Assembly: GCA_023954135.1 (NCBI GenBank)
Contig: JAMLIN010000014.1
Coordinates: 1 to 64,000, forward strand
DNA: 64,000 nucleotides
From: Burkholderiaceae bacterium
GTDB lineage: Bacteria > Pseudomonadota > Gammaproteobacteria > Burkholderiales > Burkholderiaceae_E
Direction of reading: 5' to 3'
Of this stretch, positions 1 through 64,000 are shown one piece after another (within the stretch, counting starts at the first letter, position 1; each line of letters begins with the position of its first letter). The notes under the pieces were generated by a model, which was not told where the DNA came from, did no database searches, and saw nothing but the letters and a program-made list of their open reading frames with translations. A program made the position numbers and the translations under genes.

Positions 1-69
1 GGGGTGTGCGGCGGGCGCGGCCGGGCCCCCGCACCCCGGGGCCCCCGCCCCCCGCGGCACTGCTCCTGT

Positions 70-621
70 TTACTGGTAGACGATGTCCGCGCGGCGGTTC
101 TCGGCGTGGGCGGCTTCGTCGTTGCCGGACGCGCGCGGGCGCTCCTCGCCGAAGCTTACCGCTTCCATCTGCTGATCGCCGACACCCAGGACGGCCAGCG
201 AGCGACGCACCGCTTCGGCCCGTTTCTGGCCGAGGGCGAGGTTGTACTCGCGGCTGCCTCGATCGTCGGTATTGCCCTGGATCGCGATGCGGCGACCGCG
301 ATTGGTGGTCAGGTAGCGGGCATGCGCCTCGACGAGCGGGCGGTACTCGTCGCGCACCACGAAGCTGTCGAAGTCGAAGTAGACGCTGCGCTTGGCGAGG
401 ACGCCTGCGGGATCGTTGAGCGGGTCCTGCTGCTGCTGGCCCGCATCGATCTGCTGGACGGTCCGGCTCGAGTCGCCGATACCGCCGGCACCGGCCCCGG
501 CGGCGCCGGTGTCACGCGACTCGACGACGGCATCCTTGCTCTCGTCGAGCTCGACGCTCGAGCCGCAGGCTGCGAGGCCGGCGCAGACGAGAAGGGTCAG
601 AAGGGTCCGGGTAGGGTTCAT
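70..621 (-). CDS. pal: Peptidoglycan-associated lipoprotein Pal
   Basis: Outer-membrane lipoprotein that binds peptidoglycan and TolB, completing the Tol-Pal machine that constricts the envelope at division. The 183-residue product starts with a lipoprotein signal ending in the lipobox LAAC, with the lipidated Cys at about residue 19. An OmpA-like domain follows, with the VYFDFDSF strand and the peptidoglycan-binding motif NTDDRGSREYN. I chose the ATG at 621 because GGAG lies about 9 bases upstream and the lipobox then falls at a normal distance; an ATG at 636 is in frame. It is the last complete gene of tolQRAB-pal. cpoB, which usually follows, would lie off the left edge. Confidence 0.97.
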   Translation of the reverse strand: MNPTRTLLTLLVCAGLAACGSSVELDESKDAVVESRDTGAAGAGAGGIGDSSRTVQQIDAGQQQQDPLNDPAGVLAKRSVYFDFDSFVVRDEYRPLVEAHARYLTTNRGRRIAIQGNTDDRGSREYNLALGQKRAEAVRRSLAVLGVGDQQMEAVSFGEERPRASGNDEAAHAENRRADIVYQ

Positions 622-688
622 TGCGGGATTCTCCATCGGGATCCAGGTTGCTGTTGCTTGACCGTGGGGCGGGTCGGGAGGCCCGGCT

Positions 689-1972
689 TCAGGGGCCGAA
701 CGGACCCCAGGTCGGCTCGCGGATGTCGTCGGTGTCCGAGCTCATCCGCTGCTTGACGCGTCCGTCCACGGACGCGGCCATGAGCATGTCGCGTCCGTTC
801 GCGCGCGTAGCGTACATGACCCAAAGGCCGTTGGGGGCGAAACTCGGGGACTCCTCCTGGCCGCGGTCGGACAGGCGGGTCTCGGCGCCGCTGCCGAGGT
901 CCTTGACCATGACGTAGAAGCCGCCGTCGCGACGCGACACGAAGGCGAGCTTGCGGCCGTCGGGCGATACCCGGGGGCTGACGTTGTAGTTGCCGTCGAA
1001 GGTGACGCGGTTGACCGCGCCGCCGCTGGTGGCGACGCGGTAGACCTGAGGCGACCCGCCGCGGTCCGAGGTGAAGTAGATCGCCTTGCCGTCGCCCGAG
1101 AAGAAGGGCTCCGTGTCGATGCCGCTCGAGGAAACCAGTCGCCGCGGTTCGCCGCTGCCGTCGGCCGCGATCAGGTAGATCTGCGAGAGGCCGTCGCGGG
1201 TGAGGGCGACCGCCAGGGTGTTGCCGTCGGGCGACCAGGCCGGCGCGCTGTTGCTGCCCTTGAAGTTGGCGACCGCCTTGCGCTGCCCGGTGCTGAGGGT
1301 GTGGACGTAGACGACCGGCTTCTTCGATTCGAAGGACACATAGGCGAGCCGGCTTCCGTCGGGTGACCAGGATGGGGAGATGATCGGTTCCGGCGACGTG
1401 AGCGATGTCTGCTCGTTGCGGCCGTCCCAGTCGGCGATCTTGAGCCGGTAGCGGCCGCCCTGCTTGGTGATGAAGGCGATGCGGGTCGAGAAGATGCCTT
1501 TCTGGCCGGTCAGCTTCTCGAAGACGAAATCGGCCGCACGGTGGCCGGCGTAGCGCAGGTCGCCGGCGCCGGCGACGATCGATTCGCCGCCCAGCCCGCG
1601 CTGGCGCACGCTGTCCGAAAGACGGTAGCGGATGTCGTAGCGGCCGTCGGCCAGACGGGTATACGAGCCGCCGACCACCGAGTCGGCGCCCTGCGCGCGC
1701 AGCGTCGCGAAATCGGGTGTCGCGCTGTCCGAGATGACGGCGCTGGTCTCGATGATGCGGAACATCCCGCTGGCGGCGAGGTCGTTGCGGATCACCGCGG
1801 CGATGTCCTCGGGCAGCTGGCCTTCACCCGCGAAGCTCCCGACCGCGATCGGGTACTGGCTGGCGCCGACGCCGGAGACGTCGAGCCGCATTTCCTGCGC
1901 ATGGGCGGTGGCGATGGCGCCGGCGAGGACGAGTGCCGCGGCGCATCGGAATAGAACACGGGTACGGTTCAT
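689..1972 (-). CDS. tolB: Tol-Pal system beta-propeller protein TolB
   Basis: Periplasmic protein that shuttles between TolA and Pal. The 427 residues match the family length. A Sec signal peptide ends in ATAHAQ, then comes the N-terminal domain and a C-terminal beta-propeller with repeated WSPDG-type blades (PSWSPDGSRLAYVS, PAWSPDGNTLAVAL, PRVSPDGRKLAFVS). The reading frame extends far upstream without homology, so the start at 1972 is set by the signal peptide. It lies 67 bases upstream of pal in the same operon. A 148-base gap separates it from tolA and shows no clear feature. Confidence 0.97.
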   Translation of the reverse strand: MNRTRVLFRCAAALVLAGAIATAHAQEMRLDVSGVGASQYPIAVGSFAGEGQLPEDIAAVIRNDLAASGMFRIIETSAVISDSATPDFATLRAQGADSVVGGSYTRLADGRYDIRYRLSDSVRQRGLGGESIVAGAGDLRYAGHRAADFVFEKLTGQKGIFSTRIAFITKQGGRYRLKIADWDGRNEQTSLTSPEPIISPSWSPDGSRLAYVSFESKKPVVYVHTLSTGQRKAVANFKGSNSAPAWSPDGNTLAVALTRDGLSQIYLIAADGSGEPRRLVSSSGIDTEPFFSGDGKAIYFTSDRGGSPQVYRVATSGGAVNRVTFDGNYNVSPRVSPDGRKLAFVSRRDGGFYVMVKDLGSGAETRLSDRGQEESPSFAPNGLWVMYATRANGRDMLMAASVDGRVKQRMSSDTDDIREPTWGPFGP

Positions 1973-2120
1973 GATTCGGCGATCGGTCGTTGCTCGGGTC
2001 GTCGGAAGCGACGCGTTCGCCGCGACATGCGACGAACGGAGGGAGAGAGAGTTGCCGGGATTATAGCGGACGCTCCCCGGGCTACGTCCGCGGCGTGCCG
2101 GATGGCCGTTTCGCGGCCCG

Positions 2121-3142
2121 TCAGTTGTCACGCGGGCCACGGATGATCGTGAGGCTCGGGGGGCATGTGCCGTTCGCCATGCGCGGGAAGGGATCGGTGC
2201 GCTGTATGCCGCGCTCGGCGGCGCTGTCCCAGCCGGCATGGCCGCTCGACTTGCGCAGGGTCACCGAGGCGACGCTGCAGTCGTCGCGCAGGCGGACCGC
2301 GAACTCGGCCTTGGGATTGCCGGCGAGATCGGGCGGAATGAGGAAGTTCGTATTCGCGCGGATGGCGGAGCGAAGCTGAGCCTGGTAGCCCGCATCCATG
2401 CCGGTGCCGCCGGCATTGCCGCGCGCACCGCTGGCGCCGCCGCTGGGTGCGCCCTGGGTGGCGCCGGTCTCGCTGCCGCCGGCGGCCTGCTGCAGGCTCG
2501 CAAGGTATTCCGTGCGCCGACGCTCCTCCTCGGCGCGGCGCGCCTGCTCGGCGGCCTTGCGCTTCTGTTCCTCGGCGAGCTTCTGCTTTCGTGCCTCCTC
2601 GGCCTTGCGCTTTTCCTCCTCGGCGAGCTTCTGCTTGCGCGCTTCCTCGGCGCGGCGTTTCTCCTCGGCGAGCTGCCGCTGGCGTTCCTCCTCGGCGCGG
2701 CGCTTCTGTTCCTCGGCGAGCCGCTGCTTGCGCTCTTCCTCGGCCCGGCGCTTCTCTTCGGCGAGCTGTCGCTGACGCTCCTCCTCGGCCCTGCGCTTTC
2801 TCTCTTCCTCCTCACGCTTGGCCTTCTCGATCGCGATCTGCGGGTCCGGCGCGGGCTCGGATGGCGGCGGCGGTGGCGGTGGCGGCGCCGGCTGGGGCTC
2901 GGGGACCGGCTCCGGCCGGGGTTGCGGCTGGGGCGTCGGTTCCGGTTGCTCGATGGCGGGCGCCGGGGTCCAGAGCTCGGCGATGACCGGTGGCGGCTCG
3001 CTCGACTTCCACGATATCCCGACCACCAGCATCGCCGCCAGGGCGAGGTGGATCAGCAGCGCCAGGCCGAATGCCTTGATCCGGCCCGAGCGCGAGGGCC
3101 GGGGCCGGTTGGGGAAGCGCTCGGCGAGCGACGGCTTCCTGC

Positions 3143-3146
<4 letters not shown>
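2121..3146 (-). CDS. tolA: Cell envelope integrity protein TolA
   Basis: Inner-membrane protein that spans the periplasm and carries proton-motive-force-driven motion from TolQR to TolB-Pal. The 341 residues show an N-terminal cytoplasmic tail, one membrane helix (about 25-47), a proline-rich stretch (about 58-97) with runs of PPPPPP, and a long Ala/Glu/Lys/Arg coiled coil (about 105-215) built from repeats such as RRAEEERQRQLAEEK. A short TonB-like C-terminal domain carries two Cys (DDCSVAS and GTCPPS) that may form its usual disulfide. The start overlaps the tolR stop by four bases, which implies translational coupling. Confidence 0.96.
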
Positions 3147-3583
<437 letters not shown>

Positions 3584-3613
3584 GGTGACCTCCGGGTCGA
3601 TGCGGGCCGGGCG

Positions 3614-4285
3614 CTAGCGCGCCTGGCGCTGCAGGATGTTGGAGAACTCTTCCATGAAGCTGTCGAAGCGGCTCGACAGGCGGTCGATGTCGTGTGCATA
3701 GCGGTTGTAGGCGATCACCGCGGGAATCGCGGCGAACAGGCCGATCGCGGTGGCGACCAGGGCCTCGGCGATACCGGGTGCAACGGCTGCGAGGGTCGCC
3801 TGGTGGACATTGGCCAGCCCCCGGAACGCGTTCATGATCCCCCAGACCGTGCCGAACAGGCCGATGTAGGGGCTGACCGAGCCCGCCGTGGCGAGCAGGG
3901 GCAGGCCGGATTCGAGCATGTCCAGCTCGCGCTGGTAGGAGGCCCGCATCGCGCGGCGCGAGCCGTCGACGATGGACTGCGGATCGCCCGGCGTCTGCTG
4001 GCGCGCCTTCAGGAACTCGCTCATGCCGGCATCGAAGATCCGCGCCATCGAGCCGGGATCCTTGCGCGACTCGCGGATCTGCTGATAGAGCTGGCCGAGC
4101 TCGCGATCGCGCCAGAACTCGTCCTCGAAGCGGTTGGCGGCGCGGGCGGCCCCCTTGAGGGTGAAGAACTTGCGGAAGATGACGGTCCAGGAAGCGATCG
4201 AGATCAGCACCAGCAGCAGCATCACGGCCTGCACCAGCAGGCTCGCATCGATCACGAGCGAGATGATCGACAGGTCTTGGTTCAT
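3614..4285 (-). CDS. tolQ: Tol-Pal system proton channel subunit TolQ
   Basis: ExbB/MotA-family inner-membrane protein that forms the TolQR proton channel. It has 223 residues, close to the family norm of about 226. The first membrane helix lies near residues 10-32. The later pair of helices lies in the region containing VSPYIGLFGTVWGIMNAF and IGLFAAIPAVIAYNRYA, both hallmarks of the family. The ATG at 4285 overlaps the ybgC stop (ATGA), which fixes the start. The frame stays open upstream, but that translation has no family similarity. Confidence 0.97.
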   Translation of the reverse strand: MNQDLSIISLVIDASLLVQAVMLLLVLISIASWTVIFRKFFTLKGAARAANRFEDEFWRDRELGQLYQQIRESRKDPGSMARIFDAGMSEFLKARQQTPGDPQSIVDGSRRAMRASYQRELDMLESGLPLLATAGSVSPYIGLFGTVWGIMNAFRGLANVHQATLAAVAPGIAEALVATAIGLFAAIPAVIAYNRYAHDIDRLSSRFDSFMEEFSNILQRQAR

Positions 4286-4731
4286 CGGGCGGTCCCCGGT
4301 TGGATGGATTGGGTGAGCCAGTCGGGCAGGCCGACCGGGCGGCCGTCGCTGCGCCGGATCATGGCGATGCGGACTTCGGCGTCGGCGAGGACTTCGTCCT
4401 CGCCCTGGCGGCAGGCCCACTGGTGCAGTGTGGCCGAGGCGCGGCGTGCGCCGGTGACGGCCAGCCCGAGGTTCAGCACGTCGTCGAGCCGGGCCGGCCG
4501 GAGGTACTCGATGCGCATGCCGCGGACCACGAAGACCTCGTCGCGGGCCCGGGCGATCTCGAAATGCGAGGGGCCGCCGAGCGAGCGCAGCCATTCGGTA
4601 CGGGCCCGCTCGAAGAAGCGAAGATAGTTCGCGTAGTAGACGATGCCGCCTGCATCGGTGTCTTCATAGTAGACGCGGATCGGCCAGTCGAAGACCGATC
4701 GGGCGGCGGCGTTCGAGGCTTCGGATGGCAC
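4282..4731 (-). CDS. ybgC: Acyl-CoA thioesterase YbgC (tol-pal associated)
   Basis: Hotdog-fold thioesterase encoded at the head of tol-pal operons in many proteobacteria. The motif YYEDTDAGGIVYYANYLRFFERART contains the catalytic Asp of the 4-hydroxybenzoyl-CoA thioesterase family. No ATG is available near the homologous N-terminus. The GTG at 4731 gives 149 residues, near the usual 135-140, and a TTG at 4773 would add 14 residues. Neither has a strong ribosome site, so the start is uncertain. The stop overlaps the tolQ start. Confidence 0.93.
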   Translation of the reverse strand: MPSEASNAAARSVFDWPIRVYYEDTDAGGIVYYANYLRFFERARTEWLRSLGGPSHFEIARARDEVFVVRGMRIEYLRPARLDDVLNLGLAVTGARRASATLHQWACRQGEDEVLADAEVRIAMIRRSDGRPVGLPDWLTQSIQPGTAR

Positions 4732-4793
4732 GCCGTCGGGAGGAACGAATTCGTCGATCGGTGATTCTATCAATCGCGGGGTTCCGGGAGAAA

Positions 4794-5525
4794 TCAGTGC
4801 ACCATGCCCGCCGGCCGCGGGACCATCTGCCAGGCGAGGCCGGCGAGCAGGACCGCAGCGCTGACGGCGAAGAGGGCCCGCCTCGCCCCGTGGAGCCGGT
4901 ATTCCTCCCAGTCGAAGCGCTCGGACATCACGGTGGCGAGCGCGAAGCCGGCGACCAGCCCGCCGATATGGGCGGCATTGTCGATCATCGTGGCGGTAAA
5001 GCCCATGAAGAGCGAATAGCCGACGAAGATGACCAGCGAGGGCCGCATGGACGCGACCAGGCCCTTCGGCAGCTTGTGCGGCTTGGTGAACAGGGCGGCG
5101 AGCAGGGCCCCGGCGACACCGAAGATCGCACCGGAGGCGCCCACCGAGACGGCGATCCGCGCCGACGAGAACATGCTCGCCAGCGAGCCGAACAGGCCGG
5201 CGAACAGGTATATGATGGCGAACTGGCCGTTGCCGTAGAAGCGCTCGGCGATCCGGCCCATGTTGAGCATCGCCCACATGTTGAAGCCGAGGTGGATGAC
5301 GCCGGCGTGCAGCACGGTCGAGCTCATCAGCCGCCAGGGCTGCTCGAGGGTCGCCGGCAGGAAATTCCCGCCCAGCAGCAACAAGGCCTGCGGGCTCGGC
5401 GACATCCAGTCGACTCCCAGCAGCACCGTCACGATCCAGACGGCGACGTTGACCGCCACCACAGTGGTGGTCACGAAGGTTCGCGGGGTTGCCTCGTACA
5501 GGCGCTGGACGAAGTCCGGCATCAT
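4794..5525 (-). CDS. Rhomboid family intramembrane serine protease
   Basis: Predicted polytopic membrane protease of family S54, with 243 residues and about six or seven hydrophobic helices. The nucleophile motif GASGAIFG and the catalytic His motif NAAHIGG are both present, as is the [21 protein letters not shown] segment typical of the family. The start at 5525 overlaps the ruvB stop (ATGA). A second ATG follows at 5522. The substrate is unknown. Its place between ruvB and the tol genes is positional and does not by itself imply a DNA-repair role. Confidence 0.93.
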
Positions 5526-6580
5526 GAGGACGCGGCGGCGTCGCCATCGTCCCAGAGGCCGCCGGTCGGCGAGCTGCGGGGCGCCGCCAGGCCGAAGTGT
5601 CGCCATGCGGCCGGCAGGGCCACGCGCCCGCGCGGCGTGCGCTGCAGGAAGCCCTGCTGGATCAGGTAGGGCTCGATCACGTCCTCGATGGTCTCGCGCT
5701 CCTCGCTGATCGCGGCGGCGAGGTTGTCGAGCCCCACCGGCCCGCCGCCGAACTTCTCGAGGATCGCCGACAGCAGCGCCCGGTCCATCAGGTCGAGCCC
5801 CGCCGCATCCACGTCGAGCATCCGCAGGGCGGTATCGGCGACCGTGTCGTCGATGATGCCGCCGGTGCGCACCTGGGCGTAGTCGCGCACCCGGCGCAGG
5901 AGCCGGTTGGCGATCCGCGGGGTGCCGCGCGAGCGGCGCGCGATCTCGCGCGCGCCGGCCTCCGAGATGCCGGCCTCGAGCAGTCCCGCCGAGCGGGTCA
6001 CGATCCGGCCGAGGTCTTCCTCGCTGTAGAACTCGAGCCGCGCGACGATACCGAAGCGGTCGCGCAGCGGATTGGTCAGCATCCCGGCCCGGGTGGTCGC
6101 CCCGACCAGGGTGAACGGGGCGACATCGAGCTTGATCGAGCGGGCGGCGGGGCCTTCGCCGATCATGATGTCGATCTGGTAGTCCTCGAGCGCCGGGTAG
6201 AGGATCTCCTCGACGATCGGCGAGAGCCGGTGGATCTCGTCGATGAACAGCACGTCGTTGCGCTCGAGGTTGGTCAGCAGCGCCGCGAGGTCGCCGGGCT
6301 TCTCGAGCACCGGCCCCGAAGTCTGGCGCAGGTTGACCCCCATCTCGGCGGCGACGATATGGGCCAGCGTGGTCTTGCCGAGCCCGGGAGGGCCGAACAG
6401 GAGCAGGTGGTCGAGCGGCTCGCCGCGATGGCGCGCGGCCGCCATGAAGATGTCGAGCTGCTCGCGGATGCGAGGCTGGCCGATGTAGTCGGCCAGCGCC
6501 CGCGGCCGCAGCGCCCGCTCGACGACCTCCTCGTTGGGCGAGCCCGGCGCCGGCGTGATCAGGCGGTCGTGCTCGATCAT
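5522..6580 (-). CDS. ruvB: Holliday junction branch migration ATPase RuvB
   Basis: Hexameric AAA+ motor that drives branch migration with RuvA. The 352 residues carry Walker A (GPPGLGKTT), Walker B (FIDEIHRL), sensor 1 (GATTRAG), an arginine-finger region and the C-terminal winged-helix domain ([17 protein letters not shown]). The start overlaps the ruvA stop and the stop overlaps the rhomboid start, giving a tightly coupled ruvC-ruvA-ruvB-rhomboid series. Confidence 0.98.
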
Positions 6581-7155
6581 GCCTTCACCAGCGACTTGAG
6601 CGCCTGGCGGATGCCGTCGGAGACATCCACGCCGGGCGGGAGCTTGCGACCCGCAGCGTCGGCTTCGCGCTCGGAATAGCCGAGGGCGACCAGCGCGTGC
6701 ACCACATCGGCGAGCGCCGCGTCGGGCGGCGTGTGGCCCGCACCGTCCGCGGGCGGGGCGAAGCGGCCCTTGAGCTCGAGCAGCAGGCGCTCGGCGGTCT
6801 TCTTGCCGATGCCCGGGACCCGGGTCAGGCGGCTGGCATCCTGGGTGGCGACCGCCCGGCCGAGCTCGTCGACCGACATGCCCGAGAGCAGCGCGAGGGC
6901 GATCCGGGCGCCGACGCCGGAGATGCGGATCAGCTGGCGGAAGGCATCGCGTTCGGCCTCGGTGCCGAACCCGAAGAGCAGGTGGGCGTCCTCGCGCACG
7001 ACGAGATGGGTGAGCAGCGTGACCGGCGATCCGATCGCCGGCAACTCGAATACGGTGCTCATCGGCGCCTCGATCTCGTAGCCGACACCGCCGACATCCA
7101 CCAGCAGGGCGGGCGGCCGCTTGGCGAGCAGCTTGCCTGAGAGTCGTCCGATCAT
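6577..7155 (-). CDS. ruvA: Holliday junction DNA-binding protein RuvA
   Basis: Tetrameric subunit that binds four-way junctions and recruits RuvB. The 192 residues begin [10 protein letters not shown]. The OB-fold domain I is followed by two helix-hairpin-helix motifs ([15 protein letters not shown] and [17 protein letters not shown]) and a C-terminal domain III that contacts RuvB. The ATG at 7155 gives the canonical family N-terminus, although the frame remains open upstream. It sits 10 bases downstream of ruvC. Confidence 0.97.
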
Positions 7156-7165
7156 GGCCGCGAGC

Positions 7166-7747
7166 TTACACCACCCGGCCGCCTCGGATCCGGGCGCCGC
7201 GGCGCCGGATCGCCAGGCCGGTGGCGCCCGCGGCGGCGGTCGCCCCGAGCGCGAACTTCGCGGCATGGATGTGGCAGATCGCGCAGGCGAGCGCATCGGC
7301 CGCATCGGCCGCGGGCGGACCGGGAAGCATCAGCAGGCGCTGCACCATCGCGGCGATCTGTCCCTTGCCGGCATGGCCGTGGCCGACCACCGACTGCTTG
7401 AGCTGCAGGGCGGTGTACTCGTGCACCGGCAGGCCGGCGGCCACCAGGGCGGTGATCGCGGCGCCGCGCGCCTGGCCCAGCAGCAGGGTCGAGGCGGGAT
7501 TGACGTTGACGAACACCTTCTCGATCGCGCTCTCGCCGGGTCGGTACTGTCCGATGATCTCGGCGAGGCCGGCATGGATGACGCCGAGCCGGGTCGCGAG
7601 GTCCGCGTCCGGGGTGCGGATCGTGCCGCTGGCGATGTAGGTGAGCCGTCCCGCCTGCCGCCGTACGAGGCCGAAGCCGGTGCGCCGCAATCCCGGATCG
7701 ACGCCGAGGACGATGTCCGGGGCAGTGCGGGCGGTATCGGGCGTCAA
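7166..7747 (-). CDS. ruvC: Crossover junction endodeoxyribonuclease RuvC
   Basis: Resolvase that cuts Holliday junctions, with 193 residues. The four acidic active-site positions are visible: Asp in [11 protein letters not shown], Glu in [12 protein letters not shown], and the late pair in [12 protein letters not shown]. After the catalytic core the protein has a basic, Arg-rich tail ([14 protein letters not shown]), somewhat longer than usual. Its ATG overlaps the purH stop (ATGA), so it is expressed downstream of purH. Confidence 0.97.
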
Positions 7748-9309
7748 TGCCGGAAGTGCCGCACGCCGGTGAAGACCATCGCGACGCCGCGCTCGTTGGC
7801 CGCCGCGATGACCTCGGCGTCGCGTACCGAGCCGCCAGGCTGGATCACGCAGCCGGCGCCGGCGTCGACGACGACATCGAGCCCGTCGCGAAACGGGAAA
7901 AAGGCGTCCGACGCAACCGCCGAGCCCGCCAGCGACAGGGCGGCGTTGCTCGCCTTGATCGAGGCGATCCGCGCCGAATCGATCCGGCTCATCTGGCCCG
8001 CGCCGACGCCCAGGGTCTGGCCGTTACCGCAGAAGACGATCGCGTTGGACTTGACGAACTTGGCGACGCGCCAGGCGAACAGCAGGTCGGCGAGCTGGGC
8101 CTCGGTCGGGGCGATCTCGGTCACCACCTTCAACTCGTCGGGGGCCAGGTTGCGGGCATCGAGCGTCTGCACGAGAAGACCGCCGCCGACGCGCTTGAAG
8201 TCGAAGATGTTGCCGCCCGGCGCGAGCGGGATCTCGAGCAGGCGCACGTTCTGCTTGGCGGCGAAGACCGCGCGCGCGCCGTCGGCGAATCCCGGCGCGA
8301 TCAGGACCTCGACGAACTGGCGGGCGACTTCGGCCGCGGTCTCGGCGTCGAGCGGGCGGTTGAAGGCGATGATGCCGCCGAAGGCGGAGGTCGGGTCGGT
8401 CGAGAATGCCTTGGCATAGGCTTCGCCGCAACTGCTCGCGATCGCGACGCCGCAGGGATTGGCATGCTTGACGATGACGCAGGCGGGCGAGTCGAAGCTC
8501 TTGACGCACTCCCAGGCCGCATCGGCATCGGCGATGTTGTTGTACGAGAGCTCCTTGCCCTGGAGCTGGCGATAGTGCGCGAGCGTGCCGGGGGCGGGCT
8601 GGGCGTCGCGGTAGAAGGCGGCGGCCTGGTGGGGATTCTCCCCGTAGCGCATCTCCTGCGCCTTGTGCCACTGCTGGGTGTAGACGTCGGGCAGGATCCG
8701 CGTGCCGCCGTCGCCCTCGTCGTCGCGCGCGGTCAGGTAGTTGGTGATCGCGGCGTCGTAGGCGGCGGTATGCGCGAAGACCTTCTTCGCCAGGGCGAGC
8801 CGGCGTCCGGCATCGATGCCGCCGGGCCCGCGCACCGCGGCGGCGATCTCGTCGTAGTCGGCCGGGTCGACCACCGTGGCCACGCCGCCGAAGTTCTTGG
8901 CCGCCGCGCGCAGCATCGTCGGCCCGCCGATGTCGATGTTCTCGATCGCGTCCTCGAAGCTGCAGTCGGGCCGGGCCACCGTGGCGGAGAACGGATAGAG
9001 GTTGACCACCAGCAGGTCGATGCGATCGATGCCGTGCTCGGCCAGGGCGGCCATGTGCGCCGGCAGGTCGCGCCGGGCGAGCAGGCCGCCGTGGATCTTC
9101 GGATGCAGGGTCTTGACCCGGCCGTCGAGCATTTCGGGAAAGCCGGTGTGGTCGGAGACCTCGGTCACCGGGATGCCATTGTCGGCGAGCAGCTTCGCGG
9201 TGCCGCCGGTCGAGAGGATCGCGACGCCGGCATCGGCCAGTGCGCGCGCGAGCTCGACGACGCCGGTCTTGTCCGAAACGCTGATCAGTGCCCGTTCGAT
9301 TATCTGCAT
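7744..9309 (-). CDS. purH: Bifunctional AICAR formyltransferase/IMP cyclohydrolase PurH
   Basis: Catalyses the last two steps of IMP synthesis in the cytosol. The 521 residues carry an N-terminal MGS-like cyclohydrolase domain ([16 protein letters not shown], then [11 protein letters not shown]). The C-terminal transformylase domain contains [29 protein letters not shown] and [10 protein letters not shown]. It follows fis by 27 bases and is coupled to ruvC. The order dusB-fis-purH-ruvCAB is common in betaproteobacteria. Confidence 0.98.
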
Positions 9310-9336
9310 GGTCTGCCTGTTGTGGTCCGCCGCGGG

Positions 9337-9582
9337 CTATTGCCCGAGCATGCCGTGGTTGATCAGCTTCTTGCGAAGCGTGTTCCGGTTGATGCCGAGC
9401 ATGGCGCTCGCCCGTAGCTGGTTGCCCTGTGCGTGGCGCATGACGACCTCGAGCATCGGGCGCTCGACCGCCTGGATCACCATGTCGTAGACGGCCTGGG
9501 GCCGCGCGCCTTCGAGATCACGGAAGTAGCGCTCGAGATTGCGGGTGACGGCCTCGTCGATGCTGTTGCTGTTCCTGCTCAT
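9337..9582 (-). CDS. fis: DNA-binding protein Fis
   Basis: Small nucleoid-associated regulator of the NtrC C-terminal type, 81 residues. The helix-turn-helix lies at the C-terminus (GNQLRASAMLGINRNTLRKKL), preceded by the dimerisation helices. The start overlaps the dusB stop by four bases, matching the widespread dusB-fis operon in which fis is translationally coupled to dusB. Confidence 0.96.
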   Translation of the reverse strand: MSRNSNSIDEAVTRNLERYFRDLEGARPQAVYDMVIQAVERPMLEVVMRHAQGNQLRASAMLGINRNTLRKKLINHGMLGQ

Positions 9583-10589
9583 GCCGCGAGCCTCCGGTCG
9601 CTGTCCGGTGCCTGGCCGGATTCGGGAGTGGGCGTATCGGCCAGCTCGAGGATCGCGGCGAGCTGTTCCTCGGCCGACTCGAGCCGGAAGAAGCGCGCGA
9701 GGAACTCGCCCGCTCCCGGACGGCCGGCGAGATACCAGTCGACATGCTTCCTGGCGGTGCGCACCCCGGTGAATTCGCCGTGGAACGCGTAATGGTCCAG
9801 CAGGTGCTCGTGGAGCACGCGCACGAAGCCCGCCGGCCCGGGTGGCGGGCGGCGCGTACCGTCGGCGAGCCAGGCGACGATGTCGGCGAAGATCCAGGGA
9901 TTGCCCTGGGCGGCACGGCCGATCATGACCGCATCGGCGCCGGTGGCGGCGAGCACCTCGGCGGCCTTCTGCGGACTGTCGATGTCGCCGTTGGCGACCA
10001 CCGGTATGCGCAGGAGCGACTTGATCTCGGCGATGGTGTCGTATTCGGCGTTGCCCCGGTAGCCGCAGGCCCGGGTACGCCCGTGCACCGCGATCATGGC
10101 GGCGCCCGCCGATTCGGCCGCTCGCGCGAGCATCGGTGCATTGCGCGAATCCGGCGCCGGGCCGGTGCGCATCTTGACGGTGACCGGAACATCGACAGCG
10201 CCGACCACCGCCTCGATGATGCGCAGCGCAAGGCCGGTATCGCCCATCAGCGCCGAGCCGGCCGCGAGATTGCAGACCTTCTTGGCGGGGCAGCCCATGT
10301 TGATGTCGATCACCTGTGCGCCGCGATCGACGTTGAAGCGCGCCGCCTCGGCCATCATGGCGGGATCGCCGCCGGCGATCTGCACCGCGCGCGGCTCGGT
10401 CTCGCCGGCGTGGTCGATGCGCCGGGACGTCTTGACGCTGTGCCAGAGGCGGGGATTCGATGCGGCCATCTCCGAGACGGCGTAGCCGGCGCCGAGCCGC
10501 CGGCAGAGCTGGCGGAACGGCCGATCGGTGACGCCGGCCATGGGCGCGACGAATACCGGGTTCGGCAGCGTGAACGGGCCGAGCTGCAT
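9579..10589 (-). CDS. dusB: tRNA-dihydrouridine synthase DusB
   Basis: FMN-dependent enzyme that reduces specific uridines in the tRNA D-loop. The 336 residues form an N-terminal TIM barrel (APMAGVTDRPFRQLCRRLG, DINMGCPAKKV with the catalytic Cys, MIGRAAQGNPWIF) and a C-terminal helical tRNA-binding domain. The ATG at 10589 gives the family N-terminus MQLGPFTLPNPV. An in-frame ATG at 10679 would add 30 unmatched residues. It is followed directly by fis. Confidence 0.96.
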   Translation of the reverse strand: MQLGPFTLPNPVFVAPMAGVTDRPFRQLCRRLGAGYAVSEMAASNPRLWHSVKTSRRIDHAGETEPRAVQIAGGDPAMMAEAARFNVDRGAQVIDINMGCPAKKVCNLAAGSALMGDTGLALRIIEAVVGAVDVPVTVKMRTGPAPDSRNAPMLARAAESAGAAMIAVHGRTRACGYRGNAEYDTIAEIKSLLRIPVVANGDIDSPQKAAEVLAATGADAVMIGRAAQGNPWIFADIVAWLADGTRRPPPGPAGFVRVLHEHLLDHYAFHGEFTGVRTARKHVDWYLAGRPGAGEFLARFFRLESAEEQLAAILELADTPTPESGQAPDSDRRLAA

Positions 10590-10724
10590 CGTGGGTCGGA
10601 CGGATTCTTGGTGGTGGTTCGCGTTCGCCGGCGGGCTGGCGTGTCGCGCCAGTAGGTCGCGCGTGCCGGTCGCGGACATTCTAGCGGAAAGCCGCTGCCC
10701 AAGAAATGTGCAGCGCAGGGTGAC

Positions 10725-11822
10725 TCAGCGCCAGCCGAACATGAAGCCTCTTGCAATGCCACGTCGGGCCGGCGGCACCAGGTCGAGGGCCGAGAGCAGC
10801 GCCGATGCGGCCGCGCGCACCGCCGGCGTGGCGAACATCACCGCGAGCCGGTCGGTGGCGCCGATGATGATGCGCCGATCGTGTCTGCGCGAGCTGGCAT
10901 GGGCCGCGCAGGCGGCGCGCAGGGCGGCGGCATCGTCGCCGGCATCGCCCAGCATCTGCGCAAGCTCGAATGCATCGCGCAAGCCGAGGTTGAGTCCCTG
11001 GCCCGCCACCGGATGCAGCGCCTGGGCGGCATTGCCGATCATGATGCGCCGACCGTCGAAGGTTTCCCGACGCAGGCTGCGCACCAGCGGCGCGACATGG
11101 CGCGGCGAAACCAGGCGCAGCCGGCCGAGGCTGCCGCCGAAGGCGCGGCCGAGAGCGGCCTCGAATTCGGCCGCGGGCATCCGGGCACGGCTCTCGCAGG
11201 CATCGGGGCTGTCGCACCAGACGAGCGCATGGCGATGCGGCTCGGGCAGGGGCAGCAGGGCGAGCGGGCCGTTGGCGCGGAAAGCTTCGAAGGCCACTCC
11301 GGGGCGTTCGCGCTCCGCCTCGAGCTCGGCGAGCAGGGCGCACTGTCCGAACTCGCGCCGCTCGGCATCCGCGCCGGTATCGCCATCGGCGCAGATCTCG
11401 ATGGCCGCCGCCACCCCGCCGGGGACTTCGGTTGCCGTCCCGCTCGCTGCATCGAAGCCCGCCGCGCGGCAGGCCGAGCCGAGCGCGGCGACGAGCTCGC
11501 CGTAACGCACCACCTGGCCGAGCGCCGGCAGCCCGTGCTCGCCGTGCGCCATGCGCAGGCTGCCCGGATGATGATCGATCCGTACGTCGACATCATGGAT
11601 CGCCGCGGCGCGCGGCATCGGCATCACGCGCTCGAGCAACTGGACCGAGCCGGCCGACAGGGCGATCGGGCGCGCGGCGACGGCCTCGGGCAGGGGGCGT
11701 TCCTGGCGCAGCCAGTCGATCCGGGACGGCCCGATCCCCTGGCGGCGCAGCCACAGCGCAAGCGCCATCGCGACAGGGCCGCCGCCGGTGACGAGAATGC
11801 GTGCCTGCGATCCGAACGGCAT
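10725..11822 (-). CDS. UbiH/COQ6-type FAD-dependent monooxygenase
   Basis: Probably hydroxylates the aromatic ring of a ubiquinone precursor. The 365 residues show an N-terminal FAD-binding GxGxxG variant (VTGGGPVAMALALWL) and the C-terminal FAD motif GNAAQALHPVAGQGLNLGLRDA, which is diagnostic of UbiH, UbiF and COQ6 proteins. The middle DG motif expected before the FGQCALL stretch is degenerate (CADGDTGADAERREFGQ), and the protein is shorter than the usual 390-400 residues. Function in ubiquinone synthesis is inferred from family and from its place next to pepP, a common arrangement. Confidence 0.85.
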   Translation of the reverse strand: MPFGSQARILVTGGGPVAMALALWLRRQGIGPSRIDWLRQERPLPEAVAARPIALSAGSVQLLERVMPMPRAAAIHDVDVRIDHHPGSLRMAHGEHGLPALGQVVRYGELVAALGSACRAAGFDAASGTATEVPGGVAAAIEICADGDTGADAERREFGQCALLAELEAERERPGVAFEAFRANGPLALLPLPEPHRHALVWCDSPDACESRARMPAAEFEAALGRAFGGSLGRLRLVSPRHVAPLVRSLRRETFDGRRIMIGNAAQALHPVAGQGLNLGLRDAFELAQMLGDAGDDAAALRAACAAHASSRRHDRRIIIGATDRLAVMFATPAVRAAASALLSALDLVPPARRGIARGFMFGWR

Positions 11823-11839
11823 GGTCTATCCGCGGGTTC

Positions 11840-13219
11840 TCAACCGCGCATCAGTGCCTCGATCTCGTCGGGATCGGTGGGCACGTCCGCCGTGATGATC
11901 TCGCAGCCCTGCGCATCGACGACCGCGTCGTCCTCGATCCGGATGCCGATGTCGCGCAGCGCCGGCGGTACGTCGTCCGCCGTCCGGACATAGATGCCCG
12001 GCTCGATCGTGAGCACCATGCCGGGGCGCAGGATCCGCGAGGGCCGGTTGCCGTCGGCATGTCGTTCACCCGGCTCCAGGTATTCGCCGCAATCGTGCAC
12101 GTCCATGCCGAGCCAGTGGCTCGTGCGATGCATGTAGAAGCGGCGATAGGCGCCGGATTCGATCACGCCGTCGCGGCTGCCGGTGAGCAGTCCGGTATCG
12201 ATCATGCCCTGGGCGAGCACCGCGAGTGCCGCATCGTGCGGATCGTCGAAGCGCGCGCCGGGACGGGTGGCCGCGATCGCCGCATGCTGGGCCGCCAGCA
12301 CGATGTCGTAGAGCGCGCGCTGGGCCCCGCTGAAGCGGCCGTTGACCGGGAAGCTGCGGGTGATGTCCGATGCGTAGCCGTCGAGCTCGCAGCCGGCGTC
12401 GATCAGCAGCAGGTCGCCGTCGCGCAGGAGGGCATCGTTGGCGCGATAGTGCAGCACGCAGGCGTTGTGCCCCGCGGCGACGATCGAACCGTAGGCCGGG
12501 GCCTGCGAGCCCTGGCGGCGGAACTCGTAGAGCAGCTCGGCCTCGATCTCGTACTCGAGAAGGCCTGGGGCGCTTGCCCGCATCGCGCGGCGATGGGCGG
12601 CCGCCGAGATGCGCGCGGCGCGGCGCATGGTGTCGAGCTCCAGCTCGTCCTTGCGCAGGCGCATCTCGTCGAGCACCGAAAGCAGGTCGATCGCGCGGGT
12701 GGGAGAGCCGATGCCGGCGCGCGCCTGGGCGCGCACCTCGCCGAGCCAGAGCCGGACCCTGGCGTCGAGCGTCTCGTCGGCGCCCAGCGCATGGAACAGC
12801 GCCCCCCGGTTGGCGAGCAGCCTCGGAACCTCCTCGTCGAGGCTGCCGATCGGCAGCGCGCGATCGAAGCAGAAATGCGCCGCCGCGGCCTGCGGCCCGT
12901 AGCGAAAGCCGTCCCAGATCTCGCGCTCCTCGTTCTTCTCGCGACAGAACAGGATCGATTCGTCGCGCTCCCCGTCGGCGACGATGACGAGCACCGCTTC
13001 GGGCTCGGGGAAACCCGTGAGGTAGTGGAAGTAGCTGTCCCAGCGGTAGGGATAGTCGCTGTCGCGATTGCGCATCCGTTCCGGGGCGGTCGGCAGGATC
13101 GCGACCCCGCCGCCGGCCGCGCGCATCGCCTCGATCACCGCCTTGCGGCGGGCCGCCCTGGTGGCCGCGCCCGCCGCGGGCGCCTGTGCTGTGGGTGTGC
13201 TGGTCATGGTGTCGATCAT
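11840..13219 (-). CDS. pepP: Xaa-Pro aminopeptidase P (M24B)
   Basis: Cytosolic dimanganese peptidase that removes the N-terminal residue before proline. The 459 residues contain an N-terminal creatinase-like domain and the pita-bread catalytic domain. All five metal ligands are visible: Asp in LLIDAGCELD, Asp in YASDITRSFP, His in RTSHWLGMDVHD, Glu in TIEPGIYV and Glu in GIRIEDD. The first ATG (13219) and the ATG at 13207 are both possible starts. It lies 17 bases upstream of the UbiH-like gene. Confidence 0.96.
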   Translation of the reverse strand: MIDTMTSTPTAQAPAAGAATRAARRKAVIEAMRAAGGGVAILPTAPERMRNRDSDYPYRWDSYFHYLTGFPEPEAVLVIVADGERDESILFCREKNEEREIWDGFRYGPQAAAAHFCFDRALPIGSLDEEVPRLLANRGALFHALGADETLDARVRLWLGEVRAQARAGIGSPTRAIDLLSVLDEMRLRKDELELDTMRRAARISAAAHRRAMRASAPGLLEYEIEAELLYEFRRQGSQAPAYGSIVAAGHNACVLHYRANDALLRDGDLLLIDAGCELDGYASDITRSFPVNGRFSGAQRALYDIVLAAQHAAIAATRPGARFDDPHDAALAVLAQGMIDTGLLTGSRDGVIESGAYRRFYMHRTSHWLGMDVHDCGEYLEPGERHADGNRPSRILRPGMVLTIEPGIYVRTADDVPPALRDIGIRIEDDAVVDAQGCEIITADVPTDPDEIEALMRG

Positions 13220-13240
13220 TGTGCACCGGGAATCCGTGGA

Positions 13241-13948
13241 TCAGGCCCTCAACTGCGCATCGAGCTCGGCCAGCCGCGCCGGCGTGCCGACGTCGGTCCA
13301 GCGTCCGGCATGGATTCCGGCGCCGGCGCGCCCCTGGCGGGCGGCGGCGCGCAGCAGGGGGGCGAGCGGCGCCCGCGTACCGGGCGCGATGTCGGCGAAG
13401 AGCGCCGGCGCATAGACCCCGATGCCGGCGAAGGTGAGCTTCCGCGTGGCGTCCGCGAGCAGTCGTTCGCCATCGATCCCGAAGTCGCCCGCCGGGTTGT
13501 GGGCCGGGTTGGCCACCAGGACGCACCAGGCGAGGAGGTCGGCCTCCCGCATCCGGGCGACGATGCCCGGCACGCGCCGGAAGTCGAAGTCGCAGAAGAT
13601 GTCGCCGTTGACGACGACGAAGGGGGCGTCGCCGAGCAGCGGCAGGGCGGTCGCGATGCCGCCGGCCGTCTCGAGCGCGCTCGCCTCGGGGGAATAGCGG
13701 ATCCGTGCGCGGAAGGGCGAGCCGTCGCCGAGCGCCGCCTCGATGCGCGCCCCGAGCCAGGCGTGGTTGATGACGATGTCGGTGATTCCCGCGCCGACCA
13801 GGGCGTCGATGTGGCGGGCGATCAGCGAGCGGCCGCCGGCCTCGAGAAGCGGTTTCGGGACCGTGTCGGTGAGCGGGCGCATCCGCTCGCCGCGCCCGGC
13901 CGCGAGGATCATCGCCCGCGAAGGGCGTTCAGAAGGTGTAGCCGACAC
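13241..13948 (-). CDS. murU: N-acetylmuramate alpha-1-phosphate uridylyltransferase MurU
   Basis: Nucleotidyltransferase (235 residues) that makes UDP-MurNAc from MurNAc-1-phosphate in the anhydro-MurNAc recycling pathway. The N-terminal signature AMILAAGRGERMRPLTDTVPKPL and the metal-binding region VVVNGDIFCDFDF are clear. Assignment to MurU rather than a generic sugar-phosphate nucleotidyltransferase rests on the adjacent amgK, whose end overlaps this start by 20 bases; AmgK would make the substrate. Confidence 0.9.
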   Translation of the reverse strand: MSATPSERPSRAMILAAGRGERMRPLTDTVPKPLLEAGGRSLIARHIDALVGAGITDIVINHAWLGARIEAALGDGSPFRARIRYSPEASALETAGGIATALPLLGDAPFVVVNGDIFCDFDFRRVPGIVARMREADLLAWCVLVANPAHNPAGDFGIDGERLLADATRKLTFAGIGVYAPALFADIAPGTRAPLAPLLRAAARQGRAGAGIHAGRWTDVGTPARLAELDAQLRA

Positions 13949-14954
13949 GCGGCTCGTCCGCCTCGATCCGGTCGATCAGCCGGGCCAGCCCGGCAAGCGC
14001 CCCGTAGCGGGCCACCGTGCGGCGCAGGTAGCCCAGCACCCGCGGCATGTCGTCGAGGTAGCGATGCTTGCCGTCGCGATGCGAAAGACGCGCGAAGATG
14101 CCGAGCACCTTCAGCTGGCGCTGCACGCCCATCCATTCGTAGTCGCGATAGAAGTCGCCGAAATCCGGGGCCACCGGAAGCCCGGCCGCGCGGGCGGCCT
14201 CCCAGTAGCGCACCACCCAGTCGATCTCGCGGTCCTCGGGCCAGTCGACGTAGGCGTCCCGAAACAGCGAGACGGCGTCGTAGGTGATCGGGCCTTCGAC
14301 CGCGTCCTGGAAGTCGAGGATGCCCGGTCCGTCCTGCTCGAGGACCATCAGGTTGCGGCTGTGGTAGTCGCGGTGCACATGCACGACCGGCTGTCCGAGG
14401 ATGGCATCGACCAGGCGCTCGAAGCCCTCGTGCAGGCGGCGCTGTTCCTGGTCGTCGAGCGCGATGCCGCGGTGGCGCGCGACGTACCACTCGGGAAACA
14501 GCGCGAGCTCGCGCTCGAGCAGCGCCCGGTCGTAGGGCGGGAAGCTGCCCGGCCGGCCCGCCGCCTGGATCCTCACCAGCGCCGCGCTGGCGTCGCGATA
14601 GAGGCGATCGGCATCGCGCCCGCCGTCGGTGGCCAGGCGCTCGAGGTATGTGGTGGCGCCGAAATCCTCCAGCAGCAGGAAGCCGTGCCCGGGGTCGGCG
14701 GCGAGGATCCGCGGCACCCGTACCCCGGCCGACCCGAAGATTTCCGCGGCACGAATGAACGGGCGGCAATCCTCGGCCGGCGGTGGCGCGTCCATGGCGA
14801 CCACGCTGCCTTCGCGTTCCCGGTCGATCCGGAAATAGCGTCGGAAGCTGGCGTCGTTCGATGCCGGCCGGATCGAGTCGATGCGCAGGCGGTGGTCGTT
14901 GCCGAGCCGGGCCAGCCAGGTACAGAGTTCGTCGAGGCGGGCGTCGGGACTCAT
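13929..14954 (-). CDS. amgK: Anomeric N-acetylmuramate/N-acetylglucosamine kinase AmgK
   Basis: Aminoglycoside-phosphotransferase-fold sugar kinase (341 residues) that phosphorylates MurNAc or GlcNAc at the anomeric position, feeding MurU. The kinase motifs VHVHRDYHSRNLMV (catalytic Asp) and GILDFQDAVEGPITYD (Mg-binding Asp) are present. The ATG at 14954 gives the family length; the frame is open upstream but unmatched. It is transcribed away from lptD, with 133 bases between the two starts. Confidence 0.9.
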   Translation of the reverse strand: MSPDARLDELCTWLARLGNDHRLRIDSIRPASNDASFRRYFRIDREREGSVVAMDAPPPAEDCRPFIRAAEIFGSAGVRVPRILAADPGHGFLLLEDFGATTYLERLATDGGRDADRLYRDASAALVRIQAAGRPGSFPPYDRALLERELALFPEWYVARHRGIALDDQEQRRLHEGFERLVDAILGQPVVHVHRDYHSRNLMVLEQDGPGILDFQDAVEGPITYDAVSLFRDAYVDWPEDREIDWVVRYWEAARAAGLPVAPDFGDFYRDYEWMGVQRQLKVLGIFARLSHRDGKHRYLDDMPRVLGYLRRTVARYGALAGLARLIDRIEADEPRVGYTF

Positions 14955-15034
14955 CGCATGGAGGGTTGGGATTCGCCTGCGGGATTCGTCTGCGCCGGCA
15001 TGCACATGCCCGTCGGGAGCGAGCCGGCGCTCCG

Positions 15035-15040
15035 TATAAT
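15035..15040 (+). promoter_or_regulatory. Candidate -10 element upstream of lptD
   Basis: A perfect TATAAT stands out in this GC-rich gap between the divergent amgK and lptD starts, 48 bases before the lptD GTG. No convincing -35 hexamer lies 16-18 bases upstream. The mirrored sequence could also act as an AT-rich -10 for amgK. This is inference from sequence only. Confidence 0.45.
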
Positions 15041-15087
15041 AATCGATCGTTGCCGTACCCCGAGCCACTGGCCAGCCACCGAACCGC

Positions 15088-17460
15088 GTGACCAGTCCCC
15101 TTACGCGTCGTCGCCTCGACCCGCCGCCGCGCCTGCGACGGTCGCTGCGCCGGCAGGCCCGATTTGCGCCTGCCGCATCCGTCAGCCGGGAGGCAGCGTT
15201 CGCTTCCCTGTCGCTCGTCGCGGCGCTCGTCGTCGCCCCCGCGCAGGCGCAGTCGCATGGCCCCGGCCCGCTGCAACTGCGCATCGAGCCCGCGCTGGGC
15301 GCAAGTCATCCGGAGCCCACCGAATCGGGCCGGCCGATCTTCGCGCGCGGCAGCCGGGCCAGCGGCCGCCCCGACCGGGAGCTCACGCTCGAGGGCGAGG
15401 CCGAGATCCGCCATGCCGGAACCGTGGTGCGCGGCAATCGCATCACCTGGTACGAGGATGACGAGGAACTCGTCGCCGTCGGCAATGTGCGGGTGGTCCG
15501 CGGCGGCAGCGTCTTCGTGGGCGAGGGCCTGCAGCTGCGGCTCGATTCCAGCACCGGCAGCTTCCGCGCCCCGACCTACGAGCTGCCGCTCTACGACGGT
15601 CGCGGCGAAGCCGACCGGCTCGACTTCCTCGGCGGGCGTCGGGTGGGCCTCGTCAACGCCACCTACACGACCTGCCAGCCGGAGGATCCGGACTGGTACC
15701 TGCGCGCCGACGAGCTGACGATCGACGAGGAGCGGGGCGAGGGCCGCGGCCGCGGGGCGAGGCTCTACTTCAAGGACGTGCAGCTGCTCGGGGTGCCGTA
15801 CTTCGGCTTTCCGCTGGGCGACCAGCGTCGTTCGGGCGTGCTCGCGCCGAGCTTCTCCATGAGCTCGAAGACCGGCGCCGAGCTCATGGTCCCGTACTAC
15901 TGGAACATGGCGCCCAATCGCGACATGACGCTCTATCCGCGCGTCATGGCCAAGCGCGGCGTGATGCTCGGCACCGAGTACCGCTACCTCGATCCCCGCT
16001 ACCACGGCACCTTCGATGGCGAGTACATCGCGAGGGACAACGTCACGGGCGAGAAGCGCTACCAGTGGTCCTGGCTCACCCGGATCACCAACCTCGGCGG
16101 CTGGGCCGGTCAGGTCAACCTCAACGGCGTATCCGACGACAACTACTTCGTCGACTACTCCCGCTCGATCATGGACAGCTCGGAGCGCTCCCTGGCGCGC
16201 GACGCCTACCTCGCGCGCGCCTTCGGCGACTGGACGGTGCTCGGGCGCGTCAGCAAGTGGCAGAACATCCTGGAGGCGCGGCTCGCGCCCCCCTACGAGC
16301 GCGAGCCGCAGGTCCAGGCCCGATACACGAAGCGCGAATGGCTCGGCTTCGACTTCACCACGACGCTCGATGCCACCCGCTTCGTACGGCCGCTCGCAGG
16401 GGCGGTCGAGGGGCTGCGGGTCTTCGCCGACAACGAGCTCAGCTATCCCGTGATGCTTCCCGGCGGTTTCATCGTGCCCAAGGTCGGGCTGCACCTGTCG
16501 AGCTACGATCTCGACAACAACCCGTTGGGTGACGATCGGCTCGACCGCGTCCTGCCCACCTTCTCGGTCGACGCCGGCCTGGTCTTCGAGCGCGATACCC
16601 GGGTGTTCGACAGGCCGATGCTGCAGACGCTCGAGCCGCGGCTTTTCTATGTGCGTACCCCGTATCGCGACCAGTCGGAGTTTCCGGTCTTCGACACCGG
16701 CGTCGCCGATTTCAATTTCGCCCAGCTCTTCTCGACCAACACCTTCGTCGGCAGCGATCGCATCGCCGATGCCAACCACCTGACGACGGCGGTCATCTCG
16801 CGCTTCATCGAACCGGCCACCGGGGCCGAGCGCTTCCGGGTCGCGCTCGGCCAGCGGCTGTATTTCAACCCGCAGCGGGTGGCGCTGCGCGGGGTCGGCG
16901 TGCCGACCGACCGGCGTTCGGACGTGCTGCTCGCCGCTTCGGGCGACTTCGGCAACGGCATGACGCTCGATGGCGGCCTGCAGTGGAGCGTGCGCGAGTC
17001 CCGGGTGCCGCGCATGTCCCTGTCGTGGCGCTACCTGCCCGAGGCAGGCAAGGTGGTCAACGTGGGGGTGCGCTACCTGCGCGACGAGATCGGCCAGTTC
17101 GACACCTCCTGGCGCTGGCCGGTCTCGAGGCGCTGGGTCGCGATGGGCCGGCTGAACTATTCCTGGGCGAAGACCGTCCGCGATCCGCTGACCCTCAGGA
17201 TCATCCCGGCCGAGCCCGGCTTCGTGGAAAGCGTGCTCGGCTTCGAGTACCGGCGCGACTGCTGGATCGCCCGCTTCGTCGTGCAGCGATTCACCACCGC
17301 CGCCTTCGAGAAGACCACCGCGTTCTTCCTGCAGCTCGAGTTCCGTGGCGTCGGCCATCTGGGCTCGGACCCCTTCGATATACTCACGCGGAACATCCGG
17401 GGCTACCAGTCGCCCAGCGACCGTCCCGCCCAGCCAGGCCGATTCTTCGGGTACGAATGA
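15088..17460 (+). CDS. lptD: LPS-assembly protein LptD
   Basis: Outer-membrane beta-barrel that, with LptE, inserts lipopolysaccharide into the outer leaflet. The 790 residues carry a signal peptide ending VAPAQAQ, an N-terminal OstA/jellyroll domain (about 95-235), and a long barrel with YYWNMAPNRDMTLYPR and a C-terminal CWIARFVVQRFTT segment. Only two Cys are evident in the mature protein, near residues 196 and 725, compatible with a single interdomain disulfide instead of the two in E. coli. The start codon is GTG, with the signal peptide preceded by an Arg-rich extension, so an internal start is possible. The stop overlaps the surA ATG. Confidence 0.96.
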   Translation: MTSPLTRRRLDPPPRLRRSLRRQARFAPAASVSREAAFASLSLVAALVVAPAQAQSHGPGPLQLRIEPALGASHPEPTESGRPIFARGSRASGRPDRELTLEGEAEIRHAGTVVRGNRITWYEDDEELVAVGNVRVVRGGSVFVGEGLQLRLDSSTGSFRAPTYELPLYDGRGEADRLDFLGGRRVGLVNATYTTCQPEDPDWYLRADELTIDEERGEGRGRGARLYFKDVQLLGVPYFGFPLGDQRRSGVLAPSFSMSSKTGAELMVPYYWNMAPNRDMTLYPRVMAKRGVMLGTEYRYLDPRYHGTFDGEYIARDNVTGEKRYQWSWLTRITNLGGWAGQVNLNGVSDDNYFVDYSRSIMDSSERSLARDAYLARAFGDWTVLGRVSKWQNILEARLAPPYEREPQVQARYTKREWLGFDFTTTLDATRFVRPLAGAVEGLRVFADNELSYPVMLPGGFIVPKVGLHLSSYDLDNNPLGDDRLDRVLPTFSVDAGLVFERDTRVFDRPMLQTLEPRLFYVRTPYRDQSEFPVFDTGVADFNFAQLFSTNTFVGSDRIADANHLTTAVISRFIEPATGAERFRVALGQRLYFNPQRVALRGVGVPTDRRSDVLLAASGDFGNGMTLDGGLQWSVRESRVPRMSLSWRYLPEAGKVVNVGVRYLRDEIGQFDTSWRWPVSRRWVAMGRLNYSWAKTVRDPLTLRIIPAEPGFVESVLGFEYRRDCWIARFVVQRFTTAAFEKTTAFFLQLEFRGVGHLGSDPFDILTRNIRGYQSPSDRPAQPGRFFGYE

Positions 17461-18776
17461 CCGCCATCCCCAAACTGATCCTCGCGATCGCGACGATCGT
17501 CACCACGCTGCTCCCGCAGCATGCGGCAATCGCGCAGCGGCCGACGCTGGTCGACCGGGTCGTCGCGATCGTCAACGACGACGTGGTCACCCAGGTCGAG
17601 CTCGAGCGTCGCGTTGCGCAGATCCTCGGCCAGCTGAGGCGCCAGAACACCGCGCTGCCGCCGCCCGGCGTGCTGGAGCGGCAGGTGCTCGAGCAGCTGA
17701 TCATCGAGCGGATCCAGCTGCAGATGGCCGAGGAGCGCGGCATCCGCGTCACCGATGCGCAGCTCGACCGACTGGTGGACCGTTTCGCCGCCGACAACCG
17801 GCTCAGCGTCGAGCAGTTGCACGACCGGGTCGCCGCGGAAGGGATGAGCTTCGAGGCGTTTCGCCAGCAGCTGCGCGGGGAATACCTGCGCAGCCGGCTG
17901 CGCGAGCGCGAAGTCGATTCGAAGGTGAACGTCAGCGAGGCCGACGTCGATGCCTGGCTCGCGACCGGGCAGGGCCGCGCGCAGGGGGCCGAGACCCCGG
18001 TCGAGTACGAGGTCGGCCAGATCCTGCTGCGGGTTCCCGAGAATGCCCCCGAGGATGAGGTGGCCCGCCAGCGCGACAGGGCCGCGGAGCTGGTCGCGCG
18101 GTTGCGCAAGGGCGAGGACATCGGGGATCTCGCCGCCGAGTTCGCCGGGCCGCTGCCCGAGGGGCAGTCGGTCTCGCTCGGCTGGCGCGACGCGAGCCGG
18201 CTGCCGCAACTCTTCGTCGACGCCGTCCGGGGACTCGAGGAGGGCGCGGTCGCCGATCCGGTGCGCAGCCCCAATGGCTTCCACGTGCTGAAGCTGCTCG
18301 GGCGCCGGGACGCCGGTTCGGCCGCGCCGGTGTCGGTCGTGCAGACGCATGTCCGCCATATCCTGGTGCAGCCCAACGAGCTGCTGCCCGAGGCCGAGGC
18401 CTTGCGCCGCCTTGCCGATATCCGCGAGCGGGTGCTCAACGGCGGCGCCAGCTTCGAGGACATGGCCCGCCAGTATTCGAGCGACGGCAGCGCGGGCCGC
18501 GGCGGCGACATCGGCTGGGTCTATCCGGGCGATACCGTGCCCGAGTTCGAGCGGGCGATGAACGCGCTCGAACCCGGCCAGATCAGCGACGTGGTCCGAA
18601 CGCCCTTCGGGCTGCACCTGGTCCAGGTGCTGGGCCGGCGCAACGACCAGGCCTCGCCGGAGCGTCTGCGCCAGGCGGCGCGTCAGGCGGTGCGCGAGCA
18701 GCGCGCCGAGGAAGCCTACGAGATATGGGTCGAGCAGCTGCGCGACAGCGCGTACGTCGTGATCCGGGAAGATTAG
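17457..18776 (+). CDS. surA: Periplasmic chaperone and peptidyl-prolyl isomerase SurA
   Basis: Escorts unfolded outer-membrane proteins to the Bam complex. The 439 residues have a signal peptide, a SurA N-terminal domain (VDRVVAIVNDDVVTQVELE) and two parvulin domains. The second parvulin is the clearer one, with THVRHILVQPNELL, QYSSDGSAGRGGDIGWV and FGLHLVQVLGRR. The ATG overlaps the lptD stop (ATGA). In many betaproteobacteria pdxA follows surA; here rsmA follows directly after 23 bases. Confidence 0.97.
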   Translation: MTAIPKLILAIATIVTTLLPQHAAIAQRPTLVDRVVAIVNDDVVTQVELERRVAQILGQLRRQNTALPPPGVLERQVLEQLIIERIQLQMAEERGIRVTDAQLDRLVDRFAADNRLSVEQLHDRVAAEGMSFEAFRQQLRGEYLRSRLREREVDSKVNVSEADVDAWLATGQGRAQGAETPVEYEVGQILLRVPENAPEDEVARQRDRAAELVARLRKGEDIGDLAAEFAGPLPEGQSVSLGWRDASRLPQLFVDAVRGLEEGAVADPVRSPNGFHVLKLLGRRDAGSAAPVSVVQTHVRHILVQPNELLPEAEALRRLADIRERVLNGGASFEDMARQYSSDGSAGRGGDIGWVYPGDTVPEFERAMNALEPGQISDVVRTPFGLHLVQVLGRRNDQASPERLRQAARQAVREQRAEEAYEIWVEQLRDSAYVVIRED

Positions 18777-18799
18777 GAACCTGTGAACGGGCCATCCAG

Positions 18800-19630
18800 A
18801 TGAGACGGTCCAGCCCCTCCCGACCGGCGCCGGCGCGGCGGACCCGGGGCGGCGTTCTGGCGCGGCGCCGCTTCGGCCAGCATTTCCTGGTCGACAAGGG
18901 CGTCATCCATGCCATCGTCGAGGCGATCGGGCCGCGATCGGACGACGCGATCGTCGAGATCGGCCCCGGGCCGGGCGCGCTGACCGACGCCCTGCTCGCG
19001 CGCATAGGCCATATCGACGCGATCGAGATCGACCGCGATCTCGCCGCCGCATTGACGGCGCGCCATGGCGCCGACCGGCTATCCCTGCACCAGGCCGACG
19101 TCCTCGGCTTCGACTGGCGCGGCTTCGCCGGCGATCGCCGCCTGCGGATCGTCGGTAACCTGCCCTACAACATCTCCACGCCCCTGCTGCTCGGCCTGGC
19201 GGACGTGGCGGATATCGTCGTCGACCAGCACTTCATGCTGCAGAAGGAAGTCGTTGCGCGCATCGTCGCCGGCCCCGGCGGCGCCGACTACGGGCGCCTT
19301 GGCATCCTCCTGCAGGCCCGCTACGAATGCGACTGGCTCTTCGACGTGCCGCCGGAGTCATTCGACCCGCCGCCGCGGGTGGACTCCGCGGTGCTGCGGA
19401 TGACACCGCGCCCGGCCCGGGTGCGCAGCATGAGCGCGCTGTCCGAACTGCTGGCGGTCGCTTTCGGCCAGCGCCGCAAGATGCTGCGCGGCCACTTGCT
19501 GCCCTGGCTGCGCGAGCGCGGCATCGAGGATGAAACGCTCGAGCCGACCCGCCGCGCCGAGGAGATCGACCAGGAGACCTGGTACCGGGTGGCGGACCGG
19601 CTTGCGGAGTCGCGGCTGGGAGTGGTCTGA
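18800..19630 (+). CDS. rsmA: 16S rRNA dimethyladenosine transferase RsmA (KsgA)
   Basis: Dimethylates two adjacent adenines in the 3' helix of 16S rRNA. The 276 residues begin with a basic stretch and FGQHFLVD. SAM motif I (VEIGPGPGALTDALL) and the catalytic NLPYNISTPLL motif follow, then the C-terminal domain with FDPPPRVDSAVLRM and FGQRRKMLRG. The start at 18800 is the ATG giving a normal length; an in-frame ATG at 18725 lies inside surA. It is the last gene of the lptD-surA-rsmA run and borders the accessory island. Confidence 0.97.
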   Translation: MRRSSPSRPAPARRTRGGVLARRRFGQHFLVDKGVIHAIVEAIGPRSDDAIVEIGPGPGALTDALLARIGHIDAIEIDRDLAAALTARHGADRLSLHQADVLGFDWRGFAGDRRLRIVGNLPYNISTPLLLGLADVADIVVDQHFMLQKEVVARIVAGPGGADYGRLGILLQARYECDWLFDVPPESFDPPPRVDSAVLRMTPRPARVRSMSALSELLAVAFGQRRKMLRGHLLPWLRERGIEDETLEPTRRAEEIDQETWYRVADRLAESRLGVV

Positions 19631-19662
19631 GGGTGGGTTCCCGGCTGATTCGGTTCGATGGA

Positions 19663-19678
19663 ATTACCGATGGGTAAT
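19663..19678. promoter_or_regulatory. HipB-type operator O1
   Basis: Perfect palindrome ATTACC-GATG-GGTAAT, extending one further base pair on each side (AATTACC/GGTAATT). It is one of two near-identical sites upstream of the hipB-like gene, offset by 49 bases start to start, so both would face similar helix sides over about five turns. Autoregulation by HipB binding is known for the family; that these are the sites is inference. Confidence 0.7.
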
Positions 19679-19711
19679 TTCTCCTTGATTTTCGGGAAGC
19701 GAGGGATGAGT

Positions 19712-19727
19712 ATTACCGATAGGTAAC
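19712..19727. promoter_or_regulatory. HipB-type operator O2 overlapping the promoter
   Basis: ATTACC-GATA-GGTAAC, matching O1 in arms and spacer length with one arm mismatch at the last base. It ends 13 bases before the hipB ATG, directly upstream of the ribosome site GGAG (19731-19734). It overlaps a possible -10 (TATTAC, 19711-19716) that follows a possible -35 (TTGATT, 19685-19690) at a long 20-base spacing. Binding here would block transcription. Confidence 0.7.
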
Positions 19728-19740
19728 TTCGGAGCGCTTC

Positions 19741-20016
19741 ATGCCCCAGACACCCCGGCAGCTGTCGAATGGTCATCGGCCTGACCAGGACCGGATCGTC
19801 CGCTCGGCGGCGGAACTCGGTGCCATCGTGCGCGAGCGGCGCAAGCGTCTGGCCCTGACGCAGCTCGACATCGCCGGCCTCGGCAACACGGGTAATCGCT
19901 TCATCGTCGAGCTCGAAAACGGCAAGCCGACCGTCCAGCTGCAGAAGGTCCTGGATATCCTGGATCTGCTCGGGCTGGAGATCGTGGTGCAGCCCAGGGC
20001 GGCTCGGCTGTCGTGA
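19741..20016 (+). CDS. hipB: HipB-like antitoxin, XRE-family regulator
   Basis: Small DNA-binding antitoxin of 91 residues expected to neutralise and co-repress with HipA. The helix-turn-helix is seen in LGAIVRERRKRLALTQLDIAGLG and FIVELENGKPTVQLQKVL, followed by a strand (LGLEIVVQP) typical of HipB dimers. The ATG has GGAG six bases upstream. The stop overlaps the hipA GTG start (GTGA), giving coupled translation in the usual antitoxin-first order. Confidence 0.88.
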   Translation: MPQTPRQLSNGHRPDQDRIVRSAAELGAIVRERRKRLALTQLDIAGLGNTGNRFIVELENGKPTVQLQKVLDILDLLGLEIVVQPRAARLS

Positions 20017-21281
20017 CGAAGCGCCCGGACCGTCTGGACGTCTACTACGGTAGCGAGCTCGTCGGCGCGATTCACGATACCTCGCCTCTTGCGTTCGAGT
20101 ATTCGCCGGACTGGCTGAAGCGTCCCGGAAGGATGACGCTCGCCACGATCGATCTGCAGCCGGGTCGCAACGATTCGGACTCCGTACAGGCCTTCTTCGA
20201 GAACCTCCTGCCCGAGGGCGAGCTACGCCGATACCTGGTACGGGAACGCAAGGCATCGACCCTGTTCTCGCTGCTACTGGAAGTGGCGGGCGATATCGCG
20301 GGTGGGTACATCATCGTTCCGGGTGGCGAAAGTCCGGAGCCCGCTTCCTATGAGCCCACGAGCTGGATGGCGATTGCCGCCAGCCTTGGCGGGAGGTCGG
20401 CCTCGGCCATCGACGTCCGGGCCGCCGATGCGCGGATCTCGCTCGCCGGAGCCCAGGACAAGACCGGCATCGCCATCCTCGATGACGGAGTGCCGCGACT
20501 GCCCCGAGGCACCTCGCCATCGACACATATTCTCAAGCCCGACATCAGGCGCCTCGCGAAGGTCTGGCACTCCGCCGCCAACGAGACCATCGTGATGCGG
20601 GCAGCCGCGCACTGCGGGTTGCCGACGGCCGAAGTCTTCTACGAGCCACATGCGCGGTCCTGCGTGGTGCGGCGTTTCGATCGGGTCGTGCAACCCGACG
20701 GAACGCTGGCGAGACTGATCCAGTACGACCTCTGCCAGCTTGCCGGCACGGTCTCGGAGCGGAAATACGAGAAGGAGGGCGGGCCGGGTATCGCGACCTG
20801 CGCCGATCTGATCCGCCGCTACAGTGCGCAACCAGCGGTAGACCTGCGTCACTTCGTCAGGTGGGTATTCTTCAACCTCCATGTCGGCAACGATGACGGC
20901 CACGCCAAGAACCTGGCCATCCATCACCGGCCCGGCAAAGGTGTGACGCTGGCGCCTTTCTACGACCTGATGTGCACCCGTATCTACCCGGGGCTATCAC
21001 GCGAGTTCGCGTTTGCCGTGGGCGGTGAATACCGGCCCGCGTTGCTGACGAAGGCGCATCTGGAGGGCATGGCGCAGGAACTGGGCATGCGACCGCAATT
21101 CATCGCGCAACAGGCGATCGATGTGGCGCGGAAGATACCGGGCGCTTTCGACGAGGCAGTGAAGGACATCGAACCCGTGCTGCCTCGGTCCGCAAGGGTT
21201 CTTGCGGAGCGCCTGCAGCGGTTCGTGCTTTCATCGACGAGGAAGATGGTTGCCCGGATGGAGATCTCGAAGGTTCCGTGA
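20013..21281 (+). CDS. hipA: HipA-family Ser/Thr kinase toxin
   Basis: Toxin kinase of a type II toxin-antitoxin pair. In E. coli the homologue inactivates GltX; the target here is unknown. The 422 residues contain a HipA N-terminal subdomain and the kinase C-terminal domain. The autophosphorylation loop is conserved (RISLAGAQDK, Ser about 143, aligned with E. coli Ser150). So are the catalytic Asp in NDDGHAKN (about 295) and the Mg-binding Asp in FYDLM (about 318). It therefore looks intact. Translation starts at GTG, overlapping hipB. Confidence 0.92.
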   Translation: MTKRPDRLDVYYGSELVGAIHDTSPLAFEYSPDWLKRPGRMTLATIDLQPGRNDSDSVQAFFENLLPEGELRRYLVRERKASTLFSLLLEVAGDIAGGYIIVPGGESPEPASYEPTSWMAIAASLGGRSASAIDVRAADARISLAGAQDKTGIAILDDGVPRLPRGTSPSTHILKPDIRRLAKVWHSAANETIVMRAAAHCGLPTAEVFYEPHARSCVVRRFDRVVQPDGTLARLIQYDLCQLAGTVSERKYEKEGGPGIATCADLIRRYSAQPAVDLRHFVRWVFFNLHVGNDDGHAKNLAIHHRPGKGVTLAPFYDLMCTRIYPGLSREFAFAVGGEYRPALLTKAHLEGMAQELGMRPQFIAQQAIDVARKIPGAFDEAVKDIEPVLPRSARVLAERLQRFVLSSTRKMVARMEISKVP

Positions 21282-21332
21282 GGTGGGAATGACCGAAGCT
21301 TCTGGATCAGAACGGGCTCAGAACGGGCGAAA

Positions 21333-21788
21333 TCATTCCCATGCGGAGCTTGCCGCGCCGTGGCGCGGGCGCGACGTATCGATGACCACCCGCTCCGGGA
21401 GCTCGGCGACGAGGAACAGCCGGTACCGCTCGATGCGCCCGTCGACGAGATCGAAGAAGCTGAACACGGAACCGCGGATCGGCCCCCCGGTGGGCGGCCG
21501 GCCGAGCCAGGGGCCGGTGTGCAGCCCGGTGAACGACCACCACGCCATGACCGTGTCGTCGCCGGCGACGATGCGCTGCACATCGACCCGCAGTTCCGTG
21601 ACGTGGCGGCGGAAACCCTTGACGTGGGCGACCAGGCCGGCGCGACCCGGCGGGCCGCCGAACGCCTCGTTGGCCTCGTCGACCATGTCGGCGTTCGATA
21701 TCTGCTCGATCAGCTCCAGCCGTCCCTGAGCGACCACCTGCTCGAGATAGGTCCGCATCAGGGTTTCAGGATCGTGATCGGGTTTCAT
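21333..21788 (-). CDS. SnoaL-like/ester cyclase-type protein
   Basis: A 151-residue protein with NTF2-like features: an N-terminal helix (MRTYLEQVVAQGRLELIEQI), then FGGPPGRAGLVAHVKGFRRHV and MAWWSFTGLHTGPWLGRPPTGGPI, a stretch characteristic of SnoaL-family polyketide cyclase-like proteins. The biochemical role is unknown. Its ATG overlaps the stop of the upstream MFS gene (ATGA), so the two form an operon. It converges with hipA across 51 bases that contain a tandem 11-base repeat (21307-21328). Confidence 0.75.
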   Translation of the reverse strand: MKPDHDPETLMRTYLEQVVAQGRLELIEQISNADMVDEANEAFGGPPGRAGLVAHVKGFRRHVTELRVDVQRIVAGDDTVMAWWSFTGLHTGPWLGRPPTGGPIRGSVFSFFDLVDGRIERYRLFLVAELPERVVIDTSRPRHGAASSAWE

Positions 21789-23008
21789 GCGCGCGGCCTT
21801 CCATACAGGATCACCACCGTCGCCATCACCTCGATCGCGGCGGCGGCCAGGAAGGGCAGCCGGTAGCTTCCCGAGAGGTCGTGCAGCCAGCCGTACAGGC
21901 TGGGCCCCAGGCAGGAGAGCAGGCCGATGATCATCGCGCCCACGCCGTAGATAGCGCCGAAGGAGGCGGAGCCGAACTCGCGGCGCACGATGATCGGCGA
22001 GAGGGTCGTCACGTTGCCGATGGTGATGCCGTAGCCGAGGCTCGCCAGCACCAGCGCGGTCGGCGAGGCGGCGAACGCCAGCAGGGTGAGGAATACCGTC
22101 CCGAGGCCGAACATCGCGGCCGCCGCGAGGCGGACGTCGATGGCGTCCGAGAATCGCGCCAGCAGGAGGCGGCCGATGAAGGCGGCGATCGCGGTGGCGG
22201 AGACCAGCCCGGCGGCGCCCGTCGCGCCGAGCGTCGGCGCGGCTACCGCGACGTGATGGGTCAGGAAGCCCAGCTGCACCATCAGCGCCAGGCCGAAGGC
22301 GGCGATCGAGGTCCGGAACTGCAGGGTCGCGACCGCGCTTGCCCGGTTCCACCGGCGCGGCTCCGCGGCTGCCGGCGCCTTCGGGTCCGGCTTCATGCCG
22401 TCGGGCAGCAGGCCGAGATCCTGCGGCCGGTGGCGCAGCACCCGCCAGGCGAGCGGCAGCACCAGGGCGATCACGGCCGCGCCCGCCAGCAGGGTCGCCC
22501 GCGGAAAGCCGAGCAGCTCGATGCTCGTCGCCAGCAGCGGGAGGCCCAGCATGCCGCCGAAGCTCGCGCCCAGCAGCGCGATCGTCACCGCCCTGCCCTG
22601 GTGGCGCTCGAACCAGGGCGCGAGGGTGGTCGTGAGCGCCGTGGTGCCGAGGCTGGCATAGCCGACGCCCGCCAGCGCGAAGATCGCGTAGACATGCCAG
22701 GGCTCGGTGACCCGGCCGAGCAGCGCGACACTCGTGCCCATCGCCAGGGCGCCGATGGTGAAGACGCCGCGCGGCCCCTTGCGGCCGATGAGGCTGCCGA
22801 CCGGCATCGACAGGCAGGCACCGGTCAGGTAGAACACCGTGATCGCCGAGGACACCACGCCGATCGACCAGCCGTGAAGCCGGGTGATCGCGTACAGGTA
22901 GACGCTGACCCCGAACACGCCGAGCGTCCAGCTCAGCGTCGCGATCAGCAGGCAGGCCGCGACCATCCACCAGCCGTAGAAGATCCGCCCGCGCCCTGTC
23001 TCGATCAA
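21785..23008 (-). CDS. MFS transporter (OFA/monocarboxylate-like)
   Basis: Inner-membrane transporter of 407 residues with about twelve hydrophobic helices and the loop motif GSLIGRKGPRGVF between helices 2 and 3. The N-terminus (GRIFYGWWMVAACLLIATLSW) and the central ALTTTLAPWFERHQGRAVTIALLG stretch resemble oxalate/formate and monocarboxylate transporters. The substrate cannot be read from sequence. It is coupled to the SnoaL-like gene and divergent from the AbiE pair across a 204-base gap. Confidence 0.85.
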   Translation of the reverse strand: MIETGRGRIFYGWWMVAACLLIATLSWTLGVFGVSVYLYAITRLHGWSIGVVSSAITVFYLTGACLSMPVGSLIGRKGPRGVFTIGALAMGTSVALLGRVTEPWHVYAIFALAGVGYASLGTTALTTTLAPWFERHQGRAVTIALLGASFGGMLGLPLLATSIELLGFPRATLLAGAAVIALVLPLAWRVLRHRPQDLGLLPDGMKPDPKAPAAAEPRRWNRASAVATLQFRTSIAAFGLALMVQLGFLTHHVAVAAPTLGATGAAGLVSATAIAAFIGRLLLARFSDAIDVRLAAAAMFGLGTVFLTLLAFAASPTALVLASLGYGITIGNVTTLSPIIVRREFGSASFGAIYGVGAMIIGLLSCLGPSLYGWLHDLSGSYRLPFLAAAAIEVMATVVILYGRPRA

Positions 23009-23156
23009 GTTGTTCTCGTTCGGTCGTGCCGCGCCACCCCATCGGGAATCGACCGGGTTTCCGCGGCTCGATCGGCGACGTTGGCAGGATGCCTATCCTG
23101 CCATATCGTCAGAATTCGTGATGGAGCGGGATCAGGCAGGCGGTGTCCTGAGGGAT

Positions 23157-23211
23157 CCCAAATCATACGCAATACTATACAAAAAATGTCAACTTTCGCG
23201 TATGATTCGGG
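23157..23211. promoter_or_regulatory. Inverted-repeat operator of the AbiE operon
   Basis: Arms CCCAAATCATACGC (23157-23170) and GCGTATGATTCGGG (23198-23211) pair at 13 of 14 positions across a 27-base AT-rich spacer that holds a possible -10 (TACTAT, 23173-23178). The right arm ends one base before the abiEi ATG at 23213. AbiEi antitoxins are known to repress their own operon by binding inverted repeats; assignment of this repeat as that site is inference. Confidence 0.7.
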
Positions 23212-23212
23212 A

Positions 23213-24028
23213 ATGCCCTCCATTGAACCCTATTTCGAGGGGCATCTTGCCCAAGGTCGGGCCTACTTCACGCGGGAGGAGGCCCAGGCTGCGCTCGGCC
23301 TGTCGCCGCACGCATTGAGCGTCGCGCTGATGCGGCAGGTCAAGAAGAAGCGCCTTGCCCATCCCCGGCGCGGCTTCTACCTGATCCTGCGCCCGGAGGA
23401 CCGGGCGTTCGGTGCGCCCGACCCGGTGCGCTGGATCGATCCGCTGATGAAGTACCTGCGGTTGGACTACCGCGTGGCTTTGCTGCGCGCCGCGGCGTTC
23501 CATGGAGCGTCGCATCAGGCGGCGATGGTGTTCCAGGTCATCGTGCCCCGGCAGATGCGTGGCTTCGAGGTCGACCGGCAACGGCTGGAGTTCGTCTATC
23601 AAGGCCCTGAGGCATTCGCCCAGGTCAACCGGGCCGACTGGCTGGGGTCGCTCAAGAGCGAGGCCGGCTTTGCCAAGGTCGCCGGCCTGGAATTGACGCT
23701 GCTGGACTGCGCCCGCTACTTCCACAAGGCTGCGGGCATCAATGGCCTGGCGCAGATTGCCAAAGACCTCGGCGGGCAGGCCAGGCCCGTCGAGCTGGCG
23801 CGGATCGCGGCGCACTACGAAAACTCCTCGGTGCGCCGGCTGGGCTATCTGCTGGAATGGGCCGGTCATGCGCCGCAGGCCGAGGCACTACGGCCGTTCG
23901 CTCGCAAGGCCAAGACGGCCGCGCTGCTGGACCCGTCCGTAAAGTCCTTGGAGGGTCTGTCTGGCCTCCACGAAAAAGCCCCTGGCTGGCGACTTGTCCT
24001 CAATGAGCCGGTGGAGGTCGATGCTTGA
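23213..24028 (+). CDS. abiEi: AbiEi-family antitoxin/transcriptional regulator
   Basis: Antitoxin of a type IV toxin-antitoxin and phage-abortive-infection system, 271 residues. The N-terminal region (YFTREEAQAALGLSPHALSVAL, then KRLAHPRRGFYLIL) reads as the winged-helix domain. The C-terminal part (GLELTLLDCARYFHKAAGINGLAQIAKDLGG and RRLGYLLEWAG) matches the AbiEi antitoxin domain. No clear ribosome site precedes the ATG at 23213. An in-frame ATG at 23186 inside the operator would add nine residues. The stop overlaps the next gene. Confidence 0.85.
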   Translation: MPSIEPYFEGHLAQGRAYFTREEAQAALGLSPHALSVALMRQVKKKRLAHPRRGFYLILRPEDRAFGAPDPVRWIDPLMKYLRLDYRVALLRAAAFHGASHQAAMVFQVIVPRQMRGFEVDRQRLEFVYQGPEAFAQVNRADWLGSLKSEAGFAKVAGLELTLLDCARYFHKAAGINGLAQIAKDLGGQARPVELARIAAHYENSSVRRLGYLLEWAGHAPQAEALRPFARKAKTAALLDPSVKSLEGLSGLHEKAPGWRLVLNEPVEVDA

Positions 24029-24900
24029 TTCCGCAAGCCTATCTTCAAGCCTGGAGTGCAAACGCGCCCTGGCCCGATTTTCGCCAGATCGAGCAGGATC
24101 TGGTCATCTGCCGCGCACTGTGCGATCTGTTCAATGCGCCGGCGTTGCTCGGCAAGATTGCGTTCCGTGGCGGTACGGCTATCAACAAACTGCTGTTCAC
24201 GCAACCGCTGCGCTACTCCGAAGACATCGACCTCGTGCAGATGCGGCCGGAGCCGATCGGCCCCACCGTCGATGCGATCCGTGAAGCGCTGGCATGGCTC
24301 GGTCCGTGCAACCGTGAGCAGGCGGGACACTCGATGCACCTGCTGTTCCGTTTCGCGCCCGAAGCCGACCCGCAATCGATGCTCAAGCTGAAGATCGAGA
24401 TCAATACGCGGGAGCACGAGTCTCTGTTCGGTGTGCGTTCCTATCCATTCGCGGTGGAGAATGGCTGGTATGAGGGTCAGGCCGAGATCGCATCCTTCAC
24501 GGCCGAGGAACTGTTCGGCACCAAGCTGCGCGCGCTGCTGCAGCGGCGCAAGAACCGCGACCTGTTCGACCTGGCCCAGGGCCTGGAGCAGTTGGCGTTC
24601 GACATGGACAAGCTGGTGGCCAGCTTCGACCACTACCTCGCCCTCGAGGGAAAGGCCATCACACGCGCGATGGCCGAGCAGCGCATGCTGGAAAAGCTCA
24701 CGCGCAACTTGACGGAAGACATTGCACCTCTATTGTCGGCGGGCATTCGTTTCGACGAGGCCGATGCACTGCGGGCTTTCGAGCGCGTCTGGAACGAGCT
24801 GGTGGCACGGCTCAAGGGTGACCCGTGGAAGTCCACGGACAAGGTGGTCGCTGAACTGCGAGAGAAGGGCTATCCGGCGCTGCTACGGCCAATGGGGTGA
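24025..24900 (+). CDS. abiEii: AbiEii-family nucleotidyltransferase toxin
   Basis: Toxin of the AbiE pair, 291 residues, with a DNA-polymerase-beta-like nucleotidyltransferase fold. Motif I is FRGGTAINKLL and the paired acidic residues lie in RYSEDIDLVQ. A later acidic strand is KLKIEIN, and RRKNRDLFDL matches the conserved motif IV region. The start is a TTG overlapping the antitoxin stop (TTGA), so toxin translation probably depends on antitoxin translation. All core motifs are intact. Homologues modify tRNA 3' ends; that activity is not provable here. Confidence 0.87.
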   Translation: MIPQAYLQAWSANAPWPDFRQIEQDLVICRALCDLFNAPALLGKIAFRGGTAINKLLFTQPLRYSEDIDLVQMRPEPIGPTVDAIREALAWLGPCNREQAGHSMHLLFRFAPEADPQSMLKLKIEINTREHESLFGVRSYPFAVENGWYEGQAEIASFTAEELFGTKLRALLQRRKNRDLFDLAQGLEQLAFDMDKLVASFDHYLALEGKAITRAMAEQRMLEKLTRNLTEDIAPLLSAGIRFDEADALRAFERVWNELVARLKGDPWKSTDKVVAELREKGYPALLRPMG

Positions 24901-24968
24901 TGATGGATGGACGAGTTCTGGGCTGCGAAGCGGATCGGCATTTGGACGTCTGAATGGCGGCCGCCGTC

Positions 24969-25361
24969 TCAAGTTGTTGATCCTGTTTGTATCAGCTCGA
25001 TCTTGTACCCGTCCGGGTCCTCGATAAACGCGATCACGGTGGCGCCGCCCTTGACCGGGCCGGCTTCCCGGGTGATGCGCCCGCCGGCGGCGCGGATGCG
25101 CTCGCACGTGGCGGCGACGTCGGCCACGCCGATCGCGATGTGGCCATAGGCGGTGCCGAGCTCGTAGCTGTCGACGCCGTGGTTGTAGGTGAGCTCGAGC
25201 ACCGCGGTGTCACGTTCGCTGCCGTAGCCGACGAAAGCAAGCGAGTAGCCCTGCTCGGGGCGCTCGGTGCTGCGCAGCAGCTTCATGCCGAGGATGCGGG
25301 TGTAGAAGTCGAGCGAGCGTTCCATGTCGCCGACGCGCAGCATCGTGTGCAGGATTCTCAT
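24969..25361 (-). CDS. gloA: Lactoylglutathione lyase GloA (glyoxalase I)
   Basis: Detoxifies methylglyoxal by isomerising its glutathione hemithioacetal. The 130 residues are a VOC-fold protein starting [21 protein letters not shown]. The metal ligands fall at His5, Glu56, His74 and Glu122, the same positions as in the E. coli enzyme. It marks the return of the housekeeping gene order after the island. Confidence 0.96.
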
Positions 25362-25389
25362 GGGTTTGACCCTCCTTGCGCGACCTGTA

Positions 25390-26202
25390 TCAAAGCGTGG
25401 CGCCTTCCTCGTGCAATGCCCGCAGCCGCTCGCGCGCCTCGCGGTAGCCGGGCATCAGCTCGCCCACCGTGGACCAGAAGCCGGCGCTGTGGTTGAGCTC
25501 CTTGAGATGGGCGACTTCGTGCGCGATGACGTAGTCGATCAGCTCGAGCGGGAAGTGCACGAGCCGCCAGTTCAGGCGGATGACGCCGTCGGCGGTGCAG
25601 CTGCCCCAGCGGGTGCGGGCGGACGAAAGCCCCCAGCGGGCTGGCTTTCGGCCGAGGCGCGCGCAGAAGACCGGCAGCCGCTCGCCGAAGATCCGGGTTG
25701 CCTCGGCCTGGAGCCAGGCATGGACGCGATCGCGCATCTGGCCGCTGCCTGCGCCCGGCGGCAGGCCGATGCGCAGCGCGGCGCCGTCGTGCATGACGCC
25801 GTCGGTCCGGGTGCAGATCTCCATGCGCAGCGTGCGTCCGAGATAGCGCAGGGATTCGCCATCGGCCCAGCGTATCGCGAGGCGCTCGCGCCGTTGCTGG
25901 TACTCGCGCCATTCGACGAGCTTGGCGAGGATCCAGCGGGATTTCTCCTGCAGCGCGCCGTCGAGCTCGCGCACGGGGAACCACGATGGCGCCGAGACGG
26001 TCAGCCCGCGCTCGTCTATCTGGAAGCCGAGCGTGCGGCGACGGCTGCGCTTGAGCAGGTAGTCGACGCGCTGGCCTTCGAGGATCGCGCTGCGCTGGCC
26101 GGCGCCCGGGGGCAGCGCAGGTACCGGGGCGATCGCTTCGAAGGGCAGCGCGAGCTGCAGGGCGCCGGGGCCGGAGAGCGGTTTGCTGCGCCGGCCTTTC
26201 AT
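25390..26202 (-). CDS. YgjP-like zinc metallopeptidase (SprT/DUF45 family)
   Basis: Predicted zinc-dependent protein of 270 residues. The C-terminal half contains [21 protein letters not shown] and the zinc site [19 protein letters not shown] (HExxH plus a downstream His), diagnostic of the YgjP/DUF45 group. The N-terminal half is family-like but less conserved. The ATG at 26202 overlaps the plsC stop (ATGA). Physiological substrates are unknown. Confidence 0.92.
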
Positions 26203-26945
26203 GCGCGGGCTGCCTCGCCGGCCGATGCGTAGGCATGGGGACTGATACGTCGCATTTCCGATTCGATCCAGGTCTCGACGCGTTCGCCGAGTTCTTCGGG
26301 ACTGAGCTTGCCGGGGTGGATCGGCTCGCCGATCGAGACGGTGACCATTCCGGGTCGCTTGATGAAGGCCTTGCGCGGCCAGACTTCGCCGCTGTTGACG
26401 GCGATGGGGACTACCGGCGCGCCGGTACGTGTCGCGAGCCTCGCGCCGCCGGACTTGTATCGGCCCTGCGAGCCGACGCGGGTGCGGGTGCCTTCGGGGA
26501 AGATGATGATCCATCGTCCTTCCGCGAGCTTGCGCGTGCCTTGCCGGACGACCTGCTCGAATGCGTCGGCGCCCTTGCGGCGATCGATGTGAATCATGTC
26601 CAGCAGTGCGATGCCCCAACCGAAGAATGGAATGTACAGCAGCTCGCGCTTGAACACGTAGCAGAGCTCGCGCGGCATCCAGCTCGGATAGAAGAGCGTC
26701 TCCCATGTCGACTGGTGTTTCGACAGCAGGATCGCCGGACCATCGGGCAGGTTCTCGGCGCCGAGGATGCGCCAGTGGATGCCGCAGATCGTCCTCGCGC
26801 CCCAGATCACCATGCGCGGCCACCATACGGTGATCCGGTAGCGCCAGTGCAGCGGCAGCGGCGCCGCGAGCAGGCACAGCAGGGCCATGGGTACTACGGT
26901 GACGAGCTGGAACAGCAGCAGCAGGGCCGATCGGAGCGCGAGCAT
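26199..26945 (-). CDS. 1-acyl-sn-glycerol-3-phosphate acyltransferase (PlsC-like)
   Basis: Membrane-associated acyltransferase of phospholipid synthesis, 248 residues. An N-terminal hydrophobic helix (about 5-30) precedes the catalytic motif, here SKHQSTWETL: H-x4-E replaces the usual H-x4-D. The later motif FPEGTRTRVG is standard. The start shares one base with the gmhB stop (TGATG). Position between gmhB and the YgjP-like gene is conserved in betaproteobacteria. Confidence 0.93.
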   Translation of the reverse strand: MLALRSALLLLFQLVTVVPMALLCLLAAPLPLHWRYRITVWWPRMVIWGARTICGIHWRILGAENLPDGPAILLSKHQSTWETLFYPSWMPRELCYVFKRELLYIPFFGWGIALLDMIHIDRRKGADAFEQVVRQGTRKLAEGRWIIIFPEGTRTRVGSQGRYKSGGARLATRTGAPVVPIAVNSGEVWPRKAFIKRPGMVTVSIGEPIHPGKLSPEELGERVETWIESEMRRISPHAYASAGEAARA

Positions 26946-27478
26946 CAGGCGGCGAGTTCGGCGGCGATCGCGGTGAGATCGACGCGGACCGTCGTGCCCT
27001 GCGGCAGGTTGCCCGCCTGCAGCGTACGGGTGCCCTTGCCGGTGAGCACCAGGATGCTGCGGCAGCCCGCCGCATGCGCGGCCTGGAGATCGCGCAGGGC
27101 GTCGCCGACCACCACGGTTTCCTGCGGATCGGCGCCGAAGCGCTTGAGGATGTCGAAGATCATCCCCGGGCGCGGCTTGCGGCAGTCGCAGTTGGAGTCG
27201 GCCGCATGCGGGCAGAAGAAGATCGCCTCGATGCGCCCACCCGCATCGTTGATGGTCTGGTGCAGCTTCGAGTGGATCGCCGCGAGCGTGTCGAGGTCGA
27301 ACAGGCCGCGGGCGATTCCCGACTGGTTGGTCGCGATCGCGATCCGGTAGCCGGCCTTGTTCAGCCTTGCGATCGCCGTCGCGGCGCCGGGCAGCGGACG
27401 CCACTCGTCCGGATTCTTGATGAAGGCGTCGCTGTCCTCGTTGATGACGCCGTCGCGATCGAGTATCAGGAGCTTCAT
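26945..27478 (-). CDS. gmhB: D-glycero-beta-D-manno-heptose-1,7-bisphosphate 7-phosphatase
   Basis: HAD-superfamily phosphatase of LPS heptose synthesis, 177 residues. Motif I is LILDRDGVINEDS, with the nucleophile and acid Asp pair. Motif II lies in IATNQSGIARG, and a zinc loop follows (FCPHAADSNCDCRKPRPGM). The acidic motif is VVVGDALRDLQAA, slightly divergent from the usual GDxxxD spacing. The start overlaps the glyS stop (ATGA). Confidence 0.94.
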   Translation of the reverse strand: MKLLILDRDGVINEDSDAFIKNPDEWRPLPGAATAIARLNKAGYRIAIATNQSGIARGLFDLDTLAAIHSKLHQTINDAGGRIEAIFFCPHAADSNCDCRKPRPGMIFDILKRFGADPQETVVVGDALRDLQAAHAAGCRSILVLTGKGTRTLQAGNLPQGTTVRVDLTAIAAELAA

Positions 27479-29565
27479 GTCGCCGCCAGCCTCGAGATGT
27501 CGGCGACCCGGTTCATGAGCCGGTGCAGGTGGGCGAGCAGCGCGAGCCGGTTGTTGCGCACCCGCTCGTCGTCGGCCATGACCATGACGTCGTCGAAGAA
27601 GCGGTCGACGGCTGCGCGGGTGCCGGCCATCAGCGTCATCGCCTGGGTGAAGTCCTGGCGCGACATCGCCGCCTCGATGCGCGGATCGAGCGACTCCACC
27701 GCGTCGGCGAGCTCGCGCTCGGCCGGCTCGGCGAGCAGGGAATGGTCGATGATCGCGCCGATGACGCCGCCCGCCTTGCGCAGGATGTTGCCGATGCGCT
27801 TGTTGGCAGCGGCCAGCGCCTGCGCTTCGGGCAGGGCGGCGAACTCGCGCACCGCCGCGAGCCGCGCCGGCACCGCCGCGAGCTGGGCCGGGCGCAGCGC
27901 CACCACGGCGGTGATCTGGGCGCCGTCGAAGCCCTGTTCGCGCAGGTAGCCGACCAGCCGGTCGTGGAAGAAGGTTTCGAGCTCGTCGCGGGCATCCTGG
28001 CCGGTCTTGCCGAAGGCGTTGAACGCGAAGCCGATCAGCTCGGGCAGCGGCAGGTCGAGATGGCGCTCGATGAGGATGCGGATCACGCCGAGCGCATGGC
28101 GGCGCAGGGCGAACGGATCCCTGTCCCCCGAGGGCGACTGGCCGATCGAGAACAGGCCCGCCAGCGTCTCGAGCTTGTCGGCCAGCGCGAGCACGGTGCC
28201 GGTCTCGGAGGCCGGCAGGTCGTCGCCCGAAAAGCGCGGGCGGTACTGCTCGGCCATCGCCTCGACCACGCCGTCGGGCTCGCCGTCGTGCCAGGCATAG
28301 TAGCGGCCCATCACGCCCTGGAGCTCGGGAAACTCGCCGACCATGCCGGTCAGCAGGTCGCACTTGGCGAGCGTCGCGGCCCGCTCGGCGAGCTTGGGGT
28401 CGGCGCCGATGCGCACCGCGATGTCGCGTGCGATGTTCCGGATGCGGGCGACGCGATCGGCCATGGTGCCGAGCCTGGCGTGATAGACGACCGATTCGAG
28501 CTGCGACACCCGCTCGGCGAGGCTGCGCTTGCGGTCCTGCTCGTAGAAGAAGCGCGCATCGGCGAGCCGGGGGCGCACCACCCGCTGGTTGCCCTCGATG
28601 ATCTGCGACGGGTCGGCGACCACCATGTTCGAGACGATCAGGAAGCGGTTTTCCAGCTTGCCGTCGGCGCCGAACAGGGGGAAGTACTTCTGGTTCGTGC
28701 GCATCGTCAGGATCAGGCATTCCTGGGGAACCGCGAGGAACTCGGCCTCGAACTCGCCCATGTAGACCTGCGGCCATTCGACCAGCGCCGTCACCTCGTC
28801 GAGCAGCGGGGCGACATCGGCGGGATCGCCGAGCGAAGCGCCGGCCCGCGCCGCCTGCGCGCGCAGGGCCTGCTCGATGCGCCCGCGGCGGGCATCGAAC
28901 CCGGCGACGACGTGGGCGGCCTCGAGCTGCGCTTCGTAGGTGCTCGCGCGGGTGATCGCGAGCGGGCCGCTCGACAGGAAGCGGTGGCCGAAGGTCTCGC
29001 GGCCGCTCGCCAGGCCCAGCGCCGTGGCGGGCACGACCTCGTCGCCGTGCAGCACGACGAGTCGGTGGGCGGGGCGCACGAAGGAGACTGTGGTTTGCCC
29101 GTCGGCGAGCTGGTACTGCATCAGCTTCGGGATCGGCAGCTTCGCCAGCGCCTGCTCGATGATCTCCTGCAGGGCATCCGGGAGCCGGTCGCCGGCAAGC
29201 CGGGTCCGGGCGAAGAAGCTCTCCTGCTTCCCTTCGCCGCGGCGCTCGAGCGCGTCGAGCGCGACGTTCTGGCGTTCGGCCCACTTGCGCAGGGCCTGGC
29301 TGGGCGAGCCGTCGGCATCGAGCCCCACCTTGACCGACGGGCCCTTGAGCTCGACGTCGCGATCGGGTGCGCGGGCGAGCACATCGTCGACGAGCACCGC
29401 CAGCCGGCGCGGTGTCGCGAAGCTGCGGTGCGCGGGCGAGGCGGTGAGCCCGCGTGCGCGCAGCCCGGCGGCGATGCCGTCGGCGAATGCGGCGCCCAGC
29501 CGCTGCAGGGCCTTGGGCGGCAGTTCTTCGGTGTGCAGTTCAACGAGCAGTGGCGCGGCGGTCAT
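27475..29565 (-). CDS. glyS: Glycine--tRNA ligase beta subunit
   Basis: Beta subunit of the alpha2beta2 glycyl-tRNA synthetase, 696 residues, the normal size. The N-terminus (PLLVELHTEELPPKALQRL) is characteristic, and the body includes MRTNQKYFPLFGADGKLENRFLIVSN and ARFFYEQDRK. It binds tRNA and works only with the alpha subunit, encoded 18 bases upstream. Confidence 0.98.
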   Translation of the reverse strand: MTAAPLLVELHTEELPPKALQRLGAAFADGIAAGLRARGLTASPAHRSFATPRRLAVLVDDVLARAPDRDVELKGPSVKVGLDADGSPSQALRKWAERQNVALDALERRGEGKQESFFARTRLAGDRLPDALQEIIEQALAKLPIPKLMQYQLADGQTTVSFVRPAHRLVVLHGDEVVPATALGLASGRETFGHRFLSSGPLAITRASTYEAQLEAAHVVAGFDARRGRIEQALRAQAARAGASLGDPADVAPLLDEVTALVEWPQVYMGEFEAEFLAVPQECLILTMRTNQKYFPLFGADGKLENRFLIVSNMVVADPSQIIEGNQRVVRPRLADARFFYEQDRKRSLAERVSQLESVVYHARLGTMADRVARIRNIARDIAVRIGADPKLAERAATLAKCDLLTGMVGEFPELQGVMGRYYAWHDGEPDGVVEAMAEQYRPRFSGDDLPASETGTVLALADKLETLAGLFSIGQSPSGDRDPFALRRHALGVIRILIERHLDLPLPELIGFAFNAFGKTGQDARDELETFFHDRLVGYLREQGFDGAQITAVVALRPAQLAAVPARLAAVREFAALPEAQALAAANKRIGNILRKAGGVIGAIIDHSLLAEPAERELADAVESLDPRIEAAMSRQDFTQAMTLMAGTRAAVDRFFDDVMVMADDERVRNNRLALLAHLHRLMNRVADISRLAAT

Positions 29566-29583
29566 GGGAGGGATCGACGGGGT

Positions 29584-30480
<897 letters not shown>

Positions 30481-30525
30481 GGCGGGCAGGGGGTGAGGTG
30501 GCCCCGGGGATCGCAAACTGCGATT

Positions 30526-32061
30526 CTAGCTTTTTCGCGCTTCCCGCCGGCGCCGGGCCGCCAGCGCCAGCAGGAAGAAGGCGGCGATGCCCGTCGCCGG
30601 CCAGTGGCCGAAGCGGACATAGGGCGTGAGCCCGGCGGCGCCGCGCACCTCGATATCGAGCGCGCCGCGGGTGACCGGCTCGAGCGCGGCGAGCACCCGG
30701 CCCGAGGCGTCGATCGACGCGGTCATGCCGGTGTTGGTGGCGCGCAGCATCGGCCGGCCGAGCTCGATCGCCCGCAGGCGCGAGATGTTCAGGTGCTGGC
30801 CGAGCGCGTGCGAATCGCCGAACCAGGCGATGTTGCTGATGTTGACCAGCACGCTTGCGCCGCCGCGGACCTGCTCGCGCAGCAGGCCGGGGAAGAGGTC
30901 CTCGTAGCAGATGTCGAAGGCGAAGTCCTGGCCGCCGATGCGCACCGGCGGCTGCCGGTCGGCGCCGCGCGCGAACTCCCCCAGCGGGATGTTCATCATG
31001 CGCACGAACCAGCCGAAAGCCGGCGGTATGTATTCGCCGAAGGGCACGAGCTGGCGCTTGTCGTAGCGGCCCACCGGCTCGCCGTCCGGCCCGCGCACCA
31101 CGACCGAGTTGCTCAGCATTCCGGCGGCCCCGCCCGCCGGATCCGGCGCCCGTTCCGGCAGGCCGATCGCGACGAAGCCGCCGCTGCGGGCGAGATGCGC
31201 GAAGAGGCGCTCGCTCACCGCCGGTGGCGTGCCTCGCCAGGTCGTCGTCCAGGCGGTCTCGGGCAGGACGGTGAGCAGGGCGTTGCCGGCGAGCACATCG
31301 TCGGTGTAGTCGTTCATCGCGCGCCGCGCCCGCTGCGGATCGAACTTCATGCCCTGCTCGACGTTGCCCTGCAGCAGGCGTACCGTCACCGCCGGGCCCG
31401 ATGGCTCGATCGATGCCGATCCGCCGAAGCCGGCGAGGCAGACTGCCGCGGCGCCGGTCACGCCGGTCGCGAGCAGCGTCGCCCCGGCGTCGTGGTTGCG
31501 CAAGCGCCAGAGCGTTGCGAGCGCGGCGGCGATGGCGACGACCGTACCGCCCAGGCCGTAGACACCGATGCCGGCGGCGATCTTCACGAGCGGGCCGTCG
31601 ACCTGCGCATAGCCGAGCGACAGCCAGGGAAAGCCGGTGAAGAGCCACCCGCGGGCGAGCTCGCCGAGCATCCAGCAGGCGGCGAGCGCGCCGATCCGCG
31701 CCAGGGTCGCGCCGGCGCCGGGCCGGCCGGCCGGCGCGAGGCATTGCGCGAGGGCGAGGGCGAGCGCGCCGAAGAGCGCGAGATAGGCCGACAGCAGGAC
31801 CACCGCCGCGGCCGCCAGCGGCGCCGCCAGTCCGCCGTAGCGATGCATGCTGATGTAGAGCCAGCCGACGCCCGCGCAGAAGCTGGCGAGCCCGAACACG
31901 AAACCCGTGATCGCCGCGCGAGCCATGGGGCGCGGATGGGGTGTCGCCAGCAGCGCAAGGAGCGCGGCGAGCGCGACGATCTGCAGCCACCAGCCGTGGG
32001 CGGTCGAGAAGCTCGCGGCATTCACCAGCCCCAGTCCGAGCGCGGCCGCGCCCGCGGGCAC
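30526..32061 (-). CDS. lnt: Apolipoprotein N-acyltransferase Lnt
   Basis: Inner-membrane enzyme that adds the third acyl chain to lipoproteins. The 511 residues combine several N-terminal membrane helices with a periplasmic nitrilase domain. The catalytic triad is recognisable: Glu in VLPETAWTT, Lys in RYDKRQLVPFGEY and Cys in FDICYEDLFPG. The likely start is GTG at 32061; no ATG gives a full first helix. It lies downstream of corC, as in E. coli. Confidence 0.95.
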   Translation of the reverse strand: MPAGAAALGLGLVNAASFSTAHGWWLQIVALAALLALLATPHPRPMARAAITGFVFGLASFCAGVGWLYISMHRYGGLAAPLAAAAVVLLSAYLALFGALALALAQCLAPAGRPGAGATLARIGALAACWMLGELARGWLFTGFPWLSLGYAQVDGPLVKIAAGIGVYGLGGTVVAIAAALATLWRLRNHDAGATLLATGVTGAAAVCLAGFGGSASIEPSGPAVTVRLLQGNVEQGMKFDPQRARRAMNDYTDDVLAGNALLTVLPETAWTTTWRGTPPAVSERLFAHLARSGGFVAIGLPERAPDPAGGAAGMLSNSVVVRGPDGEPVGRYDKRQLVPFGEYIPPAFGWFVRMMNIPLGEFARGADRQPPVRIGGQDFAFDICYEDLFPGLLREQVRGGASVLVNISNIAWFGDSHALGQHLNISRLRAIELGRPMLRATNTGMTASIDASGRVLAALEPVTRGALDIEVRGAAGLTPYVRFGHWPATGIAAFFLLALAARRRREARKS

Positions 32062-32108
32062 GATTCCCCCGCCCGCCGCGGGCTGCGACGATGACGGCCG
32101 CGCGGGGC

Positions 32109-32987
32109 TCAGGATGCCGCGCCTTCCGGTGCCGCTTCGCCGTTGCCGATGCGCGTGACCAGCAGCAGCTGCACCTGGCGCGCATCCGCGCGCAGGACCT
32201 CGAAGCGCAGGCCGGCGAGCTCGACGGTTTCGCCGCGCCGCGGCACCCGGCCGAGCTTCCCGGTGACCAGGCCGCCGATGGTGTCGAAGTCGTCGTCGTC
32301 CAGTTGCGTGCCGAGCACATGGTTGAACTGGGCGATCTCGGTGATCGCGCGCACCCGGTAGCGCCGGTCGCCGGGCACGCGCTCGACCGCGAGGATATGG
32401 TCGCTTTCCTCGTCGAAGTCGAACTCGTCCTCGATGTCGCCGACGATCTGCTCGAGCACATCCTCGATCGTCACCAGCCCCGCCACGCCGCCGTATTCGT
32501 CGACGACCACGGCGAGATGGTTGCGGTTGGCGCGGAAGTCGCGCAGCAGCACGTTGAGCGCCTTGCTCTCGGGTACGAACACCGGCGGGCGCAGCAGGTC
32601 GCGCACATCGGTGTCGGGGCTCGCGACCAGCCGCAGCAGCTCCTTCGCATGCAGGATGCCGAGCACGTTGTCGCGGTCGCCCTCGACGACCGGAAAGCGC
32701 GAATGCGCGGTCTCGATGACGTGCTCGAGGAACTGCTCGAAGGGTTGCGAGATGTCGATGACGTCCATCTGCGAGCGCGGCACCATGATGTCGCGCGCCG
32801 AGAGCTCGCTCACCTGCAGCACGCCCTCGATCATCGAGACCGCGTCGGCATCGATCAGGTCGCGTTCATGGGCCTTGCGCAGGACGTCGAGAAGCTGGGC
32901 CCGGTCGTCCGGCGCCCGGTTGAGCAGCGACTTGAGGCGCTCGATCAGCGGGCGCACTTCTTCGCTACGGTCGGATGGGTCGGGCAT
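32109..32987 (-). CDS. corC: CorC/HlyC-type transporter-associated CBS protein
   Basis: Soluble CBS-domain protein (292 residues) linked in E. coli to magnesium and cobalt efflux. Two CBS domains occupy about residues 65-190 (DIMVPRSQMDVIDI, then VVVDEYGGVAGLVTIEDVLEQIVG). A CorC_HlyC C-terminal domain follows (FNHVLGTQLDDDDFDTIGGLV). It lacks membrane segments. The operon order phoH-ybeY-corC-lnt is widely conserved. Confidence 0.95.
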   Translation of the reverse strand: MPDPSDRSEEVRPLIERLKSLLNRAPDDRAQLLDVLRKAHERDLIDADAVSMIEGVLQVSELSARDIMVPRSQMDVIDISQPFEQFLEHVIETAHSRFPVVEGDRDNVLGILHAKELLRLVASPDTDVRDLLRPPVFVPESKALNVLLRDFRANRNHLAVVVDEYGGVAGLVTIEDVLEQIVGDIEDEFDFDEESDHILAVERVPGDRRYRVRAITEIAQFNHVLGTQLDDDDFDTIGGLVTGKLGRVPRRGETVELAGLRFEVLRADARQVQLLLVTRIGNGEAAPEGAAS

Positions 32988-33059
32988 CGGTCTGGCTGGC
33001 GGCCTCGATGGTTCTGGAGAGTAACCGATCCGCCGGGGACGGAAAACCGCGGGCGGGGC

Positions 33060-33524
33060 TCATCGGTCGGGATCGCGGTAGGGGTCGGCGATGCGAAAGC
33101 GGCGCAGTATCGCCACCTCCGCCGCTTCCATGCGCTGCGCCTCGTCCTCGTCCTCGTGTTCGTGGCCCTGTGCATGCAGGGCCCCGTGGACGAGCAGGTG
33201 GGCCAGGTGATCCTCGAAGCGCTTGCGCTGGGCCCGCGCCTCGGCGCGCACCACCGGTGTGCAGATGACGATGTCCGCCTCGAGCCGATCCGGCGTGTCG
33301 TAGGGAAAGGTCAGGACGTTCGTGGCGTAGTCGCGGCCGCGGTAGCGGCGGTTGAGCTCGCGGCCTTCGGCCTCGCCCACGAAGCGCACGGTCAGGCTGG
33401 CGTCGCGTTCGAGAGCGGCGAGCGCGAGCCGGCGCAGGCGGGCCCGCTCGATCGGCGCCGCTTCGCCGTCGCCGGACTGGATGTCGAGCCAGAGGCTAGG
33501 GCGTCGCGGGCGGCTCGGCGGCAT
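33060..33524 (-). CDS. ybeY: Endoribonuclease YbeY
   Basis: Zinc endoribonuclease for 16S rRNA maturation and ribosome quality control, 154 residues. The zinc motif is HGALHAQGHEHEDEDEAQRM, close to the family HGxLHLxGyDH pattern, and TNVLTFPYD precedes it. I chose the ATG at 33524, which gives the usual length and overlaps the phoH end by 29 bases; an ATG at 33554 would overlap by 59. Confidence 0.95.
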   Translation of the reverse strand: MPPSRPRRPSLWLDIQSGDGEAAPIERARLRRLALAALERDASLTVRFVGEAEGRELNRRYRGRDYATNVLTFPYDTPDRLEADIVICTPVVRAEARAQRKRFEDHLAHLLVHGALHAQGHEHEDEDEAQRMEAAEVAILRRFRIADPYRDPDR

Positions 33525-34476
33525 CGATCTCTCGCTGGTGCTTCTCGTAGGCATCGACGATGCGGGCGACCAGCGGATGGCGCATGACGTCGGCGGAATC
33601 GAAGGTGCTGATGGCGATCCCGCGAATGTCGCGCAGGATGCCCACCGACTGCATCAGCCCCGACGGCTGGCCGCGCGGCAGGTCGACCTGGGTCGAGTCC
33701 CCGGTGACCACCGCGCGCGAGCCGAAGCCGATCCGCGTGAGGAACATCTTCATCTGCTCGGGCGTGGTGTTCTGCGCCTCGTCGAGGATGATGAAGGAAT
33801 GATTGAGCGTGCGCCCGCGCATGTAGGCGAGCGGTGCGATCTCGATCGCCTGCTTCTCGAACATCCGGGCCGTGCGCTCGAAGCCGAGCAGGTCGTACAG
33901 CGCATCATAGAGCGGACGCAGGTAGGGATCGACCTTCTGGGCGAGATCGCCCGGCAGGAAGCCGAGCCGCTCACCCGCCTCGACCGCCGGCCTCGTCAGG
34001 ACGATGCGCTTGATCGCGTCGCGCTCGAGCGCATCGACCGCGCAGGCGACCGCGAGATAGGTCTTGCCGGTACCGGCGGGGCCGATGCCGAAGGTGATGT
34101 CGTGCGACAGGATGTTGCGCAGGTAGTCGCGCTGGCGGGGCGTGCGCCCGCGCAGGTCGGCGCGCCGGGTATGGAGGATCGGGCCTTCGTCCTCCTCGGC
34201 ATCGGCCGAGGCCGGACGCTGCTCGGCCAGGCCGAGTTGGATGTCCTCGATCGAAAGGGGGTGCACGGCGGCCTGCCAGAAACGCGCGAGCGCGTCGCGG
34301 GCCCGGCCGGCGGCGGCCGGCTCGCCCTCGATCCGGAAGCGTTGGCCGCGGCGCGAGACGCGCACGTCGAAGGACTCGGCGATGGTCCGGATGTTGCGCT
34401 CGACCGGGCCGCAGAGATTGGCGAGCCGTTCGTTGTCCGCCGGCTCGGCGGTGAATTCGATCGGGCGGGGCTTCAA
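33496..34476 (-). CDS. ybeZ: PhoH-like ATPase YbeZ
   Basis: Cytosolic PhoH-family NTPase that works with YbeY in RNA metabolism. About 326 residues, with Walker A GPAGTGKTYLAVA and Walker B FIILDEAQNTTPEQM. No ATG fits the family N-terminus. A TTG at 34476 yields a start just before PRPIEFTAEP, which matches homologues; a further upstream GTG would overlap the preceding gene. It normally follows miaB, but here two other genes intervene. Confidence 0.93.
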   Translation of the reverse strand: MKPRPIEFTAEPADNERLANLCGPVERNIRTIAESFDVRVSRRGQRFRIEGEPAAAGRARDALARFWQAAVHPLSIEDIQLGLAEQRPASADAEEDEGPILHTRRADLRGRTPRQRDYLRNILSHDITFGIGPAGTGKTYLAVACAVDALERDAIKRIVLTRPAVEAGERLGFLPGDLAQKVDPYLRPLYDALYDLLGFERTARMFEKQAIEIAPLAYMRGRTLNHSFIILDEAQNTTPEQMKMFLTRIGFGSRAVVTGDSTQVDLPRGQPSGLMQSVGILRDIRGIAISTFDSADVMRHPLVARIVDAYEKHQREIDAAEPPATP

Positions 34477-34507
34477 GCGGTCGTTCGGGCGCCTGGGGCG
34501 TTCGGGT

Positions 34508-36751
<2,244 letters not shown>

Positions 36752-36764
36752 CGCCAAGTCGTCC

Positions 36765-38117
36765 TCAAAACCGGTAGGTGCTGCGGACCATGAACTGGCT
36801 GCGCCGGAAGTCGTTGGGAGCCAGCGTCGAGGCGTTGCGCACGAGGCTCAGCTGCGGCTGGACCGCCCAGCCCTTGCCGAGCCAGCGCTCGGCGCCGAGC
36901 CGCAACTCGGTCTGGCGATCGTTGCGGGTACGGCCGAACAGCGGCTCCGGACCGTCGAAGCGCCGGGATTCCCAGTACAGGCCGATCTCGCCGCGCCAGT
37001 TCGCCGCCAGCGGCGTGTTCAGCGAGACGCGCGCGCCGACGAAGCGATGGGCGAGGTTCGGCCAGGCGGCGTCGGCCCGCTCGTCGCCGAAGTGGATCGC
37101 CCCCGAGAGCACGGTGTCGGCACGGGACTGGAGCAGCCGTGCCGCCGACACGCCGATGGTGCGACGGGTCGCGTCGCGCACCGACTGGCCGGGGAACGAC
37201 AGGGATGCCGCCTGGAACCAGGCGCCGAAACTGGACTGACGGGTCGGATTGCATTGCCACTGGGCGACCAAACCGGTTACGCGGCGCAGGGCGTCGCCAT
37301 CGAGTCGGAGGTCCTGGTACTGGCCGAGGACCGTGAGCTGGTGGCATTCCTGGCGGCGAGTGACCCCCGCCGACAGATCCACCTGTAACTGATCCAGTGT
37401 ATCCGCCGAGGGAAAACGGCGTGTGGAACTTCTCACACCGGCGATCCATCGCCACCGACCGTCTATCGGTCCCGATATCGAGATTGCGCCGTCGATGCCG
37501 AAAACCATGCTCCTTTTCGGCAGGCTGACCGGCAGCGGGACCACCGGGGTGCCGTCGCCCAGCAGCCAGTGCTCGCTGGCGCTGCCGACATTGGCGTTGG
37601 TGTCGTAGCCGATGTCGAAGCCCACCGTTCCGGTCACCGCTACCCGGTGGCGGGCGTCGAGACGGGCGATCTCGTCGAGATAGGCTCCGACCAGGCGGCG
37701 GGCTTCCGGCGGAATGTCGCGAGATGCCACATCGCGAAATGCCGCCCTGGCGTTCTCGTGCTCGCCGGCGGCCAGGTAGGCCCTGCCGAGCTCGGCGCGG
37801 GCCTGGAGATGGTCGGGTTCGACCAGCAGGACGCGCTCGAGCGCCAGCAGCGCCTCGCCGGGGTGGCCGGTGTCGAGGGCGGCGATGCCGAGCAGATAGT
37901 CGAACTCGGGATCGCCCGCGTAGAGATCGAGCCGGGCCGAAAGCGCCGCGTAGGCCGCGGCCGCGTCGCCGCGGACGATGTTCTCCCGGCTCTCGGCGAT
38001 CAGGCGCCCCAGGGTGCCGGCGGGCGCCGCCAGGCCCTGGGAAACGACCTGCGCGCTCGCCAGGGGCGCCAGGATCATGGCGACGGTGAGCGCCGCGACG
38101 GCGCGCAGGATTCTCAT
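36765..38117 (-). CDS. Slam-like TPR/outer-membrane barrel protein (DUF560)
   Basis: Predicted surface lipoprotein assembly modifier, 450 residues. A signal peptide (ending APLASAQ) is followed by TPR-like helices (about 35-150: [51 protein letters not shown]). A C-terminal beta-barrel region (about 160-450) contains [16 protein letters not shown], a family-typical stretch, and ends in Tyr-Arg-Phe as outer-membrane barrels do. Slam proteins move TbpB-like substrates across the outer membrane. The start overlaps the miaB stop (ATGA), and the next gene encodes the likely client. Confidence 0.8.
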
Positions 38118-39457
38118 GAGGCGGAGACTACCTCGCCGCGCAGCGAATGCGGCAGCGCTGCGGTGATCCGCATGTCGACGATCGAGCCGATCAGCCGGGG
38201 ATGGCCGGCGAAGTTGACCACCCGGTTGTTCTCGGTGCGGCCCGAAAGCTCGGCCGGATCCTTCTTCGACGGTCCTTCGATGAGGACCGGCTCGATCCGC
38301 CCGACCATCGCGGTCGAGATCGCGGCGGCGTTCGCTTCGATCGCCGCCTGCAGCTCGCGCAGGCGCTCGAGCTTGACCGCTTGCGGAGTCTCGTCGGCGA
38401 GGTCGGCTGCCGGCGTGCCGGGCCGCTGGCTGTAGACGAAGCTGAAGGAGGAATCGAATCCGACGTCCTCGACCAGCTTCATGGTCTGGCGGAAGTCCGC
38501 GTCGGTCTCGCCGGGGAAGCCGACGATGAAGTCCGAGGAGATCGAGATGTCCGGGCGGATCCGGCGCAGCTTGCGGATCGTCGACTTGTACTCGAGGGTG
38601 GTGTAGCCGCGCTTCATCGCCGCCAGCACCCGGTCCGAGCCTGCCTGGACCGGCAGGTGCAGGTGGTTCACCAGCTTCGGGATCCGGGCGTAGGCCTCGA
38701 TCAGGCGCGGGGTGAATTCGTTCGGATGCGAGGTGGTGAAGCGCAGCCGCTCGATGCCGGGGATCTCGGCGATGTACTCGAGCAGCATCGCGAGGTCGGC
38801 CAGCTCGCCGTCGCCGGCCGGGCCTCCCATCGGACCCCGGTAGGCATTGACGTTCTGGCCGAGCAGGTTGATCTCGCGCACGCCCTGCTGGGCGAGTCCG
38901 GCCACTTCGACGAGGACGTCCTCGAAGGGGCGCGAGACCTCCTCGCCGCGGGTGTAGGGCACGACGCAGAAGCTGCAGTACTTGCTGCAGCCTTCCATGA
39001 TCGAGACGAAGGCCGAGGCGGTATCGACGCGCGCCGGGGGCAGGCGGTCGAACTTCTCGATCTCGGGGAAGCTGACGTCGACCTGCGGGCGCCCGCTGCG
39101 GCGCCGCTCGCCGATCAGCTCGGGCAGCCGGTGCAGGGTCTGGGGCCCGAAGACCACGTCGACATAGGGCGCGCGGGCGACGATCGCCGCGCCTTCCTGG
39201 CTGGCGACGCAGCCGCCCACGCCGATCACCAGCCCCGGCTTGCGCTCCTTCAGCTGCCGTGCCCGCCCGAGGTCGGAGAACACCTTCTCCTGCGCCTTCT
39301 CGCGTACCGAGCAGGTGTTGAAGAGCACGATGTCGGCTTCATCGATGAGCTCGGTGCGCTCCACGCCTTCGGTATCGCCGAGCAGTTCCGCCATCCGGTC
39401 CGAGTCGTACTCGTTCATCTGGCAGCCGAAGGTCTTGATGAAGAGCTTGCGCGTCAT
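38114..39457 (-). CDS. miaB: tRNA-2-methylthio-N6-dimethylallyladenosine synthase MiaB
   Basis: Radical SAM methylthiotransferase that modifies A37 of tRNAs, 447 residues. The N-terminal cluster Cys are in [22 protein letters not shown] and [11 protein letters not shown]. The radical SAM motif is [17 protein letters not shown], and a TRAM domain closes the protein. The start at 39457 gives the standard [13 protein letters not shown]-terminus. Its stop overlaps the Slam-like gene, tying that gene into the miaB transcript. Confidence 0.97.
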
Positions 39458-39534
39458 GAGCCTCTCGCCGGGAGCCCGCCGGGCAGGGCATCGGCCGGGG
39501 CGGGACCCCGTCCGGCTGCGGCGCGCCAAAGTGC

Positions 39535-39567
39535 AAAGCCCGCCGGCATCGGGTCGATGGGCGGGCT
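39535..39567 (-). terminator. Intrinsic terminator of the CAU tRNA
   Basis: On the minus strand, AGCCCGCC pairs with GGCGGGCT (8 bp). An inner CATCG/CGATG stem is stacked on it, and TTT follows. It begins 10 bases after the encoded CCA of the tRNA, so it should end the tRNA transcript before miaB. Confidence 0.8.
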
Positions 39568-39576
39568 CGGCGTGTG

Positions 39577-39653
<77 letters not shown>

Positions 39654-39742
39654 AGAGCCCGCGATTCTATGGCCAGCGGCCGGTTCTGTAAAGCGGCGCG
39701 CGCCTGCGCGACGATCGGGGCGAGGCGAGGCCGGAGAACGCG

Positions 39743-41200
39743 CTACTTGACCCGGACCAGGGGCGTCGTCCAGCCCCGCAGCACGCGACCTTCCCGTGCG
39801 AGGGTGACCGCCATGTCGGGGCCGGTGATCGAGATGCGGCCGTCCTTCTCCTCGACGTAGCTGGCCGGCATCGTCTGTTCGCCGCTGCTGATCAGGACCC
39901 GGCTTCGATCCACGAACTCGAGCTTCTGCAGGCCGTTCGAGGAGTGGTAGACGCGGCCGGCCACGCGGCCGGCTTCCCTGCGGTTGACCGCGGCCAGGAT
40001 CGTCGCGCGCCGGTCTTCGGCGGCCTTGCGGAACCGCGCAGCCTGGTCGGCCGCCGGCGGTGGCCAGTTGCCGATCGCGTCGCGCGCCTCGTCGATGCGC
40101 TCGAGCGAGGCCTCGTCCTCGGGCAGCTTCGCCAGATCGGCGATGAAGCTCTTGTGGAGCGATTCCGCCACCGTGCCGCGTCGTGCGTCGGCCGCCTCGC
40201 GGATCCGCGTGGACTGGGCCGGTGACAGCAGTCCGGCCAGCTGCGGGGCCGAGCGGGCCTCGATGTCGGCGAAGGCGTCGTTCAGGCCGGTCGACGACTT
40301 CCCGATCTCCGCGATCACCGCGGTCGTGATCTCGTCGCCGATGGCGGCATGGCGCGCCGCGATCGTCTTGTCGATCTGCTCCCGTTCAGCCGGCGCGAAC
40401 ACGTCGGCGTAGTCCCTGGCGATGCTCTGACGCGCCTGCTGGATGGCCAGCAGCCCGTTGGGGTCGGCCGGGATCTTCCCGATGTCGGCGACCATGCCGT
40501 CCAGGACGGTCTTGCGCATTGCCGCGGCGGCTTTTCCCGCGGGCATCGTGACGATGTCGGCGATGTCCTCGGCGGTCAGGTGAGCCATGGCCGCCGCCAG
40601 CTCGCGGGCCGGAGCCGCGGCCTGCATCGCCTGCGGCGGCAGCGAGCCGGAGGCCTGCTGGAACTTCCGATGGCCTTCGGGGCTGCCCGCGTCCGCAAGC
40701 GCAAGCTTCAGGCGCAGCAGGGCCGGCGAGGGCGGCACCGTGGCCAGCGTCGTCATGGCAGCCGTCGCGCGCTCGCGCGCGGGCCCGGACTCCCTGGCGA
40801 AGTTGGCGACGCGATTGTTCAGCGCGCTCTGGATCTGGTTGTAGCGACCGGACAGATCGCGGTCCTTGGTCTCGCGGCGACAGGCGAGCACGGATTCGCG
40901 CACCGCCCGCACGTCGGACTCGGTCCACGACACCATCGGCTTTCCGAAGTGCTTCGTGGTTTCCTCCTGGGCGAAGAGCCGTGCGAAACGATGGCGATTG
41001 CCGATCGGGCTGGGCTGCCATTCGTCGTCGCGATTGAACTTCGCCGCCCATTGGGCCATCTCGGCGCACGGGGGCGGGCGCACGGGCTCGGCCGCTTGCG
41101 CCGGCGGCAGGTACGTCCACGAAGCCGCGCCGACGATGAATCCGGCAACGATTGCGGGCAGCCCGTGGCTGGCGAGTGCCCTGCGGGAATCGGTCGTCAA
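39743..41200 (-). CDS. Exported alanine-rich protein of unknown function
   Basis: I do not recognise this family. The 485-residue product starts best at a TTG (41200) that has GGAG nine bases upstream and leads into a signal peptide ending PPAQAAEP. The mature part is almost entirely helical and Ala-rich, with motifs PPPCAEMAQWAAKFNRDDEW near the N-terminus and repeated helical segments such as ARDAIGNWPPPA. It ends in a short beta-rich tail (RVYHSSNGLQKLEFVDRSRVLI, then RISITGPDMAV). It lies downstream of the sensor kinase gene and upstream of the tRNA. A periplasmic location is inferred. Confidence 0.75.
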   Translation of the reverse strand: MTTDSRRALASHGLPAIVAGFIVGAASWTYLPPAQAAEPVRPPPCAEMAQWAAKFNRDDEWQPSPIGNRHRFARLFAQEETTKHFGKPMVSWTESDVRAVRESVLACRRETKDRDLSGRYNQIQSALNNRVANFARESGPARERATAAMTTLATVPPSPALLRLKLALADAGSPEGHRKFQQASGSLPPQAMQAAAPARELAAAMAHLTAEDIADIVTMPAGKAAAAMRKTVLDGMVADIGKIPADPNGLLAIQQARQSIARDYADVFAPAEREQIDKTIAARHAAIGDEITTAVIAEIGKSSTGLNDAFADIEARSAPQLAGLLSPAQSTRIREAADARRGTVAESLHKSFIADLAKLPEDEASLERIDEARDAIGNWPPPAADQAARFRKAAEDRRATILAAVNRREAGRVAGRVYHSSNGLQKLEFVDRSRVLISSGEQTMPASYVEEKDGRISITGPDMAVTLAREGRVLRGWTTPLVRVK

Positions 41201-41310
41201 GGGGTCTGTCTCCAGGGGCGCCGGTCGGATTCGCTGCGCGACCGGACTTTTCGTCGTACGAGCGCGGTGCCGCGTTCGCATCCGGCGACGAGCTTATCGA
41301 AAAGGAATCA

Positions 41311-42930
41311 TCAACTCAAGAAACGATCGAACGACTGCTGCTGCCCGGCGACCGGCGCGGCCGGGAAGTGGACCACGAAGGCCGTACCGGTCCCGCGGCC
41401 ACGCTCGGGCGGCCAGGGCAGGCCGTCGCGTACCTCGATCCAGGCATCGTGCTGGGCGACGATCTCGCGCACGATCGCCAGTCCGAGACCGCTGCCTTCG
41501 GTCTGGGCGTCGAGTACCCGGTAGAAACGTTCGAAGATGAACTCACGATCGACCGGCGCGATCCCGCGCCCGTTGTCCTCGACCTCGAGCAGGATTCCGT
41601 CGTCGAGCCGGCGGATGCGGGTCGTGACGATGCCGCCGCCCGGCGTGTAGCGCAGCGCATTGTCGATCAGGTTGTCGAGCATCTCGGCGAGCAGCACCGG
41701 CCGGCCGGTGACCCAGGCATCGCCATCGGATTCGAAGCCGATGTCGATGTTGCGCTCGACGGCAAGCGGCGCGCGATCGGCGACCGCATCGCGGGCGATC
41801 GCCGCCAGGTTGGTGCGTTCGAAGGGCGCGGCCGACTCGATGTTCTCGGTGCGCGCCAGCGCGAGCAGCTGGTCCACCATGTGCGCCGCCCGTGCCGAGC
41901 TGCGCGAGAGCTGCGAGAGGCTGCGGGCGCGCTCGGCCGCATCGGTCTGGCGCTCGGCGAGCTCGGCCTGGGTGCGTATGCCGGCGAGCGGTGTCTTCAT
42001 CTGGTGCGCCGCATCGGCGAGGAAGCGACGCTGGGTGGCGAGGTTCTGGTTCAGCCGCCGCAGCAGGTCGTTGAAGGAATCGACCAGCGGCACGAGCTCC
42101 TCGGGCGTGTCGTGCATGTCGAGCGGCGAAAGATCGTCGGGCCGCCGGGCGCGGATGCGCTGCTGCATCGACTTCAGCGGCGCGAGCCCGCGCGAGAGCC
42201 CGAACCACACCAGGGCGACCGCCAGCGGCAGGATCAGGAACTGCGGGAAGATCACGCCCTTGATGATCTCGTTGGCGAGCTGGTTGCGCTGGTCGAGCGG
42301 CTCGGCCACCTGCACCAGCACCCGCGAAGCGCTGTGGCTCATGCGCACGGGGCTGACGTAGGTGTAGGCGATGCGGACCTCGGTGCCCCGGTGGTCGGCG
42401 GTGCGCAGCTTGACCCGCCCCGGCTCGGGAAAGTCGTAGATCGAGGGCGGCGGCAGCCCCTGTTCGCCGGCGACGAGATTGCCCTGGGCATCGGTCACCT
42501 GGAACATCACCGGCTCGCGATCGTCGGCGCGCAGCAACTCGAATGCGGCGCGCGGCAGGCTGATCCGGCTGCTGTCCTCGATGAACAGCACCTGCTGGCC
42601 GAGCACCACCGCGCGGTCGCGCAGCGAGCGATCGAAGGGGGCATCGGCGAGCGAGCGCGCCGCGAGGAAGGTGATCGCCACCGACAGCGGCCAGAGCAGC
42701 AGCAGGGGGGCGAACATCCAGTCGAGGATCTCGCCGAACAGCGAGCGCTGGTCGCCGGCGAGCCGTTGCGCTCGCGCCCGGCGCCGGCGCGCCGGAGATG
42801 GCGTCGCCGTCGCTCCCATCGTCGCGCTCGCCGCAGCGCGCCGGATCGGCGGCGAGGCTTCGGCGACCTCGGTCTCGCGGGTCGCGATCAGGTCGCCGAT
42901 GGCGGCGGCCAGCCGGCCCCTGAAGCTCAT
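41311..42930 (-). CDS. Sensor histidine kinase (TctE/QseC-like)
   Basis: Membrane sensor kinase of 539 residues. A long basic cytoplasmic N-terminus (about 70 residues, possibly overcalled; an ATG at residue 38 is an alternative) precedes the first membrane helix. A periplasmic sensor region of about 140 residues, a second helix, HAMP and catalytic domains follow. Phosphoacceptor motif: DAAHQMKTPLAGI. ATP-binding motifs: LIDNALRYTPGGG, DNGRGI and GSGLGLAIV. The response regulator lies upstream, separated by a 47-base gap filled by a dispersed repeat. Confidence 0.93.
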   Translation of the reverse strand: MSFRGRLAAAIGDLIATRETEVAEASPPIRRAAASATMGATATPSPARRRRARAQRLAGDQRSLFGEILDWMFAPLLLLWPLSVAITFLAARSLADAPFDRSLRDRAVVLGQQVLFIEDSSRISLPRAAFELLRADDREPVMFQVTDAQGNLVAGEQGLPPPSIYDFPEPGRVKLRTADHRGTEVRIAYTYVSPVRMSHSASRVLVQVAEPLDQRNQLANEIIKGVIFPQFLILPLAVALVWFGLSRGLAPLKSMQQRIRARRPDDLSPLDMHDTPEELVPLVDSFNDLLRRLNQNLATQRRFLADAAHQMKTPLAGIRTQAELAERQTDAAERARSLSQLSRSSARAAHMVDQLLALARTENIESAAPFERTNLAAIARDAVADRAPLAVERNIDIGFESDGDAWVTGRPVLLAEMLDNLIDNALRYTPGGGIVTTRIRRLDDGILLEVEDNGRGIAPVDREFIFERFYRVLDAQTEGSGLGLAIVREIVAQHDAWIEVRDGLPWPPERGRGTGTAFVVHFPAAPVAGQQQSFDRFLS

Positions 42931-42932
42931 CT

Positions 42933-42970
42933 CAGCGGCGCCCGGCCGCCCGAAAGCGAGCGTGGGGGTC
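42933..42970 (+). repeat. Dispersed GC-rich repeat, copy 1
   Basis: Contains the shared core GGCGCCCGGCCGCCCGAA joined directly to AGCGAGCGTGGGGG. Compared with copy 3 it lacks the right hairpin arm and the middle section. It occupies the short gap between the response-regulator stop and the kinase start. Confidence 0.75.
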
Positions 42971-42977
42971 GTTCATC

Positions 42978-43661
42978 TCACGCGGTGCCGGTTTCCGGCA
43001 GTCGCTCGAGACAGTAGCCGAGCCCGCGGACGGTGGCGATCTTGACGCCGCCGCCCTCGAGCTTCTTGCGCAGGCGGTGCATGTAGACCTCGATCGCGTT
43101 GTAGCTGATCTCGTCGCCCCACTCGCACAGGTGCTCGACGATCTGTTCCTTGCTGACCAGGCGTCCGACGCGCTGCAGCAGGATCTCCAGCAGGCCGATC
43201 TCGCGCGCCGACAGCTCGAGCAACTGCTCGTCGATGTATACCGCGCGGCCGATCTGGTCGTAGGTGAGCGGGCCGTAGCGCACCCGGCTGCTGGAGCTGC
43301 CCATGCGGCGGCGCACCAGGGCGCGCACCCGGGCCTCGAGCTCGGACAGCGCGAAGGGCTTGGCCATGTAGTCGTCGGCGCCGAGGTCGAGCCCGCGGAC
43401 CCGCTGGTCGACCGAGTCGGCGGCGGTGAGGATCAGCACCGGCAGCAGGTCGTTGCGCGAGCGCAGGCGCCGCAGCACCTCGAGCCCCGGCATGCGGGGA
43501 AGGCCGAGGTCGAGGATCAGCAGGTCGTAGGACTGGGCGACCATCGCCACATCGGCGTCGGTTCCCGAGCTGACGGTATCGACGGCGTAGCCGCCGGCGC
43601 GCAGCGAACGCGACAGGCCATCGGCGAGCACGCCATCGTCTTCGGCAAGCAGGATCCGCAT
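42978..43661 (-). CDS. OmpR-family response regulator (TctD/QseB-like)
   Basis: Partner regulator of the kinase downstream, 227 residues. The receiver domain has the acidic pair EDD, phosphoacceptor Asp51 in LILDLGLPRMPG, a Thr in ILTAAD and Lys in MAKPFAL. A winged-helix DNA-binding domain follows (SAREIGLLEILLQRVGRLVSKEQIVEHL, NAIEVYMHRLRKKLEGGG). The gene is flanked on both sides by copies of the same dispersed repeat. Confidence 0.95.
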   Translation of the reverse strand: MRILLAEDDGVLADGLSRSLRAGGYAVDTVSSGTDADVAMVAQSYDLLILDLGLPRMPGLEVLRRLRSRNDLLPVLILTAADSVDQRVRGLDLGADDYMAKPFALSELEARVRALVRRRMGSSSSRVRYGPLTYDQIGRAVYIDEQLLELSAREIGLLEILLQRVGRLVSKEQIVEHLCEWGDEISYNAIEVYMHRLRKKLEGGGVKIATVRGLGYCLERLPETGTA

Positions 43662-43721
43662 CCCAAGCCCCGCGTCGAGTCGACACCCGGTCAGGATAGC
43701 CGAATCCGGCGATCCGTCACG

Positions 43722-43760
43722 AGCATCGGAGGCGCCCGGCCGCCCGAAGCCACCGATCAG
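43722..43760 (+). repeat. Dispersed GC-rich repeat, copy 2
   Basis: Core GGCGCCCGGCCGCCCGAAGC at 43731-43750 within a hairpin ATCGGAGGC/GCCACCGAT. It overlaps the pyrF stop codon (43757-43759), so its right arm supplies the end of pyrF. Confidence 0.8.
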
Positions 43761-44599
43761 CGATGCGCCTGCCGGATCGCGTCCCGGGTCAGGCGCGCGG
43801 CTTCGCCGGCCGCCGCGGCGAAATCCTCGCCGGCGCCGGCATAGAGGATCGCCCGCGAGGAATTGATCAGCATGCCGTAGCCGTCCGCGCAGCGCCCGGC
43901 CGCGACGCTCGCCTCGACGTCGCCGCCCTGGGCGCCGATGCCGGGCACCAGCAGGGGCAGCGCCGGTGCGAGCTCACGCACCCGCGCGAGCTCGGCCGGG
44001 TAGGTGGCGCCGACCACCAGCCCGAGCTGGCCGTTGCGGTTCCAGCGCCCGGCGGCGAGCTCGGCGACCCGCTCGTAGAGCCGCGATCCGTCGGCGAGCG
44101 CAAGCGACTGCAGGTCGTCGCCCCCGGGGTTCGATGTCCGGCACAGGAGGAACACCCCCTTGTCGGCCCGTTCGAGCCAGGGCTCGATGGAATCGTGCCC
44201 CATATAGGGATTGACCGTCACCGCATCCGCGCCGTAGCGCTCGAAGGCTTCGCGGGCGTACTGCTCGGCGGTCGCGCCGATGTCGCCGCGCTTGGCGTCG
44301 AGGATGACGGGAATGTCCGGATGGGCGCGCCGGATATGGGCGCAGACCGCTTCGAGCTGGTCCTCGGCGCGTTCGGCGGCGAAGTAGGCGATCTGCGGCT
44401 TGAAGGCGCAGGCATAGGGGGCGGTGGCATCGGCGATCGCGATGCAGAAGCGCGCGATGCGGTCCGGCCCGTCGGCGAGCGCGGCCGGGAACTTCGCGGG
44501 GGCCGGATCGAGTCCGACGCAGAGCATGCTGTCGGTGCGCGACCATATGGCCCGCATCTTGCTGGTGAATGTCAATCGGGTCTCCTTCGGTCGGGCCAT
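43757..44599 (-). CDS. pyrF: Orotidine 5'-phosphate decarboxylase PyrF (long type)
   Basis: Last step of UMP synthesis. The 280 residues belong to the longer type II subfamily, with [13 protein letters not shown] near the N-terminus, the catalytic [20 protein letters not shown] and [14 protein letters not shown]. The ATG at 44599 gives an N-terminus a little longer than homologues; an ATG at 44557 is also possible. It is divergent from the oxidoreductase gene across 165 bases that show no strong promoter. Confidence 0.96.
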
Positions 44600-44764
44600 T
44601 GTAGGCCGCCGGTCCGCCATGACGGGGTTTCCGCACACGCCGATCGGCACAGGCTTCGGTAAGATGGTCCCAATGGCGGTCGCCACAAGCGGCCCGCCAC
44701 GAAGTGCGCTCCCGACCGGGGCGACTGGTGTGACGAAAGACAAAATCTTTTACGGGAACCTGAC

Positions 44765-47700
44765 ATGAATGCACCCTTGTCTCCCGCGATGTCCGACGCC
44801 CTGCGCCGGGCGCTCCAGGAAGTCACCCTCGACGACAAGTACGCGCTGCCGCGCGGCCGGGCCTTCATGTCCGGCACCCAGGCGCTCGTGCGCCTGCCGA
44901 TGCTGCAGCGCGAACGCGATGCGGCGGCCGGCCTCGATACGGCGGGCTTCGTGTCCGGCTATCGCGGTTCGCCGCTCGGGGGCCTCGACCAGGCCCTGTG
45001 GAAGGCGCGCGAGCATCTCGAGCGCAACCGCATCGTCTTCCAGCCGGGGCTGAACGAGGATCTCGCCGCCACCAGCATCTGGGGAACCCAGCAGCTCAAT
45101 CTCTCGGGCAAGGCGAAGTACGCCGGCGTCTTCGCGATGTGGTACGGCAAGGGCCCGGGGGTCGATCGCTCGGGCGACGTCCTGCGCCATGCGAATGCGG
45201 CCGGATCCTCCCGCTTCGGCGGCGTGCTCGCGCTCGCCGGCGACGACCACGGCGCCAAGTCCTCGACCCTGCCCCACCAGTCCGACCACATCTTCAAGGC
45301 CGTCGGCCTGCCGGTGCTCTATCCCTCGTCGGTCCAGGAATATCTCGACCTCGGCCTGCACGGCTGGGCGATGTCGCGCTACAGCGGCCTGTGGGTCGCG
45401 ATGAAGACGGTCACCGAGGTGGTCGAGGCGTCCGCCTCGGTCGAGGTCGATCCGGAGCGGGTGCGCATCGTCCTGCCCGAGGATTTCGAGATGCCGGCGG
45501 GCGGGCTCAACATCCGCTGGCCCGATTCCCCGCTCGAGCAGGAAGCGCGGCTGCTCGACTACAAGTGGTATGCGGCGCTCGCCTATGTGCGGGCGAATCG
45601 GCTCAATCGCGTCGTCATCGATTCGCCGCGCGCCTGGTTCGGCATCATGACCGGCGGCAAGGCCTATCTCGATACCCGTCAGGCGCTCGACGAGCTCGGC
45701 CTGGATGAAGCCGCGTGCGCGCGGATCGGCATCCGCGTCTTCAAGTGCGGCGTGGTCTGGCCGCTCGAGGCGGCCTCGGCGAGCGAGTTCGCCGACGGCT
45801 TGGGCGAGATCCTCGTGGTCGAGGAGAAGCGCCAGATCCTCGAGTACGCGATCAAGGAGGAGCTCTACAACTGGCCCGACGGGCGTCGCCCCCGGGTCTA
45901 CGGCAAGTTCGACGAGAAGGACGGGCGCGGCGGCGAATGGTCGATGCCCCAGGGGGGCTGGCTGCTGCCGGCCCATCATGAGTTGTCGCCGGCGGTGATC
46001 GCGCGGGCGATCGCCGCCCGCCTGCTCGACCCGGGCCGCTTCGGCGAGCGCTTCGCGCTCGATGCCGATACCCGCAGCCAGATCGAGGCGCGCCTGCGGC
46101 TGATCGAGGCCAAGGATCGCGCGCTGGCCGCGCCCCACGCGATCGCGCTGCGCACGCCGACCTTCTGCTCCGGCTGCCCCCACAACACGTCGACCCATGT
46201 GCCGGAAGGCTCGCGCGCGCTCGCCGGCATCGGCTGCCACTACATGGCCAACTGGATGCCGGAGCGTCGCACCGGCACCTTCACCCAGATGGGCGGAGAA
46301 GGCGTGCCCTGGATCGGCATGGCGCCCTTCACCGAGGAGAATCACATCTTCGCCAACCTCGGCGACGGCACCTATTTCCACTCCGGCCTGCTCGCGATCC
46401 GCGCTTCCATCGCCGCCGGTGTCAACATCACCTACAAGATCCTCTACAACGATGCGGTCGCCATGACCGGGGGCCAGCCGGTCGACGGCACGCTCACGGT
46501 GCCGTCCATCGTGGCGCAGCTGCGCGCAGAAGGGGCGCGCGAGATCGTCATCGCCACCGATGAGCCCGAGCGCTACGAGGGGCGTGGCGCGATCGCCGGC
46601 GTCGAGGTCTTCCATCGCGATCATCTGGAATTCGTGCAGAAGCGCCTGCGCGAGACGCCCGGCTGCACCGTCCTCGTCTACGACCAGACCTGCGCATCCG
46701 AGAAGCGCCGTCGCCGCAAGCGGGTGGTCGACGGCAAGCCGGGCTTCCCCGATCCGGCGCGGCGGGTGTTCATCAACGAGCTGGTCTGCGAAGGCTGCGG
46801 CGACTGCAGCGTGCAGTCGTCCTGCGTGTCGGTCGAGCCGGTCGAGACCGTGTTCGGCCGCAAGCGGCGCATCAACCAGTCCTCGTGCAACAAGGACTAC
46901 TCCTGCCTCAAGGGCTTCTGCCCGAGCTTCGTGACGATCGAAGGCGGTGGCTTGCGCAAGCCGCGGGCGAAGGATCTCGCCGGCCTCGAGTTTCCGGCGC
47001 TGCCCGAGCCCGCGCGGGCCGGGTTCGATGCCGACCGGCCGATCTTCGGCCTGCTGGTGGCTGGGGTCGGCGGCACCGGCGTCATCACCATCGGCCAGCT
47101 GCTCGGCATGGCGGCGCACCTCGAGGGCTGCGGGGTCTCGGTGCTCGACATGGCCGGGCTCGCCCAGAAGGGCGGCGCGGTCACCTCGCATGTGCAGATC
47201 GCCCGGCGCCCGGAGCAGCTGCACGGCACCCGGATCGGCACCGGCGAAGCCGATGTCGTGATCGGCGCCGATCTCGTCGTCGCCGCCGGCAACGATGCGC
47301 TCACGCGGATGCGGCCGGGCCTGACGCGCGTGGTGGTCAATTCCGATGTGGCGCCGACGTCGGATTTCCTGCGCAACCCGGACTGGCGGCTGCCCAGGAG
47401 CGGGCTTGCGGCCAACCTGGTGAATGCCGCCGGCGCCGATTCGATCAGTTTCATCGACGCCACCGAGATCGCCACCCGCCTGATGGGCGATGCGATCTAC
47501 GCCAATCCGCTGCTGCTCGGCTTCGCCTGGCAGAAGGGCTGGATTCCGCTCGCGCGGCAGGCGATCGAGCGGGCGATCGAGCTCAACGCGGTCGCGGTCG
47601 ACAACAACCTGGCCGCCTTCGAATGGGGCCGGCGCCTGGCCGGGTTGCCCGACCGGGTGCACGAGATCGCCGGGCTCTCGACGTCGACGGCCGAGGCGGG

Positions 47701-48463
47701 CGAGGCGGGCGAGGTGCCGCTGCCGCCGGCCGAAGCGCTCGCGGCGCTGGTCGAACCGCGCGCCGAGTTCCTCGTCGGCTACCAGGATGCCGCCTATGCG
47801 GAGCGCTTCCGGGCGCTGGTCGCGAAGGTCGCGCGGCGCGAACGGGAGGTCGCGGGCGACGCGGCCGAGCCGAGGCTCGCCGCGGCGGTCGCGAGATCCT
47901 GGTTCAAGCTGCTTGCCTACAAGGACGAGTACGAGGTGGCGCGGCTCCATGTCGATCCCGCGTTCAGGCAGCGTCTCGAGGAGACTTTCGAGGGCGACTG
48001 GTCGCTGCGCCTGCATCTGTCGCCGTCGATCCTCTCGCGGGTCGATCCGCGCACCGGCCGGCCGCGCAAGATCGCGTTCGGCGCCTGGATGCTGCCGGTG
48101 ATGCGCCTGCTCGCGCGCGGCAAGCGCCTGCGCGGCACCCGTCTCGATCCCTTCGGGTATCTCGAGGAGCGCCGCGTGGAGCGGGCCATGATCGACGAGT
48201 ACGAGCAACTGCTCGAGGTCGACATCCTGCCGGGGCTCGATCCCGCCCGTCTCGGCCTCGCGGTCGAGATCGCCTCGCTGCCGCAGTCGATCCGCGGCTT
48301 CGGCCCGGTCAAGGCTCGCGCGATCAGGGAGACGAACGAGCGGCACGCTGCATTGCTGGCCCGCTGGCGTACCGGACTGGCCATCGAGCCGGCGCCGGAG
48401 TCCGCGAGCGATCCGGCGGGTCGAGCCACGGCCGAGGAGAAGGCCGAGATGGAGGGCGGCTGA
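44765..48463 (+). CDS. Fused indolepyruvate ferredoxin oxidoreductase
   Basis: Single-chain 2-oxoacid:ferredoxin oxidoreductase of 1232 residues that decarboxylates aryl pyruvates to aryl-acetyl-CoA using TPP. In order: an N-terminal alpha-like domain (about 30-430); the TPP region (FCSGCPHNTSTHVPEGSRA near 465, NLGDGTYFHSG near 532); a ferredoxin-like Cys cluster (CEGCGDCSVQSSC near 675, then CNKDYSCLKGFC); a gamma-like domain from about 767 (VAGVGGTGVITIGQLLG); and a C-terminal domain ending near 1190. This fused form is common in proteobacteria that degrade aromatic amino acids. Confidence 0.95.
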   Translation: MNAPLSPAMSDALRRALQEVTLDDKYALPRGRAFMSGTQALVRLPMLQRERDAAAGLDTAGFVSGYRGSPLGGLDQALWKAREHLERNRIVFQPGLNEDLAATSIWGTQQLNLSGKAKYAGVFAMWYGKGPGVDRSGDVLRHANAAGSSRFGGVLALAGDDHGAKSSTLPHQSDHIFKAVGLPVLYPSSVQEYLDLGLHGWAMSRYSGLWVAMKTVTEVVEASASVEVDPERVRIVLPEDFEMPAGGLNIRWPDSPLEQEARLLDYKWYAALAYVRANRLNRVVIDSPRAWFGIMTGGKAYLDTRQALDELGLDEAACARIGIRVFKCGVVWPLEAASASEFADGLGEILVVEEKRQILEYAIKEELYNWPDGRRPRVYGKFDEKDGRGGEWSMPQGGWLLPAHHELSPAVIARAIAARLLDPGRFGERFALDADTRSQIEARLRLIEAKDRALAAPHAIALRTPTFCSGCPHNTSTHVPEGSRALAGIGCHYMANWMPERRTGTFTQMGGEGVPWIGMAPFTEENHIFANLGDGTYFHSGLLAIRASIAAGVNITYKILYNDAVAMTGGQPVDGTLTVPSIVAQLRAEGAREIVIATDEPERYEGRGAIAGVEVFHRDHLEFVQKRLRETPGCTVLVYDQTCASEKRRRRKRVVDGKPGFPDPARRVFINELVCEGCGDCSVQSSCVSVEPVETVFGRKRRINQSSCNKDYSCLKGFCPSFVTIEGGGLRKPRAKDLAGLEFPALPEPARAGFDADRPIFGLLVAGVGGTGVITIGQLLGMAAHLEGCGVSVLDMAGLAQKGGAVTSHVQIARRPEQLHGTRIGTGEADVVIGADLVVAAGNDALTRMRPGLTRVVVNSDVAPTSDFLRNPDWRLPRSGLAANLVNAAGADSISFIDATEIATRLMGDAIYANPLLLGFAWQKGWIPLARQAIERAIELNAVAVDNNLAAFEWGRRLAGLPDRVHEIAGLSTSTAEAGEAGEVPLPPAEALAALVEPRAEFLVGYQDAAYAERFRALVAKVARREREVAGDAAEPRLAAAVARSWFKLLAYKDEYEVARLHVDPAFRQRLEETFEGDWSLRLHLSPSILSRVDPRTGRPRKIAFGAWMLPVMRLLARGKRLRGTRLDPFGYLEERRVERAMIDEYEQLLEVDILPGLDPARLGLAVEIASLPQSIRGFGPVKARAIRETNERHAALLARWRTGLAIEPAPESASDPAGRATAEEKAEMEGG

Positions 48464-48518
48464 TGGCGACGATCGCCGCGCGACGAACGATGGAGCTTTC
48501 CCGCAGGAGCCCTGATCG

Positions 48519-49391
48519 ATGACCGAGATCCGCTGCGAAGAGCGCAGCTGGCGCATGCCCGATGGCGAATCCCTGTTCGGGCGCCACTGGTCGCCGCCCG
48601 AGCCCCATGGCGGCGGCGTCTACCTGCTGCACGGCCTCGGCGAGCACTGCGGCCGCTACGAGGCGCTCGCCGCCTGGCTCGCCGAGCGCGGCTGGCAGGT
48701 CAGGGCGCACGACCACCATGGCCACGGGCGCTCGCCGGGCGCGCGCGGCAGCATTCCGCGCGCCGGTGCGCTGGCCGAGGACGCCGGCGACCTCGTCGGG
48801 CGCTTCGCCGGCGAGCTCGGCCGGCCCCCGGTACTGCTCGGACACAGCATGGGCGGCGCGCTCGCCGCCGAGCTGGTGGTGCTGCGCCGGCTGCGGGTCG
48901 CCGGTCTGGTGCTGTCCTCGCCCGGACTCGACCCGGGGCTCAACCGGCTGCAGAGGATGCTGGTGGCGGTGATGCTTCGGATCGCGCCCGGCCGTACCCT
49001 CGGCAACGGGCTGGATCCGCGCAGGATCTCCCACGACCCGGCGGTGGTCGAGGCCTATCTGGCCGATCCGCTGGTGCACGACCGGATCAGCGCGCGGCTC
49101 GTGAGCTGGCTGGTGGACTCCGGTCGCCGGTCGATCGCGGCGGCCGATACCCTGGCGGTCGACACCCTGATGCTGGTGGCCGGCGACGATGCGCTGGTCG
49201 CGCCCGCCGGCAGCCGGCGCTTCGCCGAGCGGGCCCCGGCCGGGAAGGTCACGCTGCACTGGTACGAAGGACTGTGGCACGAGGTCTTCAACGAACGCGC
49301 CGCCGACCGGGCCAGGGTGCTGGAGGATCTCGACGCCTGGCTGGCGACGAAGGCCCCCGCATCGGCGCAGGGCAGGTTGGCCGCGTCGTAA
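48519..49391 (+). CDS. Alpha/beta hydrolase, monoacylglycerol lipase-like
   Basis: Cytosolic hydrolase of the Hydrolase_4 group, 290 residues. The oxyanion region is VYLLHGLGEHCGRY, the nucleophile elbow is LLGHSMGGALAAE, the acid lies in VAGDDALVAP and the His in GLWHEVFNE. It resembles lysophospholipases and monoacylglycerol lipases. It sits 55 bases after the oxidoreductase and may be co-transcribed, but no shared pathway is evident. It converges with the next gene with only four bases between. Confidence 0.9.
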   Translation: MTEIRCEERSWRMPDGESLFGRHWSPPEPHGGGVYLLHGLGEHCGRYEALAAWLAERGWQVRAHDHHGHGRSPGARGSIPRAGALAEDAGDLVGRFAGELGRPPVLLGHSMGGALAAELVVLRRLRVAGLVLSSPGLDPGLNRLQRMLVAVMLRIAPGRTLGNGLDPRRISHDPAVVEAYLADPLVHDRISARLVSWLVDSGRRSIAAADTLAVDTLMLVAGDDALVAPAGSRRFAERAPAGKVTLHWYEGLWHEVFNERAADRARVLEDLDAWLATKAPASAQGRLAAS

Positions 49392-49395
49392 GCCC

Positions 49396-50100
49396 TTATG
49401 TGCTGCGCGTGAGGCCGCCGTCGACCTTGATGTTCTGGCCGGTGATGTAGCCCGCGCCGTCCGACAGCAGGAAGGCGATGGTGGCGGCGATCTCCTCCGT
49501 CTTGCCGTAGCGCTTCATCGGCACGCTGTCGCGCCGCGCGTCGGTGGCGGGCAGGCTGTCGATCCAGCCGGGCAGGACGTTGTTCATGCGCACGTTCTTC
49601 GCGGCATGGGTGTCGGCGAAGATCCTGGTGAAGCTCGCCAGCCCGGCGCGGAACACCGCCGAGGTCGGGAACATCTCGGCGGGCTCGAACGCCCAGGCGG
49701 TGGAGATGTTGACGATGGCGCCGCCGCCCTGCGCGGCCATGATGGGCGCCACCAGCCGGATCGGCCGCACCGCGCTCAGGAAATAGACCTCCATGCCCTT
49801 GTGCCAGTCCTCGTCGGTGATGTCGAGGATCGGCGCGCGCGGGCCATGGCCGGCGGAGTTGACCAGGGCGTCGATACGCCCCCAGCGCTCCATCGCGCGG
49901 TCGACGAGTAGCTTCACATCGTCGCCCGACTGGTTCGAGCCGGTCACGCCGATGCCGCCGAGCTCCCTGGCCAGCGCTTCGCCCTTGCCGGACGAGGACA
50001 GCACGGCGATGCGGTAGCCGTCACTGGCCAGCCTGCGGGCCGCGGCGGCCCCCATGCCGGAACCGCCCGCGGTGATGAGTGCGACTCGTTCGATGGACAT
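49396..50100 (-). CDS. SDR-family protein lacking the usual catalytic Tyr-Lys
   Basis: Rossmann-fold short-chain dehydrogenase relative, 234 residues. The cofactor motif TAGGSGMGAAAAR (Ala replaces the usual second Gly), NSAG and the active-site Ser in VNISTAWAF are present. Where YxxxK is expected the sequence reads FPTSAVFRAGLASF, so Tyr and Lys are both absent. The C-terminus (GYITGQNIKVDGGL) is typical. It may be a divergent subfamily with a different mechanism or a non-catalytic role. Confidence 0.88.
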   Translation of the reverse strand: MSIERVALITAGGSGMGAAAARRLASDGYRIAVLSSSGKGEALARELGGIGVTGSNQSGDDVKLLVDRAMERWGRIDALVNSAGHGPRAPILDITDEDWHKGMEVYFLSAVRPIRLVAPIMAAQGGGAIVNISTAWAFEPAEMFPTSAVFRAGLASFTRIFADTHAAKNVRMNNVLPGWIDSLPATDARRDSVPMKRYGKTEEIAATIAFLLSDGAGYITGQNIKVDGGLTRST

Positions 50101-50143
50101 CGGATTCTCCCGTGCTCTGGCCGTATTTCGTATCGCGTGGGGG

Positions 50144-50899
50144 CTACGCCCGCTTCCAGCAGGTGACCAGCGACCGGCTCATCATCGGCCGCGCCCTGGT
50201 CATGAACCGGTACAGGCCGTGCAGCTCGCGGTTCTCGCCCGTCGTATCGGTCACCCGCGGCAGCTTGCGCGTCCTGAGCTTGGCCGCGAGCATGTTGAAC
50301 GCCCACAGCACGCCGTAGATCGGCAGCAGCGCCTTGCGCTTGATCTTGTCCCCCGTCGCTTCGACCAGGGAAGCACCGTGCTCCGCGAAGAGGTAGTGAA
50401 GCTGGGCGAGCGACAGCGGCGAGATGTGTCCCCTGTCGACGAGCCTGCCTCGGGGATGGCGGGAGAATCGCGGGTCGAACTGGAACATGGTGCCGGTGAA
50501 CAGGAACTCGAGGCGCGAGTACAGCGCCTGGACGTTCGGCATCGACACGATGATGTGGCCACCGGGCTTCACGACGCGGCACATCTCGCTGATGAACGAG
50601 TTGGGCTCGATCACATGCTCGACACCCTCGAGGCACACGACCACGTCGAAGGCGGCATCCTCGAAGGGAAGCGGCTGCTCCATGTTGACGTACGCGTAGT
50701 CGGGACGCTCGGAGTTGATGTCCGCCGAGGTGACATCGTGGCCCTGCTTGCGCAGGAAGTCGGAGACCATCCCGTTGCCGGCGGGCATGTCCAGGATCCT
50801 CAGCTTCTCGCCAGGAATCCGCAGCACGAGCTCGACCGCAATGGCCATGTAGTCCGTGAAGTTCGGAACATGGCTGAAATCCCTGGACAGCGACGCCAT
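50144..50899 (-). CDS. Class I SAM-dependent methyltransferase
   Basis: A 251-residue methyltransferase. Motif I is ILDMPAGNGMVSDFL, followed by the acidic end of strand 2 (VTSADIN), VVVCLEGVEHV and VVKPGGHIIVSMPN. The C-terminal part is basic, with a possible membrane-associated helix (LPIYGVLWAFNMLAAKL). The ATG at 50899 has GAGG about six bases upstream; an earlier start at 50947 is less likely. The substrate is unknown. The upstream 139-base gap to the DUF1501 gene shows no clear feature. Confidence 0.85.
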   Translation of the reverse strand: MASLSRDFSHVPNFTDYMAIAVELVLRIPGEKLRILDMPAGNGMVSDFLRKQGHDVTSADINSERPDYAYVNMEQPLPFEDAAFDVVVCLEGVEHVIEPNSFISEMCRVVKPGGHIIVSMPNVQALYSRLEFLFTGTMFQFDPRFSRHPRGRLVDRGHISPLSLAQLHYLFAEHGASLVEATGDKIKRKALLPIYGVLWAFNMLAAKLRTRKLPRVTDTTGENRELHGLYRFMTRARPMMSRSLVTCWKRA

Positions 50900-51038
50900 G
50901 GATGCCTCGATGAATTGGACCCGCAATTGTGGGGGATTCCAATCCAAACGGGAAATGGCGGGATCGGGCCGGCGGGGCGTTGCCGCGCCGAGCGCCTACG
51001 GCCGGCGGTCCGTGCCCATGGCCGGATGCAGAGCTACT

Positions 51039-52445
51039 TCAAGTCCGCATGAACCCCAGATCCCGGCTCCCGAAATTCCCGAGGCTCGGGAAGATGTCAT
51101 CGAGCTCGGATTCCGAGACCCCGAACCAGCGCGCCAGTGTGCCGCCGTACTGGTCGACCGACAGTTCCGGCAGCAGGCGGCCGTTGCCGACGTAGTCGTC
51201 GTTGTCCTGGGCGGTGCTCGGGAAGCGGCCGTAGATGTCGCCGCCGCGCACGGCGCCGCCGCTGATGAAATGGTGCGCGCCCCAGCCGTGGTCGGTGCCG
51301 TCGCCGTTGCTCGTCAGGGTCCTGCCGAAGTCCGACGCGGTGAACAGGGTGGCCTCGTTGGCGGCGTTCACCTGGGGGCTCGCCATGACCTGGTTGAAGT
51401 ACGCGAGGGCCTGGCTCAGCTGCGCCATCAGGTTCGCATGGGTGCCGGGCTGGTTGCTGTGGGTGTCGAAGCCGCCGAAGCTCACGAAGAAGACCTGCCG
51501 GCGCACGCCGAGCGCGGAGCGCGCGCCGATGATGCGGGCGACCGTCTGGAGCTGGCGGGCGACTCCGTTGGCCTGGCCGTTCGGCAGGGTGGGCACCGGA
51601 TCGACGGCATCGACCGGCAGCATCGACTCGTTGAGCAGCGCCTGCGCATCGAGCGAGCGACGGGTGACGCTCGCGTGCGATTCCTCCAGCAGGTTGGCAT
51701 GCGGACGGGTGAGGAAGTAGCGGAAGTCGGACGATCCGCGCGAGGATCCGAACAGCGAACCGTCGAGCCCGCCGATCGCGCTCGAGCCGTTGGCGTTGAC
51801 GCGGAACTGGACGGTGTTCTCGCCGGACACCCAGACGGCGTTGCCCGATGCCGAGATGCAGGTGAAGGTCCCGATCTGGTTCATGCTCGCGAGCAGGTCG
51901 CCCATGCGGCCGCCCCAGCCGTACTGCGCGCCTTCGGGCAGGTGGGTCTGCCAGGTGGACTGCTGGTCGTTGTGCGAGAAGAGGTTCGGCGGCAAGGGTA
52001 CGCTGCGGTCGCGGTACTCCGCGCGGGTCGTCGGCACGATCAGCGGGCCGACGTTGGCGATGATCGCGGTGTTGCCGGCGTCGAAGCTCGCCTTGGCGTC
52101 GATCATGCTCGGGTGCAGTGCGAAGCTGCGCCCGGCCTGGGGCGTCGCCGCGTTGATCGGAAGCAGGCCGTTGTCGCTGCCGGGCATGCCGAGGCGCATG
52201 CCGCCGGTGCGCATCCGGGTGTATTCGTCCCAGGACGACGGATCGGTGGCGACCACCATGTTGCCGCTGTCGTTGCCGCCGAACATGAACAGGCACACCA
52301 GGGCGCGATAGTCGCTCGCGCTCTGCGCCGCCGCCGATCCCATCGCCGCGAGGTTGAGGGCGAAGGGCGCAGCCGTTGGCACCAGCGCGCCGAGGAGCGA
52401 CGAGGTCCGCAGGAAGACGCGGCGCGATGCGTTGATCGATTTCAT
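51039..52445 (-). CDS. DUF1501 family exported protein (Tat signal)
   Basis: Function unknown; a 468-residue sulfatase-fold-related protein. The N-terminus SRRVFLRTSSLLGALVP is a twin-arginine signal. The body has family markers FMFGGNDSGNMVV, FSHNDQQSTWQT, FFVSFGGFDTHSNQ and TASDFGRTLTSNGDGTDHGWGAHHF. Exported folded by Tat, probably to the periplasm or surface. The gene lies 17 bases downstream of a DUF1800 gene, and the two families are usually found together. Confidence 0.92.
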   Translation of the reverse strand: MKSINASRRVFLRTSSLLGALVPTAAPFALNLAAMGSAAAQSASDYRALVCLFMFGGNDSGNMVVATDPSSWDEYTRMRTGGMRLGMPGSDNGLLPINAATPQAGRSFALHPSMIDAKASFDAGNTAIIANVGPLIVPTTRAEYRDRSVPLPPNLFSHNDQQSTWQTHLPEGAQYGWGGRMGDLLASMNQIGTFTCISASGNAVWVSGENTVQFRVNANGSSAIGGLDGSLFGSSRGSSDFRYFLTRPHANLLEESHASVTRRSLDAQALLNESMLPVDAVDPVPTLPNGQANGVARQLQTVARIIGARSALGVRRQVFFVSFGGFDTHSNQPGTHANLMAQLSQALAYFNQVMASPQVNAANEATLFTASDFGRTLTSNGDGTDHGWGAHHFISGGAVRGGDIYGRFPSTAQDNDDYVGNGRLLPELSVDQYGGTLARWFGVSESELDDIFPSLGNFGSRDLGFMRT

Positions 52446-52462
52446 GGCTCTTCTCTCCGGGC

Positions 52463-54184
52463 CTATTTCTGCGTCAGGTATTCGGCCGAGGCCAGGGTCA
52501 GGAACAGCGCCAGGCGGACCCGGTTCAGGCGGGCCTCCTCGACCTGCTGCGCATTGCTGCGGTTCAGGTTGACCGAGTCCACCGCTTCGATCAGCCGGAT
52601 GCGCATGTCGTTGCTCATCTGGCCATGCAGCAGCAGCAGGTTGACGCGCTGGACCAGCTCGGCCGGATCGGCCGCCAGCGGCACCCACTCGCGGTAGTAG
52701 TCCATCTGGACGTCGCGCGGGCTGCCGCTGCCGGCGCCGTTCTTGACCACGCTGCGCATCGTGTTCAGGTAGCCGGCGACCGAGGATTCGTCGGTGATCT
52801 GCATCTCCGGCGAGAGCAGTCCGGCCATTCCCGCGGGCGTATTCGGCGCTACGTAGCCGGGCCGGTAGAAGTTGAATACCGACGGCGAGTAGAAGATCGC
52901 CTGCCCGAGGCTGCTTGCCGGGTCGGTGGTCCGGCCGATCTTGTACATGTCGGATTTCGACTGGGCTCTCGATGCGCGGGCCCAGTTGGTCAGCCGCAGG
53001 ATCGGTTCGCGGATCTTTCCCCACCCCGGCTGCAGGGCGACGGCCTGGTCGCGAGCTTCCGGGTCGTAGAGGATGGCGCGCACCACGGCGGCGAGGTCGC
53101 CGCGCTCGCCATGGCCGTTGTCGTTGAACACGGTGGCCACGCGCGCGATGTAGGCCGGGCTCGGATTGCTGGTGACAAGGCGCTGGATCAGCTGCTTGCC
53201 GATGAAGGGGCCCACGTTCGGATGCCCCGCGATCACGTCGAGCGCCGCCCTGACCTCGTAGAGGACGTCATCGCTGCCGGCGGGAAGCGTCGCGCCGAGG
53301 AAGCGCTTCTCGGCCATGGAGTGGTACTGGGGGTAGCCCTGCATCGGCAGGATTTCCTTTCGGTTCGCCGACTCCCAGCCCATGAACCGGCCGCGGGAAG
53401 TGTCGCCGCCGCCCCAGCTCAGGCCGGTGAATACCTTGGCCAGCCCGGTCACGTCGTCGTTGGTATAGGTCTCCACCGGAACGCCCTGGGGATCGAGGAC
53501 CGGGGTGCCGTCGATCGCGAGCTCGACCACGCCGATCGAGAACAGCTGCAACACTTCCCGGGCGTAGTTCTCGTCCGCGGTGCGGTTGGTCGCGGGGTCT
53601 TCCTTCTGGTTGCCGATATGGGTCAGGTAGATGCCCATCATCGGATGCAGGGTGACCTCTTCGAGCAACGTCCGGTAGTTGCCGAAGGCATTGCGGTTGA
53701 GCATGTCGAGATAGCTCGCCACGCCCAGCGGATAGCGGGAGACGTCGCCGTCGTTCATCGAGATGACGAAGATCTGCGACAGCGCGAAGGCGACGCGGTG
53801 CCGCAACTGGGCTCTGGCGTCGATGGCCTCGCGCCAGAAGCTGTCCTGGACCCAGTCGCGTTCCGGTTGCTCCTTCTCCGGATCGAGCATGACGCGCCTG
53901 TCCAGCATCTGCACATGCGAGGCATAGCCGCGGTTCATCTGGTCGAGCATCCAGGCGTCGAAGCCGGCCGACTTCAGCCGGTTGATCTCGTCGAGAGTCG
54001 GGCCGAAGGTCGCCTGCGCGAGGAACCGGGAGGCATCGGCATCGTCCTGCGGACTGGCCGTCGGGGGGGCGATGTCATAGATGAAGGACTTGGTCTCGCC
54101 GGCGCTGCCGCCACCACCGCCGCCGCAGGCCGCGAGTACCGCCACTACTACTGCACTCGCGAACCAGCGCGAGCTTCGCATCAT
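52463..54184 (-). CDS. DUF1800 family lipoprotein
   Basis: Function unknown, 573 residues. The N-terminus is a lipoprotein signal with lipobox VLAACGGGGGG. The mature part carries DUF1800 signatures: ASRFLAQATFGPTLDEINRL, ENYAREVLQLFSIGVVEL, GLAKVFTGLSWGG and GKQLIQRLVTSNPSPAYI. The ATG at 54184 has GGTGAT at suitable spacing; a GTG at 54196 is the alternative. It is the first gene of the pair with DUF1501. Confidence 0.92.
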   Translation of the reverse strand: MMRSSRWFASAVVVAVLAACGGGGGGSAGETKSFIYDIAPPTASPQDDADASRFLAQATFGPTLDEINRLKSAGFDAWMLDQMNRGYASHVQMLDRRVMLDPEKEQPERDWVQDSFWREAIDARAQLRHRVAFALSQIFVISMNDGDVSRYPLGVASYLDMLNRNAFGNYRTLLEEVTLHPMMGIYLTHIGNQKEDPATNRTADENYAREVLQLFSIGVVELAIDGTPVLDPQGVPVETYTNDDVTGLAKVFTGLSWGGGDTSRGRFMGWESANRKEILPMQGYPQYHSMAEKRFLGATLPAGSDDVLYEVRAALDVIAGHPNVGPFIGKQLIQRLVTSNPSPAYIARVATVFNDNGHGERGDLAAVVRAILYDPEARDQAVALQPGWGKIREPILRLTNWARASRAQSKSDMYKIGRTTDPASSLGQAIFYSPSVFNFYRPGYVAPNTPAGMAGLLSPEMQITDESSVAGYLNTMRSVVKNGAGSGSPRDVQMDYYREWVPLAADPAELVQRVNLLLLHGQMSNDMRIRLIEAVDSVNLNRSNAQQVEEARLNRVRLALFLTLASAEYLTQK

Positions 54185-54214
54185 GATACGGATCACCGCA
54201 GTCTCCGCGCCAAA

Positions 54215-54256
54215 GCGTGAAATAGGTCACGCGAAGCGTAGGTATTCGACGCTTCG
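54215..54256. promoter_or_regulatory. Overlapping inverted repeats upstream of the DUF1800 gene
   Basis: GCGTGA (54215-54220) pairs with TCACGC (54227-54232). CGAAGCGT (54232-54239) pairs perfectly with ACGCTTCG (54249-54256). They lie 30-70 bases upstream of the DUF1800 start and may be regulator-binding sites or hairpins in the leader. Confidence 0.4.
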
Positions 54257-54326
54257 GGCGCAGGCCGATCCCGATCGGCGGCGCGGCGGCGGCGATGGGC
54301 GGAGGGCGGACGGGGGCGGGCGGCCG

Positions 54327-54348
54327 CCGGCGCCCCGCAGGGCGCCGG
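54327..54348 (-). terminator. GC hairpin after the cyclase-family gene
   Basis: Perfect 9-bp stem CCGGCGCCC/GGGCGCCGG with a four-base loop, starting 12 bases beyond the cyclase-family stop. There is no T-tract, so it may be a pause or attenuating hairpin instead of a true intrinsic terminator. Confidence 0.5.
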
Positions 54349-54360
54349 TGATCGGGTTCT

Positions 54361-55404
54361 CTAGACGGTGGCGATGGCCGAGACGGGGGATCCTACGGCG
54401 CCGGGCAGGCGCAGCGGCGGCGCGGTCAGCAGGAAGCGGTTGCGCTTGTGCGCGCGCAGCCATTGCGCCAGCTCGCCGAGATACCAGATCTCGCCCAGGG
54501 GGACGCCGAGCTTGAAGAGGCAATGCTCGTGCAGCGGCAGCGTGGCGCAGCGCCCGGCGGGCTTCGTGCCGCCATGATGCTCGACCGCGTAGTTGTCGGC
54601 GATCAGGGCCGCCACCCCGCTGTCGGTGATCCACTGCAGCAGCGCCGGATCGCGGCCATCGAGCGCGGCGCAGGCGGTATGAACGAGCACCGGGTCGGGG
54701 TCGCCGCCCCATTCGAGCAGGCGGGTCGCGAAGCCGGTGTGCAGCAGGACCATGTCGCCGGGCTCCACGACGACGCCGTCGGCCTTCATGACCTGCTGGA
54801 GCTTGTCGTAGCCCACCAGGGTGCGATCGTCGCCGAAATGCGCGCGCAGGTCGATCAGCACGCCGCGTCCCTGGATGCCGTGGGTGGCGAAGTTCTCCAC
54901 CCCGAGCGACTTGACGCCACTGCGCATCGCCTCGCCGCTGCCTTCCTCGCGCGGCAGCTCCACGCCGCCCCGGAAGCCGTTGTAGAACACCGGTTCGGGC
55001 CGGCCGTCGCCGTTGGCGTCGAACAGGCTCCCGACGTGCGCGAAGCTGTCCCACTGGGTGGAGTACTGCAGGTGGATGACGGCGACGTCGTCGTTGATCA
55101 CGTCGGTCGCATCGGGGTCGACGCGGCCGACCTCGAACATCCAGCGCGGCACGCCTTCCTGGTGTGTCGGGCGCAGGCGCGGCGGATGCCGGCGCGGGTT
55201 CAGCGTGTTGCCGCCGGGGTAGTCGAGCGGCAGGCTCAGGCAGAAGGTCCTGCCTTCGCGCACCTCGGCCACGCCCTGCCGGACCTTGTTCGCATCGATG
55301 AGATTGAGGCGTCCCAGCTGGTCATCGGGGCCGAAGTCCCCCCAGGTGGAACCTTCGGGTCGATTGACCCAGCGCGGATTGGCCGGAGCCGGCGTGCTTG
55401 CCAT
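54361..55404 (-). CDS. Cyclase family protein (kynurenine formamidase-like)
   Basis: Metal-dependent hydrolase of the PF04199 cyclase group, 347 residues. The metal-binding region reads YSTQWDSFAHVGSLFD where kynurenine formamidases have HxGTHxD, followed by GRGVLIDLRAHFGDD, EPGDMVLLHTGFATRLLEW and HEHCLFKLGVPLGEIW. The length and the DSFAH variant place it among the longer, poorly characterised members; the substrate is unknown. The ATG at 55404 was chosen by similarity at the N-terminus. Confidence 0.88.
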   Translation of the reverse strand: MASTPAPANPRWVNRPEGSTWGDFGPDDQLGRLNLIDANKVRQGVAEVREGRTFCLSLPLDYPGGNTLNPRRHPPRLRPTHQEGVPRWMFEVGRVDPDATDVINDDVAVIHLQYSTQWDSFAHVGSLFDANGDGRPEPVFYNGFRGGVELPREEGSGEAMRSGVKSLGVENFATHGIQGRGVLIDLRAHFGDDRTLVGYDKLQQVMKADGVVVEPGDMVLLHTGFATRLLEWGGDPDPVLVHTACAALDGRDPALLQWITDSGVAALIADNYAVEHHGGTKPAGRCATLPLHEHCLFKLGVPLGEIWYLGELAQWLRAHKRNRFLLTAPPLRLPGAVGSPVSAIATV

Positions 55405-55543
55405 GTTGCTTGTCTCCTTGTCGCGGGCCGGTCGGCGCGCGAATCGTGGTGGATGGGAATCATGCGGCGGGGACGGCACGGCCGATGGCCCCGCTCGACG
55501 CGCCCCGCCCCGAGGGGCAGGGCATCGCCTGCCGTCGCGGTGC

Positions 55544-56242
55544 TCAGCCGGCGGGTTCGGCGACGTAGATCTCGACCCGGCGGTTGCGGGCCCGGCCGGC
55601 CGCCGACGTATTGTCGGCGATCGGCTCGTAGGAGCCGCGTCCGTCGATGTCGATGCGTCGGGCGTCGACGCCGCGCGAGACGAGATAGTCGCGCGTGCTC
55701 GAGGCGCGGCGCACCGACAGCGGATCGTTGATGGCGTCGGTGCCGGTGTTGTCGGTATGGCCGATGATCGACACATGCGTGGCCGGGTTCTCGTTCAGCG
55801 TCTGCGCGAAGCGATCGAGCACCGGCTTGAGCGAGGAATTGATCGTCGCGCTGTTGGTGGCGAAGGACACGTCGCTCGGAACCTCGAGGCGCAGCCGGTT
55901 GTCGGCCGTCTGGGTGACGCCGATGCCGGTGCCCTGGGTGGCCTGCTCCATGGCCTGGCGCTGCTGCTCCATGTGCCTGGACCAGACATAGCCGCCGAGG
56001 GCGCCGGCGGCCGCGCCGACCATGGCGCCGCCCCGGGTGCCGCGGCCGGTGCCCGAGACCGCGCCGCCGAGGACCGCGCCCGCGACAGTGCCGATGCCGG
56101 CGCCGGCGGCGGTGCCTTTCTGAGTTTCGGACATGCCGGCGCAGCCGGCCAGCGCGAGGGCGCCTGCCAGCAGGGCTGCCGTGGGCAGCGCCAGCGGCCG
56201 GCGCGCGAGGACGGCTTCGGATCGAGGATTCTTGTCTGTCAT
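55544..56242 (-). CDS. OmpA-family outer-membrane lipoprotein (YiaD-like)
   Basis: A 232-residue lipoprotein with lipobox LALAGC. A Gly/Ala-rich glycine-zipper segment follows (GAGIGTVAGAVLGGAVSG, GAMVGAAAGALGG). The peptidoglycan-binding OmpA domain has the characteristic SIIGHTDNTGTDAIN and RVEIYV motifs. This architecture matches YiaD-type proteins, which tether the outer membrane to peptidoglycan. It is divergent from the acetyltransferase gene. Confidence 0.92.
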   Translation of the reverse strand: MTDKNPRSEAVLARRPLALPTAALLAGALALAGCAGMSETQKGTAAGAGIGTVAGAVLGGAVSGTGRGTRGGAMVGAAAGALGGYVWSRHMEQQRQAMEQATQGTGIGVTQTADNRLRLEVPSDVSFATNSATINSSLKPVLDRFAQTLNENPATHVSIIGHTDNTGTDAINDPLSVRRASSTRDYLVSRGVDARRIDIDGRGSYEPIADNTSAAGRARNRRVEIYVAEPAG

Positions 56243-56327
56243 GGATTCACTCCTTGTTGCCCCGTCGGGGATACGTCGGCGGGATGCGGATATTATCCTT
56301 GCTCGATCATGTCGGGAAAACGGGATC

Positions 56328-56792
56328 ATGAGCGAGCGACAGGACATCGACTGCCTTGTGTTGCGACCGGGCGACCGCGCCGCCTGGGAGCCGCTTTTCA
56401 AGGGCTACCAGGATTTCTACCGGATTTCGCTGGACGATACGGTCGTCGACACCACCTGGCGGCGCTTCCATGATCCGGCCGAGCCGGTGTTCGCGGCAGG
56501 CGCCTTCGGCGACGACGGCCGCTTGCTCGGCATCGTCCACTACATATTCCACCGCTCGACCTGGATGATCGGACCGACCTGCTATCTGCAGGATCTCTTC
56601 ACCGTTCCCGAGGCCCGCGGTCGGGGCGTTGGCCGCCGCCTGATCGAGTTCGTCTACGCGCGCGCCGCCGAGGCCGGTGCGGGCCGCGTGTACTGGCTCA
56701 CCCACGAGAGCAATGCGCCGGGCCGGATGCTCTATGATCGCGTCGCCGAGAACGCCGGCTTCATCCAGTACCGCAAGAACCTCGAGAACTGA
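56328..56792 (+). CDS. GNAT family N-acetyltransferase
   Basis: A 154-residue acetyltransferase. The acetyl-CoA-binding motif is VPEARGRGVGRRLIEF, followed by VYWLTHESNAPGRMLYDRV, a pattern seen in members that act on small molecules. The ATG at 56328 is followed by the expected first strand (LVLRPGDRAAWEPLF). It precedes the thioesterase gene by seven bases, so the two are likely co-transcribed. The substrate is unknown. Confidence 0.92.
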   Translation: MSERQDIDCLVLRPGDRAAWEPLFKGYQDFYRISLDDTVVDTTWRRFHDPAEPVFAAGAFGDDGRLLGIVHYIFHRSTWMIGPTCYLQDLFTVPEARGRGVGRRLIEFVYARAAEAGAGRVYWLTHESNAPGRMLYDRVAENAGFIQYRKNLEN

Positions 56793-56799
56793 AGAACCG

Positions 56800-57204
56800 A
56801 TGCAGAACAACCCGAACGATGCGCTCCTGCAGGCGCTCGGCGGCATGGAGATCGATTCGATCGATGCCGAAGCCGGCGTCGCCCGTCTCCATTTCAATGT
56901 GCTGCCGAGCTTCTGCCATTCCGGGGGGCGGATCGCCCAGGGCGGATTCGTGACCGCCTGGCTCGATTCGGCGATGGCGCATGCGCTCATCCATCACACC
57001 GGGCGCAAGTCGAACGTCGCGAGCCTGGAGATCAAGGTGAGCTTCCTCGAGCAGGTCGGCCCGGGACGGGTGCTTGCCGAGGGGCGCATCCGCCGGCTCG
57101 GCCGGCGGGTGGTGTTCCTGGAGGGGAGCCTATTCTCGGAGGACGGCAGCCGCCTGCTCGCGACGGCGACGTCCACCGGCATGCTCGTGCCGACGTCGGC
57201 CTGA
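56800..57204 (+). CDS. PaaI-type hotdog thioesterase
   Basis: Acyl-CoA thioesterase of 134 residues. The motif FCHSGGRIAQGGFVTAWLDSAMAHAL contains the conserved HxGG-like turn and the catalytic Asp of the PaaI group, followed by SLEIKVSFLEQVGPG. It acts on CoA thioesters in the cytosol; the substrate is not predictable. It converges on serA with 16 bases between stops. Confidence 0.9.
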   Translation: MQNNPNDALLQALGGMEIDSIDAEAGVARLHFNVLPSFCHSGGRIAQGGFVTAWLDSAMAHALIHHTGRKSNVASLEIKVSFLEQVGPGRVLAEGRIRRLGRRVVFLEGSLFSEDGSRLLATATSTGMLVPTSA

Positions 57205-57220
57205 TCCGGCTGCGCGCGAA

Positions 57221-58405
57221 TCAGGCGGGCAGCGGCAGATAACGTACGCGCAGCACCCCGTCGATGGCGCGCAGGCGCTCGACCACGGAGTCGGGAACCG
57301 GCTGGTTCGAGTCGACGATCGTGTAGGCGATGTCGCCGCGCGACTTGTTCAGCATCTCGTCGATGTTGAGCCCGGCCTCGGCCATCGCGGTCGAGATCTG
57401 GCCGAGCATGTTCGGGACATTGGCGTTGACGATGCCCAGGCGCCATGAACTGCTGCGCGGCATCACCGCGAGCGGGAAGTTCACCGAATTGCGCACGTTG
57501 CCGTTCTCGAGATAGTCGCGCAACTGCTCGGCGACCATGCTCGCGCAGTTGTCCTCGGCCTCGGTCGTCGAGGCGCCGAGATGGGGCAGGGCCACCGTGC
57601 GGGGATGGCCATGGATCGTCCGGTTCGGGAAGTCGCAGACATAGCGGGCGAGCTGGCCGCTGTCGAGCGCGCCGACGGCCGCGGCGTCGTCGACGATGCC
57701 TTCGCGGGAGAAGTTCATGAGCACCGAGCCGCGGCGCATCAGCTCGATGTTGCGGGCGTCGATCAGGTGGCGGGTCGACTCGAGCAGAGGGACATGGACG
57801 GAGACGAACTCGGATGCCTTGAGCAGCTCCGCGACCGAGCCGGCGCGGCGCACCTGCGAGGACAGGCTCCAGGCGGCGTCGACCGTGATCTCCGGGTCGT
57901 AGCCGATGACGTCCATGCCGAGCTCGATCGCCGACTGGGCGACCAGGGCGCCGATCCGGCCCAGGCCGATCACCCCGAGGGTGCGGCCGGTCAGCTCGTA
58001 GCCGGAGAAGCGCTTCTTGCCGTCCTCGACACGGCGCTCGAGATCCGGATCGGTGGCGTCGAGCTCGCGCACGAAGCCCAGGGCCTCGGGCAGGTTGCGG
58101 CTCGCCATCAGCATGGCGGCGATGACGAGCTCCTTGACCGCGTTCGCATTGGCTCCGGGCGCATTGAACACCGGCACGCCGCGCCGGCTCAGGCCGCCGA
58201 CCGGGATGTTGTTGGTGCCGGCGCCGGCCCGGCCGATCGCGAGCACGCTCTCGGGGATCGTCATCGAGTGCATGTCGGCCGAGCGCACGAGGACGGCGTC
58301 CGGCGTCTCGATGTCCTTGCCGACCTGGTAGATGTCGGACGGCAGCCGCTCGAGACCGAACGGCGAGATCTGGTTGAGGACCAGCACCCGGAAGGCGCGT
58401 GTCAT
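57221..58405 (-). CDS. serA: D-3-phosphoglycerate dehydrogenase SerA
   Basis: First committed step of serine synthesis, 394 residues. The NAD-binding motif is GVIGLGRIGALVAQSA. Catalytic residues lie in NFSREGIVDD (Arg) and ALPHLGAST (His). A C-terminal ACT domain follows (IVNANVPNMLGQISTAMAEAGLNI), the usual serine-sensing regulatory part. The ATG at 58405 has AAGGGG about eight bases upstream. It lies downstream of serC across 206 bases that include a hairpin. Confidence 0.95.
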   Translation of the reverse strand: MTRAFRVLVLNQISPFGLERLPSDIYQVGKDIETPDAVLVRSADMHSMTIPESVLAIGRAGAGTNNIPVGGLSRRGVPVFNAPGANANAVKELVIAAMLMASRNLPEALGFVRELDATDPDLERRVEDGKKRFSGYELTGRTLGVIGLGRIGALVAQSAIELGMDVIGYDPEITVDAAWSLSSQVRRAGSVAELLKASEFVSVHVPLLESTRHLIDARNIELMRRGSVLMNFSREGIVDDAAAVGALDSGQLARYVCDFPNRTIHGHPRTVALPHLGASTTEAEDNCASMVAEQLRDYLENGNVRNSVNFPLAVMPRSSSWRLGIVNANVPNMLGQISTAMAEAGLNIDEMLNKSRGDIAYTIVDSNQPVPDSVVERLRAIDGVLRVRYLPLPA

Positions 58406-58522
58406 ATGTCGTTCCCCTTGTGCTCTTTCCGTTGCGCCGTTCGCGGTTTCCAGAACCCGTGATTGAACCGGACGCGCCCGAGCGGTGCGCCAGGGTGGTT
58501 CCGATCGAGGCGCAAAGCGCAG

Positions 58523-58540
58523 CCATGTCGGGTGACATGG
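58523..58540. promoter_or_regulatory. Hairpin in the serC-serA gap
   Basis: CCATGTC-GGGT-GACATGG, a perfect 7-bp stem with a four-base loop, about 120 bases upstream of serA. No T-tract follows, so it is more likely a binding site or leader structure than a terminator. Confidence 0.4.
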
Positions 58541-58611
58541 CGAGCATTTGCAACGATGAGCGGGGCCGGCCTGGCGTGACGAGCGGGCGTGGAGGGTTCG
58601 TTCACGGGTTC

Positions 58612-59694
58612 TCAACCGTGGGTGCGCTCGAATTCCCGCATGTACTCCACCAGGCGCTGCACGCCCTCGATCGGCATCGCGTTGTAGATCGACGCGCGCA
58701 TCCCGCCCACCGAGCGATGGCCCTTGAGCTGGACCATGCCGGCCGCCTTGGCGCCGGCGAGGAAGGGCTCGTCGAGCGCCGCATCGGGCAGGGTGAAGGG
58801 TACGTTCATGCGCGAACGCGAGGCGGGGTCGACCGGGTTGCTGTAGAAGCCGCTGGAATCGAGCAGCTTGTAGAGCAGCTGCGACTTCTCGATGTTGCGT
58901 TTCTCGATGCCGGCTATCCCGCCCTGGCGCTTGAGCCACTGGAACACCAGCCCCGCGACGTAGACCGCGAAGGTGGGCGGCGTGTTGAGCATCGAGTCGG
59001 CGTCGGCATGCGCCTTGTAGTCGAGCATCGTGGGCGTGCCCGGGTTCGCCTGCCCGAGGAGATCGTCGCGCACGATCACAATGGTCAGGCCCGCCGGGCC
59101 GATGTTCTTCTGCGCCCCGCCGTAGATGAGGCCGTGGCGGGCGACGTCGATCGGCCGCGACAGGAAGCTCGAGGAGACGTCGGCGACCAGGGGGACATCA
59201 CCGGTATCGGGGGTCCAGTCGAACTCGACGCCGCCGATCGTCTCGTTGGCGCAGATGTGGACATAGGCGGCCTGCGGATCGAGCCGCCAGTCGGCCCGGG
59301 CCGGCACATAGGTGAACTTGCGATCCTCGCCCGAGGCGGCGATGTTCGCGGTCGCGAAGAGCTTCGCTTCCTTGATCGCCTTCTTGGACCATTCGCCGGT
59401 GTGGACGAAGTCGATCGACTTGCGACCGCGCAGCAGGTTCGCCGGGACCATCGCGAACTGCGTGGTCGCTCCGCCCTGCAGGAACAGCACCTTGTACCCG
59501 GCGGGGATGCCGAGCAGCTCGCGCAGGTCGGCCTCGGCCTGCGCATGGATGCTCATGTACTCCTTGCCGCGATGGCTCATCTCCATCACCGACTGTCGCG
59601 AGCCGTGCCAGTCGAGCATCTCCTCGGCGACCTGCCGCAGGACCTCTTCGGGCAGCACGGCGGGACCGGCGCTGAAATTGAACGTGTCGCGCAT
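58612..59694 (-). CDS. serC: Phosphoserine aminotransferase SerC
   Basis: PLP-dependent second step of serine synthesis and a step of pyridoxal phosphate synthesis, 360 residues. The N-terminus NFSAGPAVLPEEVLRQ and the region LFLQGGATTQFAMVPANLL are diagnostic. The PLP-binding Lys is in YGGAQKNIGPAG, and HRSVGGMRASIYNA closes the active site. The start at 59694 matches homologues. It heads a likely serC-serA unit. Confidence 0.97.
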   Translation of the reverse strand: MRDTFNFSAGPAVLPEEVLRQVAEEMLDWHGSRQSVMEMSHRGKEYMSIHAQAEADLRELLGIPAGYKVLFLQGGATTQFAMVPANLLRGRKSIDFVHTGEWSKKAIKEAKLFATANIAASGEDRKFTYVPARADWRLDPQAAYVHICANETIGGVEFDWTPDTGDVPLVADVSSSFLSRPIDVARHGLIYGGAQKNIGPAGLTIVIVRDDLLGQANPGTPTMLDYKAHADADSMLNTPPTFAVYVAGLVFQWLKRQGGIAGIEKRNIEKSQLLYKLLDSSGFYSNPVDPASRSRMNVPFTLPDAALDEPFLAGAKAAGMVQLKGHRSVGGMRASIYNAMPIEGVQRLVEYMREFERTHG

Positions 59695-59765
59695 GGCGCA
59701 GTTTCCTTGTATCGGGGGGGTCGAATGAAGATCCGCATTGTAGCGGCTCTGATCCACGAGTCGGG

Positions 59766-59840
59766 ATCAGTGGCGCCCGGCCGCCCGAAGCCACTGATAG
59801 CCCCTCGGGGGCAGCGAGCGACAGCGAGCGTGGGGCCGTC
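59766..59840 (+). repeat. Dispersed GC-rich repeat, copy 3
   Basis: The most complete copy. A perfect hairpin ATCAGTGGC/GCCACTGAT (59766-59798) encloses the core, followed by CCCCTCGGGG and GCAGCGAGCG, with AGCGAGCGTGGGG near the end. It lies in the 277-base gap between divergent serC and the SDR gene, 72 bases upstream of serC. Confidence 0.8.
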
Positions 59841-59971
59841 TCATCAGGGTCTTGGGGGATCCCCCGGCTTGCGGGCCGGTCCGGCTGCCCGATAATGCCG
59901 GTAGCGCCGGTCCCGCCGGCCCTCGCGCCGCGAGCATGCGGCTCATCCCCATTCCAACGGAGACAATCGCG

Positions 59972-60778
59972 ATGAAGGATCTCTTTTCCCTCGAAGGGCG
60001 GGTGGCACTGGTGACCGGCGGCTCGCGCGGCATCGGCCGGATGATCGCCAGCGGCTTCCTCGCCCAGGGCGCCACCGTCTACATCTCGGCCCGCAAGGCC
60101 GAGGCCTGCGAGACGACGGCCCGCGAGCTCTCGGCCGGGGGCGGTCGCTGCATCGCCCTGCCGGCCGACGTCTCGACGGTGGCCGGGGCGCAGGCGCTGG
60201 CGGCGGCCTACGCCGGGCACGAGTCGAAGCTCGACATCCTCGTCAACAATGCCGGCGCCGCCTGGGGGGCCGAATTCGACGAGTTCCCCGAATCGGGCTG
60301 GGACAAGGTCGTCGACCTGAACATGAAGGCGCCGTTCTTCCTCACCAAGGCGCTCGCCGGGGCGCTGCGCAAGTCCGCCAGCGCTGAGCGGCCGGCCAAG
60401 GTCATCAACATCGCCTCGATCGACGGCATCTTCGTCAATCCGCTCGAGACCTATTCGTATGCGGCGAGCAAGGCGGGCCTGATCCACCTGACCCGCCGGA
60501 TGGCGGCGCGCCTGATCCGCGAGCACATCGTGGTGACCGCGATCGCGCCCGGGCCCTTCGCCTCGAACATGAACAAGGCGGCGCGCGACGATGCCGACAA
60601 CGTCGCGCGCCGGGTGCCGGCGGGCCGCGTGGGCAGCGACGAGGACATGGCGGGCGCCGCCATCTTCCTCGCCTCGCGCGCGGGAGACTACGTGGTCGGG
60701 GCCACCGTCACCGTCGATGGCGGCATGGCCTTCGGCAATCCCGGCTTCAAGGGGGGCAGCTGGGCGGCGGAGGGCTGA
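59972..60778 (+). CDS. Short-chain dehydrogenase/reductase
   Basis: Classical SDR of 268 residues. The cofactor motif is VTGGSRGIGRMIA and NNAGAAWG follows. The active site is complete, with Ser in NIASIDGIF and Tyr and Lys in YSYAASKAGL. The ATG has GGAGA about nine bases upstream. The substrate is unknown. It lies just before the two-component genes. Confidence 0.95.
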   Translation: MKDLFSLEGRVALVTGGSRGIGRMIASGFLAQGATVYISARKAEACETTARELSAGGGRCIALPADVSTVAGAQALAAAYAGHESKLDILVNNAGAAWGAEFDEFPESGWDKVVDLNMKAPFFLTKALAGALRKSASAERPAKVINIASIDGIFVNPLETYSYAASKAGLIHLTRRMAARLIREHIVVTAIAPGPFASNMNKAARDDADNVARRVPAGRVGSDEDMAGAAIFLASRAGDYVVGATVTVDGGMAFGNPGFKGGSWAAEG

Positions 60779-60824
60779 GCCCGGACATCAGTTCCGCTTC
60801 ATCTTTCCGGTGCAGGGTCCCCGG

Positions 60825-61493
60825 ATGCGCATCCTGCTGATCGAAGACGACCCTTCGCTGGGCAGCTCCCTGCAGTCCTGGCTGCAGATGGACGGCTATG
60901 CGGTGGACTGGCTGCAGCGCGGGGACCAGGCCGCCGCGGCGCTCGCCATGCACGAGTACCAGTGCGTGCTGCTGGACCGGGGCCTGCCCGGGCTCGACGG
61001 CGATGCCGTCCTGCAGGCCCTGCGTGCCGCCGGCGCGCCCAGGTCGCGGCTGCCGGTGATCGTGATCACGGCGCGCGACACGCTGGCCGACCGGGTGCAG
61101 GGGCTGGACCTGGGGGCGGACGACTATCTGGTCAAGCCCTTCGACCTGGAGGAACTGTCGGCCCGGGTGCGCGCCGCCCTGCGCCGGGGCGCGGCACAGG
61201 ACACGCCCGAGCTGCGCCATGGCGCGGTGGCGCTCGATCCGGCCGCCAAGCGGGTGACCCTGGACGGCGCGCCGGTGACGCTCACCGCGCGCGAGTTCGC
61301 CGTCCTGCAGGCCCTGATGCGTCATCCCACGCACATCCTGAGTCGCGCCCAGCTGGAGGAAGCCCTCTATGGCTGGGGCGAGGAAGTGGAGAGCAACGCC
61401 ATCGAGGTCCACGTCTACAACCTGCGCAGGAAGCTGGGCAGCCGCTTCATCGTGACGGTGCGCAACCAGGGCTACGGACTGGCGCCGGCATGA
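60825..61493 (+). CDS. OmpR-family response regulator (QseB/PreA-like)
   Basis: Transcription regulator of 222 residues. The receiver has acidic EDD, phosphoacceptor Asp51 in VLLDRGLPGLDG, ITARD and YLVKPFDL. The winged-helix domain follows (TAREFAVLQALMRHPTHILSRAQLEEALYGWG, NAIEVHVYNLRRKL). The stop overlaps the kinase start (ATGA). The resemblance to QseB is supported by the neighbouring ygiW-like gene. Confidence 0.94.
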   Translation: MRILLIEDDPSLGSSLQSWLQMDGYAVDWLQRGDQAAAALAMHEYQCVLLDRGLPGLDGDAVLQALRAAGAPRSRLPVIVITARDTLADRVQGLDLGADDYLVKPFDLEELSARVRAALRRGAAQDTPELRHGAVALDPAAKRVTLDGAPVTLTAREFAVLQALMRHPTHILSRAQLEEALYGWGEEVESNAIEVHVYNLRRKLGSRFIVTVRNQGYGLAPA

Positions 61494-62881
61494 GGATCCG
61501 GCGATGGCGGTCGGCCATGCGTCGACCGGGGCCGGCCGATCCCGCGACCCGACGCGGCGGCTGGTCCCTGCGGCGACGCCTGCTGCTGGCGGTGATGGGC
61601 ACCAGCATCGGCCTCTGGCTGGCAAGCCTTGCGATCGTGGTCGGCGTGGCCTGGTTCGCCACCAGCGACGTCTTCGACGACGCGCTGGAGGAGGGTTCGC
61701 GCCTGGTGCTGCAGCTGGCTCCCCAGGGAGAGACGGCAGCCGACGCGGTGCGCGGCGCGCGCGCGGGGCGCGGCGACGTGCTGAGGCTGCGCATGTACTA
61801 CCAGCTCGTGGCGGCCGACGGCCAGGTGCTCCTGCGCGGCGACGACACGCCGACAACCGCCTTCGTCCCCGGTGCGCGGCGCGAGGGAAAGACCACGGTC
61901 CGGGTCGGGGACGAATTCTGGCGCGTGCATGTGCGCCCCGGCCCTGGCGGTATCACCGCCCAGGTGGCGCAGCCGATGGAGGAACGGCTCGAGCTGCTCG
62001 AGGAGATGGCCGAGAACCTGGCCTGGCCCGCGCTGGGCCTGCTGGGCCTGCTGGGCCTGCTGAGCTGGTTCCTGATCCGGCGCCTGCTGCGGCCGCTGGA
62101 GGATACGGCCATGCGCATCGACGCCAAGTCGCCGCACGACCTGACGCCGGTGCAGGCGGAGAACCCGCCGCGCGAGCTGCAGCCGATCCTGGATGCCCTC
62201 AATGCGTTGCTCGCGCGCCTTGCCAAGGCGCTCGACAGCGAGCGTCGCTTCACCGCCGATGCGGCGCATGAGCTGCGTACGCCGCTCGCCGCGCTGCGCA
62301 TGCGGGTGCAGGTGATCGAGCGCGAGCTGAAGTTGCCGGGCTCCCACCTGCGACAGTTGCGCGCCGACCTGGATCGCTGCACCGCGCTGGTGGAAAGCCT
62401 GCTGGCGCTGGCCCGGCTCGAGCCGCAGGCCGAACCCCTGGTGCGTGAACCGGTCGACCTCGATGCCATGCTCGACGGCCTGGACCCGGAGGCGCAGGCC
62501 GCCGGCATGCGTATCGAGCGGGCCCTGTCGGTGCCGCAGCTGCGCGCCGCGCCCGCGCTGCTCGCCAGCGCGCTTCGCAACCTGATCGACAACGCCTTGC
62601 GCTACGGCAGGGAAGGCGGCCGGGTGCGGATCGAGTCGACGAGGCTGCCGCAGGGCGGCACGCGCCTGGCGGTGCGTGACGACGGCACGGGCGTGCCGCC
62701 CGAACAGCGTGCGCGACTCGGGGAGCGTTTCTTCCGGGTGCTGGGCACCGGGCAGGCCGGCAACGGCCTGGGCCTGTCCATCGTCGCGCGCATCGCGGCG
62801 CTGCATGGCGCATCCCTTCGCTTCGAGGACGGGCTCGACGGCCGGGGGCTGAGTGTCGTGCTGGACTTCCCGCCGGACTGA
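61490..62881 (+). CDS. Sensor histidine kinase (QseC/PreB-like)
   Basis: Membrane kinase of 463 residues with a first helix near 30-57, a periplasmic region of about 115 residues and a second helix (ALGLLGLLGLLSWFLI). HAMP and kinase domains follow. Phosphoacceptor: DAAHELRTPLAAL. ATP-binding motifs: LIDNALRYGREGG, DDGTGV and GNGLGLSIV. Start and order are fixed by overlap with the regulator gene. Confidence 0.93.
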   Translation: MRIRRWRSAMRRPGPADPATRRGGWSLRRRLLLAVMGTSIGLWLASLAIVVGVAWFATSDVFDDALEEGSRLVLQLAPQGETAADAVRGARAGRGDVLRLRMYYQLVAADGQVLLRGDDTPTTAFVPGARREGKTTVRVGDEFWRVHVRPGPGGITAQVAQPMEERLELLEEMAENLAWPALGLLGLLGLLSWFLIRRLLRPLEDTAMRIDAKSPHDLTPVQAENPPRELQPILDALNALLARLAKALDSERRFTADAAHELRTPLAALRMRVQVIERELKLPGSHLRQLRADLDRCTALVESLLALARLEPQAEPLVREPVDLDAMLDGLDPEAQAAGMRIERALSVPQLRAAPALLASALRNLIDNALRYGREGGRVRIESTRLPQGGTRLAVRDDGTGVPPEQRARLGERFFRVLGTGQAGNGLGLSIVARIAALHGASLRFEDGLDGRGLSVVLDFPPD

Positions 62882-62972
62882 CGTGTCTTCAGATTGCGTT
62901 CAGGTTCGACAATTGCAATGCAGCTGTTCCGCGATCAGCGGATCCCTGCAAACGGAAAAAAGGAATCGAACC

Positions 62973-63380
62973 ATGCGCAATACCGTATCCATCCTCGCCG
63001 CTGCCGCCGTCCTGACCCTCGGCGCCGCCACCGTCGTTGCCCAGCCTTCGGGCTACACTGGCCCGAGCAATGCATCCGGCGCATCGCAGGGCGCGTACTC
63101 GGGGCCCAGCGCCGTCGCGCTGATGACGGTCAAGGACCTGCTCGACAAGGGCCGGGACGACCAGCATGCCCGGCTGCAGGGCCGCATCGTTTCGCACGAT
63201 GGCGGGGATCGCTACACCTTCGAGGATGCGACGGGCCGCATCACCGTCGAGATCGACGACGATGATTTCCCGGTCGGCCAGACCGTGAGCGCCGAAACCC
63301 GGGTGGAGCTGCTGGGCGAGTTCGACAAGGGGCTGCGGAAGTCCGAGTTCGAGGTCGACCGCATCACGCTGCTGCCCTGA
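62973..63380 (+). CDS. YgiW-type periplasmic OB-fold protein
   Basis: BOF-family protein of 135 residues with a signal peptide (ending VVAQ). The domain includes VKDLLDKGRDDQHARLQGRIV and YTFEDATGRITVEIDDDDF, typical of the family. In enterobacteria ygiW/visP sits next to qseBC/preAB and is controlled by that system; here it follows the QseBC-like pair by 91 bases. AAAGGAA precedes the ATG. Confidence 0.92.
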   Translation: MRNTVSILAAAAVLTLGAATVVAQPSGYTGPSNASGASQGAYSGPSAVALMTVKDLLDKGRDDQHARLQGRIVSHDGGDRYTFEDATGRITVEIDDDDFPVGQTVSAETRVELLGEFDKGLRKSEFEVDRITLLP

Positions 63381-63395
63381 TCGCCGAGGACCGCA

Positions 63396-64000
63396 ATGAG
63401 CACCGAGGAAATCCGCGCCGTTCTCACCATCTGCCTGCTGGCCGCGTACGCGGACGACCACAAGCACGACCGCGAACGCGAGCAGATCCGCGAGGTGGCG
63501 CAGGGGCTGGCCCAGGACCGGCAGATCAACCTGCCCGGTCTGTACCAGGAGGTGCTGATGCGCCGGGTGCGGCTGGACGATGTGTTGCCGAAGCTCGCGA
63601 GCGCCGAGGCGCGCCAGCTCGCCTACGAGATGGCGGTGTGCGTGTGCGATGCCGACGGCCGGACCAGCGCGCAGGAGCAGACCTTCCTCGCCCGCTTGCG
63701 CGAGGCGCTCGGCCAGGCGCCGGCGGATTTCGCCGCGCAGGCCGATGCGCTCGCGGACGTGCCGCTCCAGGGAGCGACCGAGGCGATGCCCGACATCACC
63801 GCGTCGGGCGAGGCCGCGCCGCATCCGGCGGCGGTCGATGCGCTGCCGGGCACCGCCGCGCAGCGCCGCCCCGGCACGCTCTCGGCGGCGGAGATGGACA
63901 GCAGGATCCTCAACGCGTCGATCATGAACGGCGCCATCGAGCTGCTGCCCGAGAACCTGTCCACGCTCGCCATCATCCCGCTGCAGATGCGGCTGGTCTA
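63396..64000 (+). CDS. TerB-like protein, cut by the window end
   Basis: An open frame that runs off the right edge (at least 201 residues). The N-terminal half is helical and acidic (STEEIRAVLTICLLAAYADDHKHD, MAVCVCDADGRTSAQEQTFL), resembling TerB/TerB-like domains with paired acidic metal-binding motifs. The last visible segment (NLSTLAIIPLQMRLV) resembles the start of a DUF697/YcjF-type membrane region, but this is a weak call on partial data. Only 15 bases separate it from the ygiW-like gene. Confidence 0.7.
   Translation, partial: MSTEEIRAVLTICLLAAYADDHKHDREREQIREVAQGLAQDRQINLPGLYQEVLMRRVRLDDVLPKLASAEARQLAYEMAVCVCDADGRTSAQEQTFLARLREALGQAPADFAAQADALADVPLQGATEAMPDITASGEAAPHPAAVDALPGTAAQRRPGTLSAAEMDSRILNASIMNGAIELLPENLSTLAIIPLQMRLV

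Follow-up and report, generated by a model that had tools for sequence, protein, structure and literature searches.

Two toxin-antitoxin modules and a transporter operon between convergent rsmA and gloA genes

Gene content of the interval

The DNA analysed here (the window, 64,000 nucleotides) belongs to a beta-proteobacterium-like genome (G000). In it six genes are flanked by two convergent housekeeping genes, rsmA/ksgA on the left (18791-19630, plus strand; PF00398, 2.7e-51; TIGR00755, 1.6e-70) and gloA, encoding glyoxalase I, on the right (24969-25361, minus strand; TIGR00068, 4.5e-50). Next to rsmA, on the plus strand, are hipB (19741-20016), coding for an HTH antitoxin of the couple_hipB/Y4mF type (TIGR03070, 1.1e-21; PF01381), and hipA (20013-21281), coding for a Ser/Thr kinase toxin (PF07804, 5.4e-47; PF13657, 1.4e-13). 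Next to gloA is an AbiE cassette (approximately 23156-24903, plus strand), in which abiEi (23213-24028; antitoxin/repressor; PADLOC AbiEi, 1.9e-84) precedes abiEii (24025-24900; nucleotidyltransferase toxin; PADLOC, 7.4e-99; PF08843, 8.3e-27) with a 4-bp overlap. Between these pairs, and running opposite to both, lie snoaL (21333-21788, minus strand; SnoaL-like protein of 151 aa; PF07366, 5.4e-22) and an MFS gene (21785-23008, minus strand, TTG start; PF07690 (MFS_1), 6e-25), which also overlap by 4 bp. The transporter is oxalate-formate/L-lactate antiporter-like (NF049980, 9.7e-38, under the model cut-off). The initial annotation had placed HipBA, an MFS/SnoaL pair and AbiE between rsmA and gloA; its coordinates were exact, and all families were confirmed by model searches.

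As a baseline for composition we used 184 genes that had been called heuristically in this genome (45 from the window and 139 from 20 stretches), some of which are spurious ORFs. The GC content of abiEii (0.619) was at the 2nd percentile, that of hipA (0.642) at the 12th, and those of hipB (0.663) and abiEi (0.665) at the 22nd; snoaL (0.686) and the MFS gene (0.718) were at the 44th and 84th. Judged by these percentiles, the lower GC of the toxin-antitoxin genes relative to their neighbours, which had been noticed earlier, is real yet mild. Their codon scores fell between the 25th and 65th percentiles, so that these genes do not look strongly foreign. The MFS/SnoaL operon has a normal composition for this genome and probably a metabolic role.

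The HipBA and AbiE modules

HipBA and AbiE are ordinary, self-contained toxin-antitoxin modules of known types. HipA, whose gene overlaps the upstream hipB by 4 bp, consists of an N-terminal lid domain and a kinase domain (PF13657 and PF07804), and the HTH antitoxin encoded upstream matches HipB (TIGR03070). Alignment to E. coli HipA (3.7e-37) showed that the motifs ISxAGAQxKT, DGHAKN and FYD are retained; we take these to be the autophosphorylated Ser loop, the catalytic Asp/Asn and the Mg-binding Asp, respectively. Two predicted HipB operators precede hipB, one at 19663-19678 (ATTACCGATGGGTAAT) and one at 19712-19727 (ATTACCGATAGGTAAC), at a distance of 49 bp. In the 64 kb the pattern ATTACCGATRGGTAAY occurs at just these two sites when as many as 2 mismatches are allowed (chance 0.01), and similar repeats are located 5' of hipB in locus L110 and, in weaker form, in L120. 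A terminator/promoter scan gave little, and the sole 'terminator' that it returned (19660-19681) coincides with predicted operator 1. HipB would act both as repressor of the operon, on the two 16-bp sites, and as antidote to the HipA kinase; HipA set free would phosphorylate a target, which in the case of an E. coli-like HipA would be a tRNA synthetase, and growth would stop. As far as the available part of PMC8262856 describes E. coli HipBA, the two systems share the upstream, overlapping hipB, the N-terminal and kinase domains of HipA with the aligned kinase motifs, and palindromic sites in the promoter, which are here predicted HipB operators; they differ in that the sequences are distant and the operator letters of the window (ATTACCGATRGGTAAY) are its own.

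AbiEi contains a wHTH domain (PF13338, 7.9e-6) and the C-terminal AbiEi domain (PF09407, 3.4e-19), scores that, like the PADLOC one, were computed on the ORF 23186-24028, i.e. from an upstream ATG. Because of conservation among relatives, the start is most likely at 23213 and not at the ATG at 23186. The promoter-operator (23156-23212) is made up of two 26-bp inverted arms (23156-23181 and 23187-23212) with 5 bp between them; the arms are 77% complementary, are kept in relatives, and include a -10-like TATGAT at 23201-23206. With a fixed centre, the palindrome reached at least 10/14 in 41 of 48 sequences, as compared with 2.1% of shuffles. The 48 sequences were the window and 47 closer loci, 3 duplicates and 24 distant loci having been omitted from a set of 75; the 24 more distant loci are mostly without this palindrome. 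Taking into account that the right arm ends at the abiEi start codon and that a Shine-Dalgarno-like sequence is absent, the message is predicted to be leaderless, apparently starting at 23213. AbiEi would repress its own promoter through this wide inverted repeat ending at the start codon. Such a conserved, apparently leaderless promoter-operator, present in dozens of genomes, is a precise and testable regulatory site.

Nucleotidyltransferase motifs I-IV were recognized in AbiEii by PF08843 (= DUF1814), an alignment of 14 sequences and the predicted fold; the catalytic residues G49, G50, R63, D67, D69, K167, R174, D179 and D182 are invariant in the 14 sequences. A sequence search of the PDB returned no real match for AbiEii or AbiEi. 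The predicted AbiEii model resembles JHP933, MenT4 and MenT3. For the two M. tuberculosis proteins the likeness of the predicted fold is expressed in Foldseek E values of 2.8e-7 (MenT4, 6y56) and 1.3e-6 (MenT3, 6y5u), although identity is 15-16% and the TM-scores are 0.44-0.61. AbiEii may be a toxin of the MenT-like nucleotidyltransferase type, causing growth arrest, in the classical case upon phage infection; repression, toxicity, phage defence and the targets are what we infer for these modules.

The closest published comparison was with Streptococcus agalactiae AbiE, in so far as it is described in the available part of PMC3985639. Both are two-gene operons with the antitoxin first, AbiEi matches the model, G49, G50, R63, D67 and D69 of AbiEii are at identical positions, motifs III and IV are present, and an operator-like wide inverted repeat spans the promoter. 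The S. agalactiae operator has 11-bp arms with N27, or 23-bp arms with N3 when extended; when the operator was read as 14-bp arms, the spacer was 27 bp in locus L026 and 29 bp in the best register of the window. The systems differ in the operator letters (CCCAAATCATACGC here, TGTTGCTTTTA published), in the positions of the motif III/IV residues (K167, R174 and D179 here, K173, R180 and D192 published), and in that the published message has a ribosome-binding site whereas that of the window is predicted to be leaderless.

The rsmA-gloA junction in other genomes

The rsmA-gloA gap was 240 bp or shorter in 39 of 51 convergent, same-contig pairs of the family, so an empty junction is the usual state; the other 12, the window included, hold 0.6-13.5 kb. 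This count leaves aside 18 of 74 family genomes, in which the genes were on different contigs or one had no close match, and it uses partial rsmA matches for six rows (G007, G015, G029, G042, G051 and G064). The earlier remark that rsmA and gloA are close neighbours applies widely in the order, since outside the family 48 of 66 pairs on one contig were convergent within 25 kb. Inserts were present in 21 of these 48; G128 (44 kb) exceeded the 25-kb maximum set for inserts, and G088 (22 kb), which is below it, may be a rearrangement.

None of the six genes was detected in the rsmA-gloA loci of 20 relatives (L006-L025, 17 convergent and 3 co-directional; tblastn, 1e-5), which makes them accessory. 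Compared among related genomes, as had been suggested, the interval is a usually empty gap, with different cargo between the same conserved flanks elsewhere. TA- or defence-like genes were found in 6 of 33 intervals of 0.5-25 kb, and additionally in G010, in a partial scan (10 + 10 proteins compared with Pfam and 7 + 10 with PADLOC, the rest by eye). Cargo of this kind in other intervals codes for PIN (G052), BrnT and Fic (G173), DUF4160/DUF2442 (G133), AAA_14/DUF4143 (G086; PADLOC PDC-S01, 2.6e-94) and, in G130, a protein kinase with a match to the PADLOC PD-T4-6 models (1.3e-97), perhaps via its generic kinase domain only. Of the remaining cargo, much seems to be metabolic or is without an assigned role. 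The rsmA-gloA interval offers a convenient marker for surveys of accessory and defence genes in the order.

The AbiE cassette has sharp edges. Of 44 loci in which DNA continues to the left, 22 have similarity that begins at 23155-23157, and in none does it begin earlier; it never extends beyond 24910 in 42 loci with DNA continuing to the right. AbiEii relatives of 66-87% identity come from MAGs whose labels cover many proteobacteria as well as some other phyla. A member of another genus, G010, has an 88%-identical cassette on the same side of gloA as in the window and equally oriented, at a distance of approximately 6.3 kb. The genes between this cassette and gloA code for a deaminase (PADLOC dCTPase, 7.7e-150) and a TIR/short-Argonaute pair (8.4e-109 and 7.5e-194; Aga_TIR-PNTD1-PNTD2 and pAgo_I models), to which we presumptively give the names AvcD-like and SPARTA-like (APAZ), respectively.

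Origin of the genes in the interval

Taken together, these observations make it fairly probable that the stretch was assembled as a mosaic, from units acquired separately, in a gap between two convergent housekeeping genes that tolerates insertion. The units would be three, a HipBA type II module, the MFS/SnoaL operon and an AbiE type IV cassette, and an insert in the convergent rsmA-gloA gap would break no gene, operon or promoter. As the gap holds different inserts in relatives, it appears to be a normal variable spot, not a proven defence hotspot. The only mildly atypical composition of the toxin-antitoxin genes argues against separate acquisition, and G000 is alone in its genus, with no close relative from which to read the date and order of insertion. 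The locus would be a clean case of TA modules as minimal units in a harmless convergent-gene gap with no visible integrase.

We consider it unlikely that rsmA-gloA is a true docking site of the family and the order at which AbiE and other defence genes land preferentially, and the more specific proposal, that a minimal 1.75-kb, leaderless, palindrome-controlled AbiE cassette landed by gloA at least twice (G000 and G010), is likewise doubtful. The G010 arrangement, the TA- and defence-like cargo of five other intervals (G052, G173, G133, G086 and G130) and the 21 inserts in the order sample point to such a site, as does the finding that, of three full-length AbiE relatives, one lies within 10 kb of gloA, for which the chance was estimated post hoc at about 1%. 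The other two of these, in G007 and G067, are on contigs apart from that of gloA, however, and the rsmA-gloA gaps of both genomes are empty (19 and 110 bp). Moreover, no flanking DNA is common to the edges of the cassettes, which means that an identical insertion point cannot be demonstrated, and much of the cargo described above seems metabolic or is unassigned. Inserts were not significantly more frequent at rsmA-gloA (12/51) than in the other conserved pairs of convergent genes that served as a control (5/41; Fisher p=0.19); this control counted ordered genome pairs among four members of a single genus, with genes called heuristically, so that its counts are not independent. In 6 convergent comparisons the relation was lost or the genes lay farther apart. 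The same script found inserts in 16 of 210 co-directional and 10 of 39 divergent pairs; it missed rsmA-gloA, which is absent from the five that it listed and would give 3/9 in those four genomes, all in G060. There was no integrase among the assigned genes of the stretch, no tRNA nearby (the only one in the window is 14.6 kb away) and no gapless terminal direct repeat of at least 12 nt flanking the stretch, repeat pairs being chance-like apart from the operator; a literature search by title listings found no published rsmA-gloA hotspot. Compared with the defence islands and integration hotspots treated in the available part of PMC10121019, the interval is alike in its variable, partly defensive cargo between conserved genes, and unlike in that integration machinery or an attachment site was not found and, with a small control, there was no significant excess over convergent pairs. 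Of the hotspot for defence or stress genes that had been proposed, the variable cargo including defence genes is borne out, the special site is not.

Arrival of all six genes together on one mobile element is highly improbable. They are contiguous, the TA genes share a mildly low GC, and in G028 a 45%-identical MFS gene is situated 4.1 kb from hipBA, with the relative orientation unchanged, an arrangement that may reflect an ancient association of the two. Yet four gene calls, some housekeeping-like by eye, separate the two in G028, SnoaL has no match in the 12 kb around its hipBA, and AbiEii has none anywhere in that genome. GC3 is also unequal between the units (MFS 0.95, hipA 0.79, abiEii 0.78), no integrase-like gene was assigned, and hipBA, MFS, SnoaL, rsmA and gloA were absent from the examined flanks of all 83 AbiE loci (80 distinct). 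The single island was judged unlikely because the gene pairs differ in composition and in the relatives that carry them, and of the accessory toxin-antitoxin island of the initial annotation the word accessory stands and the island probably does not. Old, vertically inherited genes lost in other lineages are very unlikely as well, in spite of a composition near the genome's own and MFS relatives (46-52% identity) in 12 of the other 73 family genomes: the gap is mostly empty in the family, and SnoaL is absent from the examined flanks of MFS relatives in 5 genomes. AbiE is nearer to its G010 counterpart than housekeeping genes are (69-76% identity at four-fold sites, as compared with 49-61% for lptD, surA, rsmA and gloA), suggesting that the cassettes split later than the genomes. 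The four-fold identity of hipA to its best relative, in G028, is 0.44, below rsmA (0.59) and gloA (0.69), a divergence as deep as that of housekeeping genes; HipBA could therefore be old, and its horizontal transfer is only putative. For the units as a whole we favour the mosaic.

Possible vehicles were considered separately. HipA matched zero plasmid records at 1e-60. A phage vehicle was rejected, as searches of viral_contigs with one protein as query, suited to close relatives only, gave no relative of AbiEii or HipA. AbiEii matched 50 plasmid records at 1e-40, the best (67.5%) on an Agrobacterium plasmid. Two further AbiEii matches, of 38% and 42% identity, were in unannotated 'Bacteriophage sp.' records.

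The gap between rsmA and gloA

The interval between rsmA (18791-19630, + strand) and gloA (24969-25361, - strand) has the gene content given in the initial annotation: hipB (19741-20016, +) and hipA (20013-21281, +), snoaL (21333-21788, -) and an MFS transporter gene (21785-23008, -), and abiEi (23213-24028, +) and abiEii (24025-24900, +), every assignment, flanking genes included, being backed by family models. The genome (G000; 4.36 Mb in 116 contigs, with the window as contig C23) is the sole representative of its genus among the genomes compared. Relative to 184 heuristically called genes of this genome, GC content placed abiEii in the 2nd, hipA in the 12th, hipB and abiEi in the 22nd, snoaL in the 44th and the MFS gene in the 84th percentile; codon-score percentiles on the same baseline were 25.5 (hipA), 26.6 (abiEii), 33 (abiEi) and 65 (hipB). 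The visibly lower GC noted initially is thus real, if mild, for the toxin-antitoxin (TA) genes and does not extend to the middle pair, whose composition is native to the genome.

rsmA and gloA were searched for across all 74 family genomes, including G000. They were on one contig in 56 genomes; in 18 they were on different contigs or lacked a close match. The same-contig pairs were convergent with a gap of at most 240 bp (a few overlapping) in 39 of the 56, convergent with 0.6-13.5 kb between them in 12, G000 among them, convergent yet 1.1 Mb apart in one, and co-directional neighbours in four. The last group (G012, G022, G028, G029) suggests a local inversion in some lineages. An order sample (130 genomes, gloA at 1e-40), from which four family members were removed, yielded 66 same-contig pairs: 27 convergent with gaps of at most 125 bp, 21 convergent with 0.5-25 kb, five convergent at greater distance and 13 not convergent. 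These counts show that the convergent rsmA-gloA neighbourhood is common across the order and frequently interrupted.

The cargo of the interval is mixed in kind. No gene of the G000 interval was found in the loci fetched from 20 relatives (L006-L025; 17 convergent, three co-directional). HMM-supported cargo comprised an FMN-binding protein and a PIN domain (G052), a HAD hydrolase (G026), BrnT and Fic proteins (G173), a protein kinase (G130; PADLOC match PD-T4-6, 1.3e-97), DUF4160/DUF2442 (G133) and an AAA_14/DUF4143 protein (G086; PDC-S01, 2.6e-94). Judged by eye, G004 has dioxygenase and reductase genes, the 13.5 kb interval of G060 has cobalamin/BtuB genes, and G011 has an SDR; G059, G060 and G064 have small membrane proteins, the one of G059 being without a Pfam match. 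In a partial scan, TA- or defence-like genes occurred in six of the 33 intervals that measured 0.5-25 kb (G000, G052, G173, G130, G133, G086), with G010 as an additional case.

As a control, genes were called in 0.37-0.40 Mb around rsmA in four genomes of one family genus, and conserved pairs that were close in one genome were compared with the others. The other genome had 0.5-25 kb between the genes in 5/41 convergent, 16/210 co-directional and 10/39 divergent ordered comparisons. Inserts between rsmA and gloA (12/51) were not significantly more frequent than those between the control convergent pairs (5/41; Fisher p=0.19), the control being small and its counts non-independent; the junction is therefore permissive, and its special status unproven. 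Of the proposed accessory TA island in a defence or stress-gene integration hotspot, what stands is the variable cargo at a permissive convergent gap, in which a transporter operon accompanies two TA modules, both intact and ordinary; "island" is too strong a label and "hotspot" an unproven one.

HipBA and the transporter pair

The HipA protein aligns with E. coli HipA, with the key motifs kept, and two operator-like sites lie 49 bp apart 5' of hipB (chance expectation 0.01). In L110 (3025-3189) four similar copies at 49-50 bp spacing precede a hipBA relative; weaker sites of this type are present in L120. At E 1e-60, matches were found in five of the 250 order genomes searched, G000 among them. 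The best relative (70%) is that of G028, where hipBA lies between yicC-like and gmk-like genes (by eye). Four-fold-site identity to G028 is 0.44 for hipA, lower than for rsmA (0.59) and gloA (0.69), values that do not support a recent transfer of hipBA. In the same locus (L120 3898-11989) a PIN-like ORF, identified by eye, lies beside hipBA.

MFS relatives (46-52%) occur in 12 of the 73 other family genomes (E 1e-85), and SnoaL was not found in their flanks in the five genomes examined (G022, G207, G063, G055, G064). Evidence against fully separate units comes from G028, which has an MFS gene 45% identical to that of the window 4.1 kb downstream of hipBA, in the same relative orientation and without SnoaL. 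Because MFS relatives are common, this proximity may be due to chance, or may reflect an old link. A metabolic role is likely for the MFS/SnoaL pair, and a defence role is unsupported.

The AbiE cassette and its counterpart in G010

A search of the genome collection for AbiEii relatives gave 106 loci, of which 80 (42-87% identity) were kept. Among the 44 loci that have an alignment of 1 kb or more and sequence to the left, similarity begins at 23155-23157 in 22 and earlier in none; it extends past 24910 in none of the 42 loci with sequence to the right. rsmA, gloA, hipBA, snoaL and MFS were absent from the flanks, which were at most 6 kb and often shorter, gloA of G010 lying just outside.

The abiE promoter region has an inverted repeat with arms at 23156-23181 and 23187-23212. 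In the window and the 47 closer loci, a fixed-centre palindrome (at least 10 of 14) was present in 41 of 48 sequences versus 2.1% of shuffles; 24 more distant loci, outside this count, mostly lacked it. A -10-like hexamer followed after 5-7 nt by the start codon was seen in 42 of the 48, 25 of these also having a -35-like hexamer (at least 4 of 6), and a Shine-Dalgarno-like motif in none of the 48. This spacing and the missing motif predict a leaderless abiEi message beginning at 23213. At 23201-23215 the putative operator arm ends at the abiEi start codon, and leaderless translation is predicted for AbiEi of this subfamily. The S. agalactiae AbiE operator has 11-bp arms and N27 (PMC3985639), a geometry like that of the window but with different letters, and Rv2827c has two inverted-repeat sets of such geometry (PMC7319586).

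In AbiEii the published residues of motifs I and II occupy identical positions, and motifs III and IV are present; the AlphaFold model of the protein (pLDDT 89.5) matches JHP933, MenT4 and MenT3 structurally. In another relative (L050, ~2451-6891) abiEi is split by ~2.6 kb with IS21-like ORFs (by eye), the toxin gene abiEii remaining open; the ends of the pieces have a 188-bp repeat in common (95%).

The single result that keeps the hotspot reading alive is the AbiE position common to the window and G010, a genome of a second genus, whose cassette and gloA are ~6.3 kb apart, with side and orientation as in the window. The DNA match covers 23157-24903 at 87.9%, compared with ~70% on the gloA side. 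Four-fold-site identity is higher for abiEi (76%) and abiEii (69%) than for lptD (61%), surA (58%), gloA (56%) and rsmA (49%), and by these sites the common ancestor of the two cassettes is younger than that of the two genomes. Four further family genomes have AbiEii, at full length (G007, G067) or as fragments (G062, G072), in each case away from gloA or partial.

rsmA of G010 is on a different contig from gloA. Since a TonB receptor apparently runs off both contig ends in matching orientations, the two genes possibly flank one interval of at least 20 kb. Copies of a TTTCGGCGTAATCCGGCC-like repeat lie in or beside the receptor gene at both ends (L116 19700-19901, L117 11350-11598) and may represent a mobile element responsible for the break in the assembly. 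Between the G010 cassette and gloA (L116 3618-8694, adjoining gloA) are an AvcD-like deaminase and, after it, a SPARTA-like pair consisting of an APAZ-kind TIR protein and a short Argonaute, with a GC content (~0.53-0.60) far below that of the flanks. About 1 kb past the cassette, L116 11970-12049 is a second copy of part of abiEi (80 bp, 82.5% to window 23621-23699).
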